From positions 620,001-684,000 of the forward strand of contig NZ_SDQC01000001.1 of NCBI RefSeq assembly GCF_004153445.1: 64,000 bases of DNA. The letters are read 5' to 3'. The position numbers and the translations under genes were made by a program. This stretch comes from Allopusillimonas soli. GTDB lineage: Bacteria; Pseudomonadota; Gammaproteobacteria; Burkholderiales; Burkholderiaceae_B. Shown piece after piece: positions 1 to 64,000 of the stretch (position 1 is the stretch's first letter; each line of letters begins with the position of its first letter). The notes under the pieces were generated by a model. That model was not told the origin of the DNA, searched no databases, and saw only the letters and a list, made by a program, of their open reading frames with translations.

Positions 1-752
1 GCACGCAAGACTACCCAAGGTTCCCACTGCGATCGAGGCATAACGGAGACATCATCAAACTCGATATGCGCATTTTTGGGACGATCCCCGCCGCGCATTG
101 TCATCACCTGACGAGCTATGTAGCCACGCAACTCCAATCCGGCTTGCCCCATAGCGTCAGCAACGATGTGGGCTAGTAGAGGGTTGGAAGCAATCACGAC
201 ATTTGCACCCGGCACAATCACCCGCGCGACTAGCGTACCAAAGCGTTTGAAAAATGCATAAAGCGATCTTCGGTCTGCATCAGTGAGAACGGTAAAGCGT
301 GGAAGAGGCGCACGCTGGTGACCATCAAATGACGGAGGGATACGCCACACCCCTCCTCTACCTGCACGCAACTTCGCTGTTTCCTTGCTCGTATATTCGA
401 CAAGGCCATAGGGCGGATCGGTAACAACTGCATGGATGGATGCTGATTCTTGGCTAGCGAGCCATTCAAAGCAATCGCCCTGAACCAGTTGAGCTCGCCC
501 AACTCGCACGACTTTCTTCTCAACGATCGCTTGAGAATGAACAGCGACACTTCGAAGTCTATATCTGCCCCGACCAGTGCGCTCAAAAACCGTGGGCGTG
601 TTGAGGCTAAGATATGATCGCACTGAGGACTTGGGAACCTCACCAATGGTTCGGCTGACAGCAGCTGTGATCTCGTCGGTCGACGCATCCCCCCCAATCA
701 GGGACAGGTATTGAAAAATTGAATCTCGGATGACACCAGGGGCGAACGACAT
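1..752 (-). CDS. Partial DNA methyltransferase with N-terminal helix-turn-helix-like region (runs off left edge)
   Basis: This frame stays open from an ATG at 752 to the window edge, giving 250 visible codons; the C-terminus is missing. Residues about 1-70 look like a small winged-helix domain, with DEITAAV followed by SSVRSYLSL. A typical methyltransferase opening follows: VQGDCFEWL, then VVTDPPYG near residue 115, the catalytic motif IV of N6-adenine or N4-cytosine methyltransferases. Motif IV comes before any FxGxG SAM-binding motif, which suggests the beta-class order, with motif I probably lying outside the window. It should transfer a methyl group from SAM to DNA, either in a restriction-modification system or as an orphan island methylase. 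Only weak Shine-Dalgarno pairing is seen before the ATG. A shorter minus-strand frame at 230-697 is only its out-of-frame shadow. Specificity and any partner nuclease cannot be judged from here. Confidence 0.82.
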   Translation of the reverse strand, partial: MSFAPGVIRDSIFQYLSLIGGDASTDEITAAVSRTIGEVPKSSVRSYLSLNTPTVFERTGRGRYRLRSVAVHSQAIVEKKVVRVGRAQLVQGDCFEWLASQESASIHAVVTDPPYGLVEYTSKETAKLRAGRGGVWRIPPSFDGHQRAPLPRFTVLTDADRRSLYAFFKRFGTLVARVIVPGANVVIASNPLLAHIVADAMGQAGLELRGYIARQVMTMRGGDRPKNAHIEFDDVSVMPRSQWEPWVVLR

Positions 753-801
753 TGGTTACACTTTTACTAATGCAAACTCGGATACTTTCGATTGTATAGT
801 T

Positions 802-819
802 TTGACGTCTAGACGTCAA
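802..819. promoter_or_regulatory. Perfect 18-bp palindrome, candidate operator of the methyltransferase
   Basis: TTGACGTCTAGACGTCAA equals its own reverse complement and lies about 50 bp upstream of the methyltransferase start, flanked by AT-rich sequence. It can also be read as two adjacent 8-mers, TGACGTCT and AGACGTCA, each one base from the AGACGTCT box bound by ribbon-helix-helix repressors such as MetJ. A dimeric repressor site for the methyltransferase promoter is plausible. No binding protein is identified in the window. Confidence 0.5.
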
Positions 820-1203
820 TTTATATACTTCAAAATACAGTCGAATATCCCGAAGCTAAATCATGGTTCGGTAGAGGTTATGGCAGTCTTCAACGTATGC
901 AGCAATGACAACTACATCATTTCAATATGCTGAGCCGCTAAATACTTCCCCGTCGATTGGGGCTTCGGTCGAGGCGCTCTTAGCCGACCTAGATGCCTTC
1001 ATCGAGCAGCAGAGCACATTGAGAGAGTTGTACTGCGCCGAAGTTTCGGTACAGTACGAGTACACACATCAGTTTGTGCCAATTTTCAAAAATTTCGCTA
1101 GCCTACTGTTTTTAAACTACTTTTACCTAACTCAGTCTACGCTCGCATTCGCACCACTTCCCTACACAAACACCTTCGCACGCAAACTCAAAATCCCCCG
1201 CCC

Positions 1204-1237
1204 CAAGGCGTGCCAGTCCGATTCCGCTCCCGCACCA
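1204..1237 (+). other. Degenerate tRNA-Leu-like 3' end, candidate island attachment-site scar
   Basis: The stretch reads like the tail of a class II tRNA: a variable-arm end with CAAGGCG, a T-arm-like TGCCAGTCCGATTC, then the acceptor strand CTCCCGC and ACCA. The 3' strand of the T stem is missing bases (CTGGC would be needed to pair with GCCAG), and no tRNA 5' half precedes it. It is therefore a remnant and not a functional tRNA. Integrases often recombine into tRNA 3' ends and leave such partial copies. The assignment to tRNA-Leu rests on the GCGGGAG complement of the acceptor strand and on remembered sequence, not on an alignment. Confidence 0.45.
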
Positions 1238-1253
1238 ATTATAAACACAAATG

Positions 1254-1291
1254 AAAGACCCACAGATCATTGATTTATAGGTCTTTTTTAT
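1254..1291 (+). terminator. Possible rho-independent terminator
   Basis: AAAGACC pairs with GGTCTTT across a 19-base loop and runs into a T-rich tract on the plus strand. The loop is long for an intrinsic terminator, and no confident plus-strand gene lies upstream. The call is therefore tentative. Confidence 0.3.
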
Positions 1292-1454
1292 TTTTGTGAG
1301 GATAGAATTTTGGGGACGCTGCTTACATAAAAAACCATAAAGGGCACCTTGACGATCAAGGCACTAGTGGCCACAACCCCTCCGATATAGGAAACCAAGA
1401 AAGAGCAGGGTAATCAACGGAGCCTCATATAGGAGTGTGATTGGTCAACCACGG

Positions 1455-2339
1455 CTATCCACATGCTCTCGCCGCCGCCGTCAATATGTCGCGCATTTTT
1501 TGTCGGTCCTTATGCGTAACGAGCCCAATACCGACACTCAGCTCCGAGCCCTCGAGCAGAGACCTGTAGATGACGCCTGTCCGTCTCAATCCAGTGAAAG
1601 ACTTGGGCAGTAGGGCGACACCGCGTCCGCTGGCGACGTCACTCAGCAGAACATGATGGTCGGCTGGCTCCCTTAGCTTTGATGGAGCAAAGTCATGGCG
1701 CGAGAAGACCTTCTGGCAGTAGTCATAGAACGCGGGCTGTCGCGCACGCTCAAACCAGAAGACCGATTCACTCGCCAGGTCTGCGAGGCTGACCACCTTG
1801 CGCCTCGCCAACTGATGTGACGACTGCATTGCTACCACCATTGGCAGGCGGTCGAGCTCTAGGATATCCAACCCATGTACATCCGTAGGCAGCGCGACGA
1901 AGGCCGCGTCCAGTTTGCCCGCGCGAAGCTGGCGAACGAGCCGAGGTGAGGTATCGGACGCGATTGATACGGCCGTTCCAGGAAGCGTTGATTGCACTTG
2001 TTGTGCCAGCCCGCGGAACCAAGCCGGCTCTGCCGCGCTGGTCAGGCCAAGCCGAAGCGTGGCGGGCATGCCTCGGCTTGCGAGCTCCGCTTCGGCCTCG
2101 CGAAGCAACTTTCCGATAGTCCGAGCATAGGGCAGCAGCCGTTGTCCAGCATCGGTGAGCGTTACCCCTTTCGTGTTTCGGTCGAACAGCCGCGTTCCCA
2201 ACCGCTCTTCCAGCTCTCGAATCGCCCGGCTCAATGGCGGTTGTGACAGGTGCAGGGTCTCGGCCGCTTGACGAAAGCTCAGCGCGTCCGCAACGGCAAG
2301 GAATAGCGCCAGTGCCCGTGAATCTAAGAGGTTCGACAT
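1455..2339 (-). CDS. LysR-family transcriptional regulator
   Basis: A complete 294-residue LysR protein. The winged helix-turn-helix covers about residues 5-64 (FRQAAETLHLSQPPLSRAI, then LEERLGTRLFDR), and the rest is the periplasmic-binding-like effector domain. The SQPPLSRAIR recognition helix is typical of the BenM/CatM/CbbR branch. It is divergent from the carboxymuconolactone-decarboxylase-like gene at 2493, with an inverted repeat between them, so that gene is the likely target. The effector is unknown. It is the first clearly core-type gene to the right of the proposed island scar. Confidence 0.9.
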   Translation of the reverse strand: MSNLLDSRALALFLAVADALSFRQAAETLHLSQPPLSRAIRELEERLGTRLFDRNTKGVTLTDAGQRLLPYARTIGKLLREAEAELASRGMPATLRLGLTSAAEPAWFRGLAQQVQSTLPGTAVSIASDTSPRLVRQLRAGKLDAAFVALPTDVHGLDILELDRLPMVVAMQSSHQLARRKVVSLADLASESVFWFERARQPAFYDYCQKVFSRHDFAPSKLREPADHHVLLSDVASGRGVALLPKSFTGLRRTGVIYRSLLEGSELSVGIGLVTHKDRQKMRDILTAAARACG

Positions 2340-2361
2340 ATCAAAAAGGTATCACAAACTT

Positions 2362-2399
2362 GGTCATTCCGCATAGCGGATCTCGATTCTAGAATGACC
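2362..2399. promoter_or_regulatory. Inverted repeat between divergent LysR and target gene
   Basis: GGTCATTC and its exact reverse complement GAATGACC lie 22 bases apart, immediately upstream of the LysR start. Long-spaced dyads of this kind are common where a LysR tetramer binds, but the short T-N11-A form is not obvious here. The regulatory role is inferred from position. Confidence 0.4.
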
Positions 2400-2492
2400 T
2401 TCATTAACACTCGTTTTGGAGGAATTCATGACCTATTTTTGCGATGCTACAGCGGCCGACATCGCTCGGCCGCACCAAAATGGAGATGCACA

Positions 2493-2885
2493 ATGAGCAC
2501 CGAACGTTACGAGCGTGGCGCGCGAATGTTGGCTGCCGTGGATGGCCCAGCGGGCCTGGAGGTGGTCGAGAATCTGGCGAAGTCGTTTCCAGATTTCGCT
2601 CGCTACGTGCTTGAGTTCTCGTTCGGCGACATCTACGCACGAGAAGGCCTGGGCTTGCGAGAGCGTGAGTTGGCAACGGTTGCAGCGTTGTGTGCACTGG
2701 GCAATGCTCAGCCGCAGTTGCGTGTGCATGTGCATGCCGCATTGCATGTTGGTTGCAAGCCAGCAGAGTTGGTCGAAGTTGTGATGCAAATGTCGATCTA
2801 CGCGGGCTTTCCGGCAGCGCTGAACGGGCTTGCTGCCGTGCGAGAAGTGTTTGCAGAGGTTGGAATTCAGCTTCCATTGGCCTGA
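2493..2885 (+). CDS. Carboxymuconolactone decarboxylase-family protein
   Basis: A 130-residue protein starting at the ATG at 2493, which has GGAG seven bases upstream. An in-frame start 99 bases further upstream adds an unlikely leader. The single CMD fold spans roughly residues 30-118, with FGDIYAREGL, RERELATVAALCALGN and ELVEVVMQMSIYAGFPAALN; the last block is characteristic of gamma-carboxymuconolactone decarboxylases and related AhpD-fold proteins. It has no CxxC pair, so it is not a peroxidase of the AhpD type. It might act on a lactone or a small carbonyl compound. The divergent LysR gene is the likely regulator. The substrate is unknown. Confidence 0.8.
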   Translation: MSTERYERGARMLAAVDGPAGLEVVENLAKSFPDFARYVLEFSFGDIYAREGLGLRERELATVAALCALGNAQPQLRVHVHAALHVGCKPAELVEVVMQMSIYAGFPAALNGLAAVREVFAEVGIQLPLA

Positions 2886-3678
2886 TGCAGTCAGCCGGAT
2901 AAGCGGTCGCTTATGGCCGATCTCAGCCGGCCGTAACGACCTGACCAGTGTCTGTCTGCGGGCCAACCCGTGTGCGTTCCCCACGCGGCGCTGATGGTAG
3001 TAACATTGAGGCCGACGACAGCACACAGGGTGACCCCTATGCGCGTGAAAATGCCCTCATACGTCCTGACACCACCGAGCAACAACGAGAACTTGGCCGG
3101 TCCGCCCTCGATGGCGCCGCTCGCGTGGCGAGATCGCCCCGGCAGTCAGACATCGAACCTGCTTCCCAGCGAGTGGGAAGTGCCGGACTTCCTGGTGCCG
3201 AGCGTGCAGCGAACGTTACGCCGCGCCGACTCCGGGAAAAAGTAGGCGTCCTTGGCTCACGCCCTCTAGCAAATTTCCGTGCGGGCAAGCCCAATCAGCT
3301 GGTGGGCCAGACCGCGCGTTCCACCGGCGAACTGGCTGTCCTGGCCCAGGTGTATCGTGATCCTCGCTTCGGGACGCTGCGTGTTGTCTATGTGGACGGC
3401 GCCGGCAAGGTTAGCCTGATAAGCGTCGTTCCCTTTGTCTGGCACCAACGGCAAGGTCACCGGCAACAATGTACGACTGTCGCCGCTATTACCCAGTAAT
3501 CCCGCACATAACTCGACTCCACTTGAATACCATATTGGTCTCGCCGCGCTGGAGACCGTCGCTCACAAGAACATGCAACATACCATCGATGCAAACCACG
3601 GCTCCCCTCCAATTTTCAATTACAAGCAGGTTCATCAGGGCGCCAGGCTGCAACGCCCCGCATTGACCGCAATACCAG
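2886..3678. pseudogene. Gene-poor region with a possible decayed RadC/JAB-like mobile-element gene
   Basis: Nothing intact is visible in about 790 bases. A palindrome (ATAAGCG-GT-CGCTTAT, 2899-2914) follows the preceding gene. In the frame of 2948-3499, residues encoded around 3300-3420 (VGQTARSTGELAVLAQVY, then RDPRFGTLRVVYVDGAG) look like real protein and remind me of the N-terminal part of plasmid or island RadC-like JAB proteins. The similarity stops after GKV, consistent with a frameshift, and neighbouring frames carry other protein-like pieces. I read this as decayed mobile-element DNA, with low confidence in the exact family. Confidence 0.25.
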
Positions 3679-6600
3679 TTAAAACCGCCAAGTAGCCTTC
3701 ACAGACCCTGAATGACTGCTGACCTTGCTCGACAACAGCCCATCGTACTGGAGCTTGACGTCCATGCCTTTGCCACTCAGCACTTGAATCCCCGCCGATA
3801 CCTGGCCAAACACGCGCCCGGTTTCCAGGGTGGAGGTAAAGGGATCAGCACTCGTCGGCGCGCTCGCGAAGCGGGCGCGACTGTCCCATTTATCGGTGTT
3901 GGAAAGCGAGACCTCCGCGCTGGCATAAGGACGAAGGATATAGCCGTTCTTCAGGTCTATGCGCCCGCCCAGCTCAACGCCTGGTGAGATGATGGCTGAC
4001 CACTTGCTGACGCCTTCCACGTGCAGATTCAATGCGCCGGCACCACGCTCGTCAAACGAAGGCATGTGTGTATGCATGACGTCCAGGTCGATGAATGGCT
4101 TGATGTAGGAACGATCCATGGCATGGGTGTAGGAAGCACGTAGACGTTGGCCGATGGAGATAACGCGGGAATCACTTTCCGCCTGTACACCCATCAAATC
4201 AATATTGCGCGTGTTGTCGAACGATCCATAGCTTCCAGTCAGTGCGCCCGCGAAGGTCCAGGGCCCGTCCTCGTACTTGAGCGATACGCCTAGATAGCCG
4301 CTGTCACCCTTTATATGCTGGCGATCGTCATCCGCGTGCAAGCTCGTGTGCTCATAAGCGCCCGCCACGCCGACGAACCAATTCGGCGCTATGCTGCGCT
4401 GCGCCCCCATCTGATACAACACGCCGTCGGACTTCAGCCCTGATGTACCGCCGCTGCTGTCCATCTGGGTCGTATTGCCGGAGACGCGCCCCCAGACGCA
4501 GTCGTGCTCGCCCATCCGAGTACTGGCATACTTGAATCCGGGACAGCTCAGCAAGGAATTCGAGAACGAGATCATGCCGGCCTGTTTGAGGGCAGCGGGA
4601 GCTGCCAGTACACCAAGCGAGAGATCATTCAGCGCATTGGCATAGCTTACGCTGCCTTTGCCGGCAGAGCGGTTCAAGGCGGCAAACATGGTGCCGAATT
4701 TTTCGTCGCTCCCCCGATCCCATACATCTTGCAGGTGCTGGCCAAGCGCATGGAGGTTGCTTCCGACGCCATACGATTCGGATACTTCGTTGAATTTCGC
4801 GGCGTCAACGGATACGTTGAGCGAATTGCCGGCTTGACGCGTCTTGTACGTAAACAGCGGCGACTCACCCTGCACCGCAGCGCGCGGGGTAAGTATGCCC
4901 GCCTGCAGAAAGGTGAGCTCCCGATCGGGCATGAGGGTGCTGGCAGCGATGCTGATCTTGCCGTCGAGCTGTGCACGCCCGCCCACCGACAGGAGGTCGG
5001 TGGTCTTCGCTACGAAGTCCGTGGCCACGTGCAGCACACCTTGGCTGCGCTGTATAAAGTCTCCCGTCACTTGCATGGTATCGCTGCCTACAGGCTCGCC
5101 GATAAATACATGGCCCTGATTGGCGATATCGCCTTGTACAAGATCAGCGCTGGAAAACGTACCAAAGTTAGACAAGAAGATGGGCTTGCCTAATACGGCC
5201 AGACTCGCCGAGGAGGCAGAATCTGCAGAAGCAGCCTTGCCCACCAGGTTACCTTTCAAGGAACCGTGGTTCACTATGCTGGTTGACCCACTCCCCGTCT
5301 GCTGGACGGCGGCATAGCCCTGAGAGCCATCCACAGCGCCGCCCGTGTTGATGGTAATAGTGCTGGCGGCAGGGCTGTCTATCCATACTGCACCACCGGT
5401 TTCCGGACCCGATGCCTCGGTCCCGCCTGTCAGGTTCCCCGATATGGTGATATCCACAGGCTTGGGCATACTCGACTCCGTATCATAGGTTTGCGCGAAC
5501 ACACCCCAGGCATCTTTCCCCTGAACCTGAACCGTACCATCCATCTCCATTGTGATGCCGCCTGAAACGCCGCCTGAGCCCCCCTTGGCCTGGCTGAGGG
5601 TGCCTGCGAAGCTGCCTGTGCTGTTGCCACCTAGCCCGCCTGGCGCACTGAGCGATTGTGCAATGACGCCATATGCACCGTCCCCAATTGTAGTGATGGT
5701 GCTGCCGCTTCCCATCGTCAACGAGATGTCTCCGCTGACCTGCCCAGAGGACGGCGCTACCACGCCATCCTGCCATCCCAGTGCCAACGGACCGTTGGCG
5801 GTGTCGCCACCAATGCCACCTCCACCGGCTATGGACTGCAGCACCATGCCGTGCGAGCCGCGCCCTGTGGTAGCGATCGCACTTGGGCTTTCATCGCTTG
5901 ATGCTGAACCTGCATCATTATTGCCCAGGGCGATCGTCAGGTTGCCGCCATGCTGGGAACTACCCGTGTACGGCGCCGCCAGATTGACTGACTGGACGTT
6001 TGCGCCAGGGCCCGCGGACATGATGCCACCACCGCCGCCGATAGACTGTGCTACAAAACCAAAGGCATGATCACCGGTGGTGTTGATGTTCATCCAGGAA
6101 TCCACGTTGATGTCGCCACCGTTGCTGTCTCCTGAGCGACCTCCGCCACCCATTTGCAGCTTTAGCTGCGGGTTGTTCGCCGTGCCGCTCAGGCTTGCGC
6201 CGCTCATCGCTGCCGTGCCCCCACCCCCGCCTATGGACTGTAAGACCACGCCGTGCGAATCGTAGCCCGATGTGTACACCCATAGTCCGCTATTGCTGGC
6301 GTTCATGTTAACGGTACCGCCGTTGCCGCCATTGCCGCCCGATCCCCCCCATCCCAGAACGATGGAAGGGTTCTTAACCGTAGACTTGGTGATGATGTCT
6401 GATCCGACGGCGCCTTGTCCGCCGCCCCCGCCAATGGATTGCGCAAGCAGCCCGTAACTTTCGTCTCCTACCGTGTATAAAGTGCCCTGACTGTTGGATG
6501 GATCGCTAGTCATGTTCAATGTGATGTTGCCACCGCTGCCTGCAGCGCCGCCGCTGCCGCCCACAGCTATAACTGCCTGTGAGCTGCCTTTCGCGCCTTT

Positions 6601-9600
6601 TGCCGTGGAAGCACCGCCCACGCCGCCTCCACCGCCTATCGACTGAGCCACCATGGCATCCGCATGATCGCCCTTCGTGAAAATCGAGCCGGCATAGTCA
6701 ACCTCTACGCTGCCGCCTTTGCCAGACGCGCCACCTGAACCACCCACGGCAACAGACAACGAATACTTGCCTAGATTTGTGTCGTTGGAAGGAGGAGGAG
6801 GGTTGTCTGGCGTAGTGGGCAGCTTGTAAGAAGATGGTCCTGCTGACGCATCTGCGCCCGCATTGCCGCCGAGGCCACCCCCGCCGCCTATGCTCTGGAT
6901 GAGCACGCCATCCGCGTCGCCTCCTACCGTAGCTATGCTGCCTTGGGAGACATACTTTATGCTGCCTCCGTCACCGCCGCTTCCACCTGTCGCGCCAACA
7001 GAAACACCAACGGCAGCGCTGAAGTTGGTGGCGTCCAGAGCGGATTGATCCGCGGACGAGCCGCCGCCAACGGATACCGGGCCGCCAAGATCGACAGTAG
7101 TGCCTTGCGCCGCACCACCGCCTCCGCCAACGGAATGCATGACCACGCCCCGCGATCCCGAACCATAAGTCTGAATGACTGACCCTGCGTCCAAAGAGGC
7201 AGCGATATTGCCACCAACATTCCCCGAGCCAACACCACCGCCCACACCCACGGAGACGCTGTAGGTTTTGCCTTGCGACAAGCCGCCGGAACTGCTGCTC
7301 CCCGCGCCCGCATTGCCACCGCCTCCGCCAATAGACTGGGCCAGTATGCCATTGGAGGTATCGTCAAAGGTCACTATAAGTGCGGATGACCCCACGGCCA
7401 GGTTGACATTTCCGCCCAAGCCTCCGGATCCACCGGTACCACCCACGGCGACTTTGGCACTGATATCGACGCTTTGCGTGGGGATGGATACATCCGTGCT
7501 CATAGCATTGGATCCTCCACCATTGCCGCCACCGCCGCCTATGGATTGCGCAACCACCGCATGCGATCCCTGGCCTCCGGTGAAGATGGCAGTCTTCTCG
7601 AGCAGGTCGACGTTGATGTTTCCGCCATCTCCGCCCTCGCCTCCGCTGCCACCGACGGCCACATTGGACGAAATCGCAAAACCACCGCCATCGGGATTAG
7701 GCGCCGCAACCACAACGCTCTTGTCCAGGGCGCTGCCGCCATTGCCACCACCGCCCCCAACGGATTGCGCCACAATGCCATAGGAATCCGAGCGGACAAT
7801 TGAGGCATTGCCCGCTTGATTGCTGCCGTGTGATCCAACACCAGCTGTGCTGATTGTCATGTCGTCCAGCTGGAAATTCACTATGCCACCGCTGCCCCCA
7901 TTGCCTCCGTTCCCGCCAACCGCAACGCCAATATCGATGCCCACATTGGCTGTGTAATTATGCGCAGCGCCTCCGTTGCCGCCGCCCCCACCTATGGATT
8001 GCGCAATGACGCCGGCCGCCGCGATGCCTTGAGTTTCAACAATATGATGGCTCAAGGTCGCATCGACCTCACCGCCCCCACCGCCGCCGCCCGCTTTTCC
8101 GCCCACCACCAACGTGACTGGCGTTTGCACACCGTCCAGTTCCGCAGAACCGCCATTGCCGCCACCGCCGCCCAGGGACTGGGCTAGAACCGCAATCGAA
8201 CCATCGCCCGAGGTACTAATAGTGCCGTCCATCGTACTTTGAACAGTGACTTTGCCGCCGGAACCTGCTGCGCCAGCACTTCCGCCTATGGAAGCCGTCG
8301 CCACAGGTTCGCCGGGTGAGATCGCCAGTGTTGACCCCCCATTGCCACCCCCTCCGCCGACCGACTGGGCAACAACACCCAACGCGTACTCGCCTATGGT
8401 AGAAATATTGGTACCAACGTCAACGGTAACCTGGCCTCCTGAGCCGCCCGAGCTTCCCGATCCTCCCACAGCGGTGATGCCGGCTGCCGAGCCGCCGTTG
8501 CCGCCACTGCCCCCGATGGATTGCGCCAGTATGCCGATAGAGCCATCACCCTTTGTGTCAACACTGTTGACAGCAACAGAGACTGAATTTGCATCATTGC
8601 TTTGCGAACTGTTGACTGATCCACCCACGGAAAACAGGCCGGAGGCCGAACCTGCCGAGCCGCCTCCGCCTCCAATCGACTGCGCAATGACGCCGATGGC
8701 AGATTCTCCGCTGGTTGACACGTTGGACGCACCGCTGATGGAAACCGTCCCGCCTGTGCCGCCCGCACCTCCCGCACCACCCAGTGACACCAGAGAATCC
8801 GACATCGCACCTGCGCCGCCGCTCCCGCCAATGGACTGCGCCACCATGCCATGGGCATACTGACCCTGCGTCGTGACAGTTGCAGAGGACGCTATCATGG
8901 CATTGGCGCCATCGCCGCCGTTGCCACCCTTTCCACTGCCTCCCGGCAAGCTGCTGGTGAAGTCCTGACCTGTTCCACCACCACCGCCGATGGATTGCGC
9001 AAGCATGCCTATGGAATAGTCTCCCTGTGTAGAGACAATGCTGTTTGCATCCGCGGTGATCTTGCCCTGCGCACCGTCCTGCCCTATCCCTGCCTCCTTG
9101 ACAGCTGATCCGCCGTAACCCCCAATACTTTGAGCCGCTATGCCGATGGCCTCAGCGCCTGTGGTGGACACGCTGGTCTGTTGTCCATCCTGGCTACCTT
9201 TGGACTGAAGCGTAACAGTCACATCGTGGGACAGCCCCCCGTTGCCACCGTCGACACGGTAACTATCCTCACTGTCAGAACCGCCGTAGCCGCCGCGGGA
9301 ATACGCCGTCACGCCAGCTACCCCATCGCCGGTAGCGCTCAGGTTGACCCAATAAAGGTTTGTGGTCACCCCGCCGGCATTGCCGCCATTACCGCCATAG
9401 CCGCCATCTGAATCCATGGACCCCCCGTTGCCAGCTATGGACTGTGCCAATATCCCCGCGCTCGTACCTGACACCGATTGGTTCACGCCAACGTTGATAT
9501 TCGTGACCGCACTTAGATCCTCATGCCCAACAGTCATCGTTACAAACCCACTATCCCCGCCTGCGCCTCCGTCGTCGTATTTCCAGGTAGTCTCGCCGCC

Positions 9601-10644
9601 GTCGCCACCCATGCTTCTTGCGAGCAGACCCACCACACCGTCCGGTGCATCGCTTGTCTGTGTCAGGAATACGTCTACATTGCCGGTGTTCAGGAAACTT
9701 ATATCTGCGCCCGCCCCGCCCACGCCCATCGGGGGTTTACCGTGGCCTGTTGCATGGAAGCTGCCGTTGCCGCCAACTGCCTGAGCCGCAACGCCCCATG
9801 CTCGGGTTCCGCCTTGCAGATTCGATGCCGAGCTGCCCAATTTGACATCGGCGTAGTTGTCCATTTCAATGCTTTGAGTGTTTCCGCCGTTTCCGCCGTA
9901 ATAATCGATGAAGTCCGTGTAGTCGGCACCGCCGTTGCCACCACGGCTTTCCACCAAGGCCCCTGTCACGCCCGAATTCAAAATACCACCGGTAATAGTT
10001 ACCGCAGATGAGTTCTTTAGGGTTGTAGACCCGGCGTTTCCTCCATTGCCGCCGTTTTCTTTGTGGTCTGACTGGTTATAGCCATCGCCACCAACGCTGC
10101 TCACCCCGACCCCAGTCACCATGCCTGATGGCGTCGAGTTTCCAAGTGACAGGCTAACCGAGCCGCTTGTGATAAGCATGGCGCCCTGACCGTCTTGTCC
10201 ATCCCGATGATCGCTATCGTAGTCGTCGCCGTCCGCGCCATGACTTTCCACCATGATGCCGTTAAGTGGCGGCTCGCCACCATAGATCATTTCTTCGGAA
10301 CTGCCCAGGTCGGTCGTGACTTTACCCAAGCCAGTGTCGCCTATGTCGAAACTGGCAGTATTGGTTATTTGCTGTGGTAAATAGAGGTTGCTTAGCGTGA
10401 GCGCACCGCTCAGCGGAGAAGGTGCCGACAGGCTGCAAGTCATGATGCCGGAAACTAGTTTACAGTCGTAGCCCAGATCCGCGTGAGCGGCTGCCAGCGG
10501 CAATAGTGCACCCGATACGCACAGCAATATATGACCACGACGTCCCAGTGCGCGGACCAACGGCCGCAACACCAAGGGAGGGCTAACGGAGTGCGAGGAT
10601 ACATGGCATCGGCGAATATAACTTTGCTCGTTTGTTTGCTTCAT
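3679..10644 (-). CDS. Giant glycine-rich autotransporter (type Va secretion)
   Basis: 2321 residues. The N-terminus has a long basic leader followed by a hydrophobic stretch ending AAAHA near residue 55, a signal peptide with an extended n-region. The passenger consists of more than twenty degenerate repeats, each built around G-(I/V)-(L/V)-AQSIGGGGG-N-GG and spaced about 60-75 residues apart, the pattern of a long beta-helical surface adhesin. The last 280 or so residues form the autotransporter beta-barrel, ending in the outer-membrane signature ATWRF. Cysteines are scarce: one pair sits just after the signal peptide (YDCK and MTCS) and one pair at the start of the barrel (LSCPG and HDCVW). 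The start at 10644 has GGAAA upstream. It is divergent from an AraC gene. The likely role is adhesion, aggregation or biofilm formation; the ligand is unknown. Confidence 0.92.
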   Translation of the reverse strand: MKQTNEQSYIRRCHVSSHSVSPPLVLRPLVRALGRRGHILLCVSGALLPLAAAHADLGYDCKLVSGIMTCSLSAPSPLSGALTLSNLYLPQQITNTASFDIGDTGLGKVTTDLGSSEEMIYGGEPPLNGIMVESHGADGDDYDSDHRDGQDGQGAMLITSGSVSLSLGNSTPSGMVTGVGVSSVGGDGYNQSDHKENGGNGGNAGSTTLKNSSAVTITGGILNSGVTGALVESRGGNGGADYTDFIDYYGGNGGNTQSIEMDNYADVKLGSSASNLQGGTRAWGVAAQAVGGNGSFHATGHGKPPMGVGGAGADISFLNTGNVDVFLTQTSDAPDGVVGLLARSMGGDGGETTWKYDDGGAGGDSGFVTMTVGHEDLSAVTNINVGVNQSVSGTSAGILAQSIAGNGGSMDSDGGYGGNGGNAGGVTTNLYWVNLSATGDGVAGVTAYSRGGYGGSDSEDSYRVDGGNGGLSHDVTVTLQSKGSQDGQQTSVSTTGAEAIGIAAQSIGGYGGSAVKEAGIGQDGAQGKITADANSIVSTQGDYSIGMLAQSIGGGGGTGQDFTSSLPGGSGKGGNGGDGANAMIASSATVTTQGQYAHGMVAQSIGGSGGAGAMSDSLVSLGGAGGAGGTGGTVSISGASNVSTSGESAIGVIAQSIGGGGGSAGSASGLFSVGGSVNSSQSNDANSVSVAVNSVDTKGDGSIGILAQSIGGSGGNGGSAAGITAVGGSGSSGGSGGQVTVDVGTNISTIGEYALGVVAQSVGGGGGNGGSTLAISPGEPVATASIGGSAGAAGSGGKVTVQSTMDGTISTSGDGSIAVLAQSLGGGGGNGGSAELDGVQTPVTLVVGGKAGGGGGGGEVDATLSHHIVETQGIAAAGVIAQSIGGGGGNGGAAHNYTANVGIDIGVAVGGNGGNGGSGGIVNFQLDDMTISTAGVGSHGSNQAGNASIVRSDSYGIVAQSVGGGGGNGGSALDKSVVVAAPNPDGGGFAISSNVAVGGSGGEGGDGGNINVDLLEKTAIFTGGQGSHAVVAQSIGGGGGNGGGSNAMSTDVSIPTQSVDISAKVAVGGTGGSGGLGGNVNLAVGSSALIVTFDDTSNGILAQSIGGGGGNAGAGSSSSGGLSQGKTYSVSVGVGGGVGSGNVGGNIAASLDAGSVIQTYGSGSRGVVMHSVGGGGGAAQGTTVDLGGPVSVGGGSSADQSALDATNFSAAVGVSVGATGGSGGDGGSIKYVSQGSIATVGGDADGVLIQSIGGGGGLGGNAGADASAGPSSYKLPTTPDNPPPPSNDTNLGKYSLSVAVGGSGGASGKGGSVEVDYAGSIFTKGDHADAMVAQSIGGGGGVGGASTAKGAKGSSQAVIAVGGSGGAAGSGGNITLNMTSDPSNSQGTLYTVGDESYGLLAQSIGGGGGQGAVGSDIITKSTVKNPSIVLGWGGSGGNGGNGGTVNMNASNSGLWVYTSGYDSHGVVLQSIGGGGGTAAMSGASLSGTANNPQLKLQMGGGGRSGDSNGGDINVDSWMNINTTGDHAFGFVAQSIGGGGGIMSAGPGANVQSVNLAAPYTGSSQHGGNLTIALGNNDAGSASSDESPSAIATTGRGSHGMVLQSIAGGGGIGGDTANGPLALGWQDGVVAPSSGQVSGDISLTMGSGSTITTIGDGAYGVIAQSLSAPGGLGGNSTGSFAGTLSQAKGGSGGVSGGITMEMDGTVQVQGKDAWGVFAQTYDTESSMPKPVDITISGNLTGGTEASGPETGGAVWIDSPAASTITINTGGAVDGSQGYAAVQQTGSGSTSIVNHGSLKGNLVGKAASADSASSASLAVLGKPIFLSNFGTFSSADLVQGDIANQGHVFIGEPVGSDTMQVTGDFIQRSQGVLHVATDFVAKTTDLLSVGGRAQLDGKISIAASTLMPDRELTFLQAGILTPRAAVQGESPLFTYKTRQAGNSLNVSVDAAKFNEVSESYGVGSNLHALGQHLQDVWDRGSDEKFGTMFAALNRSAGKGSVSYANALNDLSLGVLAAPAALKQAGMISFSNSLLSCPGFKYASTRMGEHDCVWGRVSGNTTQMDSSGGTSGLKSDGVLYQMGAQRSIAPNWFVGVAGAYEHTSLHADDDRQHIKGDSGYLGVSLKYEDGPWTFAGALTGSYGSFDNTRNIDLMGVQAESDSRVISIGQRLRASYTHAMDRSYIKPFIDLDVMHTHMPSFDERGAGALNLHVEGVSKWSAIISPGVELGGRIDLKNGYILRPYASAEVSLSNTDKWDSRARFASAPTSADPFTSTLETGRVFGQVSAGIQVLSGKGMDVKLQYDGLLSSKVSSHSGSVKATWRF

Positions 10645-10865
10645 GGCGTTTCCAATTTATGACAAGCTGTGGCTTCCGCGTCTCGGGAATCAGCACCGCC
10701 TTGACAGCCTCAGACATCAAGACAGGCACGCACGTTATGGTCGAGCCAGCTGTAGGACCCGTCTATCGGTTTTGCGCCAAGGGCTATCGGAAAAACGCGC
10801 TTTTTCATTGCAACAGGGAGATTGTCCGGTACTATGTAAAGCACTCTGCATACAAGTGAAATCAA

Positions 10866-11861
10866 ATGATCGCCTCACTATTTGCCCAGGTGCCCTTCGA
10901 GCAGTATCGGATTGTGAACACGTCTGACGTTGACGAAGCGCGGCAGCAAATAGGCCAGGTGCTGAATTCTTACCGACTGCAAGTCGTCCGTGGGCGGATT
11001 CTTCACAGCCGACTGGACCTGCTTCCTTGCGGACGCCTGTCATTGATCAAGCTCAGGCACGGGTATGGAGCTGACATCAGCATCGACCCCGATTGTCAGT
11101 GCCTGGACGGCTATTACCTGCTGGTACTACCCACCCAGGGATTGGCGGAGTTTCATTTTGATGGGCGTCTCATAGAGGTTTCGCCGAATAAGGCCTTCCT
11201 CATCAGTCCCGACAGGCGGTTTCACTTCCAGGTCAGCCATGATTACGAACAGGTGCTCCTGCGCCTGGACCAGGCTGCCATCGCCGACGCTTGGCGTAGC
11301 CTGACGACACAAGAGCAGGCTCCCGAGATATGTTTCGATCCTGTGATCCCCCTGAGTGCAGCAGGCTGGCAAGCACTACTACCCATGCTGCAATGGGTGG
11401 TACGATGCGCGGGACTGAAGGGACAAAATCTCGCACAGGCAGCCTTACTGGCCCAAACCGAAATGCTGATCGCCACCACCCTGCTGCTACACCAACCGCA
11501 CAGTATGGCAGCCTACCTATGGCCAGCGCCCCCGCCATCCGTACCTCATGCCATCGGGCGCGCCCAAGCCTATATGCTTGAGCATCTGGGCGAGCACCTG
11601 CCGATTGCCATGGTCGCCAGCCAATGCGGCCTGTCGGTAAGGCGACTGCAGGCATTGTTCAAGGACGAATGCGGGCAATCTCCACTGCAATGGCTGCGCA
11701 TGCAACGTCTGCACGCCGTGCAGCAAGCGCTGTCGCAGGACGAAGCTGCCGGTAGAATCGGCGAAACCGCAGCACGTTTCGGTTTCACTCATCTCGGCGA
11801 GTTTTCCCGGGCGTACCGGCAGGCATTCGGAGAAACGCCGCAGCAGACGCGCAGCAGGTGA
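10866..11861 (+). CDS. AraC-family transcriptional regulator
   Basis: 331 residues. The first 200 or so form an AraC-binding-like cupin domain (LVLPTQGLAEFHFDG, then SPNKAFLISPDRRFHFQV). About residues 226-328 hold the two helix-turn-helix motifs (IAMVASQCGLSVRRLQALF, then IGETAARFGFTHLGEFSRAY) ending FGETPQQTR, the classic AraC/XylS signature. It is divergent from the giant autotransporter across a 221-base gap, so it may control that gene, and no other neighbour is an obvious target. The gap contains a small GAAAAA-CGCGC-TTTTTC repeat but no clear operator. Confidence 0.88.
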   Translation: MIASLFAQVPFEQYRIVNTSDVDEARQQIGQVLNSYRLQVVRGRILHSRLDLLPCGRLSLIKLRHGYGADISIDPDCQCLDGYYLLVLPTQGLAEFHFDGRLIEVSPNKAFLISPDRRFHFQVSHDYEQVLLRLDQAAIADAWRSLTTQEQAPEICFDPVIPLSAAGWQALLPMLQWVVRCAGLKGQNLAQAALLAQTEMLIATTLLLHQPHSMAAYLWPAPPPSVPHAIGRAQAYMLEHLGEHLPIAMVASQCGLSVRRLQALFKDECGQSPLQWLRMQRLHAVQQALSQDEAAGRIGETAARFGFTHLGEFSRAYRQAFGETPQQTRSR

Positions 11862-12072
11862 TGGGCCCAGGCCAGGCGCGTACATTACCACCCAAGCAGC
11901 GCAGGTAAGCCAAGATCAATCAGGGGTCTTGCCTCGGATGTGACCTCGCACAGATCATCCAGCAACGCCGTGTAGGCTAGCACGGCATCCCGGAAATTTG
12001 ACGTCTGGAGGAAAGTGACTGAGAGTGCCGACTTCAGTGTATGCCGCGAACAAAGCTGCCCCCCTCCTCCAA
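11862..12072. other. Intergenic region with a possible gene remnant
   Basis: About 210 bases between the AraC gene and the convergent DUF1772 gene. Read on the minus strand, the part around 11888-12050 gives a plausible protein tail (NFRDAVLAYTALLDDL, ending LGLPALLGW) with no start or upstream domain. I suspect a leftover C-terminus of an unidentified gene but cannot name it. Confidence 0.2.
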
Positions 12073-12558
12073 TCACCGAACAGAAATCACATAAATAAAC
12101 AGAATCATCGCCACAGTGGACGCGACAGTGCGTACGTGATTCCAGCGCGTCCAGTCCCGCAGATAATGCCCCCATACGTTCCCGCCGTCTGCACTGGCGG
12201 GATCCACTTTCGCAAGTGCGTTGTTGAGCGGAACATTGAATGCCATGGTGCAAATAAACATGCCCCCAATATAGATGACACCGCCGGCAAACGCTGCGAC
12301 CGATCCGGGTTGATGCCATTGGAACAGGGAGATAACCACAAGCATCAGGGCGACAAGGCTGCTGCCCAGGAACAGCGGCATGAAAAGCGAGCGCTGGATC
12401 ACAGCGTTGACCGAGTTCATTGCGGCCATGCCGGCCGGCGCTTCAACCCGGCCAAGTGCCCGCATGATGAACGTGGAGAATGAAAAATAGAGGCCGGCAA
12501 GCAGGCCGCAGCTTATCGCGGAGAACCAGAGCAAAATGGTGATGATCGCATGTGTCAT
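12073..12558 (-). CDS. DUF1772-family integral membrane protein
   Basis: 161 residues from the ATG at 12558, preceded by GGAAGG; an in-frame GTG five codons upstream is less likely. Four hydrophobic segments are visible at about residues 4-26, 54-76, 80-103 and 140-158. The conserved pattern of the family is present: LAGLYFSFSTFIMRAL near the N-terminus, AMNSVNAVIQRSLFMPLF in the middle, and a WTRWNHVRTVAS motif before the last helix. DUF1772 proteins are related to anthrone oxygenases, but bacterial members have no settled function. A truncated TetR gene lies immediately upstream in the same direction and may once have regulated it. Confidence 0.85.
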   Translation of the reverse strand: MTHAIITILLWFSAISCGLLAGLYFSFSTFIMRALGRVEAPAGMAAMNSVNAVIQRSLFMPLFLGSSLVALMLVVISLFQWHQPGSVAAFAGGVIYIGGMFICTMAFNVPLNNALAKVDPASADGGNVWGHYLRDWTRWNHVRTVASTVAMILFIYVISVR

Positions 12559-12582
12559 TGCCTTGCCTTCCACCTGTAGTGT

Positions 12583-12804
12583 TTATGCCCCGATACTGGC
12601 CTGGAACTGCCCGGTGACATACCCCACCAACAGTGCAAACAACTCATCGGCAAAACAATCATTATCCCGCAATCGCGCGTCCGTCTGCACAGCGCGATGC
12701 ACTGCCGATTCCAGCGCGCTCTCTACAAGCAGTGCCACCAGAACGGGTGAACGGTTTGGAGGAAGGCGATGGGAACTGATACAGCGACGCGCTGCTGGTT
12801 CCAC
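12583..12804 (-). pseudogene. C-terminal remnant of a TetR-family regulator
   Basis: The frame encodes 73 residues, of which the last 55 or so (VLVALLVESALESAVHRAV, then ADELFALLVGYVTGQF and a stop) look like the ligand-binding C-terminus of a TetR-type regulator. No helix-turn-helix is found upstream in any minus-strand frame. On the opposite strand, 12780-12905 encodes another protein-like tail (ALLVPHGYSHSAQLHSPYID and on to a stop), also without an N-terminus. The junction appears to be a deletion scar where two genes lost their 5' parts. The family call for the first fragment is moderate; the second is unidentified. Confidence 0.45.
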
Positions 12805-12933
12805 ACGGCTATTCCCACTCCGCGCAATTGCACTCGCCGTATATCGACATCCTGTTTATTACGCCCCAGGAAGGTAACGAAGAGTGGACAGAGCCGCATG
12901 CCTGAGCAATATTGGCCGGCTTGCCGTAGCTGC

Positions 12934-13656
12934 TCAACGGACTGTGGGCTTGCGCGTAACCCTTTTCTTCACTGATGGTCCATTCGTCTTCCTGGTAATA
13001 CGGCCCCGACCGCAAGACGGACGCACAACCAAGGGCAAGAAAATCTCATCGACCCAGGTCTTGCGCAACGCCTTGGGTGGCGCGGCTCGATGCATTAACG
13101 CGTAATGCCGTATCAAATCGGTCAAGAGCGACGCTACCGGTTTGCTTAGCTTGCTTTCATCGATTTCCTGGCGTTCGATGGCTCGACGCAGAATCGGGCC
13201 CACCATATCGCCTGCCCCATCACCCATGAGCGCCAGCCGCAGCGCATCGAGCGACGGGTAGCTTTCGCGGAATGCCTCGTTTAAAGAAACTGAAAGGCAA
13301 ATGCAGAGGACTGGGACAAGATCGCTAAGATGGTCGAGATACGTTAAAAGCTCTTGCCGGACACTCCCTTGATCCGGAATGTCTAAGGAGCGTTTGGCCA
13401 GCTGATATTGAATCGCCGCGACTGTAAGAGATGCTTTTCCGTCCCAGCGCCGTGCGAGCACTGAACGGCTTGTATGGGCACGAGCGGCGACCGTTTCCAT
13501 GGTTAAGCCACTGTAGCCATGTTCGGCAAGCTCGGCCCAGGCCGCTTCAATGATCGCCTTTTCCAGTTCAGCCCCGCGCCGGCGGGTTTTCGATGAGCTA
13601 AAGGCACACAATGATTCAAACTCCTGAAGATTTTTCTCCCAAGTGTACGCCTTCAT
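12934..13656 (-). CDS. TetR/AcrR-family transcriptional regulator
   Basis: 240 residues from the ATG at 13656, chosen because the TetR domain starts soon after it; longer in-frame extensions overlap the mipA-like gene. The helix-turn-helix lies at about residues 32-78, with ELAEHGYSGLTMETVAARA followed by TSRSVLARRWDGKASL, where the usual YYHFxxK is replaced by LARRWDGK. The C-terminal domain contains PVLCICLSVSLNEAF. The last 30 residues are strongly basic, which is unusual and may be read-through past an older stop. It follows the MipA-family gene in the same direction after 58 bases. Two matched palindromes in that gene's promoter are its likely operators. Confidence 0.85.
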   Translation of the reverse strand: MKAYTWEKNLQEFESLCAFSSSKTRRRGAELEKAIIEAAWAELAEHGYSGLTMETVAARAHTSRSVLARRWDGKASLTVAAIQYQLAKRSLDIPDQGSVRQELLTYLDHLSDLVPVLCICLSVSLNEAFRESYPSLDALRLALMGDGAGDMVGPILRRAIERQEIDESKLSKPVASLLTDLIRHYALMHRAAPPKALRKTWVDEIFLPLVVRPSCGRGRITRKTNGPSVKKRVTRKPTVR

Positions 13657-13714
13657 GTCCGAAAATAAACGCAGCTCAACACCCAGCGGTACGAGCATGC
13701 GTTTAGCGACTGTA

Positions 13715-14497
13715 TCAAAAGGTATAGGCGATGCCGACAACCCCCTGAAATTGCGATTCCCGCTTGACCAGAGGACTATCCGCCGCATCTCCCAACAATC
13801 GGCTCGCGCCCACGGCGCCGACCACGCTCCACCGCTTATTGATATCGTAGCTGACAGCCAGGCGGACGGACACGTCTCGAATGCCGGCGGAGGGGCTATA
13901 TTGCGCAAGCCCGGATCTAGCCGACTGATCCGCACTGATCCCATAATAACTGTCCATGTACTTGGCGTTGGCCCAGTTCACTGCAACACTGGGAATAAGC
14001 TTTAGACTGTCGGTGATCGCGTACGGGTACGACAGGCGCACGTTGGCCAATAACCCGCGCTCGCTCTTGGTGATGGCCTGGGTAACGGAGAGCGCAAGCT
14101 CAACATCCGCCAAGTGGGTGGAGACCGAAAGCCTTCCGCCAAGCGCATCCGATAGCTTGCCTATGCCATCGGGCACGTCTTCGCTGCGGTATCCGGACAT
14201 CCAGCTTACCCCAGCCCCCACTGTCAGGCTGGGCGTATCAATAATACTGAAACCCACGCCTTTGCCACTCTTCGCATAAAACCGTCCATATCGATAGTCC
14301 AGTATCGGGGCTGGCTGGACGTGGTATTCGTCTGAGCCAACGTAACGCGGCTCGACTGCGGCCCCCATACCCAGCTTGAAGTGATCGCCATCGCCAGCAT
14401 AGGCCGCCTGCGCGGCCGCCATCCCGCACAGGGCAAAAAAGATCTGATATTGCTTGAAGCGGCCGGAACGGGCCGGCACGGGACAAGATGATTTCAT
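13715..14497 (-). CDS. MipA/OmpV-family outer-membrane protein
   Basis: 260 residues from the ATG at 14497, with AGGAAGGG eight bases upstream; a longer frame to 14608 runs through the promoter and is rejected. A signal peptide ends AAYA near residue 34. The mature part opens with LGMGAAVEPRYVGSDEYHV, the typical MipA start, and ends VVGIAYTF, a C-terminal aromatic barrel signature. Family members act as scaffolds for murein-synthesising complexes or as outer-membrane proteins linked to drug or osmotic stress. Its promoter (TTGACT, 17 bases, TAAGAT) is overlapped by two palindromes, and a TetR gene follows downstream, so tight repression with induction by a small molecule is likely. Confidence 0.88.
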   Translation of the reverse strand: MKSSCPVPARSGRFKQYQIFFALCGMAAAQAAYAGDGDHFKLGMGAAVEPRYVGSDEYHVQPAPILDYRYGRFYAKSGKGVGFSIIDTPSLTVGAGVSWMSGYRSEDVPDGIGKLSDALGGRLSVSTHLADVELALSVTQAITKSERGLLANVRLSYPYAITDSLKLIPSVAVNWANAKYMDSYYGISADQSARSGLAQYSPSAGIRDVSVRLAVSYDINKRWSVVGAVGASRLLGDAADSPLVKRESQFQGVVGIAYTF

Positions 14498-14512
14498 GTG
14501 AAAGCCCTTCCT

Positions 14513-14540
14513 AAATAAGATACGAGATCGAATCTTATTT
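14513..14540. promoter_or_regulatory. Palindromic operator 1 over the -10 of the mipA-like promoter
   Basis: AAATAAGAT and its reverse complement ATCTTATTT flank a CGA-GA-TCG core, giving a nearly perfect 28-bp dyad. It covers the TAAGAT -10 element. Half-sites share AAGATAC or GATTC-type bases with operator 2, and the two centres are 42 bases apart, about four helical turns. Confidence 0.65.
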
Positions 14541-14560
14541 CGAAGCACTCCGTCAGTCAA
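14532..14560 (-). promoter_or_regulatory. Sigma70-type promoter of the mipA-like gene
   Basis: On the minus strand TTGACT (14560-14555) and TAAGAT (14537-14532) are separated by exactly 17 bases. The start codon lies about 35 bases downstream with a good Shine-Dalgarno sequence between them. The promoter sits between and within the two operators. Confidence 0.7.
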
Positions 14561-14578
14561 GATACATTTATGTATCTT
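14559..14578. promoter_or_regulatory. Palindromic operator 2 upstream of the mipA-like -35 element
   Basis: AAGATACATTTATGTATCTT has 9-bp arms around a 2-base centre. It abuts the -35 hexamer and shares the AAGATAC half-site with operator 1. Paired sites of this kind suit a TetR-family dimer, and the TetR gene two genes away is the natural candidate. Confidence 0.65.
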
Positions 14579-14727
14579 ATATAATTTCCTCTTCTTGCCT
14601 TGTTCCAAGCCTAAGATGCTTCGGTGACCGCCTTCCGCGCATGTTCTATTTCATCCGCACGCACAGCCTCGGATGATTTAAGATTGCCAATAGAAATTCG
14701 TAAAAAGGCACAGAATCGGAGAAGCGA

Positions 14728-15531
14728 GTGGCAAGCCATGCATTCAAGGTGAAACGAATCACAGATCTGGGCGTGGAGATAGTCGAGGCCGACTCCGACC
14801 GGCAATTCGTCCGGCATATGCACGACCATTTCGGCATTGGATTGGTCGTGCATGGAGCGCAGCGCTCGGCAAGTGGCCGCGGACAGGTGGAAGCGCACGC
14901 TGGCGATCTCATATCGGTCAATCCCGCCGAGGTGCATGATGGCAAGCCCATTGGGGATGGCGCCCGCCGCTGGCATATGCTGTACTTCAGCCCTCAGCTT
15001 ATCGCCGAGAATTTTGCGGATATGGCGGCAGACCTCGGTTCGCGCCCCTGTGAACTCGCTTATCCTGTATTACGCAACCGGCAGGCAACGGTACTGTTCG
15101 GCACCCTGTACCAGACCGCCACCCAGGCTGTGGAAAAAAGTAGCCAATTGCCGTTCGAAGAGAATCTATCGCTGCTGCTCGAACACATGTTGGATCACAC
15201 CGTGTCGAAACCGCCTGTGTCGGGTGCTGCCGCCAGCCGTGCCAAAGCCATGATCGATGATGATCCTCTGGCAGCAGTATCGCTGGCATCGCTGGCCAAG
15301 GAATCGGCGTTGAGCCGGTTTCAGCTTGTGCGTGCGTTTGCCCGCCTGACCGGGCTTACGCCCCATGCCTACCTGATTCAGCGGCGTATCCAGCGGGCGC
15401 GGCATCTTATCGCATCGGGTGTGCCACTGGCCGAGGCGTCGCATGCCAGCGGTTTCGCCGACCAGAGCCATATGACACGCCACTTCGTGCGCAGCTTTGG
15501 ATTCTCACCTGGCATATACGCACGGCAATAG
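14728..15531 (+). CDS. AraC-family regulator, probably of the adjacent LysE exporter
   Basis: 267 residues starting at a GTG (14728) behind GGAGAAG. The N-terminal cupin domain has the histidine-rich opening RHMHDHFGIGLVVHGAQ followed by GDLISVNPAEVHDGKP, typical of AraC_binding sensors. The DNA-binding half begins near residue 165 with SLASLAKESALSRFQLVRAF and ends with SHMTRHFVRSFGFSPGIY. The LysE exporter gene starts 80 bases downstream on the same strand, and AraC-LysE pairs are common in Proteobacteria. The regulator probably senses an amino acid or related amine and activates export. Confidence 0.88.
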   Translation: MASHAFKVKRITDLGVEIVEADSDRQFVRHMHDHFGIGLVVHGAQRSASGRGQVEAHAGDLISVNPAEVHDGKPIGDGARRWHMLYFSPQLIAENFADMAADLGSRPCELAYPVLRNRQATVLFGTLYQTATQAVEKSSQLPFEENLSLLLEHMLDHTVSKPPVSGAAASRAKAMIDDDPLAAVSLASLAKESALSRFQLVRAFARLTGLTPHAYLIQRRIQRARHLIASGVPLAEASHASGFADQSHMTRHFVRSFGFSPGIYARQ

Positions 15532-15611
15532 CGCCAGGCGCGCCCGCAATTTCATTCAAGAAAATATGAAGCGTCAAGCGCATAGTGCTCGAAAACAACC
15601 GCGCCACCGCA

Positions 15612-16223
15612 ATGAGCTTCGATTTTTTTCTTACATCCCTTGTGATTATTGCCGCTCCCGGAACGGGAGCACTCTATACAATGGCCGCCGGACTCTCCGA
15701 TGGCAAGCGCGCGAGCATCATTGCGGCCTTCGGCTGCACGCTGGGAATCGTCCCGCATATGCTGGCGGCCATCAGCGGCTTGGCGGCGCTGTTTCACACC
15801 AACGCCGCCGCTTTTCAGGTGCTTAAGTATCTGGGCACAGTATATTTGCTCTATATGGCCTGGACCATGTTCCGCCATCGCGGAATGCTAACCATCGATG
15901 GCCAGTCAAATATTAAAAGCGCTCGCCAATTAGTTGTTTCAGCCGTCCTGATCAATCTGCTGAACCCAAAGCTATCGGTTTTCTTTCTGGCTTTCTTGCC
16001 TCAATTCATCGGAACAGAGGAGGCTGCTCCCATAGCACGCATGCTGGTGTTGAGTTTGGTTTTCATGACCCTGACTTTTGTGATCTTTGCCGGCTATGGC
16101 ACCGCCGCCGCAACCCTTCGGCGGCACGTGCTGGCCAATCCATCCGTCCAGGTCTGGATACGACATGGTTTTGCCATCGCATTGGCCGGATTGGCATTAC
16201 AACTTGCATTGGCGGAACGCTAG
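15612..16223 (+). CDS. LysE/RhtB-family amino acid exporter
   Basis: 203 residues from the ATG at 15612; an upstream in-frame GTG would only add a polar leader. The LysE opening is seen (FFLTSLVIIAAPGTGALYTM, where the family usually has PGPxxL), then GCTLGIVPHMLAAISGLAAL, LKYLGTVYLLYMAWTMFR, LINLLNPKLSVFFLAFLPQF and a final hydrophobic helix. About six membrane spans are predicted by eye. It should export an amino acid or homoserine lactone-like molecule with proton exchange. It lies just downstream of an AraC gene that likely controls it. Confidence 0.9.
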   Translation: MSFDFFLTSLVIIAAPGTGALYTMAAGLSDGKRASIIAAFGCTLGIVPHMLAAISGLAALFHTNAAAFQVLKYLGTVYLLYMAWTMFRHRGMLTIDGQSNIKSARQLVVSAVLINLLNPKLSVFFLAFLPQFIGTEEAAPIARMLVLSLVFMTLTFVIFAGYGTAAATLRRHVLANPSVQVWIRHGFAIALAGLALQLALAER

Positions 16224-16273
16224 CGGGCTTATGCCGCATGCCATTCGAGGAAGTAGCCTTGGGGGAAAGCCCC

Positions 16274-16588
16274 TCATCGATAATCCAGCATCACTTCATA
16301 CCCCACCAACCTGCCTTTTGCTTTCACTTTCGTCACGCGGGCCTGAACGCGGGTGAGATCTGCCTTGGCGCCGTCTCGCATCCGCATTGCGGTCTGCTCG
16401 GTCTGGCCACGGTGACTGCGGCAGCCAATTTTCAGGTTATGGATATTCTTGCCTGGCGTTGCAATACAGGGCGGTTGAACGATGGCGCCCCGAAAATGGA
16501 CAACACCGGAGGCGCCTGATACGGTTGCGGGCCAAGCAAGGGGGACGATACAGGCCATGGCTGCATTAACGAGCGGACTTCTGAGCAT
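16274..16588 (-). CDS. Small secreted protein with a fimbrial-type N-terminal strand
   Basis: 104 residues from the ATG at 16588. This start is preferred over the ATG two codons upstream because AAGGAG then lies eight bases away. A signal peptide ends near VSGASG, followed by VVHFRGAIVQPPC, the pattern that opens type 1 pilins and fimbrial-like domains. Two cysteines follow the signal peptide (PPC and IGC), allowing one disulphide. At about 80 mature residues it is far shorter than a pilin, and no chaperone or usher gene is nearby. It is divergent from the ATP-grasp gene. Function unknown; a periplasmic or surface role is likely. Confidence 0.6.
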   Translation of the reverse strand: MLRSPLVNAAMACIVPLAWPATVSGASGVVHFRGAIVQPPCIATPGKNIHNLKIGCRSHRGQTEQTAMRMRDGAKADLTRVQARVTKVKAKGRLVGYEVMLDYR

Positions 16589-16594
16589 GAGCAT

Positions 16595-16875
16595 GCTCCT
16601 TATTGAAGTGCAACGGAACCGTGATGGCTGCAGTATCTATAAAAACCCACCAACGATGTCCCGATGGCTGTTTTGATGTTCCAAATTGTAATTCAAGTAA
16701 CGGATAATGTCACCAAACCCGAGCTTATAACCATGGGAAATGGAAGAATAAATATTTATTCGTTTCCGTCGGAGCCCTCTCTCACTATCCTTGGCTGTGA
16801 GCTCGCGGCGTCAAGCGCCTGCAGCGCCTTTACTGAATCTGCACCTGAATCCAGGAAACTAAAAGCCAAACCCAC
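16595..16875. other. AT-rich divergent intergenic region
   Basis: The stretch between the small secreted protein and the ATP-grasp gene is AT-rich and non-coding as far as I can see. It contains the 16-bp palindrome listed at 16746-16761 and should hold both promoters. Confidence 0.5.
16746..16761. promoter_or_regulatory. Perfect AT-rich palindrome upstream of the ATP-grasp gene
   Basis: GAATAAATATTTATTC is a perfect 16-bp palindrome, and the flanking GGAA and TTTCC extend it imperfectly. It lies between two divergent genes of unknown function, 115 bases before the ATP-grasp start. It may be an operator or a promoter-proximal AT-rich element. Confidence 0.4.
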
Positions 16876-17856
16876 ATGCCCAAAATTTATGTAATACACG
16901 AGAACACGGCCTGGGTCGAACCCCTCAGGGTTGCGTTTTCCCAACAAGCGTTGCCGTACGAAGAGTGGTTTTTGGACGAAGGTACGCTTGATCTTACACA
17001 AGCGCCGCCAGACGGTGTGTTCTATAACCGGATGAGCGCATCGTCACACACTCGCAATCATCGGTATGCGCCCGAATACACAGGCTCTGTGCTCGCTTGG
17101 CTGGAATCACACGGACGACGCGTCGTCAACAATAGCCGCGCCCTGCAACTCGAGATCAGCAAAGTCGCCCAATACGGCGCCCTGTCCAGACATGGCATCC
17201 GCACGCCTCGCACTGTTGCTGCCGTGGGAAAACGTCATATCATCGATGCGGCCAGGAAAATGAGTGGTTCGTTCATTACCAAACACAACCGAGCTGGCAA
17301 AGGGCTTGGCGTGCGTCTTTTTCACAATGTGCAGGCGCTGGAAGACTATGTTGAGGGCGACGCCTTCGAACCGTCCATTGACGGCATCACATTGATACAG
17401 GAATATATACGCGCCCCCGAGCCCAGCATCACTCGCGTCGAATTCGTGGGCGGAAAATTCCTGTATGCGGTGCGTGTCGATACATCGCTGGGTTTTGAAC
17501 TCTGCCCTGCTGACGTCTGCCAGGTGGACGACGCATTCTGTCCCGTTGGAGAGGCCACGCCTGCAACGCCCACGCCCCGTTTTCAGATCATTCAAGGCTT
17601 CGATGATCCGATCATCGGCCAGTACCAGCGCTTCATCGCTGACAATGGCATTGGTATCGCAGGTATCGAATTCATTACTGATGAAAGCGGCGAGATCTAC
17701 ACCTACGATGTAAACACCAATACCAACTACAACAGCGATGCCGAGGCCGTGGCACGCAAGCATGGCATGCAAGCCATTGCCGAATACCTGGGCCGAGAAC
17801 TCCGCGCACTGCACGCCTTGGAAAGCGCACCTCGGGCCGCCCTCGCAACAGCCTGA
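16876..17856 (+). CDS. RimK-like ATP-grasp ligase
   Basis: 326 residues with an ATP-grasp core at about residues 90-290. Visible elements are Lys96 (LEISKVAQ), Lys136 with the glycine-rich loop GKGLGV (141-146), an acidic hinge at IQEYI near 176, and the metal-binding end IEFITDESGEIYTYDVNTNTNY (Glu265, Asp279 and Asn280 region). This matches the RimK/alpha-L-glutamate ligase group, which joins a carboxylate to an amine through an acyl phosphate. Residues 1-90 form an N-terminal domain that differs from standard RimK. No partner enzyme or acceptor protein is adjacent. The substrate is unknown, and peptide or amino-acid ligation is only a family-level inference. Confidence 0.82.
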   Translation: MPKIYVIHENTAWVEPLRVAFSQQALPYEEWFLDEGTLDLTQAPPDGVFYNRMSASSHTRNHRYAPEYTGSVLAWLESHGRRVVNNSRALQLEISKVAQYGALSRHGIRTPRTVAAVGKRHIIDAARKMSGSFITKHNRAGKGLGVRLFHNVQALEDYVEGDAFEPSIDGITLIQEYIRAPEPSITRVEFVGGKFLYAVRVDTSLGFELCPADVCQVDDAFCPVGEATPATPTPRFQIIQGFDDPIIGQYQRFIADNGIGIAGIEFITDESGEIYTYDVNTNTNYNSDAEAVARKHGMQAIAEYLGRELRALHALESAPRAALATA

Positions 17857-17872
17857 TCACCCAGCGAACAGC

Positions 17873-17899
17873 GCCTTGAATGACCCGCTCATTCAAGGC
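17873..17899. terminator. Strong hairpin after the ATP-grasp gene
   Basis: GCCTTGAATGA pairs with TCATTCAAGGC around a CCCGC loop, an 11-bp perfect stem 17 bases after the stop codon. No T-tract follows, so it may terminate poorly or act as an RNA-stabilising 3' structure. It begins the 274-base gap before the sbcD-like gene, which also holds a 7-bp hairpin at 18069-18090 and a good -10-like GATAAT near 18047. Confidence 0.5.
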
Positions 17900-18130
17900 C
17901 GCTGATCCGCCCTGGCTGCTTATCCAGACAACTTCCGCAGACTGAGCCGGAAGGATTGCCCTCGCACTCTGCGACACGCTTGTGACGACTAGGCTGTACA
18001 AAGCCGGCTCAAACCCGGTTGCATGCCAGTTCATGCCCGCCGCCTGATAATATTTGAAGTAAACCATTCGACGAGCCGAGCCTCTCGTCGGCGCAGAGGG
18101 CGCTGCCACGTACAGTATTCAAGAGTTGTC

Positions 18131-19255
18131 ATGCCAAAACTACTACACACTGCCGATTGGCAGATTGGTCGCCAATATGGGCGATTCTCGCCGGAGGATG
18201 CCGCAGTCCTGGCCGAGGCCCGGTTCTCGGCTGTGGAGCGCATTGCCGCATTGGCGGCACGAGAGCAGGTTGACGCTGTACTGGTGGCGGGTGATGTATT
18301 CGATGCACAGACAGTTTCAGACCGCACTATCCGCCGCCTTTTCAATGCGCTGCAAGGCTACGCCGGCCCCTGGATCATGATTCCTGGCAATCACGACGCC
18401 GCGCTGGCGGAAAGCGTCTGGCGCCGGTCCGAACGGCTTGCCGCCATTCCATCGAATGCCCATATTATTCTCGAGCCTGCCGTGAAGTCGTTTCCAGAAC
18501 TCGGTTTCGCAGTGCTGGCAGCTCCGCTCACTCAGCGCCAAACGCATAATGATCTGACCGCGTGGTTCGATACCGCCGAAACACCTGCCGGCCTGTTCCG
18601 CGTCGGCCTGGCCCATGGCAGCGTCCAGGGTATTCTGGCAGAAGACATCGACTCGCCCAATCCCATTGCCGCCGACAGGGTGGAACGTGCCCGGCTCGAT
18701 TATTTGGCGCTGGGGGATTGGCATGGACTCAAGAGCATCAACGACCGTGCATGGTACAGCGGGACGCCGGAGCTGGAGCGATTCAAAGGCAACAATGGTG
18801 GTCACGTGTTGATCATCGAACTTTCGGACACGGGCGAAATGCCGAACATCGCGCCGCACAGCATCACACAATATGAATGGACAAGCTGGCATGAAACGCT
18901 GGCCATCGAATCCGATCTCGACGCGCTGATACAGCGTCTGGAGCAGCTGCCCGCCAATACCGTACTCGACCTGACGCTTTCCGGCCAGATCGATCTGAGC
19001 GGCGAACAGCGCCTACAACAGGCGTTGTCGGTGATACAGGGACGATGCCGCAGTGTGCAATGCCATCAGGCTGATTTGCATCTGATGCCCACTGAGCAGG
19101 ATATCGTGGCCTTGCATGCAGACGGCTATCTGGGCGAGGTCATCGCCGAACTTCAGGAACGCCAGCAAAGCAGCGCCCCCGAAGTCGCCCGCGATGCGCT
19201 GGCCATTCTGGCAAGGCTATTGCGCGACCGCCAGGCGCCGGAGACACAGGCATGA
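18131..19255 (+). CDS. SbcD/YhaO-like DNA repair exonuclease (metallophosphoesterase)
   Basis: 374 residues from the ATG at 18131, where the conserved LLHTADWQIGRQYG begins; a longer frame to 18023 adds an Arg-rich leader and is rejected. The metallophosphoesterase motifs are in order: HTADWQIG near residue 6, VAGDVFDAQ near 49, PGNHDAALAE near 82, and LAHGSVQG near 160. A C-terminal capping domain follows. It should be a Mn-dependent nuclease working with the ATPase encoded by the next gene, which overlaps it by 4 bases. The architecture fits the YhaO/YhaN branch of the Mre11-Rad50 superfamily. Confidence 0.9.
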   Translation: MPKLLHTADWQIGRQYGRFSPEDAAVLAEARFSAVERIAALAAREQVDAVLVAGDVFDAQTVSDRTIRRLFNALQGYAGPWIMIPGNHDAALAESVWRRSERLAAIPSNAHIILEPAVKSFPELGFAVLAAPLTQRQTHNDLTAWFDTAETPAGLFRVGLAHGSVQGILAEDIDSPNPIAADRVERARLDYLALGDWHGLKSINDRAWYSGTPELERFKGNNGGHVLIIELSDTGEMPNIAPHSITQYEWTSWHETLAIESDLDALIQRLEQLPANTVLDLTLSGQIDLSGEQRLQQALSVIQGRCRSVQCHQADLHLMPTEQDIVALHADGYLGEVIAELQERQQSSAPEVARDALAILARLLRDRQAPETQA

Positions 19256-21891
19256 AACTGCATCGCCTGCGCGTGGAGCAGTTCCGGCAGTTCCGCCAGC
19301 CGGTGGAAATCCGCAATCTCGGGTCAGGTATCAACCTTTTCACCGGGCCTAATGAGTCGGGCAAGAGCACATTGGTCCGGGCCATTCGCGCAGCATTCTT
19401 CGAGCGTTTCAAATCCAGTCGCATCGACGATCTGCAGCCATGGGGAGACTCATCATCATCGCCAAGCGTTCAGCTTGAATTTGATTGGCAGGGTGAACGC
19501 TGGAAGCTCAGCAAACGCTTTCTGAAGAACAAGCGCTGTGACCTGGAGATCGGCGGCCGTCTGTTCAGCGGAGAGGAGGCCGAAGAAAAGTTGGCCGGTC
19601 TGCTGGGTTATCAGTTTGCTGCGCGCGGCGCCAGCAAAGCCGAGCACTGGGGTATCCCTGGACTGCTATGGATAGAGCAAGGTTCGGGGCACGATATCCA
19701 CGGGCCTGCTACATATGCCGGCAACTATCTGAAGTCAGCATTGACGGAAAACCTGGGCGAGATCGCCAGCAGCGCAGGCGACGAGCTGATTGCCCAAGTG
19801 GAGCGCGAACGCGCAATCCTACTGACGCCGACAGGCCGCGCCACCGGCGACTATGCGGAAGTCCAGAAAAAGTTCGAGGACAACGGGGAACGGCTCGAGG
19901 CGCTCGACCGGGATATCACCGTCTACCAGCAGCAAGTGGATCGTCTGGGCGAGTTGCGTCTGCTTGAACAGCAAGATGCGGGTAAGCCATGGGAACACTA
20001 TCAGCAGCAAGCCCGACAGGCCGAAGCCAAATTGATCGAAGTGCAGCATTGGCTGCAGGCACAAGAAAACGATACGCAGGCACTGAAACAGTGCATGGCC
20101 AGCCAGGAACACTGCCGAGAACAACTGGCCGCCTTTGCAAGACAACAGGCTGACCTCGCTCAAAGAGCCGCGGACAGACAGAAGGCGGAGCAGTGGCTGA
20201 GTGACATGCAGGCACGCCGCCCGCCTGTCGAGAAGCAGTTGGACGCTGCAAGGACTGTCTATCAGTCGGCGCGGCAGACGCTCAAGCAGGCCAGGCAACA
20301 TGAACAGCACGCCGCGATCACGCGCGAACTTGTCCAGATCAACCAAGATCTATCGGAAATCGAAAACAGGCTGAATCAGTCGCGTACATTGCAAACCCAA
20401 TTGCTCGCACACCGGGCAAAGTTGCAAGAAAATCGCGTTGATGCCGCGGCGCTCACGCGGCTGCAAAAGACCGAGCGCGCATTGGCCGATATCGATATTT
20501 CCCAGCAATCCGCCGCAACCAGGCTGCAGTTCGCGCTGCGGCCTGCTCAGCACATTCAAATGGGAGACGAAGAACTCTCCGGCCAGGGCGAACGCCTGCT
20601 GCTCGAGCCGGTCGATATCACGCTTCCCGACATGGGCACACTGCGGATTCAGCCCGGCGGAGAAGACATTGCAGAACTGGCTCGCCGCCGGCAGGCTGTG
20701 CAGGACAGCCTCGCCGCCTTGCTGTCAGCGCTGCAGGTAAGCAGCGTCTCTCAGGCCGAGGAACGGGCTGAACAGCGCCGGATATTGCAGGAAGAAATCA
20801 AGCAGGGAGAGTACCAACTAGGCAATCTCGCGCCCAAGGGCATCGATGAGCTGGCCAGCCGGCAGGCGCTGCACAGGCAACGACAACAGGCATTGAACGC
20901 AGAACGGCGCGATCTGCCCGCACCGGGCGCAGCCAGCATCGATGTCGCCACGGCCGAAAGCCGGCTGGAAGCATCGCTTGAACAACTCAGGACAGCCGAG
21001 CAAAGCATCAACCAGTTTGAAAAAGACCTCGGCCTGGCCATGCAGGCAAAGCACAACGCACAAACCGAATGGGAACGGCTTCAGGCTACGATACAGTCCC
21101 CTGATCGTGAGCGGCGCGAGAAAGCGCTGAATGCGCAACTGATGGAACTGCGTGCACGGGAAGCCGCTTTGACTAATGCCTTGGCGCAGCGCGAGAAACA
21201 AATCAATGAGGCCGATCCAGATATTCTGCGCCAGGATAAGCTGCGGTTCTCCAGTACGGCTGAAGCGATGGAGGCCGAAGCCCGCAAGCGCAGCTTGGAA
21301 TTGGTGGGTCTGCAAAACAGACTGGAGGCGTTGGGCGCAAGCGGCCTGGAGGAACAACGCGCCGAGCTTGCCCAGCACGCCGAGTATATAAGCCGGCGCC
21401 GCGACGAGCTCGAGCGGCGCGCCAACGCCCTGAGCTTGCTGCTTGATCTGCTGAGCGCCAAGCGCCAGGCGCTGACACGCCGCATTCAAGCGCCGCTGCA
21501 GCGTCATTTGAATCATTATTTGAAACTGCTCTTCCCGCAGGCCAACCTGAGCGTGAATGAAGAGCTGATCCCCGAGCGCCTGGTTCGGGCAGCCGGCAGC
21601 AATGAAACGCATGACGATTTCACGACCTTGAGCTTCGGTGCGCGCGAACAACTGGGACTGGTCAGCCGGCTTGCCTATGCGGACCTGTTGCAGGAAGCGG
21701 GCAGACCCACCCTCATCATTCTGGATGATGCTCTGGTGCACAGCGACCCGCATCGTCTGGCCCAAATGAAGCGCATACTATTCGATGCGGCCCAGCGACA
21801 TCAGATCCTGCTGTTCACCTGCCATCCCGAGAACTGGCGCGACCTGGGGGTGGCGGCGGTGGAAATGCAATCGCTAAAGACGGCGCTCTGA
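19252..21891 (+). CDS. SbcC/YhaN-like SMC-type ATPase
   Basis: 879 residues. The Walker A loop is GPNESGKST (32-40). The centre, from about 190 to 740, is dominated by long heptad-rich coiled coil with many Gln, Glu and Arg residues. The C-terminal lobe has the ABC-like signature LSFGAREQLGL near 793 and the Walker B strand TLIILDDALVHSD near 820, then a D-loop region and a final TCHPENW. I see no CxxC zinc hook in the coil, which separates it from Rad50 and SbcC and places it with YhaN-like ATPases. It overlaps the nuclease gene (ATGA), so the two should form a DNA-end-processing complex. Confidence 0.9.
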   Translation: MKLHRLRVEQFRQFRQPVEIRNLGSGINLFTGPNESGKSTLVRAIRAAFFERFKSSRIDDLQPWGDSSSSPSVQLEFDWQGERWKLSKRFLKNKRCDLEIGGRLFSGEEAEEKLAGLLGYQFAARGASKAEHWGIPGLLWIEQGSGHDIHGPATYAGNYLKSALTENLGEIASSAGDELIAQVERERAILLTPTGRATGDYAEVQKKFEDNGERLEALDRDITVYQQQVDRLGELRLLEQQDAGKPWEHYQQQARQAEAKLIEVQHWLQAQENDTQALKQCMASQEHCREQLAAFARQQADLAQRAADRQKAEQWLSDMQARRPPVEKQLDAARTVYQSARQTLKQARQHEQHAAITRELVQINQDLSEIENRLNQSRTLQTQLLAHRAKLQENRVDAAALTRLQKTERALADIDISQQSAATRLQFALRPAQHIQMGDEELSGQGERLLLEPVDITLPDMGTLRIQPGGEDIAELARRRQAVQDSLAALLSALQVSSVSQAEERAEQRRILQEEIKQGEYQLGNLAPKGIDELASRQALHRQRQQALNAERRDLPAPGAASIDVATAESRLEASLEQLRTAEQSINQFEKDLGLAMQAKHNAQTEWERLQATIQSPDRERREKALNAQLMELRAREAALTNALAQREKQINEADPDILRQDKLRFSSTAEAMEAEARKRSLELVGLQNRLEALGASGLEEQRAELAQHAEYISRRRDELERRANALSLLLDLLSAKRQALTRRIQAPLQRHLNHYLKLLFPQANLSVNEELIPERLVRAAGSNETHDDFTTLSFGAREQLGLVSRLAYADLLQEAGRPTLIILDDALVHSDPHRLAQMKRILFDAAQRHQILLFTCHPENWRDLGVAAVEMQSLKTAL

Positions 21892-21924
21892 CTCCACGCC
21901 AAGGTATGCACCATCGCATCGCCG

Positions 21925-23139
21925 TCAAATCCCGGCGCCAGCGCCAGCCTCCTCTGGCAACCAAGTGGGCAAATTCACGCAATGGGCGGACGCGTACATA
22001 CCATTAGGACAGTCGGGCAGCATCAAGGGCTGCGGATGCATGGGCGTTGTAAACCAGACGCCAATTTCACAGCCTAATTTCTCGGAAAATGCGGCTGGGT
22101 TGCGTTTCGTCTCGGCATCAACCAGGATAGGAAACCGCAACCAGGTCGGTTCAGCACCATCGATAGCCGCAGCGTGCCGGACGCCGCTCCGGGCCGCCCA
22201 TTCGAGCCAGTGCGCAGCGCCCGCCCGCCGCCGCTCCAACAGGCGAGGTAAGGACTGCAGTTGTTGCAGCAGGATCGCCGCGATGCAGGCTGGCATCTTC
22301 CAGCGATACTGGGGTGTGAACAAGCCACTCAGCTCCGCCGGTTGCATTTGAGGCACTTTCGAAGAAGGCGGTATCGCGGGCATGTCTCGCCACTCGGGCG
22401 GCAATGGCTGGCCCTTGAGATTCTGCAGACTGACCCATTCCTGGCAAAGCGTGCGCAATAAGGCCCGCACATAAGCCTCGTCCGGCTCGGTGGCCGCCGC
22501 ATGGACGGCAGCCAGCCTCTCTCCAAGTCTTGGGTCACGAGTTATTACCCAGCCCCCATGGATCGTGTTGACCATTTTGGAGCGTTCACTGCTGAAAAAA
22601 GCAATATCCCCAAGCGTACCCAGTTTGTCGGTCTTGTATGCGCCGCCGGTTGCATGAGCGCAATCCTCGATAATGGCCAGGCCATGCTCCCTCGCCAGTG
22701 CGCAAAGCGCGTCGGTATCCCGGCAGACAGCGCCAAAAGTATATTGCAGCAGCAAAGCCTTGCAACGAGGCGTGACGGCCTTCCGAGCCGCCGCGGCATC
22801 CATGCCGAAGGTTTCCAGTTCAATATCCACAAATATGATCTCAATACCGTGGAATGAAAATGCATTGGCAACAGCCTGACAGGTGAATGCTGGAAGCAGT
22901 ACCTGATCCCCGGCTTGAAGACCGAGTACCTCGACAATGGCATAGAGAGATGCCCTCCCTCCCATGAAGCTCGCCACAAAGGGGGATTCCCACGCTTCTG
23001 CGACATACCGGTGCAGCATATCGGTCGAGGGCTTCAGATGATCTTGTTTATTAATACAGTTCATGGCCAATGTAGCACTTTCCTGTGAAAGGCTGGCATT
23101 GAGAAGCGGTATTTTGTAGCAAAATTTCCAGTTATTCAT
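21925..23139 (-). CDS. DegT/DnrJ/EryC1-family PLP-dependent protein
   Basis: 404 residues from the ATG at 23139; an in-frame GTG at 23178 is an alternative. The fold type I DegT pattern is visible: GGRASLYAIVEVLGLQAGDQV, LLPAFTCQAVANA, ILVDIE-like VDIELETFGMD, IIEDCAHATGG (the aspartate that pairs with PLP), and FFSSERSKMVN with the expected Schiff-base lysine. The usual GEGG after that lysine is replaced by TIHGG. The family includes sugar-nucleotide aminotransferases, but no nucleotide-sugar genes are nearby, so the amino acceptor is unknown. It is convergent with the SbcC-like gene. No Shine-Dalgarno sequence is clear at either start. Confidence 0.82.
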   Translation of the reverse strand: MNNWKFCYKIPLLNASLSQESATLAMNCINKQDHLKPSTDMLHRYVAEAWESPFVASFMGGRASLYAIVEVLGLQAGDQVLLPAFTCQAVANAFSFHGIEIIFVDIELETFGMDAAAARKAVTPRCKALLLQYTFGAVCRDTDALCALAREHGLAIIEDCAHATGGAYKTDKLGTLGDIAFFSSERSKMVNTIHGGWVITRDPRLGERLAAVHAAATEPDEAYVRALLRTLCQEWVSLQNLKGQPLPPEWRDMPAIPPSSKVPQMQPAELSGLFTPQYRWKMPACIAAILLQQLQSLPRLLERRRAGAAHWLEWAARSGVRHAAAIDGAEPTWLRFPILVDAETKRNPAAFSEKLGCEIGVWFTTPMHPQPLMLPDCPNGMYASAHCVNLPTWLPEEAGAGAGI

Positions 23140-23256
23140 TGAATTTATTAGGGTTGTCACGCATATCCGCGCCGACACCCAGCTGTATTAAAATTACATA
23201 ACACTTTATTGCTTTTTTGTTTTTCCCACAAGAATTCCCATTTTTGGAGGTGCGCA

Positions 23257-23517
23257 ATGGACATGCGCAGCAACGCGTTCGAAAGAAAATGGTTCTACAT
23301 TTTCATGTTCATGTACGTGTTCATCATGATTCCCTTCCCGTTCTACTTCAATACGGAGTATGTACCGGGCTGGCTGGGAGTTCCCATCTTTGTATATGGC
23401 TGGATAGCCCACGGCATTGTTGTACTGCTGCTGATTCTGCTTTTTGCCCATCAGTGCCTGAAACGGCCGGAATATCGCGACTTCGATGACAACCAGACAA
23501 ACGGGAAACAGCCATGA
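23257..23517 (+). CDS. Small membrane protein paired with a sodium:solute symporter
   Basis: 86 residues from the ATG at 23257, with TTTGGAGG upstream at good spacing. Two hydrophobic segments (WFYIFMFMYVFIMIPFPFYF and IAHGIVVLLLILLF) frame a short loop, and a polar tail follows. The gene overlaps the symporter by 4 bases. Small two-helix proteins encoded just before SSS permeases (for example DUF3311 or YhdT types) are common, but I cannot place this one exactly. It probably assists symporter assembly or transport. Confidence 0.72.
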   Translation: MDMRSNAFERKWFYIFMFMYVFIMIPFPFYFNTEYVPGWLGVPIFVYGWIAHGIVVLLLILLFAHQCLKRPEYRDFDDNQTNGKQP

Positions 23518-25064
23518 ATGAAGCCACCACCATGGTGCAACCTGACCCCGGCCCGTTCTATTTCACGCTGGGTATCTTCTTTCTTATCATGCTGGGGATA
23601 GGCTGGTATGCGCAGAGCAAAACCAAATCACTCAGCGACTTTCTCGTTATGGGAGGCAAGGCAGGCGCGCTCGTGGGCGGATTTGCCTATTTCGCCAGCC
23701 AATACAGCATGAGCACTTTCATGGGCGTGCCCGCCATCACTTACGGCACGGGTTTCGCAGGCATGAGTATTTCTGTGCCCGGACTGGCATTCTCCATGAT
23801 CATCCCTGCCCTGTTTGTCGGACGCAAACTCATGATCATGGGCAGGCGCTATGGTTTCATGACCATGACCGACTATCTCTCTGACCGCTACGAGTCAAAC
23901 GCGATACGTGGCGTTCACGCCATCATGATGTTGATTTTCGTCATTGCCATGATGGGAGCTCAGACAGTTGGCGCTGGCGTCATCTACAACGTGTTCACTG
24001 GCGGCCCCGAGTGGGTCGGTGTCGTCATCATGGGCATCGTGGTCACCATCTACTGTATTGCCGGCGGCATGCGTGGCGCAATGCTGACCGATGTGCTTCA
24101 AGGTGCACTGATGGTGGCGACGGCCATCGTGACGTTCGTGGTAACCATCAAGATGGGTGGCGGAATGGAAGCCATTACCAGCAAGCTCGCAGCCACCCAG
24201 CCCACTCACCTCACGCACCCTGGCACGAAGGACAATTTCCCCTGGGCAACCTATGTCTCCATGATCGTCATGTGGAGCTTCTTCACCATCGGCCAACCCA
24301 CGCTGTTCACCAAGTTCTTCACCATGAACAGCTATCGCACCATGTACAAGGCAGTCATACTGGGCACGATGGGCATGCTGTTCTCCGCAACGCTCATAGA
24401 ATGGTCGGGCGTGAACGCTTCGACATTCATACCTGGCCTTACTGGCAAGCAAACAGATTTTATTGTGCCCATGGTGTTGCAGCAAAGCCTGCCGCCTTTC
24501 GTCGCTGCGATTTTGATTACAGGCATCGTCTCAGCGGGCATGTCAACGATTTCCGCACTATTGGTCGTCGCCACCGGAGGCGTCACGCGTGACCTGTATC
24601 AGAATCTGTTCAACCCGCGAGCTTCGGCAACACACCTACTGTCGCTATCACGCTGGATGACTGTAGTACTGGGCGCCCTGGCTGTAGTCATCGGCATAGA
24701 GAAACCGGCAGGCATCTTTGCACTGATCAGATTCGCCTTTGGGGGCCTGGGCATCTGGGTCGCGCCCGTGATTCTGGGTATGTATTGGAAACGCGCCACG
24801 CGCACCGGCGCCATTGCCGCTGTCATATTGGGAGAAGTTTCCTATATCGTGATGGTCATCTGGTATAAAGAATGGGCATTTGGTTTCGACCCCTTGATCA
24901 TCTGCTGGCTGTGCACCATGGTTATCATGGTTGGCGTCAGCCTGTGCACGCGGGGGGCGAGCCAATCGACGCTGGACCGCCATTTCGACAGCCTGCTCCG
25001 GGCCGAGCGTGGCTCAACCGGGGCAACCGCCTCGGCAGAGCGCGCGGTGGGGGCTCGCACCTGA
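23514..25064 (+). CDS. Sodium:solute symporter (SSS family)
   Basis: 516 residues with about thirteen hydrophobic segments. The SSS signature appears as LSDFLVMGGKAGALVGGFAYFASQYS in the second helix region, GYGxxF-like YGTGFAGMSI, and the conserved ATGGVTRDLY later. It resembles the PanF/YodF-type members that carry carboxylates or small organic solutes with sodium. Its downstream partners are a GntR regulator and a creatininase-type hydrolase, which suggests uptake of an amide or cyclic-amide nutrient. Inner-membrane location. The substrate is inferred from context only. Confidence 0.9.
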   Translation: MNEATTMVQPDPGPFYFTLGIFFLIMLGIGWYAQSKTKSLSDFLVMGGKAGALVGGFAYFASQYSMSTFMGVPAITYGTGFAGMSISVPGLAFSMIIPALFVGRKLMIMGRRYGFMTMTDYLSDRYESNAIRGVHAIMMLIFVIAMMGAQTVGAGVIYNVFTGGPEWVGVVIMGIVVTIYCIAGGMRGAMLTDVLQGALMVATAIVTFVVTIKMGGGMEAITSKLAATQPTHLTHPGTKDNFPWATYVSMIVMWSFFTIGQPTLFTKFFTMNSYRTMYKAVILGTMGMLFSATLIEWSGVNASTFIPGLTGKQTDFIVPMVLQQSLPPFVAAILITGIVSAGMSTISALLVVATGGVTRDLYQNLFNPRASATHLLSLSRWMTVVLGALAVVIGIEKPAGIFALIRFAFGGLGIWVAPVILGMYWKRATRTGAIAAVILGEVSYIVMVIWYKEWAFGFDPLIICWLCTMVIMVGVSLCTRGASQSTLDRHFDSLLRAERGSTGATASAERAVGART

Positions 25065-25130
25065 TTGTTCCTGGAAGCATGCGTCCCGCCATATAGGTGC
25101 GGCTGTATGTTGCCGTTGCGAAAACCTGCC

Positions 25131-26123
25131 ATGATCACCATAGACCGTTCCCTGCCCATTTCATTGCATGTGCAAATTGTGGGGGCTATCGAGTACGGAA
25201 TCATGGCCGGCAAGTTTCGCAACGGTACTGCATTGCCGTCTGTGCGCGAGCTCAGCCGCGCACTGCATGTAGCGCCGCTCACCGTCAGCGCAGCCTACCA
25301 GGAACTGAAAGACAAAGGATTGATAGACGCTCGCCAGGGAAAAGGCACTTACGTCTCCTCGGAAAGCGTCGACGCCTCTGTCGAGCAACGCATCATATCG
25401 CTTCGCACCCGTTTTCAGTCTCTACTGGACGAGGCCGCCGAACTGTCAGTGGGGCCCTCCTTTTTTGCTGAGATGATACGCCAACAAAGCGACAGCCGGG
25501 ACAATGCGGCGAGCGCCACCATCACCATGATGATGGTGGGCAATTCCAACCGTATGACCCAGGCATATGTGGCGATTATCAGGAAGCTTTTGCCCGAGAA
25601 TCAGTCCATCTCGGTCTGCACCTTCGATCAGTTCGATGCCATGGCGCAGTCGGAAGTGGATGCCTGTCATTTCTATTTGACCCTGCCCCACTGCGTGACC
25701 CGTATCCGCAAACGCGTGTCAGATAAAACCATCGTGCTGGCACCCTACCTCATCCCGGCCGAGGCAACGCGACGCAACTTGGCCGGCCTGCGCACAGACA
25801 GCAATGTCCTGCTTGTATCCAGGTTTCGTACCTTCCTGCCGGCCATGCTGGAAGGGGTGAAGCGATTCGCGCCGCACCTTGGAAATATCGACGTATACGC
25901 CGTCGGCGAGTCGCATTTAGCCGACAAGATCGCCCAATGCCAGGTACTGATATACAGCACGGGTTGCCACCATCTGGTTCAGGATTACATTAGCGTCAAA
26001 CCCGCCTTCGAATACATTCATGTACCCGAATCCAGGTACTTGAGGGAAATACTGCAGCCAGCCTATTTCAATTTCACGGAAAGACTGTCTGCCAGCAGCA
26101 AGGAACAAAAAAATGTTGATTAA
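25131..26123 (+). CDS. GntR-family regulator with an unusual C-terminal effector domain
   Basis: 330 residues from the ATG at 25131, where the domain starts (ITIDRSLPISLHVQIVGAIEYGI); starts at 25107 and 25065 are possible. The GntR winged helix (about 5-75) shows LPSVRELSRALHVAPLTVSAAY followed by GLIDARQGKGTYV. The remaining 250 residues do not look like FCD, UTRA or aminotransferase effector domains. They alternate beta and alpha segments (ITMMMVGNSNRMTQAY, LLVSRFRTFLPAMLEGV, VLIYSTGCHHL), like a periplasmic-binding or LacI-type sensor lobe. It lies in the symporter operon and overlaps the creatininase gene by 11 bases, so it probably controls its own operon. Confidence 0.82.
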   Translation: MITIDRSLPISLHVQIVGAIEYGIMAGKFRNGTALPSVRELSRALHVAPLTVSAAYQELKDKGLIDARQGKGTYVSSESVDASVEQRIISLRTRFQSLLDEAAELSVGPSFFAEMIRQQSDSRDNAASATITMMMVGNSNRMTQAYVAIIRKLLPENQSISVCTFDQFDAMAQSEVDACHFYLTLPHCVTRIRKRVSDKTIVLAPYLIPAEATRRNLAGLRTDSNVLLVSRFRTFLPAMLEGVKRFAPHLGNIDVYAVGESHLADKIAQCQVLIYSTGCHHLVQDYISVKPAFEYIHVPESRYLREILQPAYFNFTERLSASSKEQKNVD

Positions 26124-26829
26124 AGATATGAACTGGTTTCAGGTGGAAGATTATCTGAAGCACGACGATCGCGTCATTATGCCGATGGGCAGCACTGAGC
26201 AGCACGCCTATCTGAGCCTATGCACGGATTTCATATTGTCCTCTCGCATCGCCGAGGAAGCTGGAACCCGGATGAATATACCGGTATACCCGGGCCTGCC
26301 ATTTGGCATGGCCTCTTACTTCACAGGGTTTCCAGGCACAGTCAATATTCGCCCCGATACTTACGGTGCGCTTATTACCGATATCCTGGATAGCCTGCAC
26401 GAAAGCGGTTTTCGCCGGATATTCCTGGTCAATGGCCATGGCGGGAACAGCCCCGTGCAGACCTTCATTGGAAATTGGCTGAACCAGCATGAGGACGCTC
26501 GGGTCGTTATCCATAACTGGTGGGCATCGCCTGAAGTCATGAAGCGGGTGCGAGCCATTTCCAGCAATGCATCGCACGCTTCCTGGATGGAAAATTTCCC
26601 CTGGAATCGCATTCCGGGCATATCTATGCCACAAGAAGAGAAGCCAGGCATCAATCCAGCAAAGCTGGGCCAACTGCCAGCCAGCGCCGTGCGCGCCTAT
26701 ATAGGCGACGGCAACTACGGCGGCGAGTACCAGCGCCCCGACGAGGAGATGATGGATATATGGTCTGCAGGGGTGGAAGAGACCTGCCATCTGCTTGAGA
26801 ACGTGTGGGTAGCACCCATGCACAACTGA
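26113..26829 (+). CDS. Creatininase-family amidohydrolase
   Basis: 238 residues, the usual family length. Metal-site motifs are present: MGSTEQHAYLSLCTD (Glu29, His31 and Asp39), LVNGHGGN (107-112) and a later SHASWME with Glu160 near the position of the last ligand. AAGGA eight bases upstream supports the start. Creatininase-fold enzymes open cyclic amides such as creatinine, or act on formamides and mycofactocin-type precursors. The shared operon with an SSS symporter and GntR regulator suggests hydrolysis of an imported amide. No creatinase or sarcosine oxidase is nearby, so creatinine itself is not proven. Confidence 0.85.
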   Translation: MLIKDMNWFQVEDYLKHDDRVIMPMGSTEQHAYLSLCTDFILSSRIAEEAGTRMNIPVYPGLPFGMASYFTGFPGTVNIRPDTYGALITDILDSLHESGFRRIFLVNGHGGNSPVQTFIGNWLNQHEDARVVIHNWWASPEVMKRVRAISSNASHASWMENFPWNRIPGISMPQEEKPGINPAKLGQLPASAVRAYIGDGNYGGEYQRPDEEMMDIWSAGVEETCHLLENVWVAPMHN

Positions 26830-27017
26830 GCAACATGCGGCAACGCTTTGGCCAAGACAGGGGCCGGATTCGCATGGTATTCCCATACCAGATCAACTAG
26901 TATCCCCTTCACTTACATTGACCGACAGCGCATTCTATAGTCCAGACGTCCGGCACTGTTTCACGCAACATGGGCAGTTCCGGACGGTTTCTTAATGCTT
27001 TACGTACGGAGATGATC

Positions 27018-27206
27018 ATGGACAACGATCGTATCAAGGGTACTGTCAAGGAAGTAAAGGGTTCCGTCAAGGAAACGGCGGGCAAGGTCACCGGCAACCG
27101 CCAGACTGAAGTGGAAGGCAAAGTCGAGAAGAACGTCGGCAAGGTTCAACGCAACGTCGGTGAAGCAAAAGACGAAGTCCGCGACGCACTGAAGGATCAG
27201 AAATAA
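27018..27206 (+). CDS. CsbD-family stress-response protein
   Basis: 62 residues beginning MDNDRIKGTVKEVKG, then SVKETAGKVTGN and a repeated amphipathic pattern with lysine and glutamate, ending DALKDQK. This is the CsbD domain in full. The second of two close ATGs (27018) has GGAG at ideal spacing. CsbD proteins are small, soluble, abundant under general stress and poorly understood. A weak hairpin, CCCC-ACTT-GGGG then TTT at 27214-27228, follows the stop. Confidence 0.88.
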   Translation: MDNDRIKGTVKEVKGSVKETAGKVTGNRQTEVEGKVEKNVGKVQRNVGEAKDEVRDALKDQK

Positions 27207-27358
27207 CAGCCTTCCCCACTTGGGGTTTGGACACCGGCGAGGTTTGCAACCCGGCGCGTCAATCGCGAATGAGGAAACGAACAGAGGGCTACCGACAGCG
27301 GCAATAGATCCAGTGGTAGTAAATCTGAAACCTTCGCAGGGCATTATTCAGTTCAACC

Positions 27359-27387
27359 CACGCCAGCGGTCACTGGACGCTGGCGTG
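27359..27387. terminator. Strong GC-rich hairpin in the 27.2-28.0 kb gap
   Basis: CACGCCAGCG pairs perfectly with CGCTGGCGTG across a 9-base loop. There is no T-tract on either side, so it is at best an imperfect terminator for csbD, 150 bases away. It might instead belong to a structured RNA. Confidence 0.35.
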
Positions 27388-28024
27388 CCTCAAATGTTCT
27401 GGCCCTCTGGAGTCTGGGATGCATGAGTCCGTTCGTACCCTTTCCATATCTTCCGGCAACAATCGCAAGCCCTATTCCGTTCCATCGGCGATGCGCATCC
27501 TGCAGGCGCGCGCCGAACAGGTTCAGCCGCCATTACTGGCGCTGCGCCCACACACCCTAAAGGCGGGCCTTCTTTCGGACGCCGCCGGCCAGCAAAGCCA
27601 GCCTGACGACGAGCAGCAGGAACTCGCGCCGCAACCCTGACAAGCAAGGCCCCCGTTTCCTTCATCCGGTGGGCCGCACACTGGCACTGGCACACCGGCA
27701 CTAGCCAGCGACAATCGACATCCAACGCGCTGCGACAGCGCACATAAAAAATTTTTGCCGGCAGGCCGCATTCCCTCGACAGTCCAAGGATATGGACTGC
27801 ACGCGCCATTCAGCCAGTGAAAGCGCTGGCTCATCGCAGTACGATGGGCATCAGGTTTCCAAGGCCGTGTCCTCGGCCTCTTTGCACGCCCATTAGATCG
27901 CTGCACAAGACTATTTGAGACCGCTTCTGTTGGCGTTGAGCCAACAGGCTGCATGCCATGGGGCAAGGCATTTTCCCCGGCATCGTGACATTGCTTGCCA
28001 AATGCTGGGCATTAACTACAATAA

Positions 28025-28039
28025 TATTGTCGTACAATA
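28025..28039. promoter_or_regulatory. Palindromic operator upstream of the carboxymuconolactone decarboxylase operon
   Basis: TATTGT-CGT-ACAATA is a 15-bp dyad 29 bases before the start codon. The TTGT-CGT-ACAA form is typical of sites bound by FCD-type GntR regulators. No such regulator is adjacent, so the binding protein would be encoded elsewhere. Confidence 0.55.
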
Positions 28040-28067
28040 AGACATATCAGACAGAAAGGAAATACCC

Positions 28068-28481
28068 ATGAGCACCAGCAAGAACGCCCTGGACGAACTG
28101 TTTCAGCAAGGCCTGCAGACCCGCCGCGAAGTCCTTGGTTCGGAGTACGTAGATGGCTCCCTGGCCAAGGCAAACGACTTCATGATGAACTTCCAGCACA
28201 TCACGACCGAATGGTGCTGGGGCTATGCATGGAATCGCCCCGGCCTGGAGCGCAAGACCCGCAGCATGCTCAATCTGGCCATGCTGACGGCGCTGAACCG
28301 GCCGGCGGAGATCCGGCTGCATGTCAAGGGCGCCCTGACAAACGGTGTTACGGTTGACGAGATCAAGGAAATTCTTCTGCAGGCAACAGTGTATTGCGGC
28401 ATTCCGGCGGGCCTGGATGCATTCAAGGTCGCCAATCAGGTTCTTGAGGAAGAAGGCGCTTTCGAGTCTTCGAAGGATTGA
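28068..28481 (+). CDS. Carboxymuconolactone decarboxylase-family protein (PcaC-like)
   Basis: 137 residues, the length of PcaC, with a good AAAGGAA ribosome site. The CMD domain covers most of it: TRREVLGSEYVDGSL, TEWCWGYAWNRPGLERKTRSML, LNRPAEIRLHVKGALTNGVT and EILLQATVYCGIPAGLDAF with the conserved cysteine and the AxxYxGxP motif. True PcaC decarboxylates 4-carboxymuconolactone in the protocatechuate pathway. No other pca gene is present, and the partner is a beta-hydroxyacid dehydrogenase, so a different lactone or ketoacid is likely. It is followed five bases later by that dehydrogenase. Confidence 0.88.
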   Translation: MSTSKNALDELFQQGLQTRREVLGSEYVDGSLAKANDFMMNFQHITTEWCWGYAWNRPGLERKTRSMLNLAMLTALNRPAEIRLHVKGALTNGVTVDEIKEILLQATVYCGIPAGLDAFKVANQVLEEEGAFESSKD

Positions 28482-28485
28482 TGCC

Positions 28486-29403
28486 ATGGCCTCCTCCATC
28501 GCAACAATCGGCTTTATTGGCGTGGGCAATATGGGCACGCCCATGGCGCAATGCCTGCACAAGGCCGGCTACAAACTCGTGCTCATGGACGCCAACGTCG
28601 ACGCAGCCAAAGCCCTGGCTGAGACAGTGGATGCCGCCTGCGTTGATACAGGTTCGCAGTTGGCGCCCTTGTGCGACCTCATCATTACCATGCTTCCCAC
28701 CAGCGCCATCGTGGAAACCGTGCTGTCGGGTGATGGCGGTGTCCTCAGTGCAATCAAGCCGGGCACGCTCATTCTGGAAATGAGCTCTGGCGTGCCCTCG
28801 CGCACACAGGCGTTAGCCGACGCCGTTTCACAAGCAGGCGCGGTATTGCTTGATGCGCCGGTTTCCGGCGGCGTGGCGCGTGCGGTCACCGGCGAACTGG
28901 CCATCATGGTGGGCGGCGATGCCGAACACGTGGAAACGGTCCAGCCCGTGCTGCAGGCCATGGGCAAGAGCGTCCTGCATACAGGTGGCGTGGGCAGCGC
29001 CCATGCCATGAAGGCGCTGAACAATCTCGTGTCGGCGGGAGGCTTCCTGATCGGCGTGGAAGCCCTCATGATCGGACAACGGTTCGGCCTGGACGCAGGC
29101 GTCATGGTCGATGTGCTGAACTCCTCCACCGGCATGAACAATTCCACGCAGAAGAAGTTCAAGCAATTTGTGCTTTCACGCAAGTTCAACTCTGGCTTCG
29201 GTCTGGATCTCATGGTGAAGGACCTGACGATTGCCCTGGGTATTGCGGAAGAATCGGCAACCGCCGTGCCATTCGCATCGCTGTGCCGCGAGTTGTGGGC
29301 ATCCAGTGCCGGTCTGCTCGGCCCGGGGCAGGACCACACGGCGGTTGCAAAACTGGTGGAGGCCCTCGCGGGCGCCGAGCTGTCAACCAGGCAGACGCTC
29401 TGA
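28486..29403 (+). CDS. NAD(P)-dependent beta-hydroxyacid dehydrogenase (3-hydroxyisobutyrate dehydrogenase family)
   Basis: 305 residues from the ATG at 28486, five bases after the previous stop; the frame extending back to 28345 overlaps that gene and is rejected. The N-terminal Rossmann motif is GFIGVGNMG (9-17). The substrate motif LLDAPVSGGVARA follows near 121, and the catalytic lysine is Lys176 in GSAHAMKALNNLV. Family members oxidise 3-hydroxyisobutyrate, tartronate semialdehyde or related hydroxyacids. It is likely co-transcribed with the CMD protein and controlled by the palindrome upstream of that gene. The exact substrate is unknown. Confidence 0.9.
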   Translation: MASSIATIGFIGVGNMGTPMAQCLHKAGYKLVLMDANVDAAKALAETVDAACVDTGSQLAPLCDLIITMLPTSAIVETVLSGDGGVLSAIKPGTLILEMSSGVPSRTQALADAVSQAGAVLLDAPVSGGVARAVTGELAIMVGGDAEHVETVQPVLQAMGKSVLHTGGVGSAHAMKALNNLVSAGGFLIGVEALMIGQRFGLDAGVMVDVLNSSTGMNNSTQKKFKQFVLSRKFNSGFGLDLMVKDLTIALGIAEESATAVPFASLCRELWASSAGLLGPGQDHTAVAKLVEALAGAELSTRQTL

Positions 29404-29450
29404 TACTGGCCTCGGCAAGATCATGAAGCCGCTTCTTTCTGCGTTGAAAC

Positions 29451-29482
29451 GGCGGGCCATGCTTCATGCAGCATAGCCCGCC
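29451..29482. terminator. Hairpin between convergent genes
   Basis: GGCGGGC-C-ATGCT pairs with AGCAT-A-GCCCGCC around a 6-base loop, with one internal mismatch. It lies between the ends of the dehydrogenase and DUF3325 genes, where a bidirectional terminator is expected, but it lacks a T-tract. Confidence 0.45.
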
Positions 29483-29508
29483 GGCATAAACCTCATGCCG
29501 GCTATATC

Positions 29509-29784
29509 TCAAGCCAGCTGTTCGCGCACCACCAACGCAATAAAGACAATGCCGGCGGCAAGGCTAGTATGACCGCTGTAGCTGACCAGCCCAAAGCTCC
29601 AGCCCTGGCTGCGCACCGCCACAAACAAGGCTATGCCAAGCAGCGCCCAGCCCGCAATCCTTAGCATATGCGTGGCCCGGGACGACAGCAAGCGGCCAAA
29701 TAAGTTTTCCTGGTGACGCGCCATGGCCAGCGCCAGCGCGGCAAACCCCATCAAAGATAAAACAAACAGCATAAGATGCGTCAC
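29509..29784 (-). CDS. DUF3325-family membrane protein
   Basis: 91 residues starting at a GTG (29784) that overlaps the PepSY stop and has GGAGGAG just upstream; an ATG four codons later is the alternative. Three hydrophobic segments are visible, starting LMLFVLSLMGFAALALAMARHQENLFGR and including LRIAGWALLGIALFVAV and the conserved GLVSYSGHTSLAAG. It is the last gene of a DUF3649-PepSY-DUF3325 operon that accompanies TonB-dependent siderophore or iron receptors in Burkholderiales and Pseudomonas. Its role in iron release or transport is not established. Confidence 0.85.
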   Translation of the reverse strand: MTHLMLFVLSLMGFAALALAMARHQENLFGRLLSSRATHMLRIAGWALLGIALFVAVRSQGWSFGLVSYSGHTSLAAGIVFIALVVREQLA

Positions 29785-31385
29785 GCTGCTCCTCCGGCAC
29801 GGGCCGCTGCGCCCGGCTGCGGCATACGCCTGGCCTGCGGCCGCTTCCTGGGTTTGTGCCGCGCCGTCCGTATCGCCAGCATCGCATGCAGCGCCGCAAA
29901 TGCCAGCATCGACAGCTCGAGCCCGGCATAGGCCCAATCGCCGTGCGCAATGCTGTGCCATATGGGTCGGTCTGTGGTGAGCGCATTCAATACTGGCAGC
30001 AAGGCCATAAGCCCTGCCGCCAGCCAGAACAGCTCTATCCATGCCCTCCGGGCTGGGCGCAGTATGGCATAGGCAAGTGACAGGCCCCAGACAATGAAGA
30101 AGGTATGGATTTCCCATTCACTGCGCTGAGCCATGTCAACAGGCAACAGGCGATTGCCCCAGAAGTAAGCTGTCATGGCAACGGATAGACCGGCAATGCT
30201 GGCAATATTGAGTCGCTCCACCAACCGGAACCCAAAATGGGGGCGATCGGGATCCGGCAGTTTGGCGCGCCGCTTTACAGTCCATAGGACAAGCCCACTG
30301 CCCACCATCGCCGTGCCGGCGAGACTGACCAGGAAATACAGCCAGCGCATCACGATATCGGCGAAGCGGCCCATATGCAAACCGTACAGCACACCTTGCA
30401 CGGTGGCGGCCGGGCCAGCCGACGACTGGTCCTTCAGCAGCGCGCCGCTGGCGCCATCGAACACGAGATAATGCGGGGTCGTTGATACGCGCCGTGACGC
30501 CTGAAGCACGACAGCCACGCGTGCGTTGGCATGCCCGGCGTGATGGATACGCACTCCTCCCACACTTCCTTCCCCCCACCGTTGCTCGGCCTGACGCACC
30601 ATGCCCGAAAGGCTGGCCAGCGGCACAAGCCGGGGCGAAGGTTGCTCATCGGGCAGGATTACGCGCGTCTCGCTCGTTACCTCAAGCCGCTGGTCCGGCG
30701 TCTTGAGCGCCTGCAGGCCCCAGGGCATGTAAAGAAACATCAGGGTTATGAGCCCGCTATATGTGATCATGAAATGAAAAGGCAGGCCCAGTACGGACAA
30801 CGCGGCGTGGGCATCCAGCCAGCTTCGCTGTCCTTTTCCCCACCGGAAGGTGAAAAAATCCGTGAAGATCTTCTTGTGTGTGATGACGCCGCTGATGATG
30901 GCCACGAGCATGAACATGGCGCAAAAACCCGCGATCCAGCGCCCCCACAAGGCCGGCATATAGTGCAGGTTGAAATGAAAGCCGTAAAAGAAATCACCGC
31001 CTTCGGTGTCACGCGCGGCGGGCTCCTTTCCTGTGTGGGGATCAAAAACCTCGAACTCGAACCTGCGGTTTCCTTCCGCATGCGGATTGCGCCAGAACGC
31101 ACTTGCCATGGGATCGCGCTGCGTAGGCAAGGTGATGCCTATCTGTGGCGTGTCGGGTGTTTGAGCAAGAACAGTCTGCGCGATACGCTCGGCCACCTCC
31201 GCCGCGGGCGGCATGGGGCGAACCTCGCCCATCTCGGGGCGCATGTATTGCGTGATTTCTTCCCGAAAATAGGAGACTGTGCCTGTAAGAAACATGGCAT
31301 ATAGAATCCAGCCGACCAGCAAGCCCGTCCAGATATGCAGGTCGGACATGGTCTGGCGAATGCCGCGGCCCTTTTTTGCCGTCAT
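29781..31385 (-). CDS. PepSY-associated TM protein (iron-regulated membrane protein)
   Basis: 534 residues from the ATG at 31385, which overlaps the DUF3649 stop (ATGA); an ATG five codons upstream is possible. It opens with DLHIWTGLLVGWILYAMFLTG, the first PepSY_TM helix, followed by a periplasmic segment and three or more later helix groups (GRWIAGFCAMFMLVAIISGVI, LGLPFHFMITYSGLITL, LYFLVSLAGTAMVGSGLVLW). A conserved HxxxHKKIFTDFFTFR-like stretch is present. Such proteins are linked to periplasmic reduction of ferric siderophores. It lies in a Fur-type regulated operon divergent from a TonB receptor. Confidence 0.9.
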   Translation of the reverse strand: MTAKKGRGIRQTMSDLHIWTGLLVGWILYAMFLTGTVSYFREEITQYMRPEMGEVRPMPPAAEVAERIAQTVLAQTPDTPQIGITLPTQRDPMASAFWRNPHAEGNRRFEFEVFDPHTGKEPAARDTEGGDFFYGFHFNLHYMPALWGRWIAGFCAMFMLVAIISGVITHKKIFTDFFTFRWGKGQRSWLDAHAALSVLGLPFHFMITYSGLITLMFLYMPWGLQALKTPDQRLEVTSETRVILPDEQPSPRLVPLASLSGMVRQAEQRWGEGSVGGVRIHHAGHANARVAVVLQASRRVSTTPHYLVFDGASGALLKDQSSAGPAATVQGVLYGLHMGRFADIVMRWLYFLVSLAGTAMVGSGLVLWTVKRRAKLPDPDRPHFGFRLVERLNIASIAGLSVAMTAYFWGNRLLPVDMAQRSEWEIHTFFIVWGLSLAYAILRPARRAWIELFWLAAGLMALLPVLNALTTDRPIWHSIAHGDWAYAGLELSMLAFAALHAMLAIRTARHKPRKRPQARRMPQPGAAARAGGAA

Positions 31386-31672
31386 GCCAGGCCTCGCCAT
31401 CCAACCAGTGCGGCGCCCGCCATCAGCGGCAACGCCGCAACCAGCAAGCCCGCCCAGGCACGCCGCGCCGAACGCACGGCGAACACCCAGATGACAGCGC
31501 CGGCATAAACCAGGAAACTGAGCAGCATGCCGCTGAATACCGCATTCGAACGCTGCATGGGCAGGGCAAGCGTTGCCACCGACATCAGTGCGGCCAATGC
31601 ATATCCGCCGAACAGCGCGGCGATGATGCGCGATACGAGCGCCGCCCTGTCATGAAGTGTGAGCTTATTCAT
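31382..31672 (-). CDS. DUF3649-family membrane protein
   Basis: 96 residues from the ATG at 31672; a longer frame to 31717 has no better ribosome site. Hydrophobic segments include AALFGGYALAALMSVATLALP and MLLSFLVYAGAVIWVFAV, and the protein ends with a third helix and WRGLA. It is the first gene of the iron operon, overlaps the PepSY gene, and starts about 140 bases from a Fur-like box. Members occur almost only beside PepSY and DUF3325 genes. The molecular role is unknown. Confidence 0.85.
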   Translation of the reverse strand: MNKLTLHDRAALVSRIIAALFGGYALAALMSVATLALPMQRSNAVFSGMLLSFLVYAGAVIWVFAVRSARRAWAGLLVAALPLMAGAALVGWRGLA

Positions 31673-31809
31673 GTAGTGTATTTCGCCGCAGCGTATCCAT
31701 TCGCCGGATAAAGGCATTCGGGAAGCCTGTACCTGCCGGGGATGAGGCCATCGTGCGGGCTAGTCTTTTCTTTCCACGGGGAGGCAAGGGCGCCATGTCA
31801 GTCACAATG

Positions 31810-31828
31810 AATGAGAATAATTTGCATT
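31810..31828. promoter_or_regulatory. Fur box between divergent iron operons
   Basis: AATGAGAATAATTTGCATT matches the usual 19-bp Fur pattern (AATGAGAAT-ATT-type arms with a CATT end) and sits in the AT-rich gap between the DUF3649 operon and the DUF2946-TonB receptor genes. Both directions should be repressed by iron-loaded Fur. Confidence 0.8.
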
Positions 31829-31924
31829 ATTATATAGATACTTTTTTGGCATTAAATGGCGGCAAGAATCCCGGGTGAAATGACATTCAGTTGGAAAAAG
31901 ACACATTCATATTAAAATCCGCGA

Positions 31925-32353
31925 ATGCTTTCCCCTCGACAACCCTTCCGGCATAAGCGCCCGTCTGTCTGGCAAATTGTTTTCTGCCTGACATTTGTGT
32001 CGTTCATGTGCCGTGCGGTTGTTCCCGCGGGGTACATGCCAGATCTGTCCGGCGGGCGGGATGGCAGGTTCACCATCACGTTGTGTACCATGCTGGGCAG
32101 TCTGCAAACCCAGCAGATCGATCTGGCGGATGATGCCGGCAAGTCGTCCTCCAGCGACGGCGTCAGCGCCCAGGACTGCCCATTCGGTCTTGTCATATCG
32201 CAGGCCTTGATGCCTGCCCAGGATGTGCCGCTGCCGGCGCAGGCGATCGTCCACGCCACTGTGGCAGTGGTCCATGGCCACCAGGCGCTGCCTCCCCTGC
32301 CCCCTGTCGGTCCTCCGCTTGGGTCTCGCGCCCCCCCTGTAGTCCTCGGTTGA
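31925..32353 (+). CDS. DUF2946-family protein
   Basis: 142 residues. After a basic start comes a hydrophobic helix (WQIVFCLTFVSFMC) and the family motif RAVVPAGYMPDLSGGRDG followed by FTITLCTMLG. Near the middle is SAQDCPFGLV, a conserved Cys segment. The C-terminal third is Pro- and Gly-rich. Such small proteins are often encoded just before TonB-dependent or copper-related receptors. The next gene overlaps its frame region and starts 62 bases downstream of the stop. The Fur box upstream suggests iron control. Function unknown. Confidence 0.75.
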   Translation: MLSPRQPFRHKRPSVWQIVFCLTFVSFMCRAVVPAGYMPDLSGGRDGRFTITLCTMLGSLQTQQIDLADDAGKSSSSDGVSAQDCPFGLVISQALMPAQDVPLPAQAIVHATVAVVHGHQALPPLPPVGPPLGSRAPPVVLG

Positions 32354-32415
32354 TCTCTTCCTGCGGCGAGCTGTCAGGCGCGCCGCATTCCGATGCTATT
32401 CACACCGAGGTTTTC

Positions 32416-34494
32416 ATGTCGATATTCCATATTGATGCACGCGCCGCGCTTGCGCTGGCCGCGGCCACCGCATTGTCCCCGTCGCGCGCGCAAACGCCAC
32501 CCCAGCCCGCCGTCCTGGCGCCCGTCGTGATCAAGTCCAATCACAACCCAAGCCTGACCGCGCCCACCGCGCATCAGGCCAAGACGCTGATAGAGCACAC
32601 GCCGGGCGGCGTCGAACTCGTTCCCGGCACCGCCTGGCGCGAGACCCAGGCAACCACCATCAAGGACATTCTGGGCTATACCCCCGGTGTGTTCGCCCAG
32701 CCCAAATGGGGCGAAGACACCCGGCTATCCATACGGGGATCGGGTCTATCACGTTATTATCATTTACGCGGCATCGCCCTGTACCAGGACGGTGTGCCCA
32801 TAAACAACGCCGACGGCAGCGCCGATTTCCAGTGGATCGACCCGACCGCCTACGCCTACACCGAAGTCTACAAGGGCGCCAACGCGCTACGCTACGGAGC
32901 GGGAACGTTGGGCGGCGCCATCAATTTCGTGACACCTTCCGGGCGCACGGCCAGCCCATTTCAGGGCCGCCTGGACGCCGGCAGCTTTGGCTGGCGGCGC
33001 GCCCAACTGAGCAGCGGCTTTGCCGACGAAAGCATCGATGGCTTCATCACGGGCTCATGGCAGCGCCAGGACGGATATCGAGATCACAGCGCCGGCGATT
33101 CCTTGCGGGTCAGCGGCAACCTGGGCTGGCGGCTGAACGGCAATGCGGAAACCCGTTTTTATGTAACAGGCGTACGCATACGCCAGGAAATCCCGGGGTC
33201 GGTCAGCCGCGAGCAGGCGTTGGACGACCCACGCCGCGCCGCGCCGCAGAATGAAGCGAACGACTGGCAGCGCAACATCGATGGCGCGCGGGTGGCCAAC
33301 CGCACGGTACTTGTGTCGGGTGATTCAACCTATGAGTTTGGCGCCTGGCTGTCTCAAAGCCATCTGCATCACCCCATCTACCAGTATCTGGACAATGTCT
33401 ACACCGACTACGGTGCGTACACCCGCCTGGTCAATGAAACGCCGCTAGCCGGCCATGACAACCGCCTGACGCTGGGGCTTACCTGGTCGGCAGGCAAGGT
33501 GGATGCGGAAAACTATGTCAACGCGGGCGGACACCACGGCGCCCGCCTGTCGCATACGAATGACAGGTCAGACAACTGGACACTGCATGGCGAAAATGCC
33601 TTCTCCATCACGCCGGACGTATCCCTAATCACGGGACTGCAATACCAGCATGCCCAGCGCAAACGCGCGGATCTATTCAATGGCGGGCAGCCCACGACGC
33701 GCTCAGGCGACAAAAGCTATGACTTCTTCAACCCCAAGCTGGGCGTGCTCTGGCAGGTGGACCCCGGTTGGCAGGTCTTCGGCAATATCTCGCGCAGCGC
33801 CGAACCGCCCACATTCGGGGATATGAACTTTTCCACTGCCAATGATCTGGATCGCCTGCAGCCACAGCGGGCGACCACACTGGAAATCGGCACGCGCGGC
33901 CAATCGGGCGATCTGGCCTGGGACCTGGCCTTGTATCACGCCCGCATCCGGCACGAGCTGCAGTGCATCAGTTCGATGTGGAATATCTGCGATCAGACCA
34001 CCAACCTCGACCGCACGATACACCAGGGCATTGAGCTTGGCCTGCAATGGACGGCGCTGCGCGGCCTACTGGTGACCTCGGGCCAGACGGACAGCCTGGA
34101 TCTGAATCTCTCGTATACATTCAACGATTTTCATTACGACGATGACAGCACCTGGGGGGATAACGAGATCCCTGGCGTCCCGCGCCACTTTCTGCGGGCC
34201 GAGCTGCTCTACCGGCATCCGGATGGCTTCTACTTCGGACCGAATGTGGAATGGGTGCCGCAGGCCTACTATGTGGACAACGCCAACAGCGTCAAGACAC
34301 AGTCCTACGCGCTGCTCGGGCTGCGTGCGGGCTGGGAGACGGGACCCTATTCCTTCTACCTCGATGCGCGCAACCTGACCGATCGCCGCTACATTGCCAG
34401 CGTCAGCATTACCGACCAGGCCAACGCTGGCTCCACATTGTTCGAACCGGGCACGGGAAGAGCGGTGTTCGCGGGTGTGCAACTGCGGTACTAG
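32416..34494 (+). CDS. TonB-dependent outer-membrane receptor (FecA-like, siderophore or iron complex)
   Basis: 692 residues from the ATG at 32416 with GAGG upstream. A signal peptide ends SPSRA near residue 25. APVVIKSNHNPS is a degenerate TonB box. The plug domain follows (TIKDILGYTPGVFAQPKWGEDTR, then LSIRGSGLSRYYHLRGIALY and VYKGANALRYGAGTLGGAINFVTP), then a 22-strand-type barrel ending VFAGVQLRY with a terminal aromatic residue. No N-terminal signalling domain is present, and no sigma factor pair is nearby. With the Fur box and the PepSY operon it is likely to import a ferric siderophore or citrate-like chelate. The ligand is not determined. Confidence 0.92.
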   Translation: MSIFHIDARAALALAAATALSPSRAQTPPQPAVLAPVVIKSNHNPSLTAPTAHQAKTLIEHTPGGVELVPGTAWRETQATTIKDILGYTPGVFAQPKWGEDTRLSIRGSGLSRYYHLRGIALYQDGVPINNADGSADFQWIDPTAYAYTEVYKGANALRYGAGTLGGAINFVTPSGRTASPFQGRLDAGSFGWRRAQLSSGFADESIDGFITGSWQRQDGYRDHSAGDSLRVSGNLGWRLNGNAETRFYVTGVRIRQEIPGSVSREQALDDPRRAAPQNEANDWQRNIDGARVANRTVLVSGDSTYEFGAWLSQSHLHHPIYQYLDNVYTDYGAYTRLVNETPLAGHDNRLTLGLTWSAGKVDAENYVNAGGHHGARLSHTNDRSDNWTLHGENAFSITPDVSLITGLQYQHAQRKRADLFNGGQPTTRSGDKSYDFFNPKLGVLWQVDPGWQVFGNISRSAEPPTFGDMNFSTANDLDRLQPQRATTLEIGTRGQSGDLAWDLALYHARIRHELQCISSMWNICDQTTNLDRTIHQGIELGLQWTALRGLLVTSGQTDSLDLNLSYTFNDFHYDDDSTWGDNEIPGVPRHFLRAELLYRHPDGFYFGPNVEWVPQAYYVDNANSVKTQSYALLGLRAGWETGPYSFYLDARNLTDRRYIASVSITDQANAGSTLFEPGTGRAVFAGVQLRY

Positions 34495-34500
34495 GCCGCT

Positions 34501-35838
34501 TTAACGGACCATGCCGCCTGCCTCCCGCAGTCGGCATCTCTCCAGCTCCGCGCCCAGCGCCTGGAATTTTGCATGCTCGCGCTCGGGCACCAGCGAGCCG
34601 CCCGTGGTCCAGATGATATGGCTTGCATTGGGCATGTCGGACACCAAACCCTGAGCCTCGAGATAGGCCCGGCCTGCTTCGCTGTGCGCCAGCCAGCGAG
34701 GCCCGCCGATGCCTGCGGCGGCAGATGGCTCCAGCGCGATGCTTTCAGTCCTGGCCATGCGGTGAAGCCAGCAATGCAAGTCTTCATCCGTTGCCGTGTA
34801 GATACCTGACAGTTGTTGCAGCATAACGGGACTGACAAGCGGCGAGGCCAGACCCACCGCCAACCCGTCAGCCTGGGTCTGGTTGTCAAGGCCGACGTCG
34901 TAGACGGACACCGCTTTCTCCATACCCGAGGCAAGCTGCACAAGCATGCAGGGAGAGGCTGCGGGTTCCGCAAAAAAACAGTGCACATGGGGGCCATACA
35001 GCACCTTCAGCCCAAAAGTGATGCCCCCTGGCGCACCGCCCACGCCACATGGCAGATAGACGAAGAGAGGATGCCGGGCATCCACTTGGCGTCCGGCGGC
35101 GCTCAACTGGCGCGCAAGCATTTGCGCTGCGGCGGCATAACCATAAAACAGGCGCTCTGAATGCTCATCGTCCACAAAATATCCGTATGGATCGGCAAGC
35201 GCCTGGGCGCGGCCCCCCTCCACCGCGGCGGCGTAGTCGCCGGCATGCTCCACAACCTCTACGCCACGGTCGCGAAGCCGCGTCTTCTTCCATGCCTTGG
35301 CATCGGTCGACATATGCACCACGGCCCGGAAACCCAGGGCAGCCGCCATGACGCCAATACTCAAGCCCAGGTTTCCCGTGCTGCCCACCGTTACTGTATA
35401 GCGTGAGAAGAGCGCGCGCGCAGCCGGCCGCGCCAAAGCCCTGCGGTCCTCGTCAGGCTGGAGGATGCCTTGTTCAAGCGCAAGCTTCTCGGCCAGCGCC
35501 AGCACTTCGTGAAACCCGCCTCTTGCTTTTATGGAGCCTGCAACAGGCAGCGCATGATCGCCCTTTACAAACCATTGTCCATCCCGCGCGGGGTCGCTGC
35601 CCTGCGCCCGCTGAAGATGCGTCACCTCAAGCAGCGGGGAATCCACCGGGCCGTCCAGGCCCGCCAGCTCGGCGAACAAATCGGACAAAAGCCCCGCGCA
35701 CCGCGTCAATCGCGCATAGGCATCGGCAATGCCGTCGGCGGAGACAGAAAGATCACCCGCCTCGCCGAACGCGGGATTCAGCCAAAGCTGCGGTGTCTTT
35801 GATCGCAGCGCTTTCAATGTGCTTTCCGAAATTGTCAT
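34501..35838 (-). CDS. dsdA: D-serine dehydratase
   Basis: 445 residues from the ATG at 35838, close to the 442 of E. coli DsdA; the frame to 35931 adds an unconserved leader. PLP-binding motifs match: HALPVAGSIKARGGFHE with Lys104, VTVGSTGNLGLSIG for the phosphate and cofactor, and PCGVGGAPGGITFGLK near 275. It converts D-serine to pyruvate and ammonia and detoxifies or catabolises D-serine. It is convergent with the TonB receptor gene, six bases apart, and has no DsdC or DsdX neighbour. Its regulation is not visible. Confidence 0.93.
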   Translation of the reverse strand: MTISESTLKALRSKTPQLWLNPAFGEAGDLSVSADGIADAYARLTRCAGLLSDLFAELAGLDGPVDSPLLEVTHLQRAQGSDPARDGQWFVKGDHALPVAGSIKARGGFHEVLALAEKLALEQGILQPDEDRRALARPAARALFSRYTVTVGSTGNLGLSIGVMAAALGFRAVVHMSTDAKAWKKTRLRDRGVEVVEHAGDYAAAVEGGRAQALADPYGYFVDDEHSERLFYGYAAAAQMLARQLSAAGRQVDARHPLFVYLPCGVGGAPGGITFGLKVLYGPHVHCFFAEPAASPCMLVQLASGMEKAVSVYDVGLDNQTQADGLAVGLASPLVSPVMLQQLSGIYTATDEDLHCWLHRMARTESIALEPSAAAGIGGPRWLAHSEAGRAYLEAQGLVSDMPNASHIIWTTGGSLVPEREHAKFQALGAELERCRLREAGGMVR

Positions 35839-36006
35839 GCATGTGCCCAGGATAGCGCCGGCTTGCGGTGCCGTGTCTTTGCGCCGATCAACAGTCCAAT
35901 AAGGCCGCAACCTCTGAATAGTCGAGATCATAGCAAGACAGCCGCAACGGTAGGCAGGGCGCGGCGGCGGGCACCGCCGCGCCTGAAGGCACAGCGAGAC
36001 AGGAGG

Positions 36007-36954
36007 CTACCGGCGGTCCAGGCCCAGTATCTTCACCATTTCGCCCATCTGCTTGTATTCGTCCTGGATATGCTGCTTGAACACATCTCCCGTCTCGATG
36101 GCCTTGGCAACCCCGGCAGTCTTGAAAAACGCCACCATTTCAGGTGAGTCGGCCGCTTTTTCAAAAGCCTGCTGGATCTTCAGTACCTTGTCCTTGGGCG
36201 TGCCCTTGGGAACGATGATGCCGTGCCAAAGCATGGTCTGTTTCTCCGGTATGCCCAGCGCTTTCAGCCCCATGGCGTCAGGCAGCGCCGGCACCGGATC
36301 CGCGGAAGTCGCCAGCAGGCACTTTGCCTCTCCGGATTTTTCCATGGAGACGGCCGGCGGCACGGAACCAGAGTAGATGTCCACCACACGGCTGAGCAAG
36401 GCGGGCATGGTTTCTCCAGCGCCCTTGTAGGGAATGTCCCGCGCCGTCACGCCCAGCGCCTTGAAGACACGCTCGATCGACAACTGTCCCGGTCCCGCCA
36501 CCCCATCGGTGCCATAGGTGTACTTTCCAGGATGCTTTTTGAGTTCCGCAATGAACTGCTTGCCATTGTCGGCGGGAAAATCCTTGCGCACGCACAGCAC
36601 ATAGGGCGCGCTGTCGATCTGAATGACTGGAATATAGTCGTCCATTCCGTAAGTCACGTTCATGCTATGCGGCGCCACGGTTATGGGCCCCATCCAGACG
36701 CCAGCCATGGTGAGTCCGTCCGGCTTGGCGCGCGTCAGTTCGCTGACACCTATGGTTCCGCCCGCACCGCTGGCATTCTGAATGACGATGGTGGCATCGA
36801 GATAGGGTTCCGCATACTTTGCTATGGCACGAAACAGCGTATCGGTACCACCGCCGGGTGAAGTGGGCACGATGAGCTTGATCACATCTTTTGCCATCGA
36901 GAAAGGCGCCACGGCCATAAGCAACGCCGCACATATAAAGTTCAGTTTTCGCAT
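36007..36954 (-). CDS. Bug-family (TctC) periplasmic substrate-binding protein
   Basis: 315 residues. The signal peptide ends FSMA near residue 21; a Shine-Dalgarno CAGGAGA precedes the ATG. The Bug fold is clear: IKLIVPTSPGGGTDTLFR near the start, VIQNASGAGGTIGVSELTRAKPDG, a central GVAGPGQLSIERVFKALG and VPALPDAMGLKALGI. Such proteins deliver dicarboxylates, nicotinate or aromatics to tripartite or orphan transporters. It is the last gene of a lyase-amidohydrolase-Bug operon. No TctA or TctB gene is nearby, so it is an orphan binding protein as is common in this family. Confidence 0.92.
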   Translation of the reverse strand: MRKLNFICAALLMAVAPFSMAKDVIKLIVPTSPGGGTDTLFRAIAKYAEPYLDATIVIQNASGAGGTIGVSELTRAKPDGLTMAGVWMGPITVAPHSMNVTYGMDDYIPVIQIDSAPYVLCVRKDFPADNGKQFIAELKKHPGKYTYGTDGVAGPGQLSIERVFKALGVTARDIPYKGAGETMPALLSRVVDIYSGSVPPAVSMEKSGEAKCLLATSADPVPALPDAMGLKALGIPEKQTMLWHGIIVPKGTPKDKVLKIQQAFEKAADSPEMVAFFKTAGVAKAIETGDVFKQHIQDEYKQMGEMVKILGLDRR

Positions 36955-37047
36955 GATGTCTCCTGACTATGTCGGTGGAAAATACGTCGGTACATCAATC
37001 TGCTTACAGGGCGCCTGCCCAGACAACGCCGCGCCTCTAATTATTTT

Positions 37048-37872
37048 TTATCGAAAGCCGAACAGCGCCTGAGGCGTGTCCACGGCCACTGCTTGCCGCA
37101 CAGCGGCATCCGGTATCCAGGCATGAAGCCAGTCTATGCATTGCTGGTAGGTAAATGCATCTTCGAACCCCACCCACGGCCAGTCTGTCGCCCAAATCGC
37201 GCGTTCGCGTCCCAGCCCCTCCAGCAATGGGCCAACATAGTCTCGCGGATCCGCCTCGCCCAGGCGATAAGGCGCAGACAGCTTTACCCATGTAGTGCCG
37301 GCCTGTATTGCCTCGCACAGCATGACAAACCCCCGGCCATGAACACCCTGGGCCGGATCGGGGCTGCCGAAGTGGTCTACGACGATGCGGGCGCCGCTTG
37401 CCTGTAATACAGGCAGCACGTCCGGCAGCAGGCTGCCTTCAAGATAAAGCTCGACGTGCATTTCCAGTTCGCGTAGCTTGCCCAGCAAGGACTGATAGGC
37501 GGCGCTGCGAATATCCGGCACCGCTGCGCGCTTCACCCAATTCAGACGGACGCCGCACACGCCCTGCGCCTTCAGCTGCGCCAATTGCATCTGGGATATG
37601 GCCGGGTCGACAATGGCTGTGCCCCGCAGCCGCCCGCCAGCGCGCGCCAGCGCATCCAACAGAACCGAGTTGTCGGTGCCGTAGAAGCTGGGTGCAGTCA
37701 ACAGCCCATAACGCACCCCATGCGCATCCAGAACGCCAAGATACTCCTCCACACTAACATCGCGGGCAGGCGCGGAATGCCTCAGGGTCGAGAGCGGGCC
37801 ATCTTTTCTCATCACATGGGCATGTGCATCGACCGCTCCGGGCGGCAGCCGGCTGGGTATGGAATCAGCCAT
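37048..37872 (-). CDS. Amidohydrolase-family (PF04909-type) hydrolase
   Basis: 274 residues from the ATG at 37872, one base after the upstream gene's stop; a longer frame to 37914 is less likely. The metal motif DAHAHV (15-20) lies near the N-terminus, followed by LLTAPSFYGTDN, RGTAIVDP, VVDHFGSPDP and the terminal active-site strand WATDWPWVG. This is the TIM-barrel amidohydrolase-2 group, which includes decarboxylases and lactonases such as 4-sulfomuconolactone or 2-pyrone-4,6-dicarboxylate hydrolases. The last resembles it in motif order. The pathway is inferred from the ICL/PEP-mutase lyase upstream and the Bug protein downstream. Confidence 0.85.
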   Translation of the reverse strand: MADSIPSRLPPGAVDAHAHVMRKDGPLSTLRHSAPARDVSVEEYLGVLDAHGVRYGLLTAPSFYGTDNSVLLDALARAGGRLRGTAIVDPAISQMQLAQLKAQGVCGVRLNWVKRAAVPDIRSAAYQSLLGKLRELEMHVELYLEGSLLPDVLPVLQASGARIVVDHFGSPDPAQGVHGRGFVMLCEAIQAGTTWVKLSAPYRLGEADPRDYVGPLLEGLGRERAIWATDWPWVGFEDAFTYQQCIDWLHAWIPDAAVRQAVAVDTPQALFGFR

Positions 37873-37873
37873 G

Positions 37874-38821
37874 TCAGCCTGCCGTGCCGGCGACGGGCGC
37901 GGCCTCCTCGCCATGATATTTAGCCAGCTTCTGTGCTGGCGTCAGAAACCGCTCCTCCAAATCCCGCACACCTTGCATGCCCATGATCTCATTGAGCGCC
38001 TCAAAGCTGACCGCGGCATCCGGACGATCCACCACCTGGCCTGATTCCAGGGACTGGCTCAGCAAATCCAGGCCGTTTCTCATGCCCATGAGTGCGCAGG
38101 AAGTCAGCATGCGAGGAAAAATGACCACGGATACACCCAGGTCCTGCAGTTCGGCCGCCGACAGCAGAGGGGTCGTGGAACGGCGGCGTATGCCAAAGCC
38201 CATATTGATGCATAGGGGCTTGGAGATGTTGGCAACCACCGTCGATATTTGCTCGCGCGTCAGCAGTGCATCCGCAAACAGAAGATCCGCACCCGCCTCG
38301 CCGTATGCGTTCAGGCGCCGGATCACCTCATCCACGCCATCCGTGGCCAGCGTATCGGTGCGGGACTTGATGATGAAGTCGCCATCCTTGCGCGCTTCGC
38401 AGGCGGCATGAATCTTTTCCACCATTTCGTCCTGTGGGATAACCTCCTTGCCCCGCATGTGGCCGCAACGCTTTGGCCAAACCTGGTCCTCCAGCATGAG
38501 GCCGGCCACACCCGCGCGCTCGAATGCACGCACGGTGTGAAAGGCATTGATTGCATTGCCATAGCCTGTATCGCCATCCGCCAGAAGCACCAGATCCGAA
38601 CAGCTCGCAATATTGCGGGCCGCAGCCACGTTCTCTTCCAATCCCATGATGCCGACGTCCGGCTGCCCAATGCGCGATTCGCTTACACCGCTGCCTGTAA
38701 TGAACGCCGACGGGAAGCCGCAATACTCGACCAGACGCGCGCTGAAGCCATCGAACACGCCCGGCAGGACGAGAATGCGCTTGTCATTTATCCATTTCCG
38801 CAGTTGTCGTGCCTTGGTCAT
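37874..38821 (-). CDS. Isocitrate lyase/PEP mutase-family C-C lyase
   Basis: 315 residues from the second ATG (38821), because GAGG then lies seven bases away; the first ATG two codons upstream has no room for it. Catalytic elements are ADGDTGYGN near 82, EDQVWPKRCGH with the catalytic cysteine near 119, and FIIKSRTDTLA near 150. This is the PEP-mutase/ICL superfamily, including 2-methylisocitrate and 2,3-dimethylmalate lyases and oxaloacetate decarboxylases. The short length argues against isocitrate lyase itself. It starts the operon with the amidohydrolase and Bug genes, and a divergent LysR gene is 107 bases away. Confidence 0.9.
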   Translation of the reverse strand: MTKARQLRKWINDKRILVLPGVFDGFSARLVEYCGFPSAFITGSGVSESRIGQPDVGIMGLEENVAAARNIASCSDLVLLADGDTGYGNAINAFHTVRAFERAGVAGLMLEDQVWPKRCGHMRGKEVIPQDEMVEKIHAACEARKDGDFIIKSRTDTLATDGVDEVIRRLNAYGEAGADLLFADALLTREQISTVVANISKPLCINMGFGIRRRSTTPLLSAAELQDLGVSVVIFPRMLTSCALMGMRNGLDLLSQSLESGQVVDRPDAAVSFEALNEIMGMQGVRDLEERFLTPAQKLAKYHGEEAAPVAGTAG

Positions 38822-38904
38822 TTGCATGCCTCGTCGGATCAGGTGAATGGTGATTGCAAGATCATGCTATCAATAAATAAAATACTGATCTAATTATATT
38901 TTTC

Positions 38905-38921
38905 ACCTATTTTTGATAGGT
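38905..38921. promoter_or_regulatory. Inverted repeat upstream of the LysR gene, possible LysR box
   Basis: ACCTAT-TTTTG-ATAGGT is a 17-bp dyad followed by seven T residues and then the LysR start codon at 38929. Its position suits autoregulation of LysR and control of the divergent lyase operon. The T-run also makes it resemble a weak terminator. Confidence 0.5.
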
Positions 38922-38928
38922 TTTTTTA

Positions 38929-39843
38929 ATGAAAAAATACTCACTCGCCCAGATGGAGGCGCTGCTTGCCATTTCACGGCTCGGGTCGTTTCATGCGGCG
39001 GCAAAGCAGATCAATGTGACCCAACCGACCATTTCATTGCGCATACGGGAACTGGAGGAGGCATTGGGTTCAAGGTTTTTTGAGCGCAGCGGGCGAAACG
39101 CAAAGCTCAGTGCGGACGGCGTGGTGGCTGCCCAGTACGCGGAGCAGGCGTTCGATCTTTTTGAAGAAATGGAGATCCGCCTGCGCACCGGCGATCCTCT
39201 GCAAGGAACACTACGTGTCGGCTCATCCGAAACCGTGGCCATTTCCTGTCTTCCGCAAATCATCTCGCGGCTGGGAGATCGCTTTCCGAATTTGCATGTG
39301 GAGCTGACCGTGGGAAACAGCTATCTGCTGGCGGATGCCCTGGCAGCGAATCGCCTGGATGTGGCATTCCTGAGCGAGGCAGGCGCGCCGCCCCGCATAG
39401 CGCATGAGCCGCTGGCTCTTGCGCCGGTGGCATGGGTGGGCAGCAGTCATGCGCTATTGGACACAGCGACATTGCGCCCCGCGGATCTGGCGCGGACGCG
39501 CGTACTCTGCGTGCCGCCCCCATCGCCGCTTTACGAGATTGTCGCCAAGTGGTGCGCGGAGGAAAAATCGAACCGCCCCACTCTGAACACCTGCAACAGC
39601 GTGGCCATGATCGTGCGCCTCGTTATAGAGGGGATGGCCATGAGCGTGCTGCCCACCTGCATCCTGCGCGATGAAATGCATCGAGGCACCGTGGTCAGAT
39701 ACCGCCAGCAGAAAGACTTCGAACCGCTGCAGATATGCGTCGCCTATGCCGCCCACACAAGCCCGGACGGCCTGGAGGCGCTTGTAAACATTGCCCGGCG
39801 CGTCATGCAGGAATCAAACTATTTCGCGCCAGTGGGCAGCTGA
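38929..39843 (+). CDS. LysR-family regulator of the lyase-amidohydrolase operon
   Basis: 304 residues with the LysR helix-turn-helix at about 5-62 (MEALLAISRLGSFHAAAK, then NVTQPTISLRIRELEEALG) and a long effector domain containing GTLRVGSSETVAISCLP. It is divergent from the ICL/PEP-mutase-family gene and is likely to control that operon. The start is an ATG directly after a T-run without a Shine-Dalgarno sequence, so translation may be weak or the transcript leaderless. The inducer is unknown. Confidence 0.92.
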   Translation: MKKYSLAQMEALLAISRLGSFHAAAKQINVTQPTISLRIRELEEALGSRFFERSGRNAKLSADGVVAAQYAEQAFDLFEEMEIRLRTGDPLQGTLRVGSSETVAISCLPQIISRLGDRFPNLHVELTVGNSYLLADALAANRLDVAFLSEAGAPPRIAHEPLALAPVAWVGSSHALLDTATLRPADLARTRVLCVPPPSPLYEIVAKWCAEEKSNRPTLNTCNSVAMIVRLVIEGMAMSVLPTCILRDEMHRGTVVRYRQQKDFEPLQICVAYAAHTSPDGLEALVNIARRVMQESNYFAPVGS

Positions 39844-39881
39844 ACAGGCAGAAGCCCGCTCCAGCGCAAGCCAGGTTTCTT

Positions 39882-40769
39882 CTAAGCGCCTTGCATTTCC
39901 CGCGCCACCCGCAATAGCTTGCGCAATACAGGATTTGAATTGTCGTGCAGCCAGGCCAGGCCGTGCTGTATCCGCCGGGCGGATCGAGGCAATGACCTGA
40001 ATACAACCCCTTCCACAGCCAATGCCTTGATCTCTTGAGGCATGATCCCGATCCCGACGCCCGCGGCGATTAGGCACAACAGCGTCTGCGATGCCTCCGA
40101 TTCACGTACGACATGCGGCACGAAGCCTGCATCCATACAGATCTGATCCATAGCCTGCCTCAAATGAAAAAGCTTTCCCGAGGGGTAGGCGACAAAGGGC
40201 TCGTTTCGAAGCGCCGCCAGCGGAAGCTGCCGCGCATGCGCGTGGCGATGAGATTCCGGAAATGCAACGGCAAACTTGCTTTCCGTGAACACCTGAGAAA
40301 GAATGCCTGGGCCTGAAATGGGGAGAAAACACAGTACGGCATCGAGCCTGCGCTCAAGCAATTCGAGACGCAAGGTACCGCTTGGATATGGCCCCCGAAT
40401 ATCCAGGCTCACGTCGGGAAAAGCCCGCCGAAACCGATTCAGCAGGCCGGGAAGATGCTCCTGGCTTGCCCGGCCGGTATATCCAAGCCGCAATCTGCCG
40501 GTTTCCCCTCTTTCCGCCCTCAAGGCGGCTTCAGCCGCGCGGTCAAGGGATTCCAGCATGGGACGGATATGTTCCAGATATACACGGCCCGCTTCGGTCA
40601 GCGACACGCTGCGCGTATTACGGCTGAACAGCTTGAGATTGAGTTCCGCCTCCAATTCCCGAATGCGGCGGCTAAGCGGTGGCTGTGCTATGTGCAGCCT
40701 CAGGGCCGCCCTGGAAAAACTGCTCTCTTCAGCCACGGCGACAAAGCTTCTGAGGTGTCGCATCTCCAT
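39882..40769 (-). CDS. LysR-family regulator of the dehydrogenase-hydrolase operon
   Basis: 295 residues starting MEMRHLRSFVAVAEESSF, with helix-turn-helix SRAALRLHIAQPPLSRRI then ELEAELNLKLFSR. The effector half contains GRLRLGYTGRASQEHLPG and LLERRLDAVLCFLPI. It belongs to the SQPPLSRRI-type branch that includes many aromatic and ketoacid regulators. It is divergent from the SDR-FAH-Bug operon, and a perfect LysR-type dyad lies in the 136-base gap at 40810-40824. This is the third LysR gene in the window and differs clearly from its neighbour at 38929. Confidence 0.92.
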   Translation of the reverse strand: MEMRHLRSFVAVAEESSFSRAALRLHIAQPPLSRRIRELEAELNLKLFSRNTRSVSLTEAGRVYLEHIRPMLESLDRAAEAALRAERGETGRLRLGYTGRASQEHLPGLLNRFRRAFPDVSLDIRGPYPSGTLRLELLERRLDAVLCFLPISGPGILSQVFTESKFAVAFPESHRHAHARQLPLAALRNEPFVAYPSGKLFHLRQAMDQICMDAGFVPHVVRESEASQTLLCLIAAGVGIGIMPQEIKALAVEGVVFRSLPRSARRIQHGLAWLHDNSNPVLRKLLRVAREMQGA

Positions 40770-40809
40770 ATCCCGCCCGTCCTTGTCCAGATATCCTCCT
40801 TGATTATAA

Positions 40810-40824
40810 ATACCATGCAGGTAT
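40810..40824. promoter_or_regulatory. LysR-type operator ahead of the SDR-FAH-Bug operon
   Basis: ATACC-ATGCA-GGTAT is a perfect 15-bp dyad of the T-N11-A class bound by LysR proteins. It lies 81 bases upstream of the SDR start and 41 bases from the divergent LysR start. Confidence 0.7.
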
Positions 40825-40905
40825 AAATCATGCCTAAATTATGTATTGGACGTATCAACGGTCAGGACTTACGCTGACGCTGTTTACGAATGTGGAGGCA
40901 AGAGA

Positions 40906-41694
40906 ATGGCGGAGCTGAAAGGCCGCGTGGCATTGATAACCGGTTCGACGAGCGGTATCGGGCTCGCCGTGGCACACAGAATGGCCAAAGCCGGTGCCCA
41001 AGTGGTACTGAACGGCCTGGTAAACGACATTGAAGCCGCCGCCCTGTGCGACGGCTTTGAACAGCAATACGGTTTGCGCCCCTTGTTTGTATCCTGCGAT
41101 TTGCGCGACCACATGCAGATTGAGTGCATGATGACGGATATAGGCCGGCAATATGGCGCCTTGGATATTCTCGTGAACAACGCCGGCATTCAGCATGTCA
41201 GCCCCATTGCCGACTTTTCGCCGAACGCATGGCACGACATGCTGGCGGTCAATTTGTCGGCCAGCTTTCACACCATACGCATGGCGGTGCCTGCAATGCG
41301 CAAACGCAATTGGGGCCGTATTGTCAACATGGCGTCGATAAGCGGCCTGCGCGGGCGCTCCGGCAAGGCGGGCTACAACGCCACAAAGCACGGCCTTATC
41401 GGCCTTACAAAATCCGTGGCAATAGAGCTTGCGCCGACAATGATCACTTGCAATGCGATATGTCCTGGCTGGGTGCACACGCCACTGGTTCAGAAACAAA
41501 TCGATGCACTGGCGGAACGCGAGGCATTGGATAACGACACAGCCACACGCAGGCTGATCGGATTGCGCCAACCTTCTGGACGCTTTGTCACTGCGGAACA
41601 GATTGCCGATCTTGCTCTGTTTTTCTGCACCCCCGCCGCGTCGGAAGTCAGAGGCGTTGCATGGGCCATGGACGGAGGCACCACAGCGCAATGA
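40906..41694 (+). CDS. Short-chain dehydrogenase, 3-hydroxybutyrate dehydrogenase-like
   Basis: 262 residues, the size of 3-hydroxybutyrate dehydrogenases, from the ATG at 40906 behind GGAGG. NAD-binding TGSTSGIG (12-19), NNAG (91-94), catalytic Ser144 in NMASISG, and Tyr157 and Lys161 in GYNATKHG are all present. The C-terminal EVRGVAWAMDGGTTAQ is close to the 3-HBDH end. It should oxidise a 3-hydroxyacid or similar secondary alcohol with NAD. Its stop overlaps the start of the fumarylacetoacetase-like gene (ATGA), so the two are translationally coupled and the substrate is probably linked to a diketo acid. Confidence 0.88.
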   Translation: MAELKGRVALITGSTSGIGLAVAHRMAKAGAQVVLNGLVNDIEAAALCDGFEQQYGLRPLFVSCDLRDHMQIECMMTDIGRQYGALDILVNNAGIQHVSPIADFSPNAWHDMLAVNLSASFHTIRMAVPAMRKRNWGRIVNMASISGLRGRSGKAGYNATKHGLIGLTKSVAIELAPTMITCNAICPGWVHTPLVQKQIDALAEREALDNDTATRRLIGLRQPSGRFVTAEQIADLALFFCTPAASEVRGVAWAMDGGTTAQ

Positions 41695-43007
41695 CGGTTT
41701 TTACAATGAATCCCGATCATACCCACGAAGTGCATTGCCGCAGCTGGGTGCCAGGGTCAACCACTCACGCGGACTTTCCCTTGCAGAACCTTCCCCTGGG
41801 TGTTCTGGACGAAAGCGGCGGCCGCATTGTCGTCGCAATAGGAGATTACGCGCTGGATGTTCAGGCGGCTTTGCACTTGCAGTGCCTCGACGACCTTGCG
41901 TGCCATGAGCAGCATGCCTTGCACGCCCATAATTTGAATGACTGGATGGCATTGGATGCACATGCGCGGCGCCGTATACGCCATGCCTTGTTTGCGCTGC
42001 TTGAGCATGGCAACAGCGCCGCACAGCACGGCGACCGCCTGTTGCTCGATCCCAGGAAACATAGGATGGCACTGCCGGCGCACATCGGCGACTACACAGA
42101 CTTCTACAGCGGTATTCACCATGCGATGAAAGCCGGCGTACTGTTTCGTCCTGACAATCCGTTGCTCCCCAATTACAAGTATCTTCCCATCGCCTACCAT
42201 GGGCGAGCCTCGTCCATCAAGGTATCGGGGGAACCCGTCTGCCGGCCGCATGGCCAGGTTCACACCGATGAAGGGCCGCGTTTGCAGCCAAGCGCGCGTA
42301 TGGATTTCGAGCTTGAGCTGGCAATGTGGGCGGGTCCTGGAAACGCCTTGGGGGACGCCATCCCCCTGGAGCGCGCCCACGAACATATCGCGGGTTACGG
42401 CTTGTTCAATGACTGGTCCGCGCGGGATATTCAGGCATGGGAATATCGACCCCTGGGACCGTTCCAGGGCAAGAACTTCGCATCAACAGTATCACCCTGG
42501 ATCATTACGGCTGATGCCTTGGTTCCATTTCGCCGCAGCGCAATGGCCCGCCCCGCAGATCATCCAGCGCTCATGGATTACCTGAACAACGAGCGGGATC
42601 AGGCTCAAGGAGGGCTGGACATCCAGCTTGAAGTGAGCATATCGACTTCTACAATGCGCGACCGCGGCCTGCCTGCCTGCCGGCTTGCGCAGTCCCATAC
42701 GAGCCATCTTTATTGGACGCCCGCACAAATGCTTGCACAGCATACCCTTGGCGGCTGCAACCTGCGTCCGGGCGATCTCATGGCGTCCGGCACGATATCC
42801 ACCCCCGATCACACCGGCGACGGGAGCCTGCTCGAAATGACCGCAGGCGGTGTCGCGCCCATCACGCTGCCGTCTGGAGAACAACGCGCTTTTCTGCACG
42901 ACGGCGATGAGATCACGTTAACTGCCTACTGCGAGCGGCCAGGCGGCTACCGCATAGGCTTCGGCGAATGCCGCGGGCGGATTATCTGTGCTGCTGGACG
43001 GCCCTGA
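41691..43007 (+). CDS. Fumarylacetoacetase-family hydrolase
   Basis: 438 residues, full length for the two-domain eukaryote-type fumarylacetoacetase. The N-terminal SH3-like part is followed by the catalytic domain with GDYTDFYSGIHHAMKAG, YKYLPIAYHGRASSI, LELAMWAGPGNALG, LFNDWSARDIQAWEY and PLGPFQGKNFASTVSPWI, all conserved. The enzyme cleaves fumarylacetoacetate in tyrosine degradation, but homogentisate dioxygenase and maleylacetoacetate isomerase are not nearby. With the 3-hydroxybutyrate-dehydrogenase-like SDR before it and a Bug protein after it, another acylpyruvate substrate is equally possible. Coupled to the SDR gene by a 4-base overlap. Confidence 0.9.
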   Translation: MTVFTMNPDHTHEVHCRSWVPGSTTHADFPLQNLPLGVLDESGGRIVVAIGDYALDVQAALHLQCLDDLACHEQHALHAHNLNDWMALDAHARRRIRHALFALLEHGNSAAQHGDRLLLDPRKHRMALPAHIGDYTDFYSGIHHAMKAGVLFRPDNPLLPNYKYLPIAYHGRASSIKVSGEPVCRPHGQVHTDEGPRLQPSARMDFELELAMWAGPGNALGDAIPLERAHEHIAGYGLFNDWSARDIQAWEYRPLGPFQGKNFASTVSPWIITADALVPFRRSAMARPADHPALMDYLNNERDQAQGGLDIQLEVSISTSTMRDRGLPACRLAQSHTSHLYWTPAQMLAQHTLGGCNLRPGDLMASGTISTPDHTGDGSLLEMTAGGVAPITLPSGEQRAFLHDGDEITLTAYCERPGGYRIGFGECRGRIICAAGRP

Positions 43008-43044
43008 TTCCGCTCTCTACTTCCCTCTACACAGGAGACATATT

Positions 43045-44007
43045 ATGAAGAAAGTAATCTACAGTTGCCTGGCGGCCATTGCCGGCTTGATGGCCAGCCC
43101 CGCACATGCCGACAGCGCCTACCCGAATCAGCCCATACGCTTGATCGTGCCGTATTCCGCCGGCGGCGTCACCGATCTTGTGGGGCGTGCACTCGCGGAG
43201 AAAATGAGCAGTCATCTTGGCCAATCGGTCGTGGTGGAAAACAAGACGGGCGCCAACGGCACAATGGGCGCCATACAAATGCTCACCACCAAACCGGATG
43301 GCTATACCATCACCATGGTACCCATCGGCATCTATCGCATGCCGCACATCACCGGCACCTCCTACGATCCCGCCAAGGACTTTACCTATATCTCGCAGGT
43401 GGCTGGCTATGACTACTATCTGGTCGTGAAAAACGATGCGCCATGGAAGAATCTGGACGAGTTCATCCAGTACGCCAAAAGCAAGCCCGATGCCATCTCC
43501 TACGGAACGCCTGGCGCCTACAGCAGCCAGCACATTGCCATGGTTCAGCTTGGTGAAGCGGCGGGTACGCAATGGACCCATATCCCGTTCAAAGGCGAGG
43601 CCGATGCCATGACGGCGCTCCTGGGAGGCCACGTACAAGTGGTGGTGGGCGCCAGTGGCGCGCTCCCGCATGTCAAGAGCGGCGATATGCGTTCGCTTGC
43701 GGTGCTGGGGGAAAATCGATCCATGGCATTGCCCGACGTTCCGACCTTGAAGGAATCAGGTTATAACGTGGTTCACACGTCGGCTTTCGGCATCGCTGGG
43801 CCGAAAAACATGCCTGATGACGTCGTGAAGAAAATCGACGAAGCGATCGGCGCCGCCATGGATGACAAGGATTTCACCGCGCGGCTAGTCCAGCTTGGCG
43901 TATCGCCCTTGTATCTGGATCATGAACGCTACACGGCTGCCGCCATGCGCAGCGTGGAAAAGGAAGAGAAAACCATCAAGCAGCTTGGCGATATCCAGGC
44001 GAAATAA
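43045..44007 (+). CDS. Bug-family (TctC) periplasmic substrate-binding protein
   Basis: 320 residues from the ATG at 43045 with CAGGAGA upstream; the frame to 42988 overlaps the hydrolase gene and is rejected. Signal peptide ends PAHA near residue 22. Bug motifs: PIRLIVPYSAGGVTDLVGR, VVVENKTGANGTMGAIQ, GTPGAYSSQHIAMVQL and LPDVPTLKESGYNVVHT. It is the last gene of the SDR-FAH operon and ends in a strong terminator. It probably supplies that pathway's carboxylate substrate. No membrane subunits are adjacent. Confidence 0.92.
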   Translation: MKKVIYSCLAAIAGLMASPAHADSAYPNQPIRLIVPYSAGGVTDLVGRALAEKMSSHLGQSVVVENKTGANGTMGAIQMLTTKPDGYTITMVPIGIYRMPHITGTSYDPAKDFTYISQVAGYDYYLVVKNDAPWKNLDEFIQYAKSKPDAISYGTPGAYSSQHIAMVQLGEAAGTQWTHIPFKGEADAMTALLGGHVQVVVGASGALPHVKSGDMRSLAVLGENRSMALPDVPTLKESGYNVVHTSAFGIAGPKNMPDDVVKKIDEAIGAAMDDKDFTARLVQLGVSPLYLDHERYTAAAMRSVEKEEKTIKQLGDIQAK

Positions 44008-44020
44008 CGGTAGACAACGA

Positions 44021-44051
44021 AGCGGCCCGGGCATAAGCCCGGGCCGCTTTT
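44021..44051. terminator. Strong intrinsic terminator, bidirectional
   Basis: AGCGGCCCGGGC pairs perfectly with GCCCGGGCCGCT around an ATAA loop and is followed by TTTT on the plus strand. It separates the Bug gene from the convergent aldehyde dehydrogenase gene and can stop transcription from both sides. Confidence 0.9.
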
Positions 44052-44071
44052 CATTCAGTGTCGCAATCAGC

Positions 44072-45553
44072 TCAGTTCACATACCAGATGGTCTTGATTT
44101 GCTGGTATTGCTCGAAGGCCTCGAGACCGTTGTCACGCCCGCCGAAGCCAGACTGCTTGTAGCCGCCGAACGGTGTGCTGATGTCGCCCTCGGAGAAGCC
44201 GTTTACAGAAACCGTGCCGGCGCGAATGGCGCTTGCCATGCGTTGCGCGCGGCGAACATCCCGCGTATACACCGAGGCTGCCAGACCATAGCTGCTGTCG
44301 TTGGCAAGGCGGACGGCTTCCTCCTCCGTTTCGAATGATGTCACTGCCAGGATGGGCCCGAACACCTCTTCCTTGAAGAGCCGCATGCGGGGAAGCACAT
44401 CGTCGAATATCGTGGGTTCGACATACCATCCGCTGCCCAGATCCTCCAGTATCTTGCCGCCATGAAACAGCCTGGCGCCTTCTTCACTGGCACCTTCCAG
44501 GAACCCTTTTACCTTGTCGAAGTGGGCGCGCTCCACCAGGGGTCCGATTTGCGTCGCCGGATCTGTGGGTAGCCCCACCTTCCAGCACTGGACTCGCGAC
44601 TTGAGCTTGTCGAGCAAGGCCTCTTTGACGCTGGCCTGCACGATGAGGCGCGAGCCGCAACTGCAGTTTTCACCCATGTTCCAGAAGGCAGCCGCAAGCA
44701 AGTCATCCAGGATCTCATCCAGCGGCGCATCCTCGAAGACCACCTGAGGGCTCTTGCCGCCGCACTCCAGCACAATCTCCTTCAGGTTGCTCTCAGCCGA
44801 GTACTTCAGAAACAGGCGACCGACTTCGGTTGAGCCCGTAAATGAAACCACATCTACATCGGCGTGCCGCCCCAGAGGCTCACCCACCGCCTCGCCCAGG
44901 CCCGTGACCAGCGTCAATACTCCCTCGGGAATGCCTGCCTGGTGGGCTAGTTGCGTCATGCGATAAGCACTCAGCGAGGTCAGCTCGGCCGGCTTGACGA
45001 TGACGGAGTTACCTGCTGCCAGTGCGGGGGCAACCTTCCAGGCGTACATCTGCGCAGGAAAATTCCAGGGCAGCACGGCGCCCACCACGCCGATGGGCTC
45101 CTTCACGATCAGACCGGTGGCTTGCGGACCTGTGGGCGCGATGCGGCCAAAACATTTGTCAACCGCCTCCGCGTACCATGCGAACGTATCCAATGTCGCG
45201 GGCATGTCGGTGTTCAGGCACTCGGTAATCGGCTTGCCGGCGTCCACGCAGTCCAGCGCAGCCAACTCTTCCGCATGTTCGCGCATCAATGCAACCCACG
45301 CCAGCATCACCTGCTTGCGCTCCGCGGGCGAGCGCCGCGACCAGACACCCGCTTCGAAACTGCTGCGGGCAGCCTGCACCGCCGCATCGATGTCGCTGGA
45401 CGTACCGGCGGCTATCTGACCGATCACGGTATTATCGATAGGCGTCACATTGTCTATTCGGCCGGCACCTGCCTCGTGGCCGGGGACAAGATGTCCCGCC
45501 CATAACCTGCCTTCCCGTGCCTGTTGAAAAATGGCATCCATGGATTGCGCCAT
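44072..45553 (-). CDS. NAD(P)-dependent aldehyde dehydrogenase (PuuC-like)
   Basis: 493 residues with a strong AGGAGG site before the start. Motifs: VLPWNFPAQMYAWKVAPALA, the NAD loop FTGSTEVG, catalytic Glu263 in LECGGKSP and catalytic Cys297 in MGENCSCGSR. The residue two after the nucleophile is Cys299 instead of the usual Ala, giving a CSC triad. The closest-looking family is the gamma-glutamyl-gamma-aminobutyraldehyde or 4-hydroxyproline-pathway ketoglutarate-semialdehyde group. It is the last gene of the TRAP-DHDPS-family operon, so it likely oxidises the semialdehyde released by that lyase. Confidence 0.9.
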   Translation of the reverse strand: MAQSMDAIFQQAREGRLWAGHLVPGHEAGAGRIDNVTPIDNTVIGQIAAGTSSDIDAAVQAARSSFEAGVWSRRSPAERKQVMLAWVALMREHAEELAALDCVDAGKPITECLNTDMPATLDTFAWYAEAVDKCFGRIAPTGPQATGLIVKEPIGVVGAVLPWNFPAQMYAWKVAPALAAGNSVIVKPAELTSLSAYRMTQLAHQAGIPEGVLTLVTGLGEAVGEPLGRHADVDVVSFTGSTEVGRLFLKYSAESNLKEIVLECGGKSPQVVFEDAPLDEILDDLLAAAFWNMGENCSCGSRLIVQASVKEALLDKLKSRVQCWKVGLPTDPATQIGPLVERAHFDKVKGFLEGASEEGARLFHGGKILEDLGSGWYVEPTIFDDVLPRMRLFKEEVFGPILAVTSFETEEEAVRLANDSSYGLAASVYTRDVRRAQRMASAIRAGTVSVNGFSEGDISTPFGGYKQSGFGGRDNGLEAFEQYQQIKTIWYVN

Positions 45554-45565
45554 GTCATCCTCCTG

Positions 45566-46441
45566 TTAGCGGCTGTATGCGTCAAGCAATCGAGTGAAAG
45601 CAGTGGCATCCGATTCGGACATCGCCCGCAGCGGCGGGCGTACCGAGCCCACATCAATGCCATGACGCCGGCAGCCCAATTTTGCTTTCTGGTTGTAGTC
45701 GCCCGATTCCATGTTCTGGATGGCGGGCATCATGGCGGACATCATGCCGCGCACATCATCCCAGCGCTGTTCGTGCGCTGCCTTGACCATTTCGGCTTGT
45801 TCTCCGGGAAACACATTGGCGCCTCCACTGATCCAGCCGCGCACGCCCCAGAACAGAAAGTCCACCGCCTGGTCATCGCATCCGCAGATCACCTCGAAGT
45901 CGGGAAGGTTCGCGTGAATGAGCTTGAGCGCGCGGCTGAAATCGCCGCTGCTTTCCTTGATGGCCACGATATTGGGAACCCTGCTCAGTTCGGCCACCGC
46001 ATCGAAGCCTATCTCCACACCGACGCGTGCGGGAAAGTTATACATGATGATGGGAAGGCGAGTGGCGGCGGCGACATCCGTGAAATGCGCCACGATTTCC
46101 CCCTGGCCCGGAAGGCTGTATGCGGGTGTCGCCAGCATCAGGCCTTCGTAGCCCAACGCCTCCGCCTGGCGCGCGTTCGCGATGCATTCGCGTGTGGACA
46201 TGCCGTTGATGCCCGCTATCAGACTGACGCGGCCGCGGCCTACATCTCGCACACACTCGAGCACCTGCACGCGTTCCTGCGGCTCCAGTGTGTAGTATTC
46301 GCCGGTGGTGCCGCAGGGAATCAATCCCGACACGCCCTGGCCGATGAAATATTGCGCCAGCTTTTCCAGCGCCTGGATATCAAGCTTGCCGTCGCCATCG
46401 AACGGCGTCACCATGGGAACCAGCACACCTTGCGTATTCAT
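45566..46441 (-). CDS. Dihydrodipicolinate synthase-family lyase or dehydratase
   Basis: 291 residues with the (beta/alpha)8 DapA fold. IPCGTTGEYYTL near 41 binds the ketoacid carboxylate, Tyr134 in MYNFPARVG is the conserved tyrosine, and Lys162 in IVAIKESSGD forms the Schiff base. An AAGGAAAG site precedes the start. A core DapA would not be in a sugar-acid-like operon. Next to a TRAP transporter and an aldehyde dehydrogenase, a role like 5-dehydro-4-deoxyglucarate dehydratase, 2-keto-3-deoxy-sugar-acid dehydratase or N-acetylneuraminate-lyase-type aldolase fits. The specific reaction is inferred from context. Confidence 0.88.
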   Translation of the reverse strand: MNTQGVLVPMVTPFDGDGKLDIQALEKLAQYFIGQGVSGLIPCGTTGEYYTLEPQERVQVLECVRDVGRGRVSLIAGINGMSTRECIANARQAEALGYEGLMLATPAYSLPGQGEIVAHFTDVAAATRLPIIMYNFPARVGVEIGFDAVAELSRVPNIVAIKESSGDFSRALKLIHANLPDFEVICGCDDQAVDFLFWGVRGWISGGANVFPGEQAEMVKAAHEQRWDDVRGMMSAMMPAIQNMESGDYNQKAKLGCRRHGIDVGSVRPPLRAMSESDATAFTRLLDAYSR

Positions 46442-46492
46442 TTGAACTTTCCTTCTACGGTTCTACAAATGACCTCTCGGTCGATAAAAAAC

Positions 46493-47812
46493 TCAGAAGC
46501 CCGAAACTTGCGTCGGAAGCCATGTCGCCAGCCAGGGGAACAGGGCCACGATGATCAGCGTCAGGAACTGAATGAGGATGAACGGCACGACGCCCTTGCA
46601 GATCTGTCCGTACTTCATGTCGGGCGGCGCAATCGACAACAGATAGAAAATCGACGAAGCCATGGGCGGCGTCAGATAGCCAGTTTGCAGCACAATAATC
46701 ATTAGCGTGCCGAACCAGATCGGATCAATGCCAGCGCTGGTCAGCAGCGGCAGGAACAGCGGTACGCAAATGAGCACGTTGGCGGTCCAGTCGAGCACAA
46801 AACCCAGCAGAAAGACAACGAACAGGAAGAAAATGATGGTGCCCGTTATGCCCAGCCCCAGATTCTCCGTAATGCTCTGGATGAGACGAGAGCCGCCATT
46901 CGCCGCGAAGATGCCGGTAAACATGATGCCGCCGGCGACGATAAGCAGGATCATGGCCGAGATGCGTACCGTGATGGCAAGCGATTCGCGCATCATCTTC
47001 ACATTGAACTGCCCGTAGCAGATGCATAGAACCAGCGCGCCTGCTGCACCAACGGCGGCCGCCTCCGTGGGAGAGGCGATGCCGGCCATGAGCGAACCCA
47101 GCACCGCGACAATGAGCAGCATGGTCGGAACAAGACCGGTTACCGTGATCTTGAGCTTGTCGAGCGCGGGCAGGCGCATGTCGGCATCGTCCGCACGCGG
47201 TCCGAATTCGGGCCGCACGACGCAAATGCCAACGATATACACGAGGAACAGGCCGACCATGATCAAACCGGGAAACAGCATGGCTGCAAACAGCTCGCCG
47301 ACGGAAATCTGGGCCAGCGATGCGTAGACCACCGCGACCACGGATGGGGGGATCATGGTGCCCAGCGATCCTCCGGCGCATATGGTTCCGGCTATCAGCG
47401 AATTGTTGTAGCGAAACTTCTGCATGGCCGGAATCGCCATCATGCCAACCATGACCTCCACCGCGCCCACCACCCCCGCGGCCGCCGCGAACGTGGCCGC
47501 CATGGCAATGGTCGCCACAGCCAGCCCGCCAGGCAGACGACCCAGCCACAGTTGCATCGTGCGGAACAGTCGGGCTGCGATGCCCGAGCGTTCCAGTATG
47601 GCGCCCATCAGGACAAACATGGGTATGGCTGATAGGACGTAGTTGGTCGCTGCCGTGTAAAGACTGCCGTATAGCTGATCGAAGATATGGGGACCAAAGG
47701 CATACAGGCCCGCGGCCAGGGCGGGAATGATCAACGAGAAAGAAATGGGTACGCCCAGGAAGATCAGCAGGAATAGTGCCGGGAACATCAGTGCGGCGAC
47801 AACGGAGCTCAT
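46493..47812 (-). CDS. TRAP transporter large permease, DctM family
   Basis: 439 residues and about twelve hydrophobic segments, starting MSSVVAALMFPALFLLIFLGV with the start codon overlapping the small-subunit stop (ATGA). Family landmarks are GGLAVATIAMAATFAAAAGV, SLGTMIPPSVVAVVYA, and IASPTEAAAVGAAGALVL. A longer frame back to 47941 lies inside the DctQ gene and is rejected. It is the ion-coupled transport channel of a DctPQM system in the inner membrane. The substrate is probably an acidic sugar or other carboxylate, judging from the enzymes of the operon. Confidence 0.93.
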   Translation of the reverse strand: MSSVVAALMFPALFLLIFLGVPISFSLIIPALAAGLYAFGPHIFDQLYGSLYTAATNYVLSAIPMFVLMGAILERSGIAARLFRTMQLWLGRLPGGLAVATIAMAATFAAAAGVVGAVEVMVGMMAIPAMQKFRYNNSLIAGTICAGGSLGTMIPPSVVAVVYASLAQISVGELFAAMLFPGLIMVGLFLVYIVGICVVRPEFGPRADDADMRLPALDKLKITVTGLVPTMLLIVAVLGSLMAGIASPTEAAAVGAAGALVLCICYGQFNVKMMRESLAITVRISAMILLIVAGGIMFTGIFAANGGSRLIQSITENLGLGITGTIIFFLFVVFLLGFVLDWTANVLICVPLFLPLLTSAGIDPIWFGTLMIIVLQTGYLTPPMASSIFYLLSIAPPDMKYGQICKGVVPFILIQFLTLIIVALFPWLATWLPTQVSGF

Positions 47813-48330
47813 GCGTGATCTCCCGTGGAAGGCGCACGGATGCCCAGCATGTCCTGCAGTCCCCTGGATGCAAGCTGCAGGGTCAGCGTAAGCAGCCCCA
47901 CGGCGATGATCAGATAGAACGGCCACATCAGCGGCGCCCATGGACTGACCATCTCGACCTCACCCTTCATCCAGGCGCGCCAGGTGCGCTCGAAGGCAAT
48001 CCAGGTCAGCACGGCGAAGAAGGGACACAGGACAAACAGGTATGCGCCCCCCTCGATGGCGCCCGCCAGCTTGGCCGGCAGTTTGTTGCGCAGAATATCA
48101 ATGCGAATATGCGCATCTTCCTTCAGCGTCCATGCGACGCCGAGTAAAAATAGCGCGCCGCTGCACATGTAGGCGATGTCGAAAGCCCATACCGTCGGGG
48201 CGTTGAAAATGTATCGTGCCCCCACCTCGTAGATCATCGAGACAACCAGAACAACCACGGATAAATGGGCCAGTTGCACGACAACCCAGGAAAGGCCGTC
48301 CACCATTCTGAAGAATCGGGTCAGCATCAT
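47809..48330 (-). CDS. TRAP transporter small permease, DctQ family
   Basis: 173 residues from the ATG at 48330 behind CAGGAG; a second ATG follows directly. Four hydrophobic segments include LAHLSVVVLVVSMIYEVGARYIF, AFDIAYMCSGALFLLGVAW and WPFYLIIAVGLLTLTLQL. The VGARYIFNAPTVWAFDIA and KEDAHIRID patterns are typical of DctQ. It sits between the binding protein gene and the large permease gene, as usual. Confidence 0.92.
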   Translation of the reverse strand: MMLTRFFRMVDGLSWVVVQLAHLSVVVLVVSMIYEVGARYIFNAPTVWAFDIAYMCSGALFLLGVAWTLKEDAHIRIDILRNKLPAKLAGAIEGGAYLFVLCPFFAVLTWIAFERTWRAWMKGEVEMVSPWAPLMWPFYLIIAVGLLTLTLQLASRGLQDMLGIRAPSTGDHA

Positions 48331-48404
48331 GCTGCTCCTGTGATTGCCGCCGCACAATGCGGCGGCGGATTGCCCGCATGAACGGGCCTAGGGTGTCGCG
48401 CGCA

Positions 48405-49460
48405 TCAATCGCGGATCAGATAACCGCTCTCGGCCTTCCAGCGCTCGTGATAGGCGTCGTAGTCCTTGAGGATTTCAGACATGGTGGCATTGCCGCTGTC
48501 AGCCTGGGCCTTGGCGGTTTTGTGTATCCAGTCGCGGCCTGCATCGGAAAGCTGCTTCACGAATTCGGGACTGAGTGTGATGATCTCGTTGCGCCCTTTC
48601 CGGTACTGCGCCATGGCCTTCATGTCTGCGTCATAGAAGTGCGTCAGGCTTTCGTGCGTGGTCAGCCTGGCAGCGGCTTCCAGCAGCGGCTTGATGTCAT
48701 CCGGCAGCTTATCCCAGGTCTCCTGCTTGACAACCACTTCCCACATGAAAGTGGGTTGATGTACGCCCGGCACGACTATGTATTTTGCAGCCTGGTGAAA
48801 GCCTTCGGGCATGTTGGCCGAAGGAGGCGCCCATTCCACGGCATCCACGCCCTTGCGCTGCAGCAGGGTGTAGGTTTCGCCAGGCGGCACCACGGTCGGC
48901 ACGGCCCCGAAGTAATCACGCATGACTTCAGCCCATGCGCCCGACGTGCGGTATTTCAGACCTTTGAGATCTTCCGCGTTGCGTATGGGCTTGTTGGCGT
49001 GCGCCATGATTTCAGAAGACCCGATACCGACGATGAGCGTCTTCAAGCCCTGCTTGTCGCGCAGCTTCTGCAGCATGTCCTTGCCACCGCCTTCATACAG
49101 CCATGCCATGTAGGCATCCGGACCCATGCCGCCTGGAAAGCCCGCAAAAATTGCATTGGTGGGGTCTTGGTTGACCAGATAGGATGACGTGGAATGCCCC
49201 GCGGGCACGGTGCCTTCCTCCACAGCCTGAAACACTTTCAGCGCCGGAACGATGACACCGGCGCCGAAGGGCTGGATTTCCACGCGTCCGGAGGTCAGCG
49301 TATCGACATGATCCGCAAATCGTTCCAAAAAGTTCTTGTAGAAGGGCGACCCCTCGGGAACCGAAGTGGGCACTCGCCAGGAAATATCGGCTGCCGCGGC
49401 CGGCACCGCGACGCAGGCAAAAAGAGCGGCGGCCGCTAAAGCACGTAGGGTGGATTTCAT
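48405..49460 (-). CDS. TRAP transporter periplasmic binding protein, DctP family
   Basis: 351 residues. A signal peptide ends PAAAA near residue 24; GAGG precedes the ATG. DctP landmarks: ISWRVPTSVPEGSPFYKNFLERF, VPALKVFQAVEEGTV, IRNAEDLKGLKYRTSGAWAE, and the substrate-contact region KGVDAVEWAPPSANMPEGF, which has the conserved carboxylate-binding arginine in KYRTSG. It is the first gene of the operon, divergent from a LysR gene. A carboxylated substrate is expected. Confidence 0.93.
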   Translation of the reverse strand: MKSTLRALAAAALFACVAVPAAAADISWRVPTSVPEGSPFYKNFLERFADHVDTLTSGRVEIQPFGAGVIVPALKVFQAVEEGTVPAGHSTSSYLVNQDPTNAIFAGFPGGMGPDAYMAWLYEGGGKDMLQKLRDKQGLKTLIVGIGSSEIMAHANKPIRNAEDLKGLKYRTSGAWAEVMRDYFGAVPTVVPPGETYTLLQRKGVDAVEWAPPSANMPEGFHQAAKYIVVPGVHQPTFMWEVVVKQETWDKLPDDIKPLLEAAARLTTHESLTHFYDADMKAMAQYRKGRNEIITLSPEFVKQLSDAGRDWIHKTAKAQADSGNATMSEILKDYDAYHERWKAESGYLIRD

Positions 49461-49526
49461 ATGAGCCTCTTGACTTGTTCTAGGGCAGGACGACGCGATG
49501 CGCCGTGAGGAAAGTCTAATATGCCA

Positions 49527-49538
49527 TTAATATATTAA
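49527..49538. promoter_or_regulatory. AT-rich palindrome between divergent LysR and TRAP operon
   Basis: TTAATATATTAA lies about 67 bases upstream of the TRAP operon start and 136 before the LysR start. It is AT-rich enough to arise by chance. It is recorded because a LysR site is expected in this gap, but I cannot show one. Confidence 0.3.
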
Positions 49539-49673
49539 CAACATATTTATGCTAGGGATTGCCCTAAGTCCAACCGGAATCGGACTCGGCCTCACCCGCC
49601 GCGCGCCCGAAGATGGATGCGCGCACCCAGGAAAGGACAATGCGGCGCATGTTGCGGGTAAGGAAGGGCTATC

Positions 49674-50630
49674 ATGGCCTCTTCCCCATACTGTTTGACT
49701 GCATCGAAAAGCGATATGAAGGGCCTGGACATTCCCCTGCTGGAAATATTCGTGGCAGCTGTCGAGGAGAAAAGTCTCTCCAGGGCGGCGGAGCGCGAAA
49801 ACCTAGTCACTTCCGCCGTCAGCAAGCGGATTACCGAACTGGAGCGTCATCTCGATCGCGCACTGCTGCTGCGACATGGCCGCGGGGTCGAGCCGACGCC
49901 GGCGGGCACGCTGCTGTATCAGCGCGCCAAGGCCATTCTCAAAAGCGTCCAGCTGGCTGAAACAGCCATACACAGTTTTTCGAATGCCGGGGTCGCCAAG
50001 ATCAGGCTGGCCGCCAATCCCTCCACATTGCTGCAGTTTCTGCCCGGGCCCATGGGCAAGTTCCTGCATGGGCGCGACGATATTACGGTGGATCTGATCC
50101 AGGACCACAGCTACGACATTCCCCGAACCGTGGCGGAAGGCAAGGTTGACCTTGGCATCTACCATGCCGAGCACCCTGCAACAGGCGTGACGTCCTTTCC
50201 CTATGCGCGCGATCGGGTCGGGCTTGTGGTGCCGCTGGGCCATCCACTTGCCGATCGTGGCAGCCTGTTCCTGGAGGATGCGCTCGATTACGATCTGCTG
50301 GGCTATTTCCCGCTGCACTCGCTGGACAAGTTTCTGGCCTATATCGGTCAGACAGTAAGCCGGCCTCCCACCGTCAAACTGCAGGTCGCGAATTTCGAAA
50401 CCCGCTGCCGCATGATCCGGGAGGGCCTGGGCATAGGCATCGTCGCAGAGAATATCGCACGCAATTATCTGGGCAGCATGGGGTTGGTACTCCTACGGCT
50501 CAAGGATGCCTGGGCGGACCGCCAGTTTCATATCTGCATGCACAACGCGGCGGCCTGCAGCCCCGCCGCGCTTGAACTGCTGCATTTTCTCTGCCCTTCG
50601 GCCAAGACGGCGCTTTCAGCACGAAGCTGA
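49674..50630 (+). CDS. LysR-family regulator of the TRAP-lyase-dehydrogenase operon
   Basis: 318 residues from the ATG at 49674, with AAGGAAGG six bases away; an ATG at 49716 starts closer to the domain. The helix-turn-helix covers KSLSRAAERENLVTSAVS and RITELERHLDRALLLR. The recognition helix reads LVTSAVSKR, where most LysR proteins have SQPxxSR. The effector half contains GVAKIRLAANPSTLLQFLPG and DRVGLVVPLGHPLAD. It is divergent from the TRAP operon and probably activates it when its product or substrate is present. The following MmgE/PrpD gene is a second possible target. Confidence 0.9.
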   Translation: MASSPYCLTASKSDMKGLDIPLLEIFVAAVEEKSLSRAAERENLVTSAVSKRITELERHLDRALLLRHGRGVEPTPAGTLLYQRAKAILKSVQLAETAIHSFSNAGVAKIRLAANPSTLLQFLPGPMGKFLHGRDDITVDLIQDHSYDIPRTVAEGKVDLGIYHAEHPATGVTSFPYARDRVGLVVPLGHPLADRGSLFLEDALDYDLLGYFPLHSLDKFLAYIGQTVSRPPTVKLQVANFETRCRMIREGLGIGIVAENIARNYLGSMGLVLLRLKDAWADRQFHICMHNAAACSPAALELLHFLCPSAKTALSARS

Positions 50631-50820
50631 TTCCGTCCACCCTGCAGACGCTACGCCGGCCGCGGCAAGCACGGCTACCGGCATCGCGGTGAACGCAGGC
50701 TTTCCAAATTTTCAATCCAGATGCGCAACCGGACCGCTACAGTGGGGCTTTACTGAAGCGCCCCACGCCCGCGCGGGGTTCGACCGCCACCATGAAGAAG
50801 ATGGCTTACCGGAGCATTTG

Positions 50821-52191
50821 ATGCACAGCCCAGACGCGACCACCACATTGGCGCAGGCCTATGCCGCTTATGGCGCGCGCCAGGCGCACGACGAGCTTCC
50901 CGCCGACGTGGTTCATCACGCCAAGCGGGCTTTTGTGGACTGGCTGTCCGCCCTGTATCCAGGTGCGCGGATTCCGCCGGGAACCTGCCTGGCGCAAGCC
51001 CATAAAGCCGAGCTTGGCCATGGACATGCCAGCATTCCGGGGCATGCGACCACCGCCTACCCCGCGACTGCCGCATGGATCAATGCCAGTGCGTCACACA
51101 CCGTGGAATTCGACGATATATTCCGGGATGGGGTGTATCACCCGGGCTGCCCCGTGATCTCGGCTGCTCTCGCCATTGCCGAAGAGCAGGACTGCCAGGG
51201 AGCGCATTTTCTGCGCGCCATCATAGCCGGCTACGAAATTTCAACCCGCATCGCGGCGGCGGTACAGCCCGCGCATTACCGCTTCTTCCACACCACCGGC
51301 ACCGTTGGCGCCATTGGCGCCGCTGCAGCGGGAGCACTCATGGCAAGGCCCGGCGATGCCGATGTCATGTTGCATGCGATGGCCACGGCTGCCAGCTTCG
51401 CCTCGGGTCTGCAGCAGGCGTTTCGCTCCGATGCGATGACCAAGGCATTGCACGCCGGACACGCCGCTGCAGTCGGCGTGCGCAGCGCGCTGGCGGCCGC
51501 GGCCGGCGTCACTGGCGTGCCCGATATTCTCGAGGGCCCGGTGGGCTTCGGCCATGCCCTGGCCGGCGGACCCGACTGGCAGCATAGCCTTGACGGGCTG
51601 GGCCGGCACTACAACATTACGCAGATCACGCAAAAGAACCATGGCTGCTGCGGCCATACTTTCGCAGCCATCGACGCCGCGCTGCACCTGCGCAACGTCC
51701 AGGGAATCAAGGCCGAGGACATCGAGCGGATCGATGTGCATACCTATCGCACCGCCCTTGATGTGACGGGAAACTTCATGCCGGCAACCGCTTTCGAGTG
51801 CAAGTTCAGCCTGCCTTATGTCGTCAGCCATGCGCTGGTCTTCAACTCGGTACGGCTCGACGCCTTCCAGCAGGCCAGGCTGCAAGACCAAACCGTACGC
51901 AGCCTCATGAGCCGTCTCTCTCTGCATGAAGACGAGGCGCTCACCGCGAGCTTCCCAAGACAGCGCGCCGCGCGCGTGGCCATTCAAACGCGCGATGGGC
52001 GTTGCCTGACGCATTTTTCTCCATGGCGCCAGGGCGATCCCGAGTCGCCCCTCACCGACGAGGCATTGACCGAAAAGTACGCCGAGCTGGTTACCCCGGT
52101 GCTGGGCGAGGAGCGCGCGCAAGCACTGCTTCAGGCGGCCTGGCGCCTGGACGCTATCAAAGTGCGCGATCTGCACCTGAAGAATACGTGA
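50821..52191 (+). CDS. MmgE/PrpD-family protein (2-methylcitrate dehydratase-like)
   Basis: 456 residues from the ATG at 50821 with GGAG at good spacing; a much longer frame back to 50506 overlaps the LysR gene. PrpD landmarks are HHAKRAFVDWLSALYPGA, ASASHTVEFDDIFRDGVYHPGCPVI, TGTVGAIGAAAAGALMA, and FGHALAGGPDW, then KNHGCCGHTFAAIDAALHLR. The family includes 2-methylcitrate, aconitate and iminodisuccinate dehydratases or decarboxylases. No prpB or prpC is nearby, so the classic methylcitrate cycle is not supported. It is the first gene of an operon with an acyl-CoA synthetase and an acyl-CoA dehydrogenase. Confidence 0.9.
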   Translation: MHSPDATTTLAQAYAAYGARQAHDELPADVVHHAKRAFVDWLSALYPGARIPPGTCLAQAHKAELGHGHASIPGHATTAYPATAAWINASASHTVEFDDIFRDGVYHPGCPVISAALAIAEEQDCQGAHFLRAIIAGYEISTRIAAAVQPAHYRFFHTTGTVGAIGAAAAGALMARPGDADVMLHAMATAASFASGLQQAFRSDAMTKALHAGHAAAVGVRSALAAAAGVTGVPDILEGPVGFGHALAGGPDWQHSLDGLGRHYNITQITQKNHGCCGHTFAAIDAALHLRNVQGIKAEDIERIDVHTYRTALDVTGNFMPATAFECKFSLPYVVSHALVFNSVRLDAFQQARLQDQTVRSLMSRLSLHEDEALTASFPRQRAARVAIQTRDGRCLTHFSPWRQGDPESPLTDEALTEKYAELVTPVLGEERAQALLQAAWRLDAIKVRDLHLKNT

Positions 52192-52200
52192 GAGCGCGCG

Positions 52201-54315
52201 ATGTCATCCGTTTCCATTACCCCATCCCATTCCGATCAGACGCGGCCCGCCGCACTGATGCATGCGCTGCTTTCTCCGGCCCGCATCGCGCTTGTGGGCG
52301 CATCGGCCGATCCAGGCAAGAATACCGCCAGACCGCTTATATTCATGCGCAGGCATGGCTTCAAGGGCGTCGTCTACCCAGTGAATCGGGGACATGCCAG
52401 CGTGCTTGGCGAACGTGCCTATCCAACGCTGCGCGACCTGCCCGAGCCCATAGACCACGCCTTCATCATGGTGCCTGGAAAGCATGTGCTGCCGCTGCTC
52501 GACGATTGTGCAGCGGCGGGAGCACACGTGGTAACCATCTATTCGGACGGCTTTGCCGAGTCCGGCCCGCTCGGTGTGGAGCAACAGACGGCGCTGCTTG
52601 AGCGCGCACGCACGCTGGGTCTGCGCATACTGGGCCCTAACAGCATAGGGCTGGCCAATATTCATACGGGATGCATCCTCTCCGTGAACGCCGTTTTCGC
52701 TGCGGAAGGCCTGTCCGCCGGGAACATCAGCATGGTCTCGCAAAGCGGTTCCATGATGGGCTCGCTCATGTCGCGCGCGGCGGCGCGTGGCTTTGGTTTC
52801 GCCAAGTCGGTGTCGGTCGGGAACGAGGCGGACATTTCCACCGGGGAGATCGTCCATGGCCTGGTGGATGACAGCGAAACCAGCGTGATTCTGCTCTTCC
52901 TGGAAACGCTGAGAAACGCCGATGTGCTCTCATCAGCGCTTCGGCGCGCCTGGGCCGCCGGCAAACCGGTCATTGCCTACAAGCTCGGAAGATCGGAAAT
53001 CGGCAGCCGCCTGTCGGAATCCCACACCGGTGCCATCGCCGGCGACGACGCCGCCGTGGATGCGTTCTTCCGATCCCACGGCGTCATCCGCGTGACCACG
53101 CTGGAGGCCTTGTTCGAGGCAGCGCCCCTCGCCGAACGCTATGTGTCACATACGCTCCCTGCGAGCGTGCGCCCGCGCATCGCAGTCATTACAACGACAG
53201 GCGGTGGCGCCGCCACGGTGGTGGATGCGCTCGGCATGGCCAACGTGCAAGCCGTTGCGCCGCCCGCTTCCTTCATCGACCACATGGCAGGCCGCGGACT
53301 GAAGATAAGGCCGTCTCCCATCATGGACCTCACCTTGGCAGCCAGCGGTGAACAGTATCAAGACCTGCTTGAGCAACTGCTGCGCAGCGACTGGTGCGAT
53401 GTCGTATTGAGCGTGGGCGGATCCTCCGCGCAGTTCCATCCCGAACTGGTGGTGCGCCCTCTCATCGACGCCGACAAACCGCCCGACAAGCCGCTGGCTG
53501 TCTTTCTGGCGCCCGAAGCGCAGGCTTCATTGCGCCTGCTGCGGGAAGCAGGCATGGCCGCTTTCCGTACACCTGAAAGCTGTGCGGATGCGCTGGCAGG
53601 CTTTCTCGGGCGGCGGCCTCCCACTCAGCCCGCCGCCGCAGGCGCAAGCTGGGCATGGCCCCGCGGACTGCCGCGCCATGGCCTCCTAAACGAGCATGAG
53701 GCCTCGCAGCTGTTGAACCATCTAGGCATCAAGACCGCAGCGGCGTGCCTGCTGGATGAGAACGCCGAGCCACACCATGTCGGCTATCCCGCCGTTCTCA
53801 AAGTCTGTTCCCGCGATATCCCTCACAAGACCGAAGCGGACGGCGTACGCACAGGCATACGCGACAGGGATGACCTGCTGCGCCAGCGCCGGGCATTGCT
53901 CGCATCGGTGCGAGCACGGCGTCCCGATGCACGGATAGAGGGCGTTCTGGTCCAGAAGATGGAAGAAGGATTGCTGGAGCTGATTCTAGGTTATCGCCAC
54001 GACGCCTTGGTCGGTCCGGTGGTGCTGCTGGGCGCCGGCGGCATCATGGCCGAACTTCAAAAAGACTTTGCTATCCGGCTTGCGCCAGTGGATGAGGAAA
54101 ATGCAAGAGAGATGATTGCCGAAGTGCGTGCCACCCATATCGTTCGCGGCTATAGAGGGCTGCCATTGGGTGATTGCGATGCGCTGGCGCGCGCCGTTGT
54201 GGACTTTTCCCGTCTCGCCGCCGGGGACGTGTGCGTCGCGGAAGCCGAGATCAACCCGCTGTTCGTACAGCCGGATGGCGTTGTCGCCGTGGACGCACTG
54301 GTTCGCCTGGATTGA
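52201..54315 (+). CDS. ADP-forming acyl-CoA synthetase (acetate-CoA ligase family)
   Basis: 704 residues with fused alpha and beta parts. The N-terminal CoA-binding domain has RIALVGASADPGKNTARP, then the ligase lobe with LRILGPNSIGLAN, SMVSQSGSMMGSL and RLSESHTGAIAGDDA, where the SHTGA histidine is the phosphorylated residue. The C-terminal ATP-grasp domain starts near 500 with HGLLNEHEASQLLNHLGI and contains VLKVCSRDIPHKTEADGV and VLLGAGGIMAELQKD. It activates an acid to its CoA thioester with ATP to ADP and phosphate, saving energy over AMP-forming enzymes. It lies nine bases after the PrpD-like gene, so it may activate that product. Confidence 0.9.
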   Translation: MSSVSITPSHSDQTRPAALMHALLSPARIALVGASADPGKNTARPLIFMRRHGFKGVVYPVNRGHASVLGERAYPTLRDLPEPIDHAFIMVPGKHVLPLLDDCAAAGAHVVTIYSDGFAESGPLGVEQQTALLERARTLGLRILGPNSIGLANIHTGCILSVNAVFAAEGLSAGNISMVSQSGSMMGSLMSRAAARGFGFAKSVSVGNEADISTGEIVHGLVDDSETSVILLFLETLRNADVLSSALRRAWAAGKPVIAYKLGRSEIGSRLSESHTGAIAGDDAAVDAFFRSHGVIRVTTLEALFEAAPLAERYVSHTLPASVRPRIAVITTTGGGAATVVDALGMANVQAVAPPASFIDHMAGRGLKIRPSPIMDLTLAASGEQYQDLLEQLLRSDWCDVVLSVGGSSAQFHPELVVRPLIDADKPPDKPLAVFLAPEAQASLRLLREAGMAAFRTPESCADALAGFLGRRPPTQPAAAGASWAWPRGLPRHGLLNEHEASQLLNHLGIKTAAACLLDENAEPHHVGYPAVLKVCSRDIPHKTEADGVRTGIRDRDDLLRQRRALLASVRARRPDARIEGVLVQKMEEGLLELILGYRHDALVGPVVLLGAGGIMAELQKDFAIRLAPVDEENAREMIAEVRATHIVRGYRGLPLGDCDALARAVVDFSRLAAGDVCVAEAEINPLFVQPDGVVAVDALVRLD

Positions 54316-54411
54316 ACGACCCGGCGGCGGGCATTGCCATTTCCATGCCGCAATCAAAATCCTACTGCCTTCACAACAACCTCCTTTTGAGGATACTCGC
54401 AGGATCTATCG

Positions 54412-55566
54412 ATGAATTTTTCCCTGACACCTGAACAGACCGACCTTCAAACCTCGGTGCGCCGTTTTGCCGAGAAGCATCTGCGCAGCGGCGCGCTCGC
54501 ACGCGCACATGCCCGCGACTATCCCTGGGATGTCGCCCGCATGATGGCCGAACAGGGGTTGTTGGGCATTACCATTGCACAGGAGGACGGCGGCATCGGC
54601 GGCTCGTTGATGGACGCCGTCATCGCCATAGAGACCATAGCCTCCGTATGCCCGCGCAGCGCCGATGTGATCCAGGCCGGCAATTTCGGCGCAATCCGCG
54701 TGCTGGCCGAATACGGCAGTGATCTGCAAAAGGAAAAGTACCTGCGCCCTCTGCTGGCGGGCACGCGTTTGATTGCGGTGGGCATGACAGAGCCCGAAGC
54801 CGGCTCGGCCGTCACCGAACTCAAAACCACGGCAACCAGGGACGGCGAAGGATGGCGCATCAACGGCAGCAAGATTTTCACCACGCATGGGCCTCATGCC
54901 GACTTCATTCTTGCCTATGTACGCTTCGGTCGCGGCACTCAGGGCATTGGATCTGTGCTTGTCGAGACCAACACCCAAGGCGTCAAGCTCGGCAACCGCT
55001 CATCCTTCATGTCGGATGAGGAGTGGGCTGAAATACATTTCGACAACGTCTATGTTCCCGATGCCCAGCTTGTATTGGGCGAGGGCGGCTTCAAGCGGCA
55101 GATAGCGGGGTTCAATGTCGAACGCATAGGCAACACAGCGCGATCCCTGGCGCTTGGGCGCTATGCCTATGAGGAGGCGCGCAACTGGGCCACGCAACGC
55201 AGGCAATTCGGCCGGCTCCTGTGCGAATTCCAGGGCCTGCAATGGAAATTCGCGGATATGAAGATCAAGCTGGACGCTGCCCAGCTGCTGCTGTATCGTG
55301 CGGCGGCGAATGCCGACACCGGGTTTCCATCGCCCATGGAAACAGCCATCGCCAAGGCCTACTGCAACCAAGTCGGATTCGATGTGGCCAACGAAGCGCT
55401 CCAGGTGATGGGCGGCATGGGCTACAGTCGGGAATCGCTCGTGGAATATTGCGTGCGCCGGTGCCGCGGGTGGATGATTGCCGGCGGGTCCATCGAGATC
55501 CTGAAGAATCGCATTGCCGAAGGCGTGTTCGAACGCAGCTTTCCGCAGCGGCCGCCCAAGGCCTAA
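54412..55566 (+). CDS. Acyl-CoA dehydrogenase
   Basis: 384 residues with an AGGA site. N-terminal domain to about 115, then the FAD-binding GMTEPEAGSAVTELKT, the beta-sheet domain with INGSKIFTTHGPHADF, and the C-terminal helices with EARNWATQRRQFGR and MGGMGYSRESLVEYC. At the usual C-terminal catalytic glutamate position (normally YEGT) the sequence is IAGGS, so that base is absent. The glutamate in NVERIG (Glu237) lies where isovaleryl-CoA dehydrogenase keeps its base, which suggests that arrangement. It should introduce a 2,3 double bond into a branched or functionalised acyl-CoA made by the preceding synthetase. ETF genes are not nearby. Confidence 0.9.
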   Translation: MNFSLTPEQTDLQTSVRRFAEKHLRSGALARAHARDYPWDVARMMAEQGLLGITIAQEDGGIGGSLMDAVIAIETIASVCPRSADVIQAGNFGAIRVLAEYGSDLQKEKYLRPLLAGTRLIAVGMTEPEAGSAVTELKTTATRDGEGWRINGSKIFTTHGPHADFILAYVRFGRGTQGIGSVLVETNTQGVKLGNRSSFMSDEEWAEIHFDNVYVPDAQLVLGEGGFKRQIAGFNVERIGNTARSLALGRYAYEEARNWATQRRQFGRLLCEFQGLQWKFADMKIKLDAAQLLLYRAAANADTGFPSPMETAIAKAYCNQVGFDVANEALQVMGGMGYSRESLVEYCVRRCRGWMIAGGSIEILKNRIAEGVFERSFPQRPPKA

Positions 55567-55649
55567 CGCATGGGCGGCGGACATGACCGCTCAAGGGCAA
55601 TGGCCAGGGTGAAAGTCGGCGAAACGTTCGCGTCGCATGCCTTCGGCGT

Positions 55650-56942
55650 TCAGCCGACTTCGAGGGCGATACGCGCCGCCAGCTGCGCCACAGACAGCAA
55701 GCGCATATCCTCTCCGAACGCGCCCACGAGCTGCACACCCAACGGCAGGCCGCTCGGCCCCTTGCCGCAGGGGAATGACACAGTCGGCACATGCAACATC
55801 GTCCACAGCGCACCAAAGCGCGGATCGCCGGCTTCCTTCAGGCCCTTCTCCGCTTCTCCTGCTGCAGCCGGATACAGAATCGCGTCGTAGTTGCGCATCA
55901 ATTCGGCAAACTGCCATTGACATTGCAGCACCTGCTGCCGCAGTGAAATATATTCGTCCAGCGTCACGGCTTGCGCCGCATCAAGTCGCTTTTGCAGGCG
56001 CGTGCTCAGCTGCGTGCGCCGGGTTTCCATCTCGTAAGCGAGATTCTGGCGCGCTTCAAACATGAACAGGCGCGGCTGCTGAGCAGCCAGGGCTTCCATG
56101 GTCGCGGGCAGTTCTATGCTGTCGACATGGATGCCGCGTGACGCGAGGCGCTTGGCAAGCACGTCCAGCGTGCCATGCGTCGCCAAGGAGGCATAGTCCC
56201 ATTGGCTTGACCGGCACAGTGCGATGCGCGGGTGCTCTACAGCAGCCTGCACATGCCGCACACCATGCACGCCAAACGAGAAACAGGCCACATCCATGAC
56301 ATCGCGTGCAATCACGCCTATGGTGTCCTGCGTATGGCTCAATGTCTTGAGCCCCGCCGTGCCCAGCATCCCGAAGCTGGGCTTATAGCCAACGAGGCCG
56401 CAATACACGGCGGGCCTCACAATGGAACCTGTTGTCTGGGTGCCGAATGCAACCGGCACCATGCCCGCCGCGACCGCGGCGGCCGATCCGCTGGAAGAGC
56501 CGCCGGGCGTATGCGTGGTACGCAAGGGATTGCGGGCCTGGCTGGGGGTCTGCGTGGCAAACTCACCCGTGGCGACCTTGCCCATCAATACCGAACCTTG
56601 TTCCCGAGCCCGCCTCACGCAGGCTGCGTCCCTGCCGGGCATATATCCGGCATAAAGGGGCGAGCCATAGGCGGTAGGATAGTCGGCGGTGTCGATCACA
56701 TCCTTGACAGCATAAGGCACGCCGCGCAGCAGGCCGCCCGCATGGGCGCCGGCATCCACTTTCGCCGCCTCCTCCAGCACATGGCCGGGGTCCAAAGCCA
56801 CGAAAGCCTTGATGTCATCATTGGCCGCCGCTATCCTTTCCAGGCAAGCGCGCGCCACCGCGCCGGCAGTCGTGCTGCCCTCCTCCATGGCACGCACTGT
56901 CTGCACGACGCCCATGCCGCCCAAATCGTCGATCTGCTTCAT
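55650..56942 (-). CDS. Amidase signature-family hydrolase
   Basis: 430 residues from the ATG at 56942, which overlaps the Bug stop (ATGA). The Ser-cisSer-Lys triad is in place: Lys80 in VPYAVKDVID, the serines of GGSSSGSAAAVAAG (148-160) and nucleophile Ser173 in GTQTTGSIVRPA. It hydrolyses a small amide to a carboxylate and ammonia. Family members include aryl-acylamidases, allophanate hydrolase and glutamyl-tRNA amidotransferase subunit A; the last is unlikely because GatC and GatB are missing. It lies in a two-gene operon with a Bug binding protein, so it likely degrades an imported or nearby amide. Confidence 0.9.
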   Translation of the reverse strand: MKQIDDLGGMGVVQTVRAMEEGSTTAGAVARACLERIAAANDDIKAFVALDPGHVLEEAAKVDAGAHAGGLLRGVPYAVKDVIDTADYPTAYGSPLYAGYMPGRDAACVRRAREQGSVLMGKVATGEFATQTPSQARNPLRTTHTPGGSSSGSAAAVAAGMVPVAFGTQTTGSIVRPAVYCGLVGYKPSFGMLGTAGLKTLSHTQDTIGVIARDVMDVACFSFGVHGVRHVQAAVEHPRIALCRSSQWDYASLATHGTLDVLAKRLASRGIHVDSIELPATMEALAAQQPRLFMFEARQNLAYEMETRRTQLSTRLQKRLDAAQAVTLDEYISLRQQVLQCQWQFAELMRNYDAILYPAAAGEAEKGLKEAGDPRFGALWTMLHVPTVSFPCGKGPSGLPLGVQLVGAFGEDMRLLSVAQLAARIALEVG

Positions 56943-57925
56943 TCCACCGAAATTCCCGCTTCCTTGATGACTTTTGCCCACTTCTCATACTCGCTCTGCA
57001 CAAAGGCTTCGAACTGATCGCTCGACGAACCGTCTGGCTCCGCGCCCAGCGTCAACAATTTCTCGCGCACCTGCGGCGTATCGAGAATGGCAAGCACTTC
57101 CTTGTTCAGTCGCTGCACGATGGCCTCATCGGTGCCGGCCGGTGCAAACAATCCGAACCACCCCGAGACATCGTAGCCATCGAGTCCAGACTCAGCCATG
57201 GTGGGCACGTCGGGCAACAGCTGGGAGCGCGTGCTCGTGGTGACAGCCAGCGCGCGCAGCTTGCCGGACTTGATGTGTGGCAGGCATAGCGGTATGTTGC
57301 AGAACATCATCTGCACTCGGCCAGGCAGCAAATCTCCCAATGCGTCGCCGCCGCCCTTATAGGGCACATGCAGCATCTTTCCACCCGTCATGCTTTTGAA
57401 CAGCTCGCCAGACAGATGCATGCTGCCCCCGTTGCCGGTCGACGCGTAGGAAAGTTCCTTTTCCTTAACCAGCGCCTCGAGCTCGCTGACGTTCTTCGCC
57501 GGCACATCTGGATGCACAACCAGCACGTTCGCCGATTTGGCTATATCTGTAATGGGCTGAAAGTCCTTGAGCGGGTCATAACTGAGATTCTTGAACAGGC
57601 TGGCATTGACCGCGTTCGTGCTGGTAGGCCCCACCAGCAGCGTGTAGCCGTCGGGCTTGGCCCGGGCAGCTTCAGCGGCGCCGATATTGCCACTGGCGCC
57701 CGGCTTGTTTTGCACCACAACAGACTGCCCAAGCCGCTGCGACAAACCGTCAGCCACCACGCGGGCCAGGGTGTCCGTCGTACTGCCGGGCCCAAAAGGC
57801 ACGATCATGGTGATGGGATGCGTGGGGTATGCGTTTTGCGCCGCGGCAATCGCAGCCCCTGAAAGCAGTGCAAGTCCCAGCAGGCCCCTGCCCGCTGCGA
57901 CCAACAGTCTTTGATGCAAGTACAT
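56939..57925 (-). CDS. Bug-family (TctC) periplasmic substrate-binding protein
   Basis: 328 residues from the ATG at 57925 behind AAGGAG; a longer frame to 57982 is rejected. Signal peptide ends AAIAAAQ near residue 30. Bug motifs: PITMIVPFGPGSTTDTLAR, VVVQNKPGASGNIGAAEAARAKPDG, TGNGGSMHLSGELFK and LLPDVPTMAESGLDGYD. It is the third Bug protein in the window. It is the first gene of the operon with the amidase and is divergent from a LysR gene 165 bases away, which suggests uptake of the amidase substrate or product. Confidence 0.93.
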   Translation of the reverse strand: MYLHQRLLVAAGRGLLGLALLSGAAIAAAQNAYPTHPITMIVPFGPGSTTDTLARVVADGLSQRLGQSVVVQNKPGASGNIGAAEAARAKPDGYTLLVGPTSTNAVNASLFKNLSYDPLKDFQPITDIAKSANVLVVHPDVPAKNVSELEALVKEKELSYASTGNGGSMHLSGELFKSMTGGKMLHVPYKGGGDALGDLLPGRVQMMFCNIPLCLPHIKSGKLRALAVTTSTRSQLLPDVPTMAESGLDGYDVSGWFGLFAPAGTDEAIVQRLNKEVLAILDTPQVREKLLTLGAEPDGSSSDQFEAFVQSEYEKWAKVIKEAGISVE

Positions 57926-58038
57926 GGCGAAATCTCCTTTGAAGTAAAAACGGGCCGTGTTGGCCGGCATGGCGCGGGCCACGGCTTCTTGTCAATAGAA
58001 GCGTAATATCCAGGTCATAATGTCGTCCAATATTATTA

Positions 58039-58073
58039 AATAGACCTATTAAGTTATTTATTGACTCAATAGG
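58039..58073. promoter_or_regulatory. Candidate LysR operator between divergent LysR and Bug-amidase operon
   Basis: AATAG-AC-CTATT forms a 12-bp palindrome at 58039-58050, and CCTATT at its end is repeated in inverse as AATAGG at 58068-58073. This nested dyad is AT-rich and lies upstream of the LysR start, where a LysR binding and activation site pair is expected. Confidence 0.45.
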
Positions 58074-58090
58074 CTAAACGGAGAAATGCC

Positions 58091-58993
58091 ATGCCACTTC
58101 AGTCGCGCGCCTTGCGGGCCTTCATGGTGGTCGCAGAGGAATTGCATTTCGGGAATGCCGCCAGACGGCTCAATATCAGCCAGCCGCCGCTCAGTCAGTT
58201 GATACGCCGCTTCGAAGCCGAGCTGGGCGTCACGCTCTTTGTCCGCAGCACGCGCTCAGTCCATATGACCCCTGCGGGGGAACTGCTGCACCAGTGGGCG
58301 AGGCAACAGGCGGCGGACGAAACAGGTCTCGTACGCCACTTGCAACAGGTATCAACAGGCGACACAGGCACGATAAATCTCGGGTTCAGCAGCTCCGTGG
58401 CCTATCGCCTGCTGCCTAGGCTGCTTGGCGCCATTCATGCCCAACGGCCGGGCCTGGACATCATCCTGCACGAGGGCCACTCTCTCAGGCTAATCGACAA
58501 TATTCTGGATTCAAGACTGGATATCGCCTTGCTGCGCAGGCCCGCCGCCACCAGCTTTGACGGCCTGCTGTTCTCCTTGGTGGAGACCGAGCCGTTTCTT
58601 GTGGCACTCCCGGCGGGCCATCCGCTGGCACAGTCACAGCGCATTTCGGTACGGCGGTTGCATCAGCAGCCTTTCATCGATTTCGAAGGCAGCACGGCCA
58701 TGTATTTTCGCGAACGTACCCGCAGCCTTTTTGCCCAGTACCAGGTCAGGCCCAATATCGTGACCGAGAGTGCCATGCCGACCGTCCTTGCGCTGGTCCA
58801 GGCCGGCATGGGCCTGGCCCTCGTCCCCGCCTGTGCCCACGTCCTGTACAGCGGGGAAATCGAATACCGCCCCCTCGCCGAGACCAATCCGCTCTGCTCG
58901 GTGGAAATGTACAGTGTGCGCAAGGATCACGAACCCAGCGCGGCAGTACGCGTCCTGGAAGAGACACTCCACCACATAAACCGCCCCGACTGA
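58091..58993 (+). CDS. LysR-family regulator of the Bug-amidase operon
   Basis: 300 residues starting MPLQSRALRAFMVVAEELHF with GGAG eight bases upstream. The helix-turn-helix NAARRLNISQPPLSQLIRRF and the following ELGVTLFVRSTRSVH are textbook. The effector half has TGTINLGFSSSVAYRLLP and LVETEPFLVALPAGHPLA. It is divergent from the Bug-amidase operon and likely induced by the amide or its acid. The nitrate reductase genes follow on the same strand but are under separate FNR control. Confidence 0.92.
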   Translation: MPLQSRALRAFMVVAEELHFGNAARRLNISQPPLSQLIRRFEAELGVTLFVRSTRSVHMTPAGELLHQWARQQAADETGLVRHLQQVSTGDTGTINLGFSSSVAYRLLPRLLGAIHAQRPGLDIILHEGHSLRLIDNILDSRLDIALLRRPAATSFDGLLFSLVETEPFLVALPAGHPLAQSQRISVRRLHQQPFIDFEGSTAMYFRERTRSLFAQYQVRPNIVTESAMPTVLALVQAGMGLALVPACAHVLYSGEIEYRPLAETNPLCSVEMYSVRKDHEPSAAVRVLEETLHHINRPD

Positions 58994-59039
58994 CCGTCAC
59001 GGACCATGGAAGTCCGTCCTTACAATAGTCTTCCCCTGT

Positions 59040-59053
59040 TTGATCAAAATCAA
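59040..59053. promoter_or_regulatory. FNR/Dnr-type box upstream of narG
   Basis: TTGAT-CAAA-ATCAA is a perfect match to the FNR consensus TTGAT-N4-ATCAA. It lies 210 bases upstream of the narG start, so the leader is long or a second promoter exists. It suggests oxygen-sensitive activation of the nitrate reductase operon. Confidence 0.82.
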
Positions 59054-59262
59054 CACTTCCTTCATCGGACTATTGCCGAGGCCGCAACGGCGGCCTTATC
59101 ATGGTTCGGGGCATATCGCCCTGGCCTGAGCCGGTGTACGCTGCCGGCGCCCGCCGCCTGTTAATTGCAGCCCGCAAGCATGATCATGGAGGATTGTATG
59201 GCTCGCTCCTGTTGCCGTTTTGGCAGTGCCTGTCCCCAACCTGTCAAGATCGCGAGGCGCGC

Positions 59263-62200
59263 ATGAGCCATTTCATTGATCGCCTCAAGTATTTCACCAC
59301 CGATAAACCGACCTTCTCCGATGGCCACGGCATGACCATCAAGGAGGACAGAAAATGGGAAGAGGCCTATCGCAAGCGATGGCAGCATGACAAGATCGTA
59401 CGCTCAACGCATGGCGTCAACTGCACCGGGTCATGCTCCTGGAAAATCTATGTGAAAGGCGGCATCGTCACCTGGGAAACGCAGCAGACGGATTATCCCC
59501 GCACGCGGGCAGGGATGCCCAACCATGAGCCGCGCGGCTGTTCGCGCGGCGCCTCGTACTCATGGTATCTCTACAGCGCCAACCGTCTCAAGTATCCCAT
59601 GGTACGCAGCGCCCTGCTCAAACTATGGCGCGAGAAGCGTGCCACCCTGGATCCGGTCCAGGCATGGGCCGCCATCGTGGACGATGCGGCAGCGCGCAAC
59701 AGCTATACGCGGCGCCGCGGGCTGGGCGGCTTCGTACGTTCGCACTGGGACGAGGTGAATGAACTCATCGCGGCAGCCAACATCCATACCATCAAGCGCC
59801 ACGGGCCAGACCGCATAGCGGGCTTCTCACCTATCCCGGCCATGTCCATGATTTCGTATGCATCGGGCACGCGGTATCTGTCCCTGATAGGCGGCGTCAA
59901 TCTCAGCTTCTACGACTGGTACTGCGATCTCCCGCCCTCTTCCCCTCAGACGTGGGGGGAACAAACCGATGTGCCCGAATCGGCGGACTGGTACAACGCG
60001 GGCTATATCATCATGTGGGGTTCCAACGTGCCCCAGACCCGTACACCCGATGCGCACTTCATGACGGAGGTGCGCTACCGCGGAACCAAGGTTGTCTCCA
60101 TCTTTCCCGATTATGCCGAGGGCGCGAAATTCGGCGATATCTGGCTGCACCCCAAGCAGGGTACGGACGCGGCGCTGGGCCTGGCCATGGGCCATGTGGT
60201 ATTGAAGGAATTCCACGTGGCAGGAAAAAGCGCTTATTTCGACGACTATTGCAGGCGCTATACCGACCTGCCCATGCTCGTGCGCATTGTCCGGCAAGGA
60301 GACCACTATGTGCCCGAACGCATGCTGCGTGCCGATGAATTCGATGATGCCCTGGGCCAGCGCAATAATGCGGGCTGGAAAACAGTCGTCATTGACGAGG
60401 ACAGTGGCAAGCTGACGGCACCCGTGGGTTCCATCGGATTTCGCTGGGGGCAGCAGGAAGGCGGCGATGCTGGAAAATGGAATCTCAAACAGGAAGATGC
60501 GCAGGGCAATCCAATACGGCCCAGGCTTTCCATGGTCCAGAATCACGATGAAATTGTGGAAGTCGCCTTCCCTTACTTCGGCAACGTGGAGAGCACGCAT
60601 TTCGCGCACACCGGCCACGACAGCGTGCTGCCGCGCCGCATTGGCGTACGCAGGATCGCGACCCGCAACGGCGAGGTCCTGGTGGCCACGGTATACGACC
60701 TGCTCATTGCCAACTACGGCGTGGACCAGGGCCTTGGCGGACCCAACGTGGCGGCCAGCTACGACGATGATGTGCCGTACACACCCGCCTGGCAGGAGAA
60801 GATAACCGGCGTCAGGCGCAGCGATGCCATAGCGGTTGCACGCGAGTTTGCCGAGAACGCCGACAAGACGGAAGGCCGTTCCATGGTGATTATCGGGGCA
60901 GGCCTGAACCACTGGTTCAATATGGACATGAGCTATCGGGCTGTCATCAACCTGCTGGTCATGTGTGGCTGTATAGGCAAGTCGGGCGGAGGTTGGTCGC
61001 ATTACGTGGGCCAGGAAAAGCTGCGCCCGCAGACTGGGTGGATACCTTTGGCTTTTGCCACCGATTGGCATCGCCCGCCGCGTTTCATGAACGGCACATC
61101 TTTCTTCTATGCCCACACCGATCAGTGGCGCTATGAAACCATCAGGATGTCGTCGCTGCTGTCGCCGCTGGCGGACCATGAGGCCTGTCCCGAAAGCGCC
61201 ATCGACTACAACGTGCGGGCCGAACGCATGGGCTGGCTGCCCAGCGCTCCGCATTTTTCCGCCAACCCGCTGGAGGTGGGCCGCGCCGCCGGAGAAGATG
61301 CCGCCAGCTACGTCGCCAAAGGCCTCAAGGACGGATCATTGAAAATGGCCTGCGTTGATCCGGATGCGCCCCAGAATCATCCGCGTAATCTGTTTGTGTG
61401 GCGATCGAACATTCTGGGCTCGTCAGGCAAGGGGCATGAATACTTTCTCAAACATTTTCTGGGTACGGAACACGGCGTGCAGAATGCCGACCTGGGAGAG
61501 AGTGGCGGCCTGAAGCCCAAGGAAGTCAACTGGCGCGACCCCGCGCCGGAAGGCAAGCTCGACTTGCTGGTAACGCTGGATTTCCGCATGTCCACCACCT
61601 GTCTGTATTCGGATGTGGTGCTGCCGACCGCAACGTGGTACGAGAAGGAGGACATGAATACCTCTGACATGCACCCGTTCATTCATCCCCTGTCTTCCGC
61701 GGTGGATCCGGCCTGGCAATCAAGAAGCGACTGGGAGATCTACAAGGGAATCGCCAAGCGATTCTCCGAACTGGCCGAGGGGCGGCTGGGCGAAGAGCGG
61801 GACGTTGTGATGGTGCCGCTGCAACATGACAGCCCCGACGAGCTTGCCCAAGGCGGTGCGCTTGCGGACTGGGGACGCGGAGAATGCGATCCCCTGCCTG
61901 GCAAGACCATGGGAAATGTTGTGACTGTGATCCGCAACTATCCCGACACCTACAAAAAATTCACATCCGTGGGGCCTTTGCTGGACAAACTGGGCAATGG
62001 CGGCAAAGGCATCGCATGGCAGACCGGCGAGGAAATCGAACTGCTGCGCGGACTGAATCATACAGTGTCCGAAGAAGGCGTCTCGAAGGGTCGGCCGCGC
62101 ATCGACACAGGCATCGACGCGGCGGAAGTCATTCTGTCTCTTGCACCCGAGACCAATGGCGAAGTCGCCGTCAAGGCCTGGGAGGCGGTGGGCAGGTTTA

Positions 62201-63090
62201 CCGGACGCGATCACACGCACCTGGCGCGCGCCCGCGAAGACGAAAAGATCCGGTTTCGTGACATACAGGCGCAGCCGCGCAAAATCATTACCTCGCCGAC
62301 ATGGAGCGGGATCGAGTCCGAGCATGTGTCATACAACGCCGGCTATATCAATGTGCATGAGCTCATTCCATGGCGCACGCTGAGCGGCAGGCAGCAACTT
62401 TACCAGGACCATTCCTGGATGCGGGATTTCGGCGAATCGCTGTGTGTCTACAAGCCGCCGCTTGACACGCGCAGTGCGGTCATGCCGCATTCTGGTCAAA
62501 GCAATGGAAATCCCGAGATCGCACTGAATTTCCTGACACCCCACCAGAAATGGGGCATACACAGCACCTATACGGACAACCTGCTCATGCTCACGCTGTC
62601 GCGCGGCGGACCGATTGTATGGATGTCGGAAACCGATGCACGCAAGATCGGTGTCGTGGATAACGACTGGATCGAGGCGTTCAACGTGAACGGAGCGCTG
62701 ACCGCAAGGGCGGTGGTCAGCCAGCGCATTCCCGAGGGCGCGGTATTCATGTACCACGCACAGGAGAAACTGGTAAACACGCCAGGGTCGGAAGTGACCG
62801 GCGTGCGCGGCATCCACAACTCAGTCACCCGCATAGTCCTCAAGCCCACGCACATGATAGGCGGCTATGCGCAGCTGTCTTACGGCTTCAACTACTACGG
62901 GACGGTGGGATCCAACCGCGATGAATTTGTGATTGTGCGCAAGATGCGCAACATAGACTGGAAAGACGAATCCACGCCATCCTCGGTGTTGACCGCCACG
63001 GAAGCGCAGCGTCACGAACATACCCTGGACAAGGGTGCGCCGACGCTGGAAATGGCTGAAACGGAGAAGCAGGCAGGGAGCACGCAATGA
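59263..63090 (+). CDS. narG: Respiratory nitrate reductase alpha subunit
   Basis: 1275 residues, close to the 1247 of E. coli NarG. The start at 59263 (MSHFIDRLKYF, with GAGG upstream) is chosen over an ATG at 59101 because it matches the family N-terminus. The FS0 cluster ligands are in STHGVNCTGSCSWKIY, with a later NHEPRGCSRG. The molybdenum ligand Asp is in SFYDWYCDLPPSSPQTWGEQ. WGSNVPQTRTPDAHF and the C-terminal HQKWGIHSTY and KPTHMIGGYAQLSYGFNYYG bind the bis-MGD cofactor. It reduces nitrate to nitrite on the cytoplasmic face of the membrane. The stop overlaps the narH start (ATGA). No narK transporter gene precedes it here. Confidence 0.97.
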   Translation: MSHFIDRLKYFTTDKPTFSDGHGMTIKEDRKWEEAYRKRWQHDKIVRSTHGVNCTGSCSWKIYVKGGIVTWETQQTDYPRTRAGMPNHEPRGCSRGASYSWYLYSANRLKYPMVRSALLKLWREKRATLDPVQAWAAIVDDAAARNSYTRRRGLGGFVRSHWDEVNELIAAANIHTIKRHGPDRIAGFSPIPAMSMISYASGTRYLSLIGGVNLSFYDWYCDLPPSSPQTWGEQTDVPESADWYNAGYIIMWGSNVPQTRTPDAHFMTEVRYRGTKVVSIFPDYAEGAKFGDIWLHPKQGTDAALGLAMGHVVLKEFHVAGKSAYFDDYCRRYTDLPMLVRIVRQGDHYVPERMLRADEFDDALGQRNNAGWKTVVIDEDSGKLTAPVGSIGFRWGQQEGGDAGKWNLKQEDAQGNPIRPRLSMVQNHDEIVEVAFPYFGNVESTHFAHTGHDSVLPRRIGVRRIATRNGEVLVATVYDLLIANYGVDQGLGGPNVAASYDDDVPYTPAWQEKITGVRRSDAIAVAREFAENADKTEGRSMVIIGAGLNHWFNMDMSYRAVINLLVMCGCIGKSGGGWSHYVGQEKLRPQTGWIPLAFATDWHRPPRFMNGTSFFYAHTDQWRYETIRMSSLLSPLADHEACPESAIDYNVRAERMGWLPSAPHFSANPLEVGRAAGEDAASYVAKGLKDGSLKMACVDPDAPQNHPRNLFVWRSNILGSSGKGHEYFLKHFLGTEHGVQNADLGESGGLKPKEVNWRDPAPEGKLDLLVTLDFRMSTTCLYSDVVLPTATWYEKEDMNTSDMHPFIHPLSSAVDPAWQSRSDWEIYKGIAKRFSELAEGRLGEERDVVMVPLQHDSPDELAQGGALADWGRGECDPLPGKTMGNVVTVIRNYPDTYKKFTSVGPLLDKLGNGGKGIAWQTGEEIELLRGLNHTVSEEGVSKGRPRIDTGIDAAEVILSLAPETNGEVAVKAWEAVGRFTGRDHTHLARAREDEKIRFRDIQAQPRKIITSPTWSGIESEHVSYNAGYINVHELIPWRTLSGRQQLYQDHSWMRDFGESLCVYKPPLDTRSAVMPHSGQSNGNPEIALNFLTPHQKWGIHSTYTDNLLMLTLSRGGPIVWMSETDARKIGVVDNDWIEAFNVNGALTARAVVSQRIPEGAVFMYHAQEKLVNTPGSEVTGVRGIHNSVTRIVLKPTHMIGGYAQLSYGFNYYGTVGSNRDEFVIVRKMRNIDWKDESTPSSVLTATEAQRHEHTLDKGAPTLEMAETEKQAGSTQ

Positions 63091-64000
63091 AGATACGCGC
63101 ACAGATTGCCATGGTCATGAATCTGGACAAATGCATAGGCTGCCACACCTGTTCAGTCACATGCAAGAATGTGTGGACGTCGCGGGAAGGCGCCGAGTAC
63201 GCCTGGTTCAACAACGTTGAGACCAAGCCGGGCATTGGCTATCCGAAAGACTGGGAAAACCAGGAGCGCTGGAAGGGCGGCTGGACGCGAAAGGCCAATG
63301 GCAAGATACAGCTGAAGGCGGGGGCGCGCTGGCGGGTTCTGGCACAGATTTTCGCCAACCCCAATCTGCCGGAGATCGATGACTACTACGAGCCCTTTAC
63401 GTTCGACTATGCGCATCTTCATGACGCGCCCGACGTCAAGGTCGGCCCCGTTGCACGGCCCCGGTCGCTGATTACCGGTGAACGCATGGAGAAAATCGAG
63501 TGGGGTCCGAACTGGGAGGAGATCCTGGGCGGGGAATTCGAGCGGCGCAAGGCCGATTACAACTTCGATCAGGTGCAGACCGATATCTACGGCAAGTTCG
63601 AGAACACCTTCATGATGTATCTGCCGCGCCTGTGCGAACACTGTCTGAATCCCGCCTGTGTCGCGTCCTGTCCATCGGGCTCCATCTACAAACGGGAAGA
63701 GGATGGCATTGTTCTCATCGATCAGGACAAATGCCGGGGCTGGCGTATGTGTGTATCGGGCTGCCCGTACAAGAAAATCTACTACAACTGGCAAAGCGGA
63801 AAATCAGAGAAATGTGTTTTCTGTTTCCCACGCATCGAGGCGGGACAGCCCACCGTCTGCTCCGAAACCTGCGTGGGACGCATCCGTTACCTGGGCGTGG
63901 TGCTTTATGACGCCGACCGCATAGAGTCCGCCGCCTCGGTGGAAAATCCTGAGGATCTCTACGAGTCTCAGCTATCCATCTTTCTTGATCCGCACGATCC
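63087..64000 (+). CDS. narH: Respiratory nitrate reductase beta subunit (partial, runs off right edge)
   Basis: 304 codons are visible; the 3' end is outside the window. The start overlaps the narG stop and has GGGAG upstream. The first cluster motif is DKCIGCHTCSVTCKNVW; the second is CEHCLNPACVASCPSG; the third is DKCRGWRMCVSGCPYKK, where Trp replaces a cysteine, the mark of the 3Fe-4S cluster in NarH; and the fourth is KCVFCFPRIEAGQPTVCSETC. It transfers electrons from NarI haem to NarG through four iron-sulphur clusters. narJ and narI are expected just to the right. Confidence 0.97.
   Translation, partial: MKIRAQIAMVMNLDKCIGCHTCSVTCKNVWTSREGAEYAWFNNVETKPGIGYPKDWENQERWKGGWTRKANGKIQLKAGARWRVLAQIFANPNLPEIDDYYEPFTFDYAHLHDAPDVKVGPVARPRSLITGERMEKIEWGPNWEEILGGEFERRKADYNFDQVQTDIYGKFENTFMMYLPRLCEHCLNPACVASCPSGSIYKREEDGIVLIDQDKCRGWRMCVSGCPYKKIYYNWQSGKSEKCVFCFPRIEAGQPTVCSETCVGRIRYLGVVLYDADRIESAASVENPEDLYESQLSIFLDPHD

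Follow-up and report, generated by a model that had tools for sequence, protein, structure and literature searches.

Two palindromes, D1 and D2, share bases with the -10 and -35 hexamers of a mipA promoter in the window (the whole 64,000-nucleotide stretch of Allopusillimonas soli DNA analysed here), and they are very probably the operators of the TetR-family repressor encoded beside that gene, which would keep mipA repressed until a ligand releases it. On the strength of the comparisons presented below, binding of both dyads by TetR is strongly supported; repression of mipA is what we infer from the fact that the dyads overlap both promoter hexamers. The elements concerned are the following, in window coordinates.

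12934-13611, minus strand: tetR, TetR-family regulator (TetR_N and TetR_C_11), with TTG 13611 as likely start, from domain matches and the N-termini of relatives; the open frame reaches ATG 13656
13715-14497, minus strand: mipA, MipA/OmpV-family outer-membrane protein of 260 aa (PF06629, E 9.6e-56)
14505-14512, minus strand: likely mipA ribosome-binding site, AGGAAGGG, read from the sequence
14513-14540, no strand: putative operator D1, extended dyad, with its core AAGATACGAGATCGAATCTT at 14517-14536, from the palindrome and its conservation at 13 of 15 tetR loci
14532-14537, minus strand: -10 hexamer TAAGAT of the mipA promoter, from a promoter scan; TAAGAT in 13 of 13 promoters
14555-14560, minus strand: -35 hexamer TTGACT of the mipA promoter, from a promoter scan; TTGACN in 13 of 13 promoters
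14559-14578, no strand: putative operator D2, perfect 20-bp dyad AAGATACATTTATGTATCTT, from the palindrome and its conservation
14580-14585, plus strand: TATAAT with TCAAGA 17 bases upstream (14557-14562), a consensus match only

Twin dyads in the mipA promoter

On the minus strand mipA is followed by tetR, and on the plus strand an AraC-family gene (14728-15531) is followed by a LysE-family gene. The mipA product covers the whole MipA domain (positions 1-221 of 221 of PF06629). Elsewhere in the window, a glycine-rich repetitive frame of 2321 aa (3679-10644), which by eye looks like a large autotransporter, lies beside a second AraC-family gene (10866-11861).

The extended D1 dyad is AAATAAGATACGA-GA-TCGAATCTTATTT, i.e. 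two 13-nt arms, 92% complementary, with 2 nt between them, and D2 is AAGATACAT-TT-ATGTATCTT, with 9-nt arms, 100% complementary, around a 2-nt centre. As the original prediction had it, the two have an AAGATAC half-site in common and are centred 42 bp apart (14526.5 and 14568.5); the half-site is equidistant from the centre in both, and the second arm of D1 reads AAGATTC, one mismatch away. The window contains 10 copies of AAGATAC (2.5 expected), three of them in D1 and D2. The search for further sites that had been proposed was carried out on the whole host genome (4.15 Mb in 18 contigs): AAGATAC-N6-GTATCTT with 0 or 1 mismatch is found at D1 and D2 only, the chance expectation calculated from the base composition of the window being about 0.2 per genome. 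When up to 3 mismatches were allowed, there were 65 sites against 62 for a reversed control; weaker matches are therefore background, and the idea of a wider regulon beyond mipA in the host genome was dropped.

TTGACT-17-TAAGAT, on the minus strand from 14560 to 14532, is the sole promoter-like site before mipA and one of two in the 13560-14760 interval. The dyads do straddle it, as had been claimed, and each shares bases with one hexamer: read on the minus strand, the final TT of D2 is the first TT of TTGACT, and the first bases of D1 are the AAGAT of TAAGAT. If transcription begins about 7 bases past the -10 hexamer, as is the rule, the start lies inside D1, which would therefore act as DNA and not as an RNA stem. 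The plus-strand TCAAGA-17-TATAAT (14557-14585) is a possible weak divergent promoter towards araC; it spans D2, which might thus affect araC as well as mipA in the host strain. Between mipA and tetR no strong promoter or terminator was found in the window, so that co-transcription of the two genes in the host strain is likely, with autoregulation of tetR through the mipA promoter.

The TetR-family regulator

The regulator carries an N-terminal helix-turn-helix domain (TetR_N, PF00440, E 6.9e-11, 42.2 bits for a cut-off of 24) and a C-terminal ligand-binding domain (TetR_C_11, PF16859, 33.6 bits for a cut-off of 32). Its predicted structure is mainly helical (mean pLDDT 84), and the best PDB matches are TetR-family regulators. 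The best fold and sequence-profile matches, 2fq4 and the Ms6564-DNA complex 4jl3, are only about 20-22% identical to it and are not orthologues. The gene had been placed at 12934-13656; the gene itself stands but probably not its start, since ATG 13656 adds an N-terminal extension. TTG 13611 is the likelier start because AGGAG precedes it and the N-termini of relatives match there. At the other end, a tail of 30 residues of basic character follows FLPLV (12937-13026, minus strand); it is far longer than in most of the aligned relatives.

Conservation of the twin dyads with tetR

The motif was fixed from the window alone and then tested, out of sample, on other genomes. Relatives of tetR (E<=1e-15) amount to 15 genes, one of them split in two pieces, in 14 of 268 genomes of the same family, window included. 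Twin dyads, defined as two dyads each scoring at least 11 of 14 and lying 42-43 bp apart, are present at 13 of the 15. All 13 are fused to a -35 TTGACN and a -10 TAAGAT; the dyads are 42 bp apart in seven cases, every one with a 17-bp promoter spacer, and 43 bp apart in six, every one with an 18-bp spacer. The gene behind them is mipA in 12 and, in one (the second copy of G002), a vestige of mipA joined to an MlaA gene. The two remaining tetR homologues, in G211 and G218, have neither dyads nor an adjacent mipA in the stretches read, which suggests either that the regulator is not always tied to an operator of the D1/D2 type or that the site differs there.

The consensus operator is AAGATNC-N6-GNATCTT. 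Over the 13 promoters the two dyads average 1.46 and 1.42 bits per column, against 0.54 for the 20-base flanks and 0.78 for the spacer (values without small-sample correction); the -35 bases GAC and the -10 base T supply most of the spacer information. All 52 half-sites have A at position 1 and C at position 7, and position 6 is unconstrained (31 A, 13 T, 7 G, 1 C). All four half-sites of G001 read AAGATGC, a concerted change such as is expected if one protein reads all four.

The orientation and distance of tetR vary. That it follows the regulated gene, as originally noted, is right for the window but is not the usual layout: mipA and tetR are convergent in 10 of the 13 modules. At 8 of the 15 loci, tetR itself has just one dyad of this type in front of it, which suggests autoregulation; in the window's genus, none of the five tetR genes is preceded by a dyad of at least 11 of 14 (G001 and G004 have 10 of 14).

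Two loci are altered. At one (L102, G106:C1:4162663-4163267), tetR is in two frames, reflecting either a broken regulator or a sequencing error, and the twin dyads and mipA are kept. The other is the second copy of G002 (L010, positions 4735-6024, G002:C31), from Allopusillimonas ginsengisoli (Alcaligenaceae), of the same genus as the window: the mipA leader and a short internal piece, with most of the barrel deleted, run in frame into an MlaA lipoprotein gene (PF04333, E 6.1e-66), so that MlaA has apparently been brought under the twin-operator promoter. MlaA was rejected as an alternative target, because the frame starts with the deleted mipA remnant and the operator therefore belonged to mipA.

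Control searches

MipA-family genes are present in 102 of the 268 genomes. Twenty stretches upstream of other mipA genes, 9 of them from additional mipA copies in genomes that carry tetR and 11 from genomes that do not, contain no twin dyads; the weaker dyad scores 8 at best, and in one stretch (L134) a 12-of-14 dyad stands alone. The operator is thus kept with the regulator (13 of 15 tetR loci) and absent without it (0 of 20 control stretches), and it is a palindrome overlapping the promoter of its target. Taken with the lack of an AraC homologue in all 12 other modules (see below), these counts support the original proposal that the adjacent TetR has its operators in the dyads and mipA as its target.

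A scan of the 268 genomes for the strict fused pattern ATCTTGAC-N18..20-AAGATNC-N6-G returned 10 matches, spread over 9 genomes, and none for the reversed control. Eight of the 10 are at tetR loci; at the other two (G110:C14 and G035:C72) the upstream dyad is absent (scores of 4 and 3 of 14). The pattern misses the five promoters of genus g58, where D2 ends in GTACTTT. G003 is the one member of the window's genus that has neither tetR nor mipA. It has two related dyads (1 and 2 mismatches) 112 bp apart (G003:C23:303967-304098), possibly the site of another regulator.

Alternative readings of the dyads

The separation of about four helical turns had been taken as a sign of cooperative binding by two TetR dimers to the same face of the helix. 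Such cooperativity would be an addition to the main reading, not its opposite, and we consider it rather doubtful. The spacing is indeed 42 or 43 bp in 13 of 13 twins, which is near four turns and makes the dyads face about the same way. However, it tracks the promoter spacer in every one of the 13: since the dyads are fused to the hexamers, promoter geometry alone gives the phase, and four turns cannot be read as evidence of cooperativity. The facing gap of 22-23 bp between the dyads and the 45-bp separation of the Nocardioides pair (see below) also speak against it.

That the dyads are bound by the divergent AraC-family regulator is very unlikely. Its gene lies in divergent orientation to mipA across the same intergenic region, and the plus-strand TATAAT beside D2 could serve it, but AraC proteins usually bind direct repeats, and no AraC homologue (E<=1e-5) was found in the 3.3- to 9-kb stretches searched at 13 loci, which stand for the other 12 modules with twin dyads (one module is represented twice) and all contain tetR. 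Still less credible are RNA hairpins acting as terminator or attenuator of mipA or araC. In their favour, both dyads are inverted repeats; against them, a search for terminator-like sites found none at the dyads, the genes flanking the region are divergent, neither dyad would be transcribed whole from the mipA promoter (D2 is upstream of it and the inferred start is inside D1), and what is conserved is the sequence and its fusion to the promoter hexamers. Chance can practically be dismissed: short palindromes are common in AT-rich promoters, and the genome count at 3 mismatches equals that of the control, but chance hardly accounts for a single promoter holding two near-perfect sites that are unique in the genome, or for the recurrence of the pair at 13 of 15 loci when 0 of 20 controls show it. 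These last three explanations were all rejected, in favour of TetR as the protein that very probably reads the dyads.

Distribution beyond the family

In a 369-genome sample of the class, TetR relatives (E<=1e-15) were found in the host genome only. Among 61 TetR loci scanned for dyads of at least 11 of 14, only the G002 locus already described (L010) and a Nocardioides locus (L018) had any. The 59 others were without, and their twin count, over 458,213 bases, was 0; the operator is therefore not general in this TetR subfamily. In Nocardioides the homologue is 42% identical by the search and 39% by the alignment. Its gene and a divergent MFS gene are separated by 70 bp, and at this gap lie two dyads that score 12 of 14 each and are set 45 bp apart; the second extends across the listed tetR start codon. 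As one case in 60 distant loci, a shared operator there is suggestive only. Within the family, G229 has an MFS gene between mipA and tetR.

Discussion

Occlusion of RNA polymerase is the simplest reading of an overlap with both hexamers, an overlap that argues against activation by TetR. Without ligand, TetR dimers would sit on D2, which provides the first TT of the -35, and on D1, which includes the -10 bases AAGAT and lies over the predicted start site, and RNA polymerase would be blocked. A small molecule lodged in the C-terminal domain would release TetR and switch MipA on, inducibility being the normal expectation for a TetR-family regulator. In the host strain, where tetR is probably co-transcribed downstream of mipA, the repressor would then limit its own synthesis; in relatives outside the genus, autoregulation may operate instead via the single operator before tetR.

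Control by twin operators of a TetR-type repressor is of a textbook kind. As with TetR on tetO1/tetO2 and with QacR, palindromic operators overlap the promoter hexamers and adjoin the repressor gene, repression would be steric and release by a ligand is expected; here, unlike there, the target is outer-membrane MipA and not an efflux pump, the operator sequence is another one, and the operators are each fused to a hexamer of their own. SmvR/SmvA of Enterobacteriaceae, as presented in the available passages of PMC6362122, likewise combines a TetR regulator with palindromic dyads in the target promoter, a likeness by description and not by comparison of sequences. Its MFS target, SmvA, is comparable to the MFS gene of the Nocardioides homologue and to that beside mipA in G229; it differs from the present case in that smvAR is a divergent pair and that mipA appears, in those passages, only as a separate mutated gene (PMC6362122). 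The mipBA operon, polymyxin-induced under ParR/ParS, involves the same target protein family, and mipA is inducible there too, but under a two-component system instead of a one-component TetR regulator (PMC10936184, available passages). In that work's screen of mipA neighbours, a two-component system lies beside mipA in most loci, and the passages seen make no mention of a TetR regulator (PMC10936184). Our own literature search, of partial coverage and with most subscription papers outside it, returned no report of TetR control of mipA. What appears to be new is mipA as the probable target of TetR twin operators; the operator arrangement itself is known, and the switch is of an ordinary kind.

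According to the passages available, a MipA protein elsewhere binds polymyxins (PMC10936184) and mipA mutations accompany chlorhexidine tolerance (PMC12304739); these two observations make a membrane-active TetR ligand a reasonable guess, but only a guess. For MipA, which the same passages tie to polymyxin sensing and to chlorhexidine tolerance (PMC10936184, PMC12304739), the present work offers a regulator, an operator sequence and a target that can be put to the test, and the identity of the ligand would tell which chemical met by these bacteria calls for MipA. On the practical side, the AAGATNC-N6-GNATCTT twin promoter is specific enough for detecting the module in raw genomes, and the locked 42/43-bp spacing is a caution against inferring cooperativity from helical phase alone. 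A broader view, which we put forward tentatively and think somewhat more likely to fail than to hold, is that this family of bacteria possesses a dedicated TetR-MipA module, where a one-component cytoplasmic sensor would replace the two-component control described for MipA elsewhere, where operators hard-wired into the -35 and -10 could not evolve apart from the promoter, and whose operator code would recur in actinobacteria, before the MFS pump gene of Nocardioides. If true, this would suggest an old envelope- or drug-response regulator whose target has changed between a pump and an outer-membrane protein.
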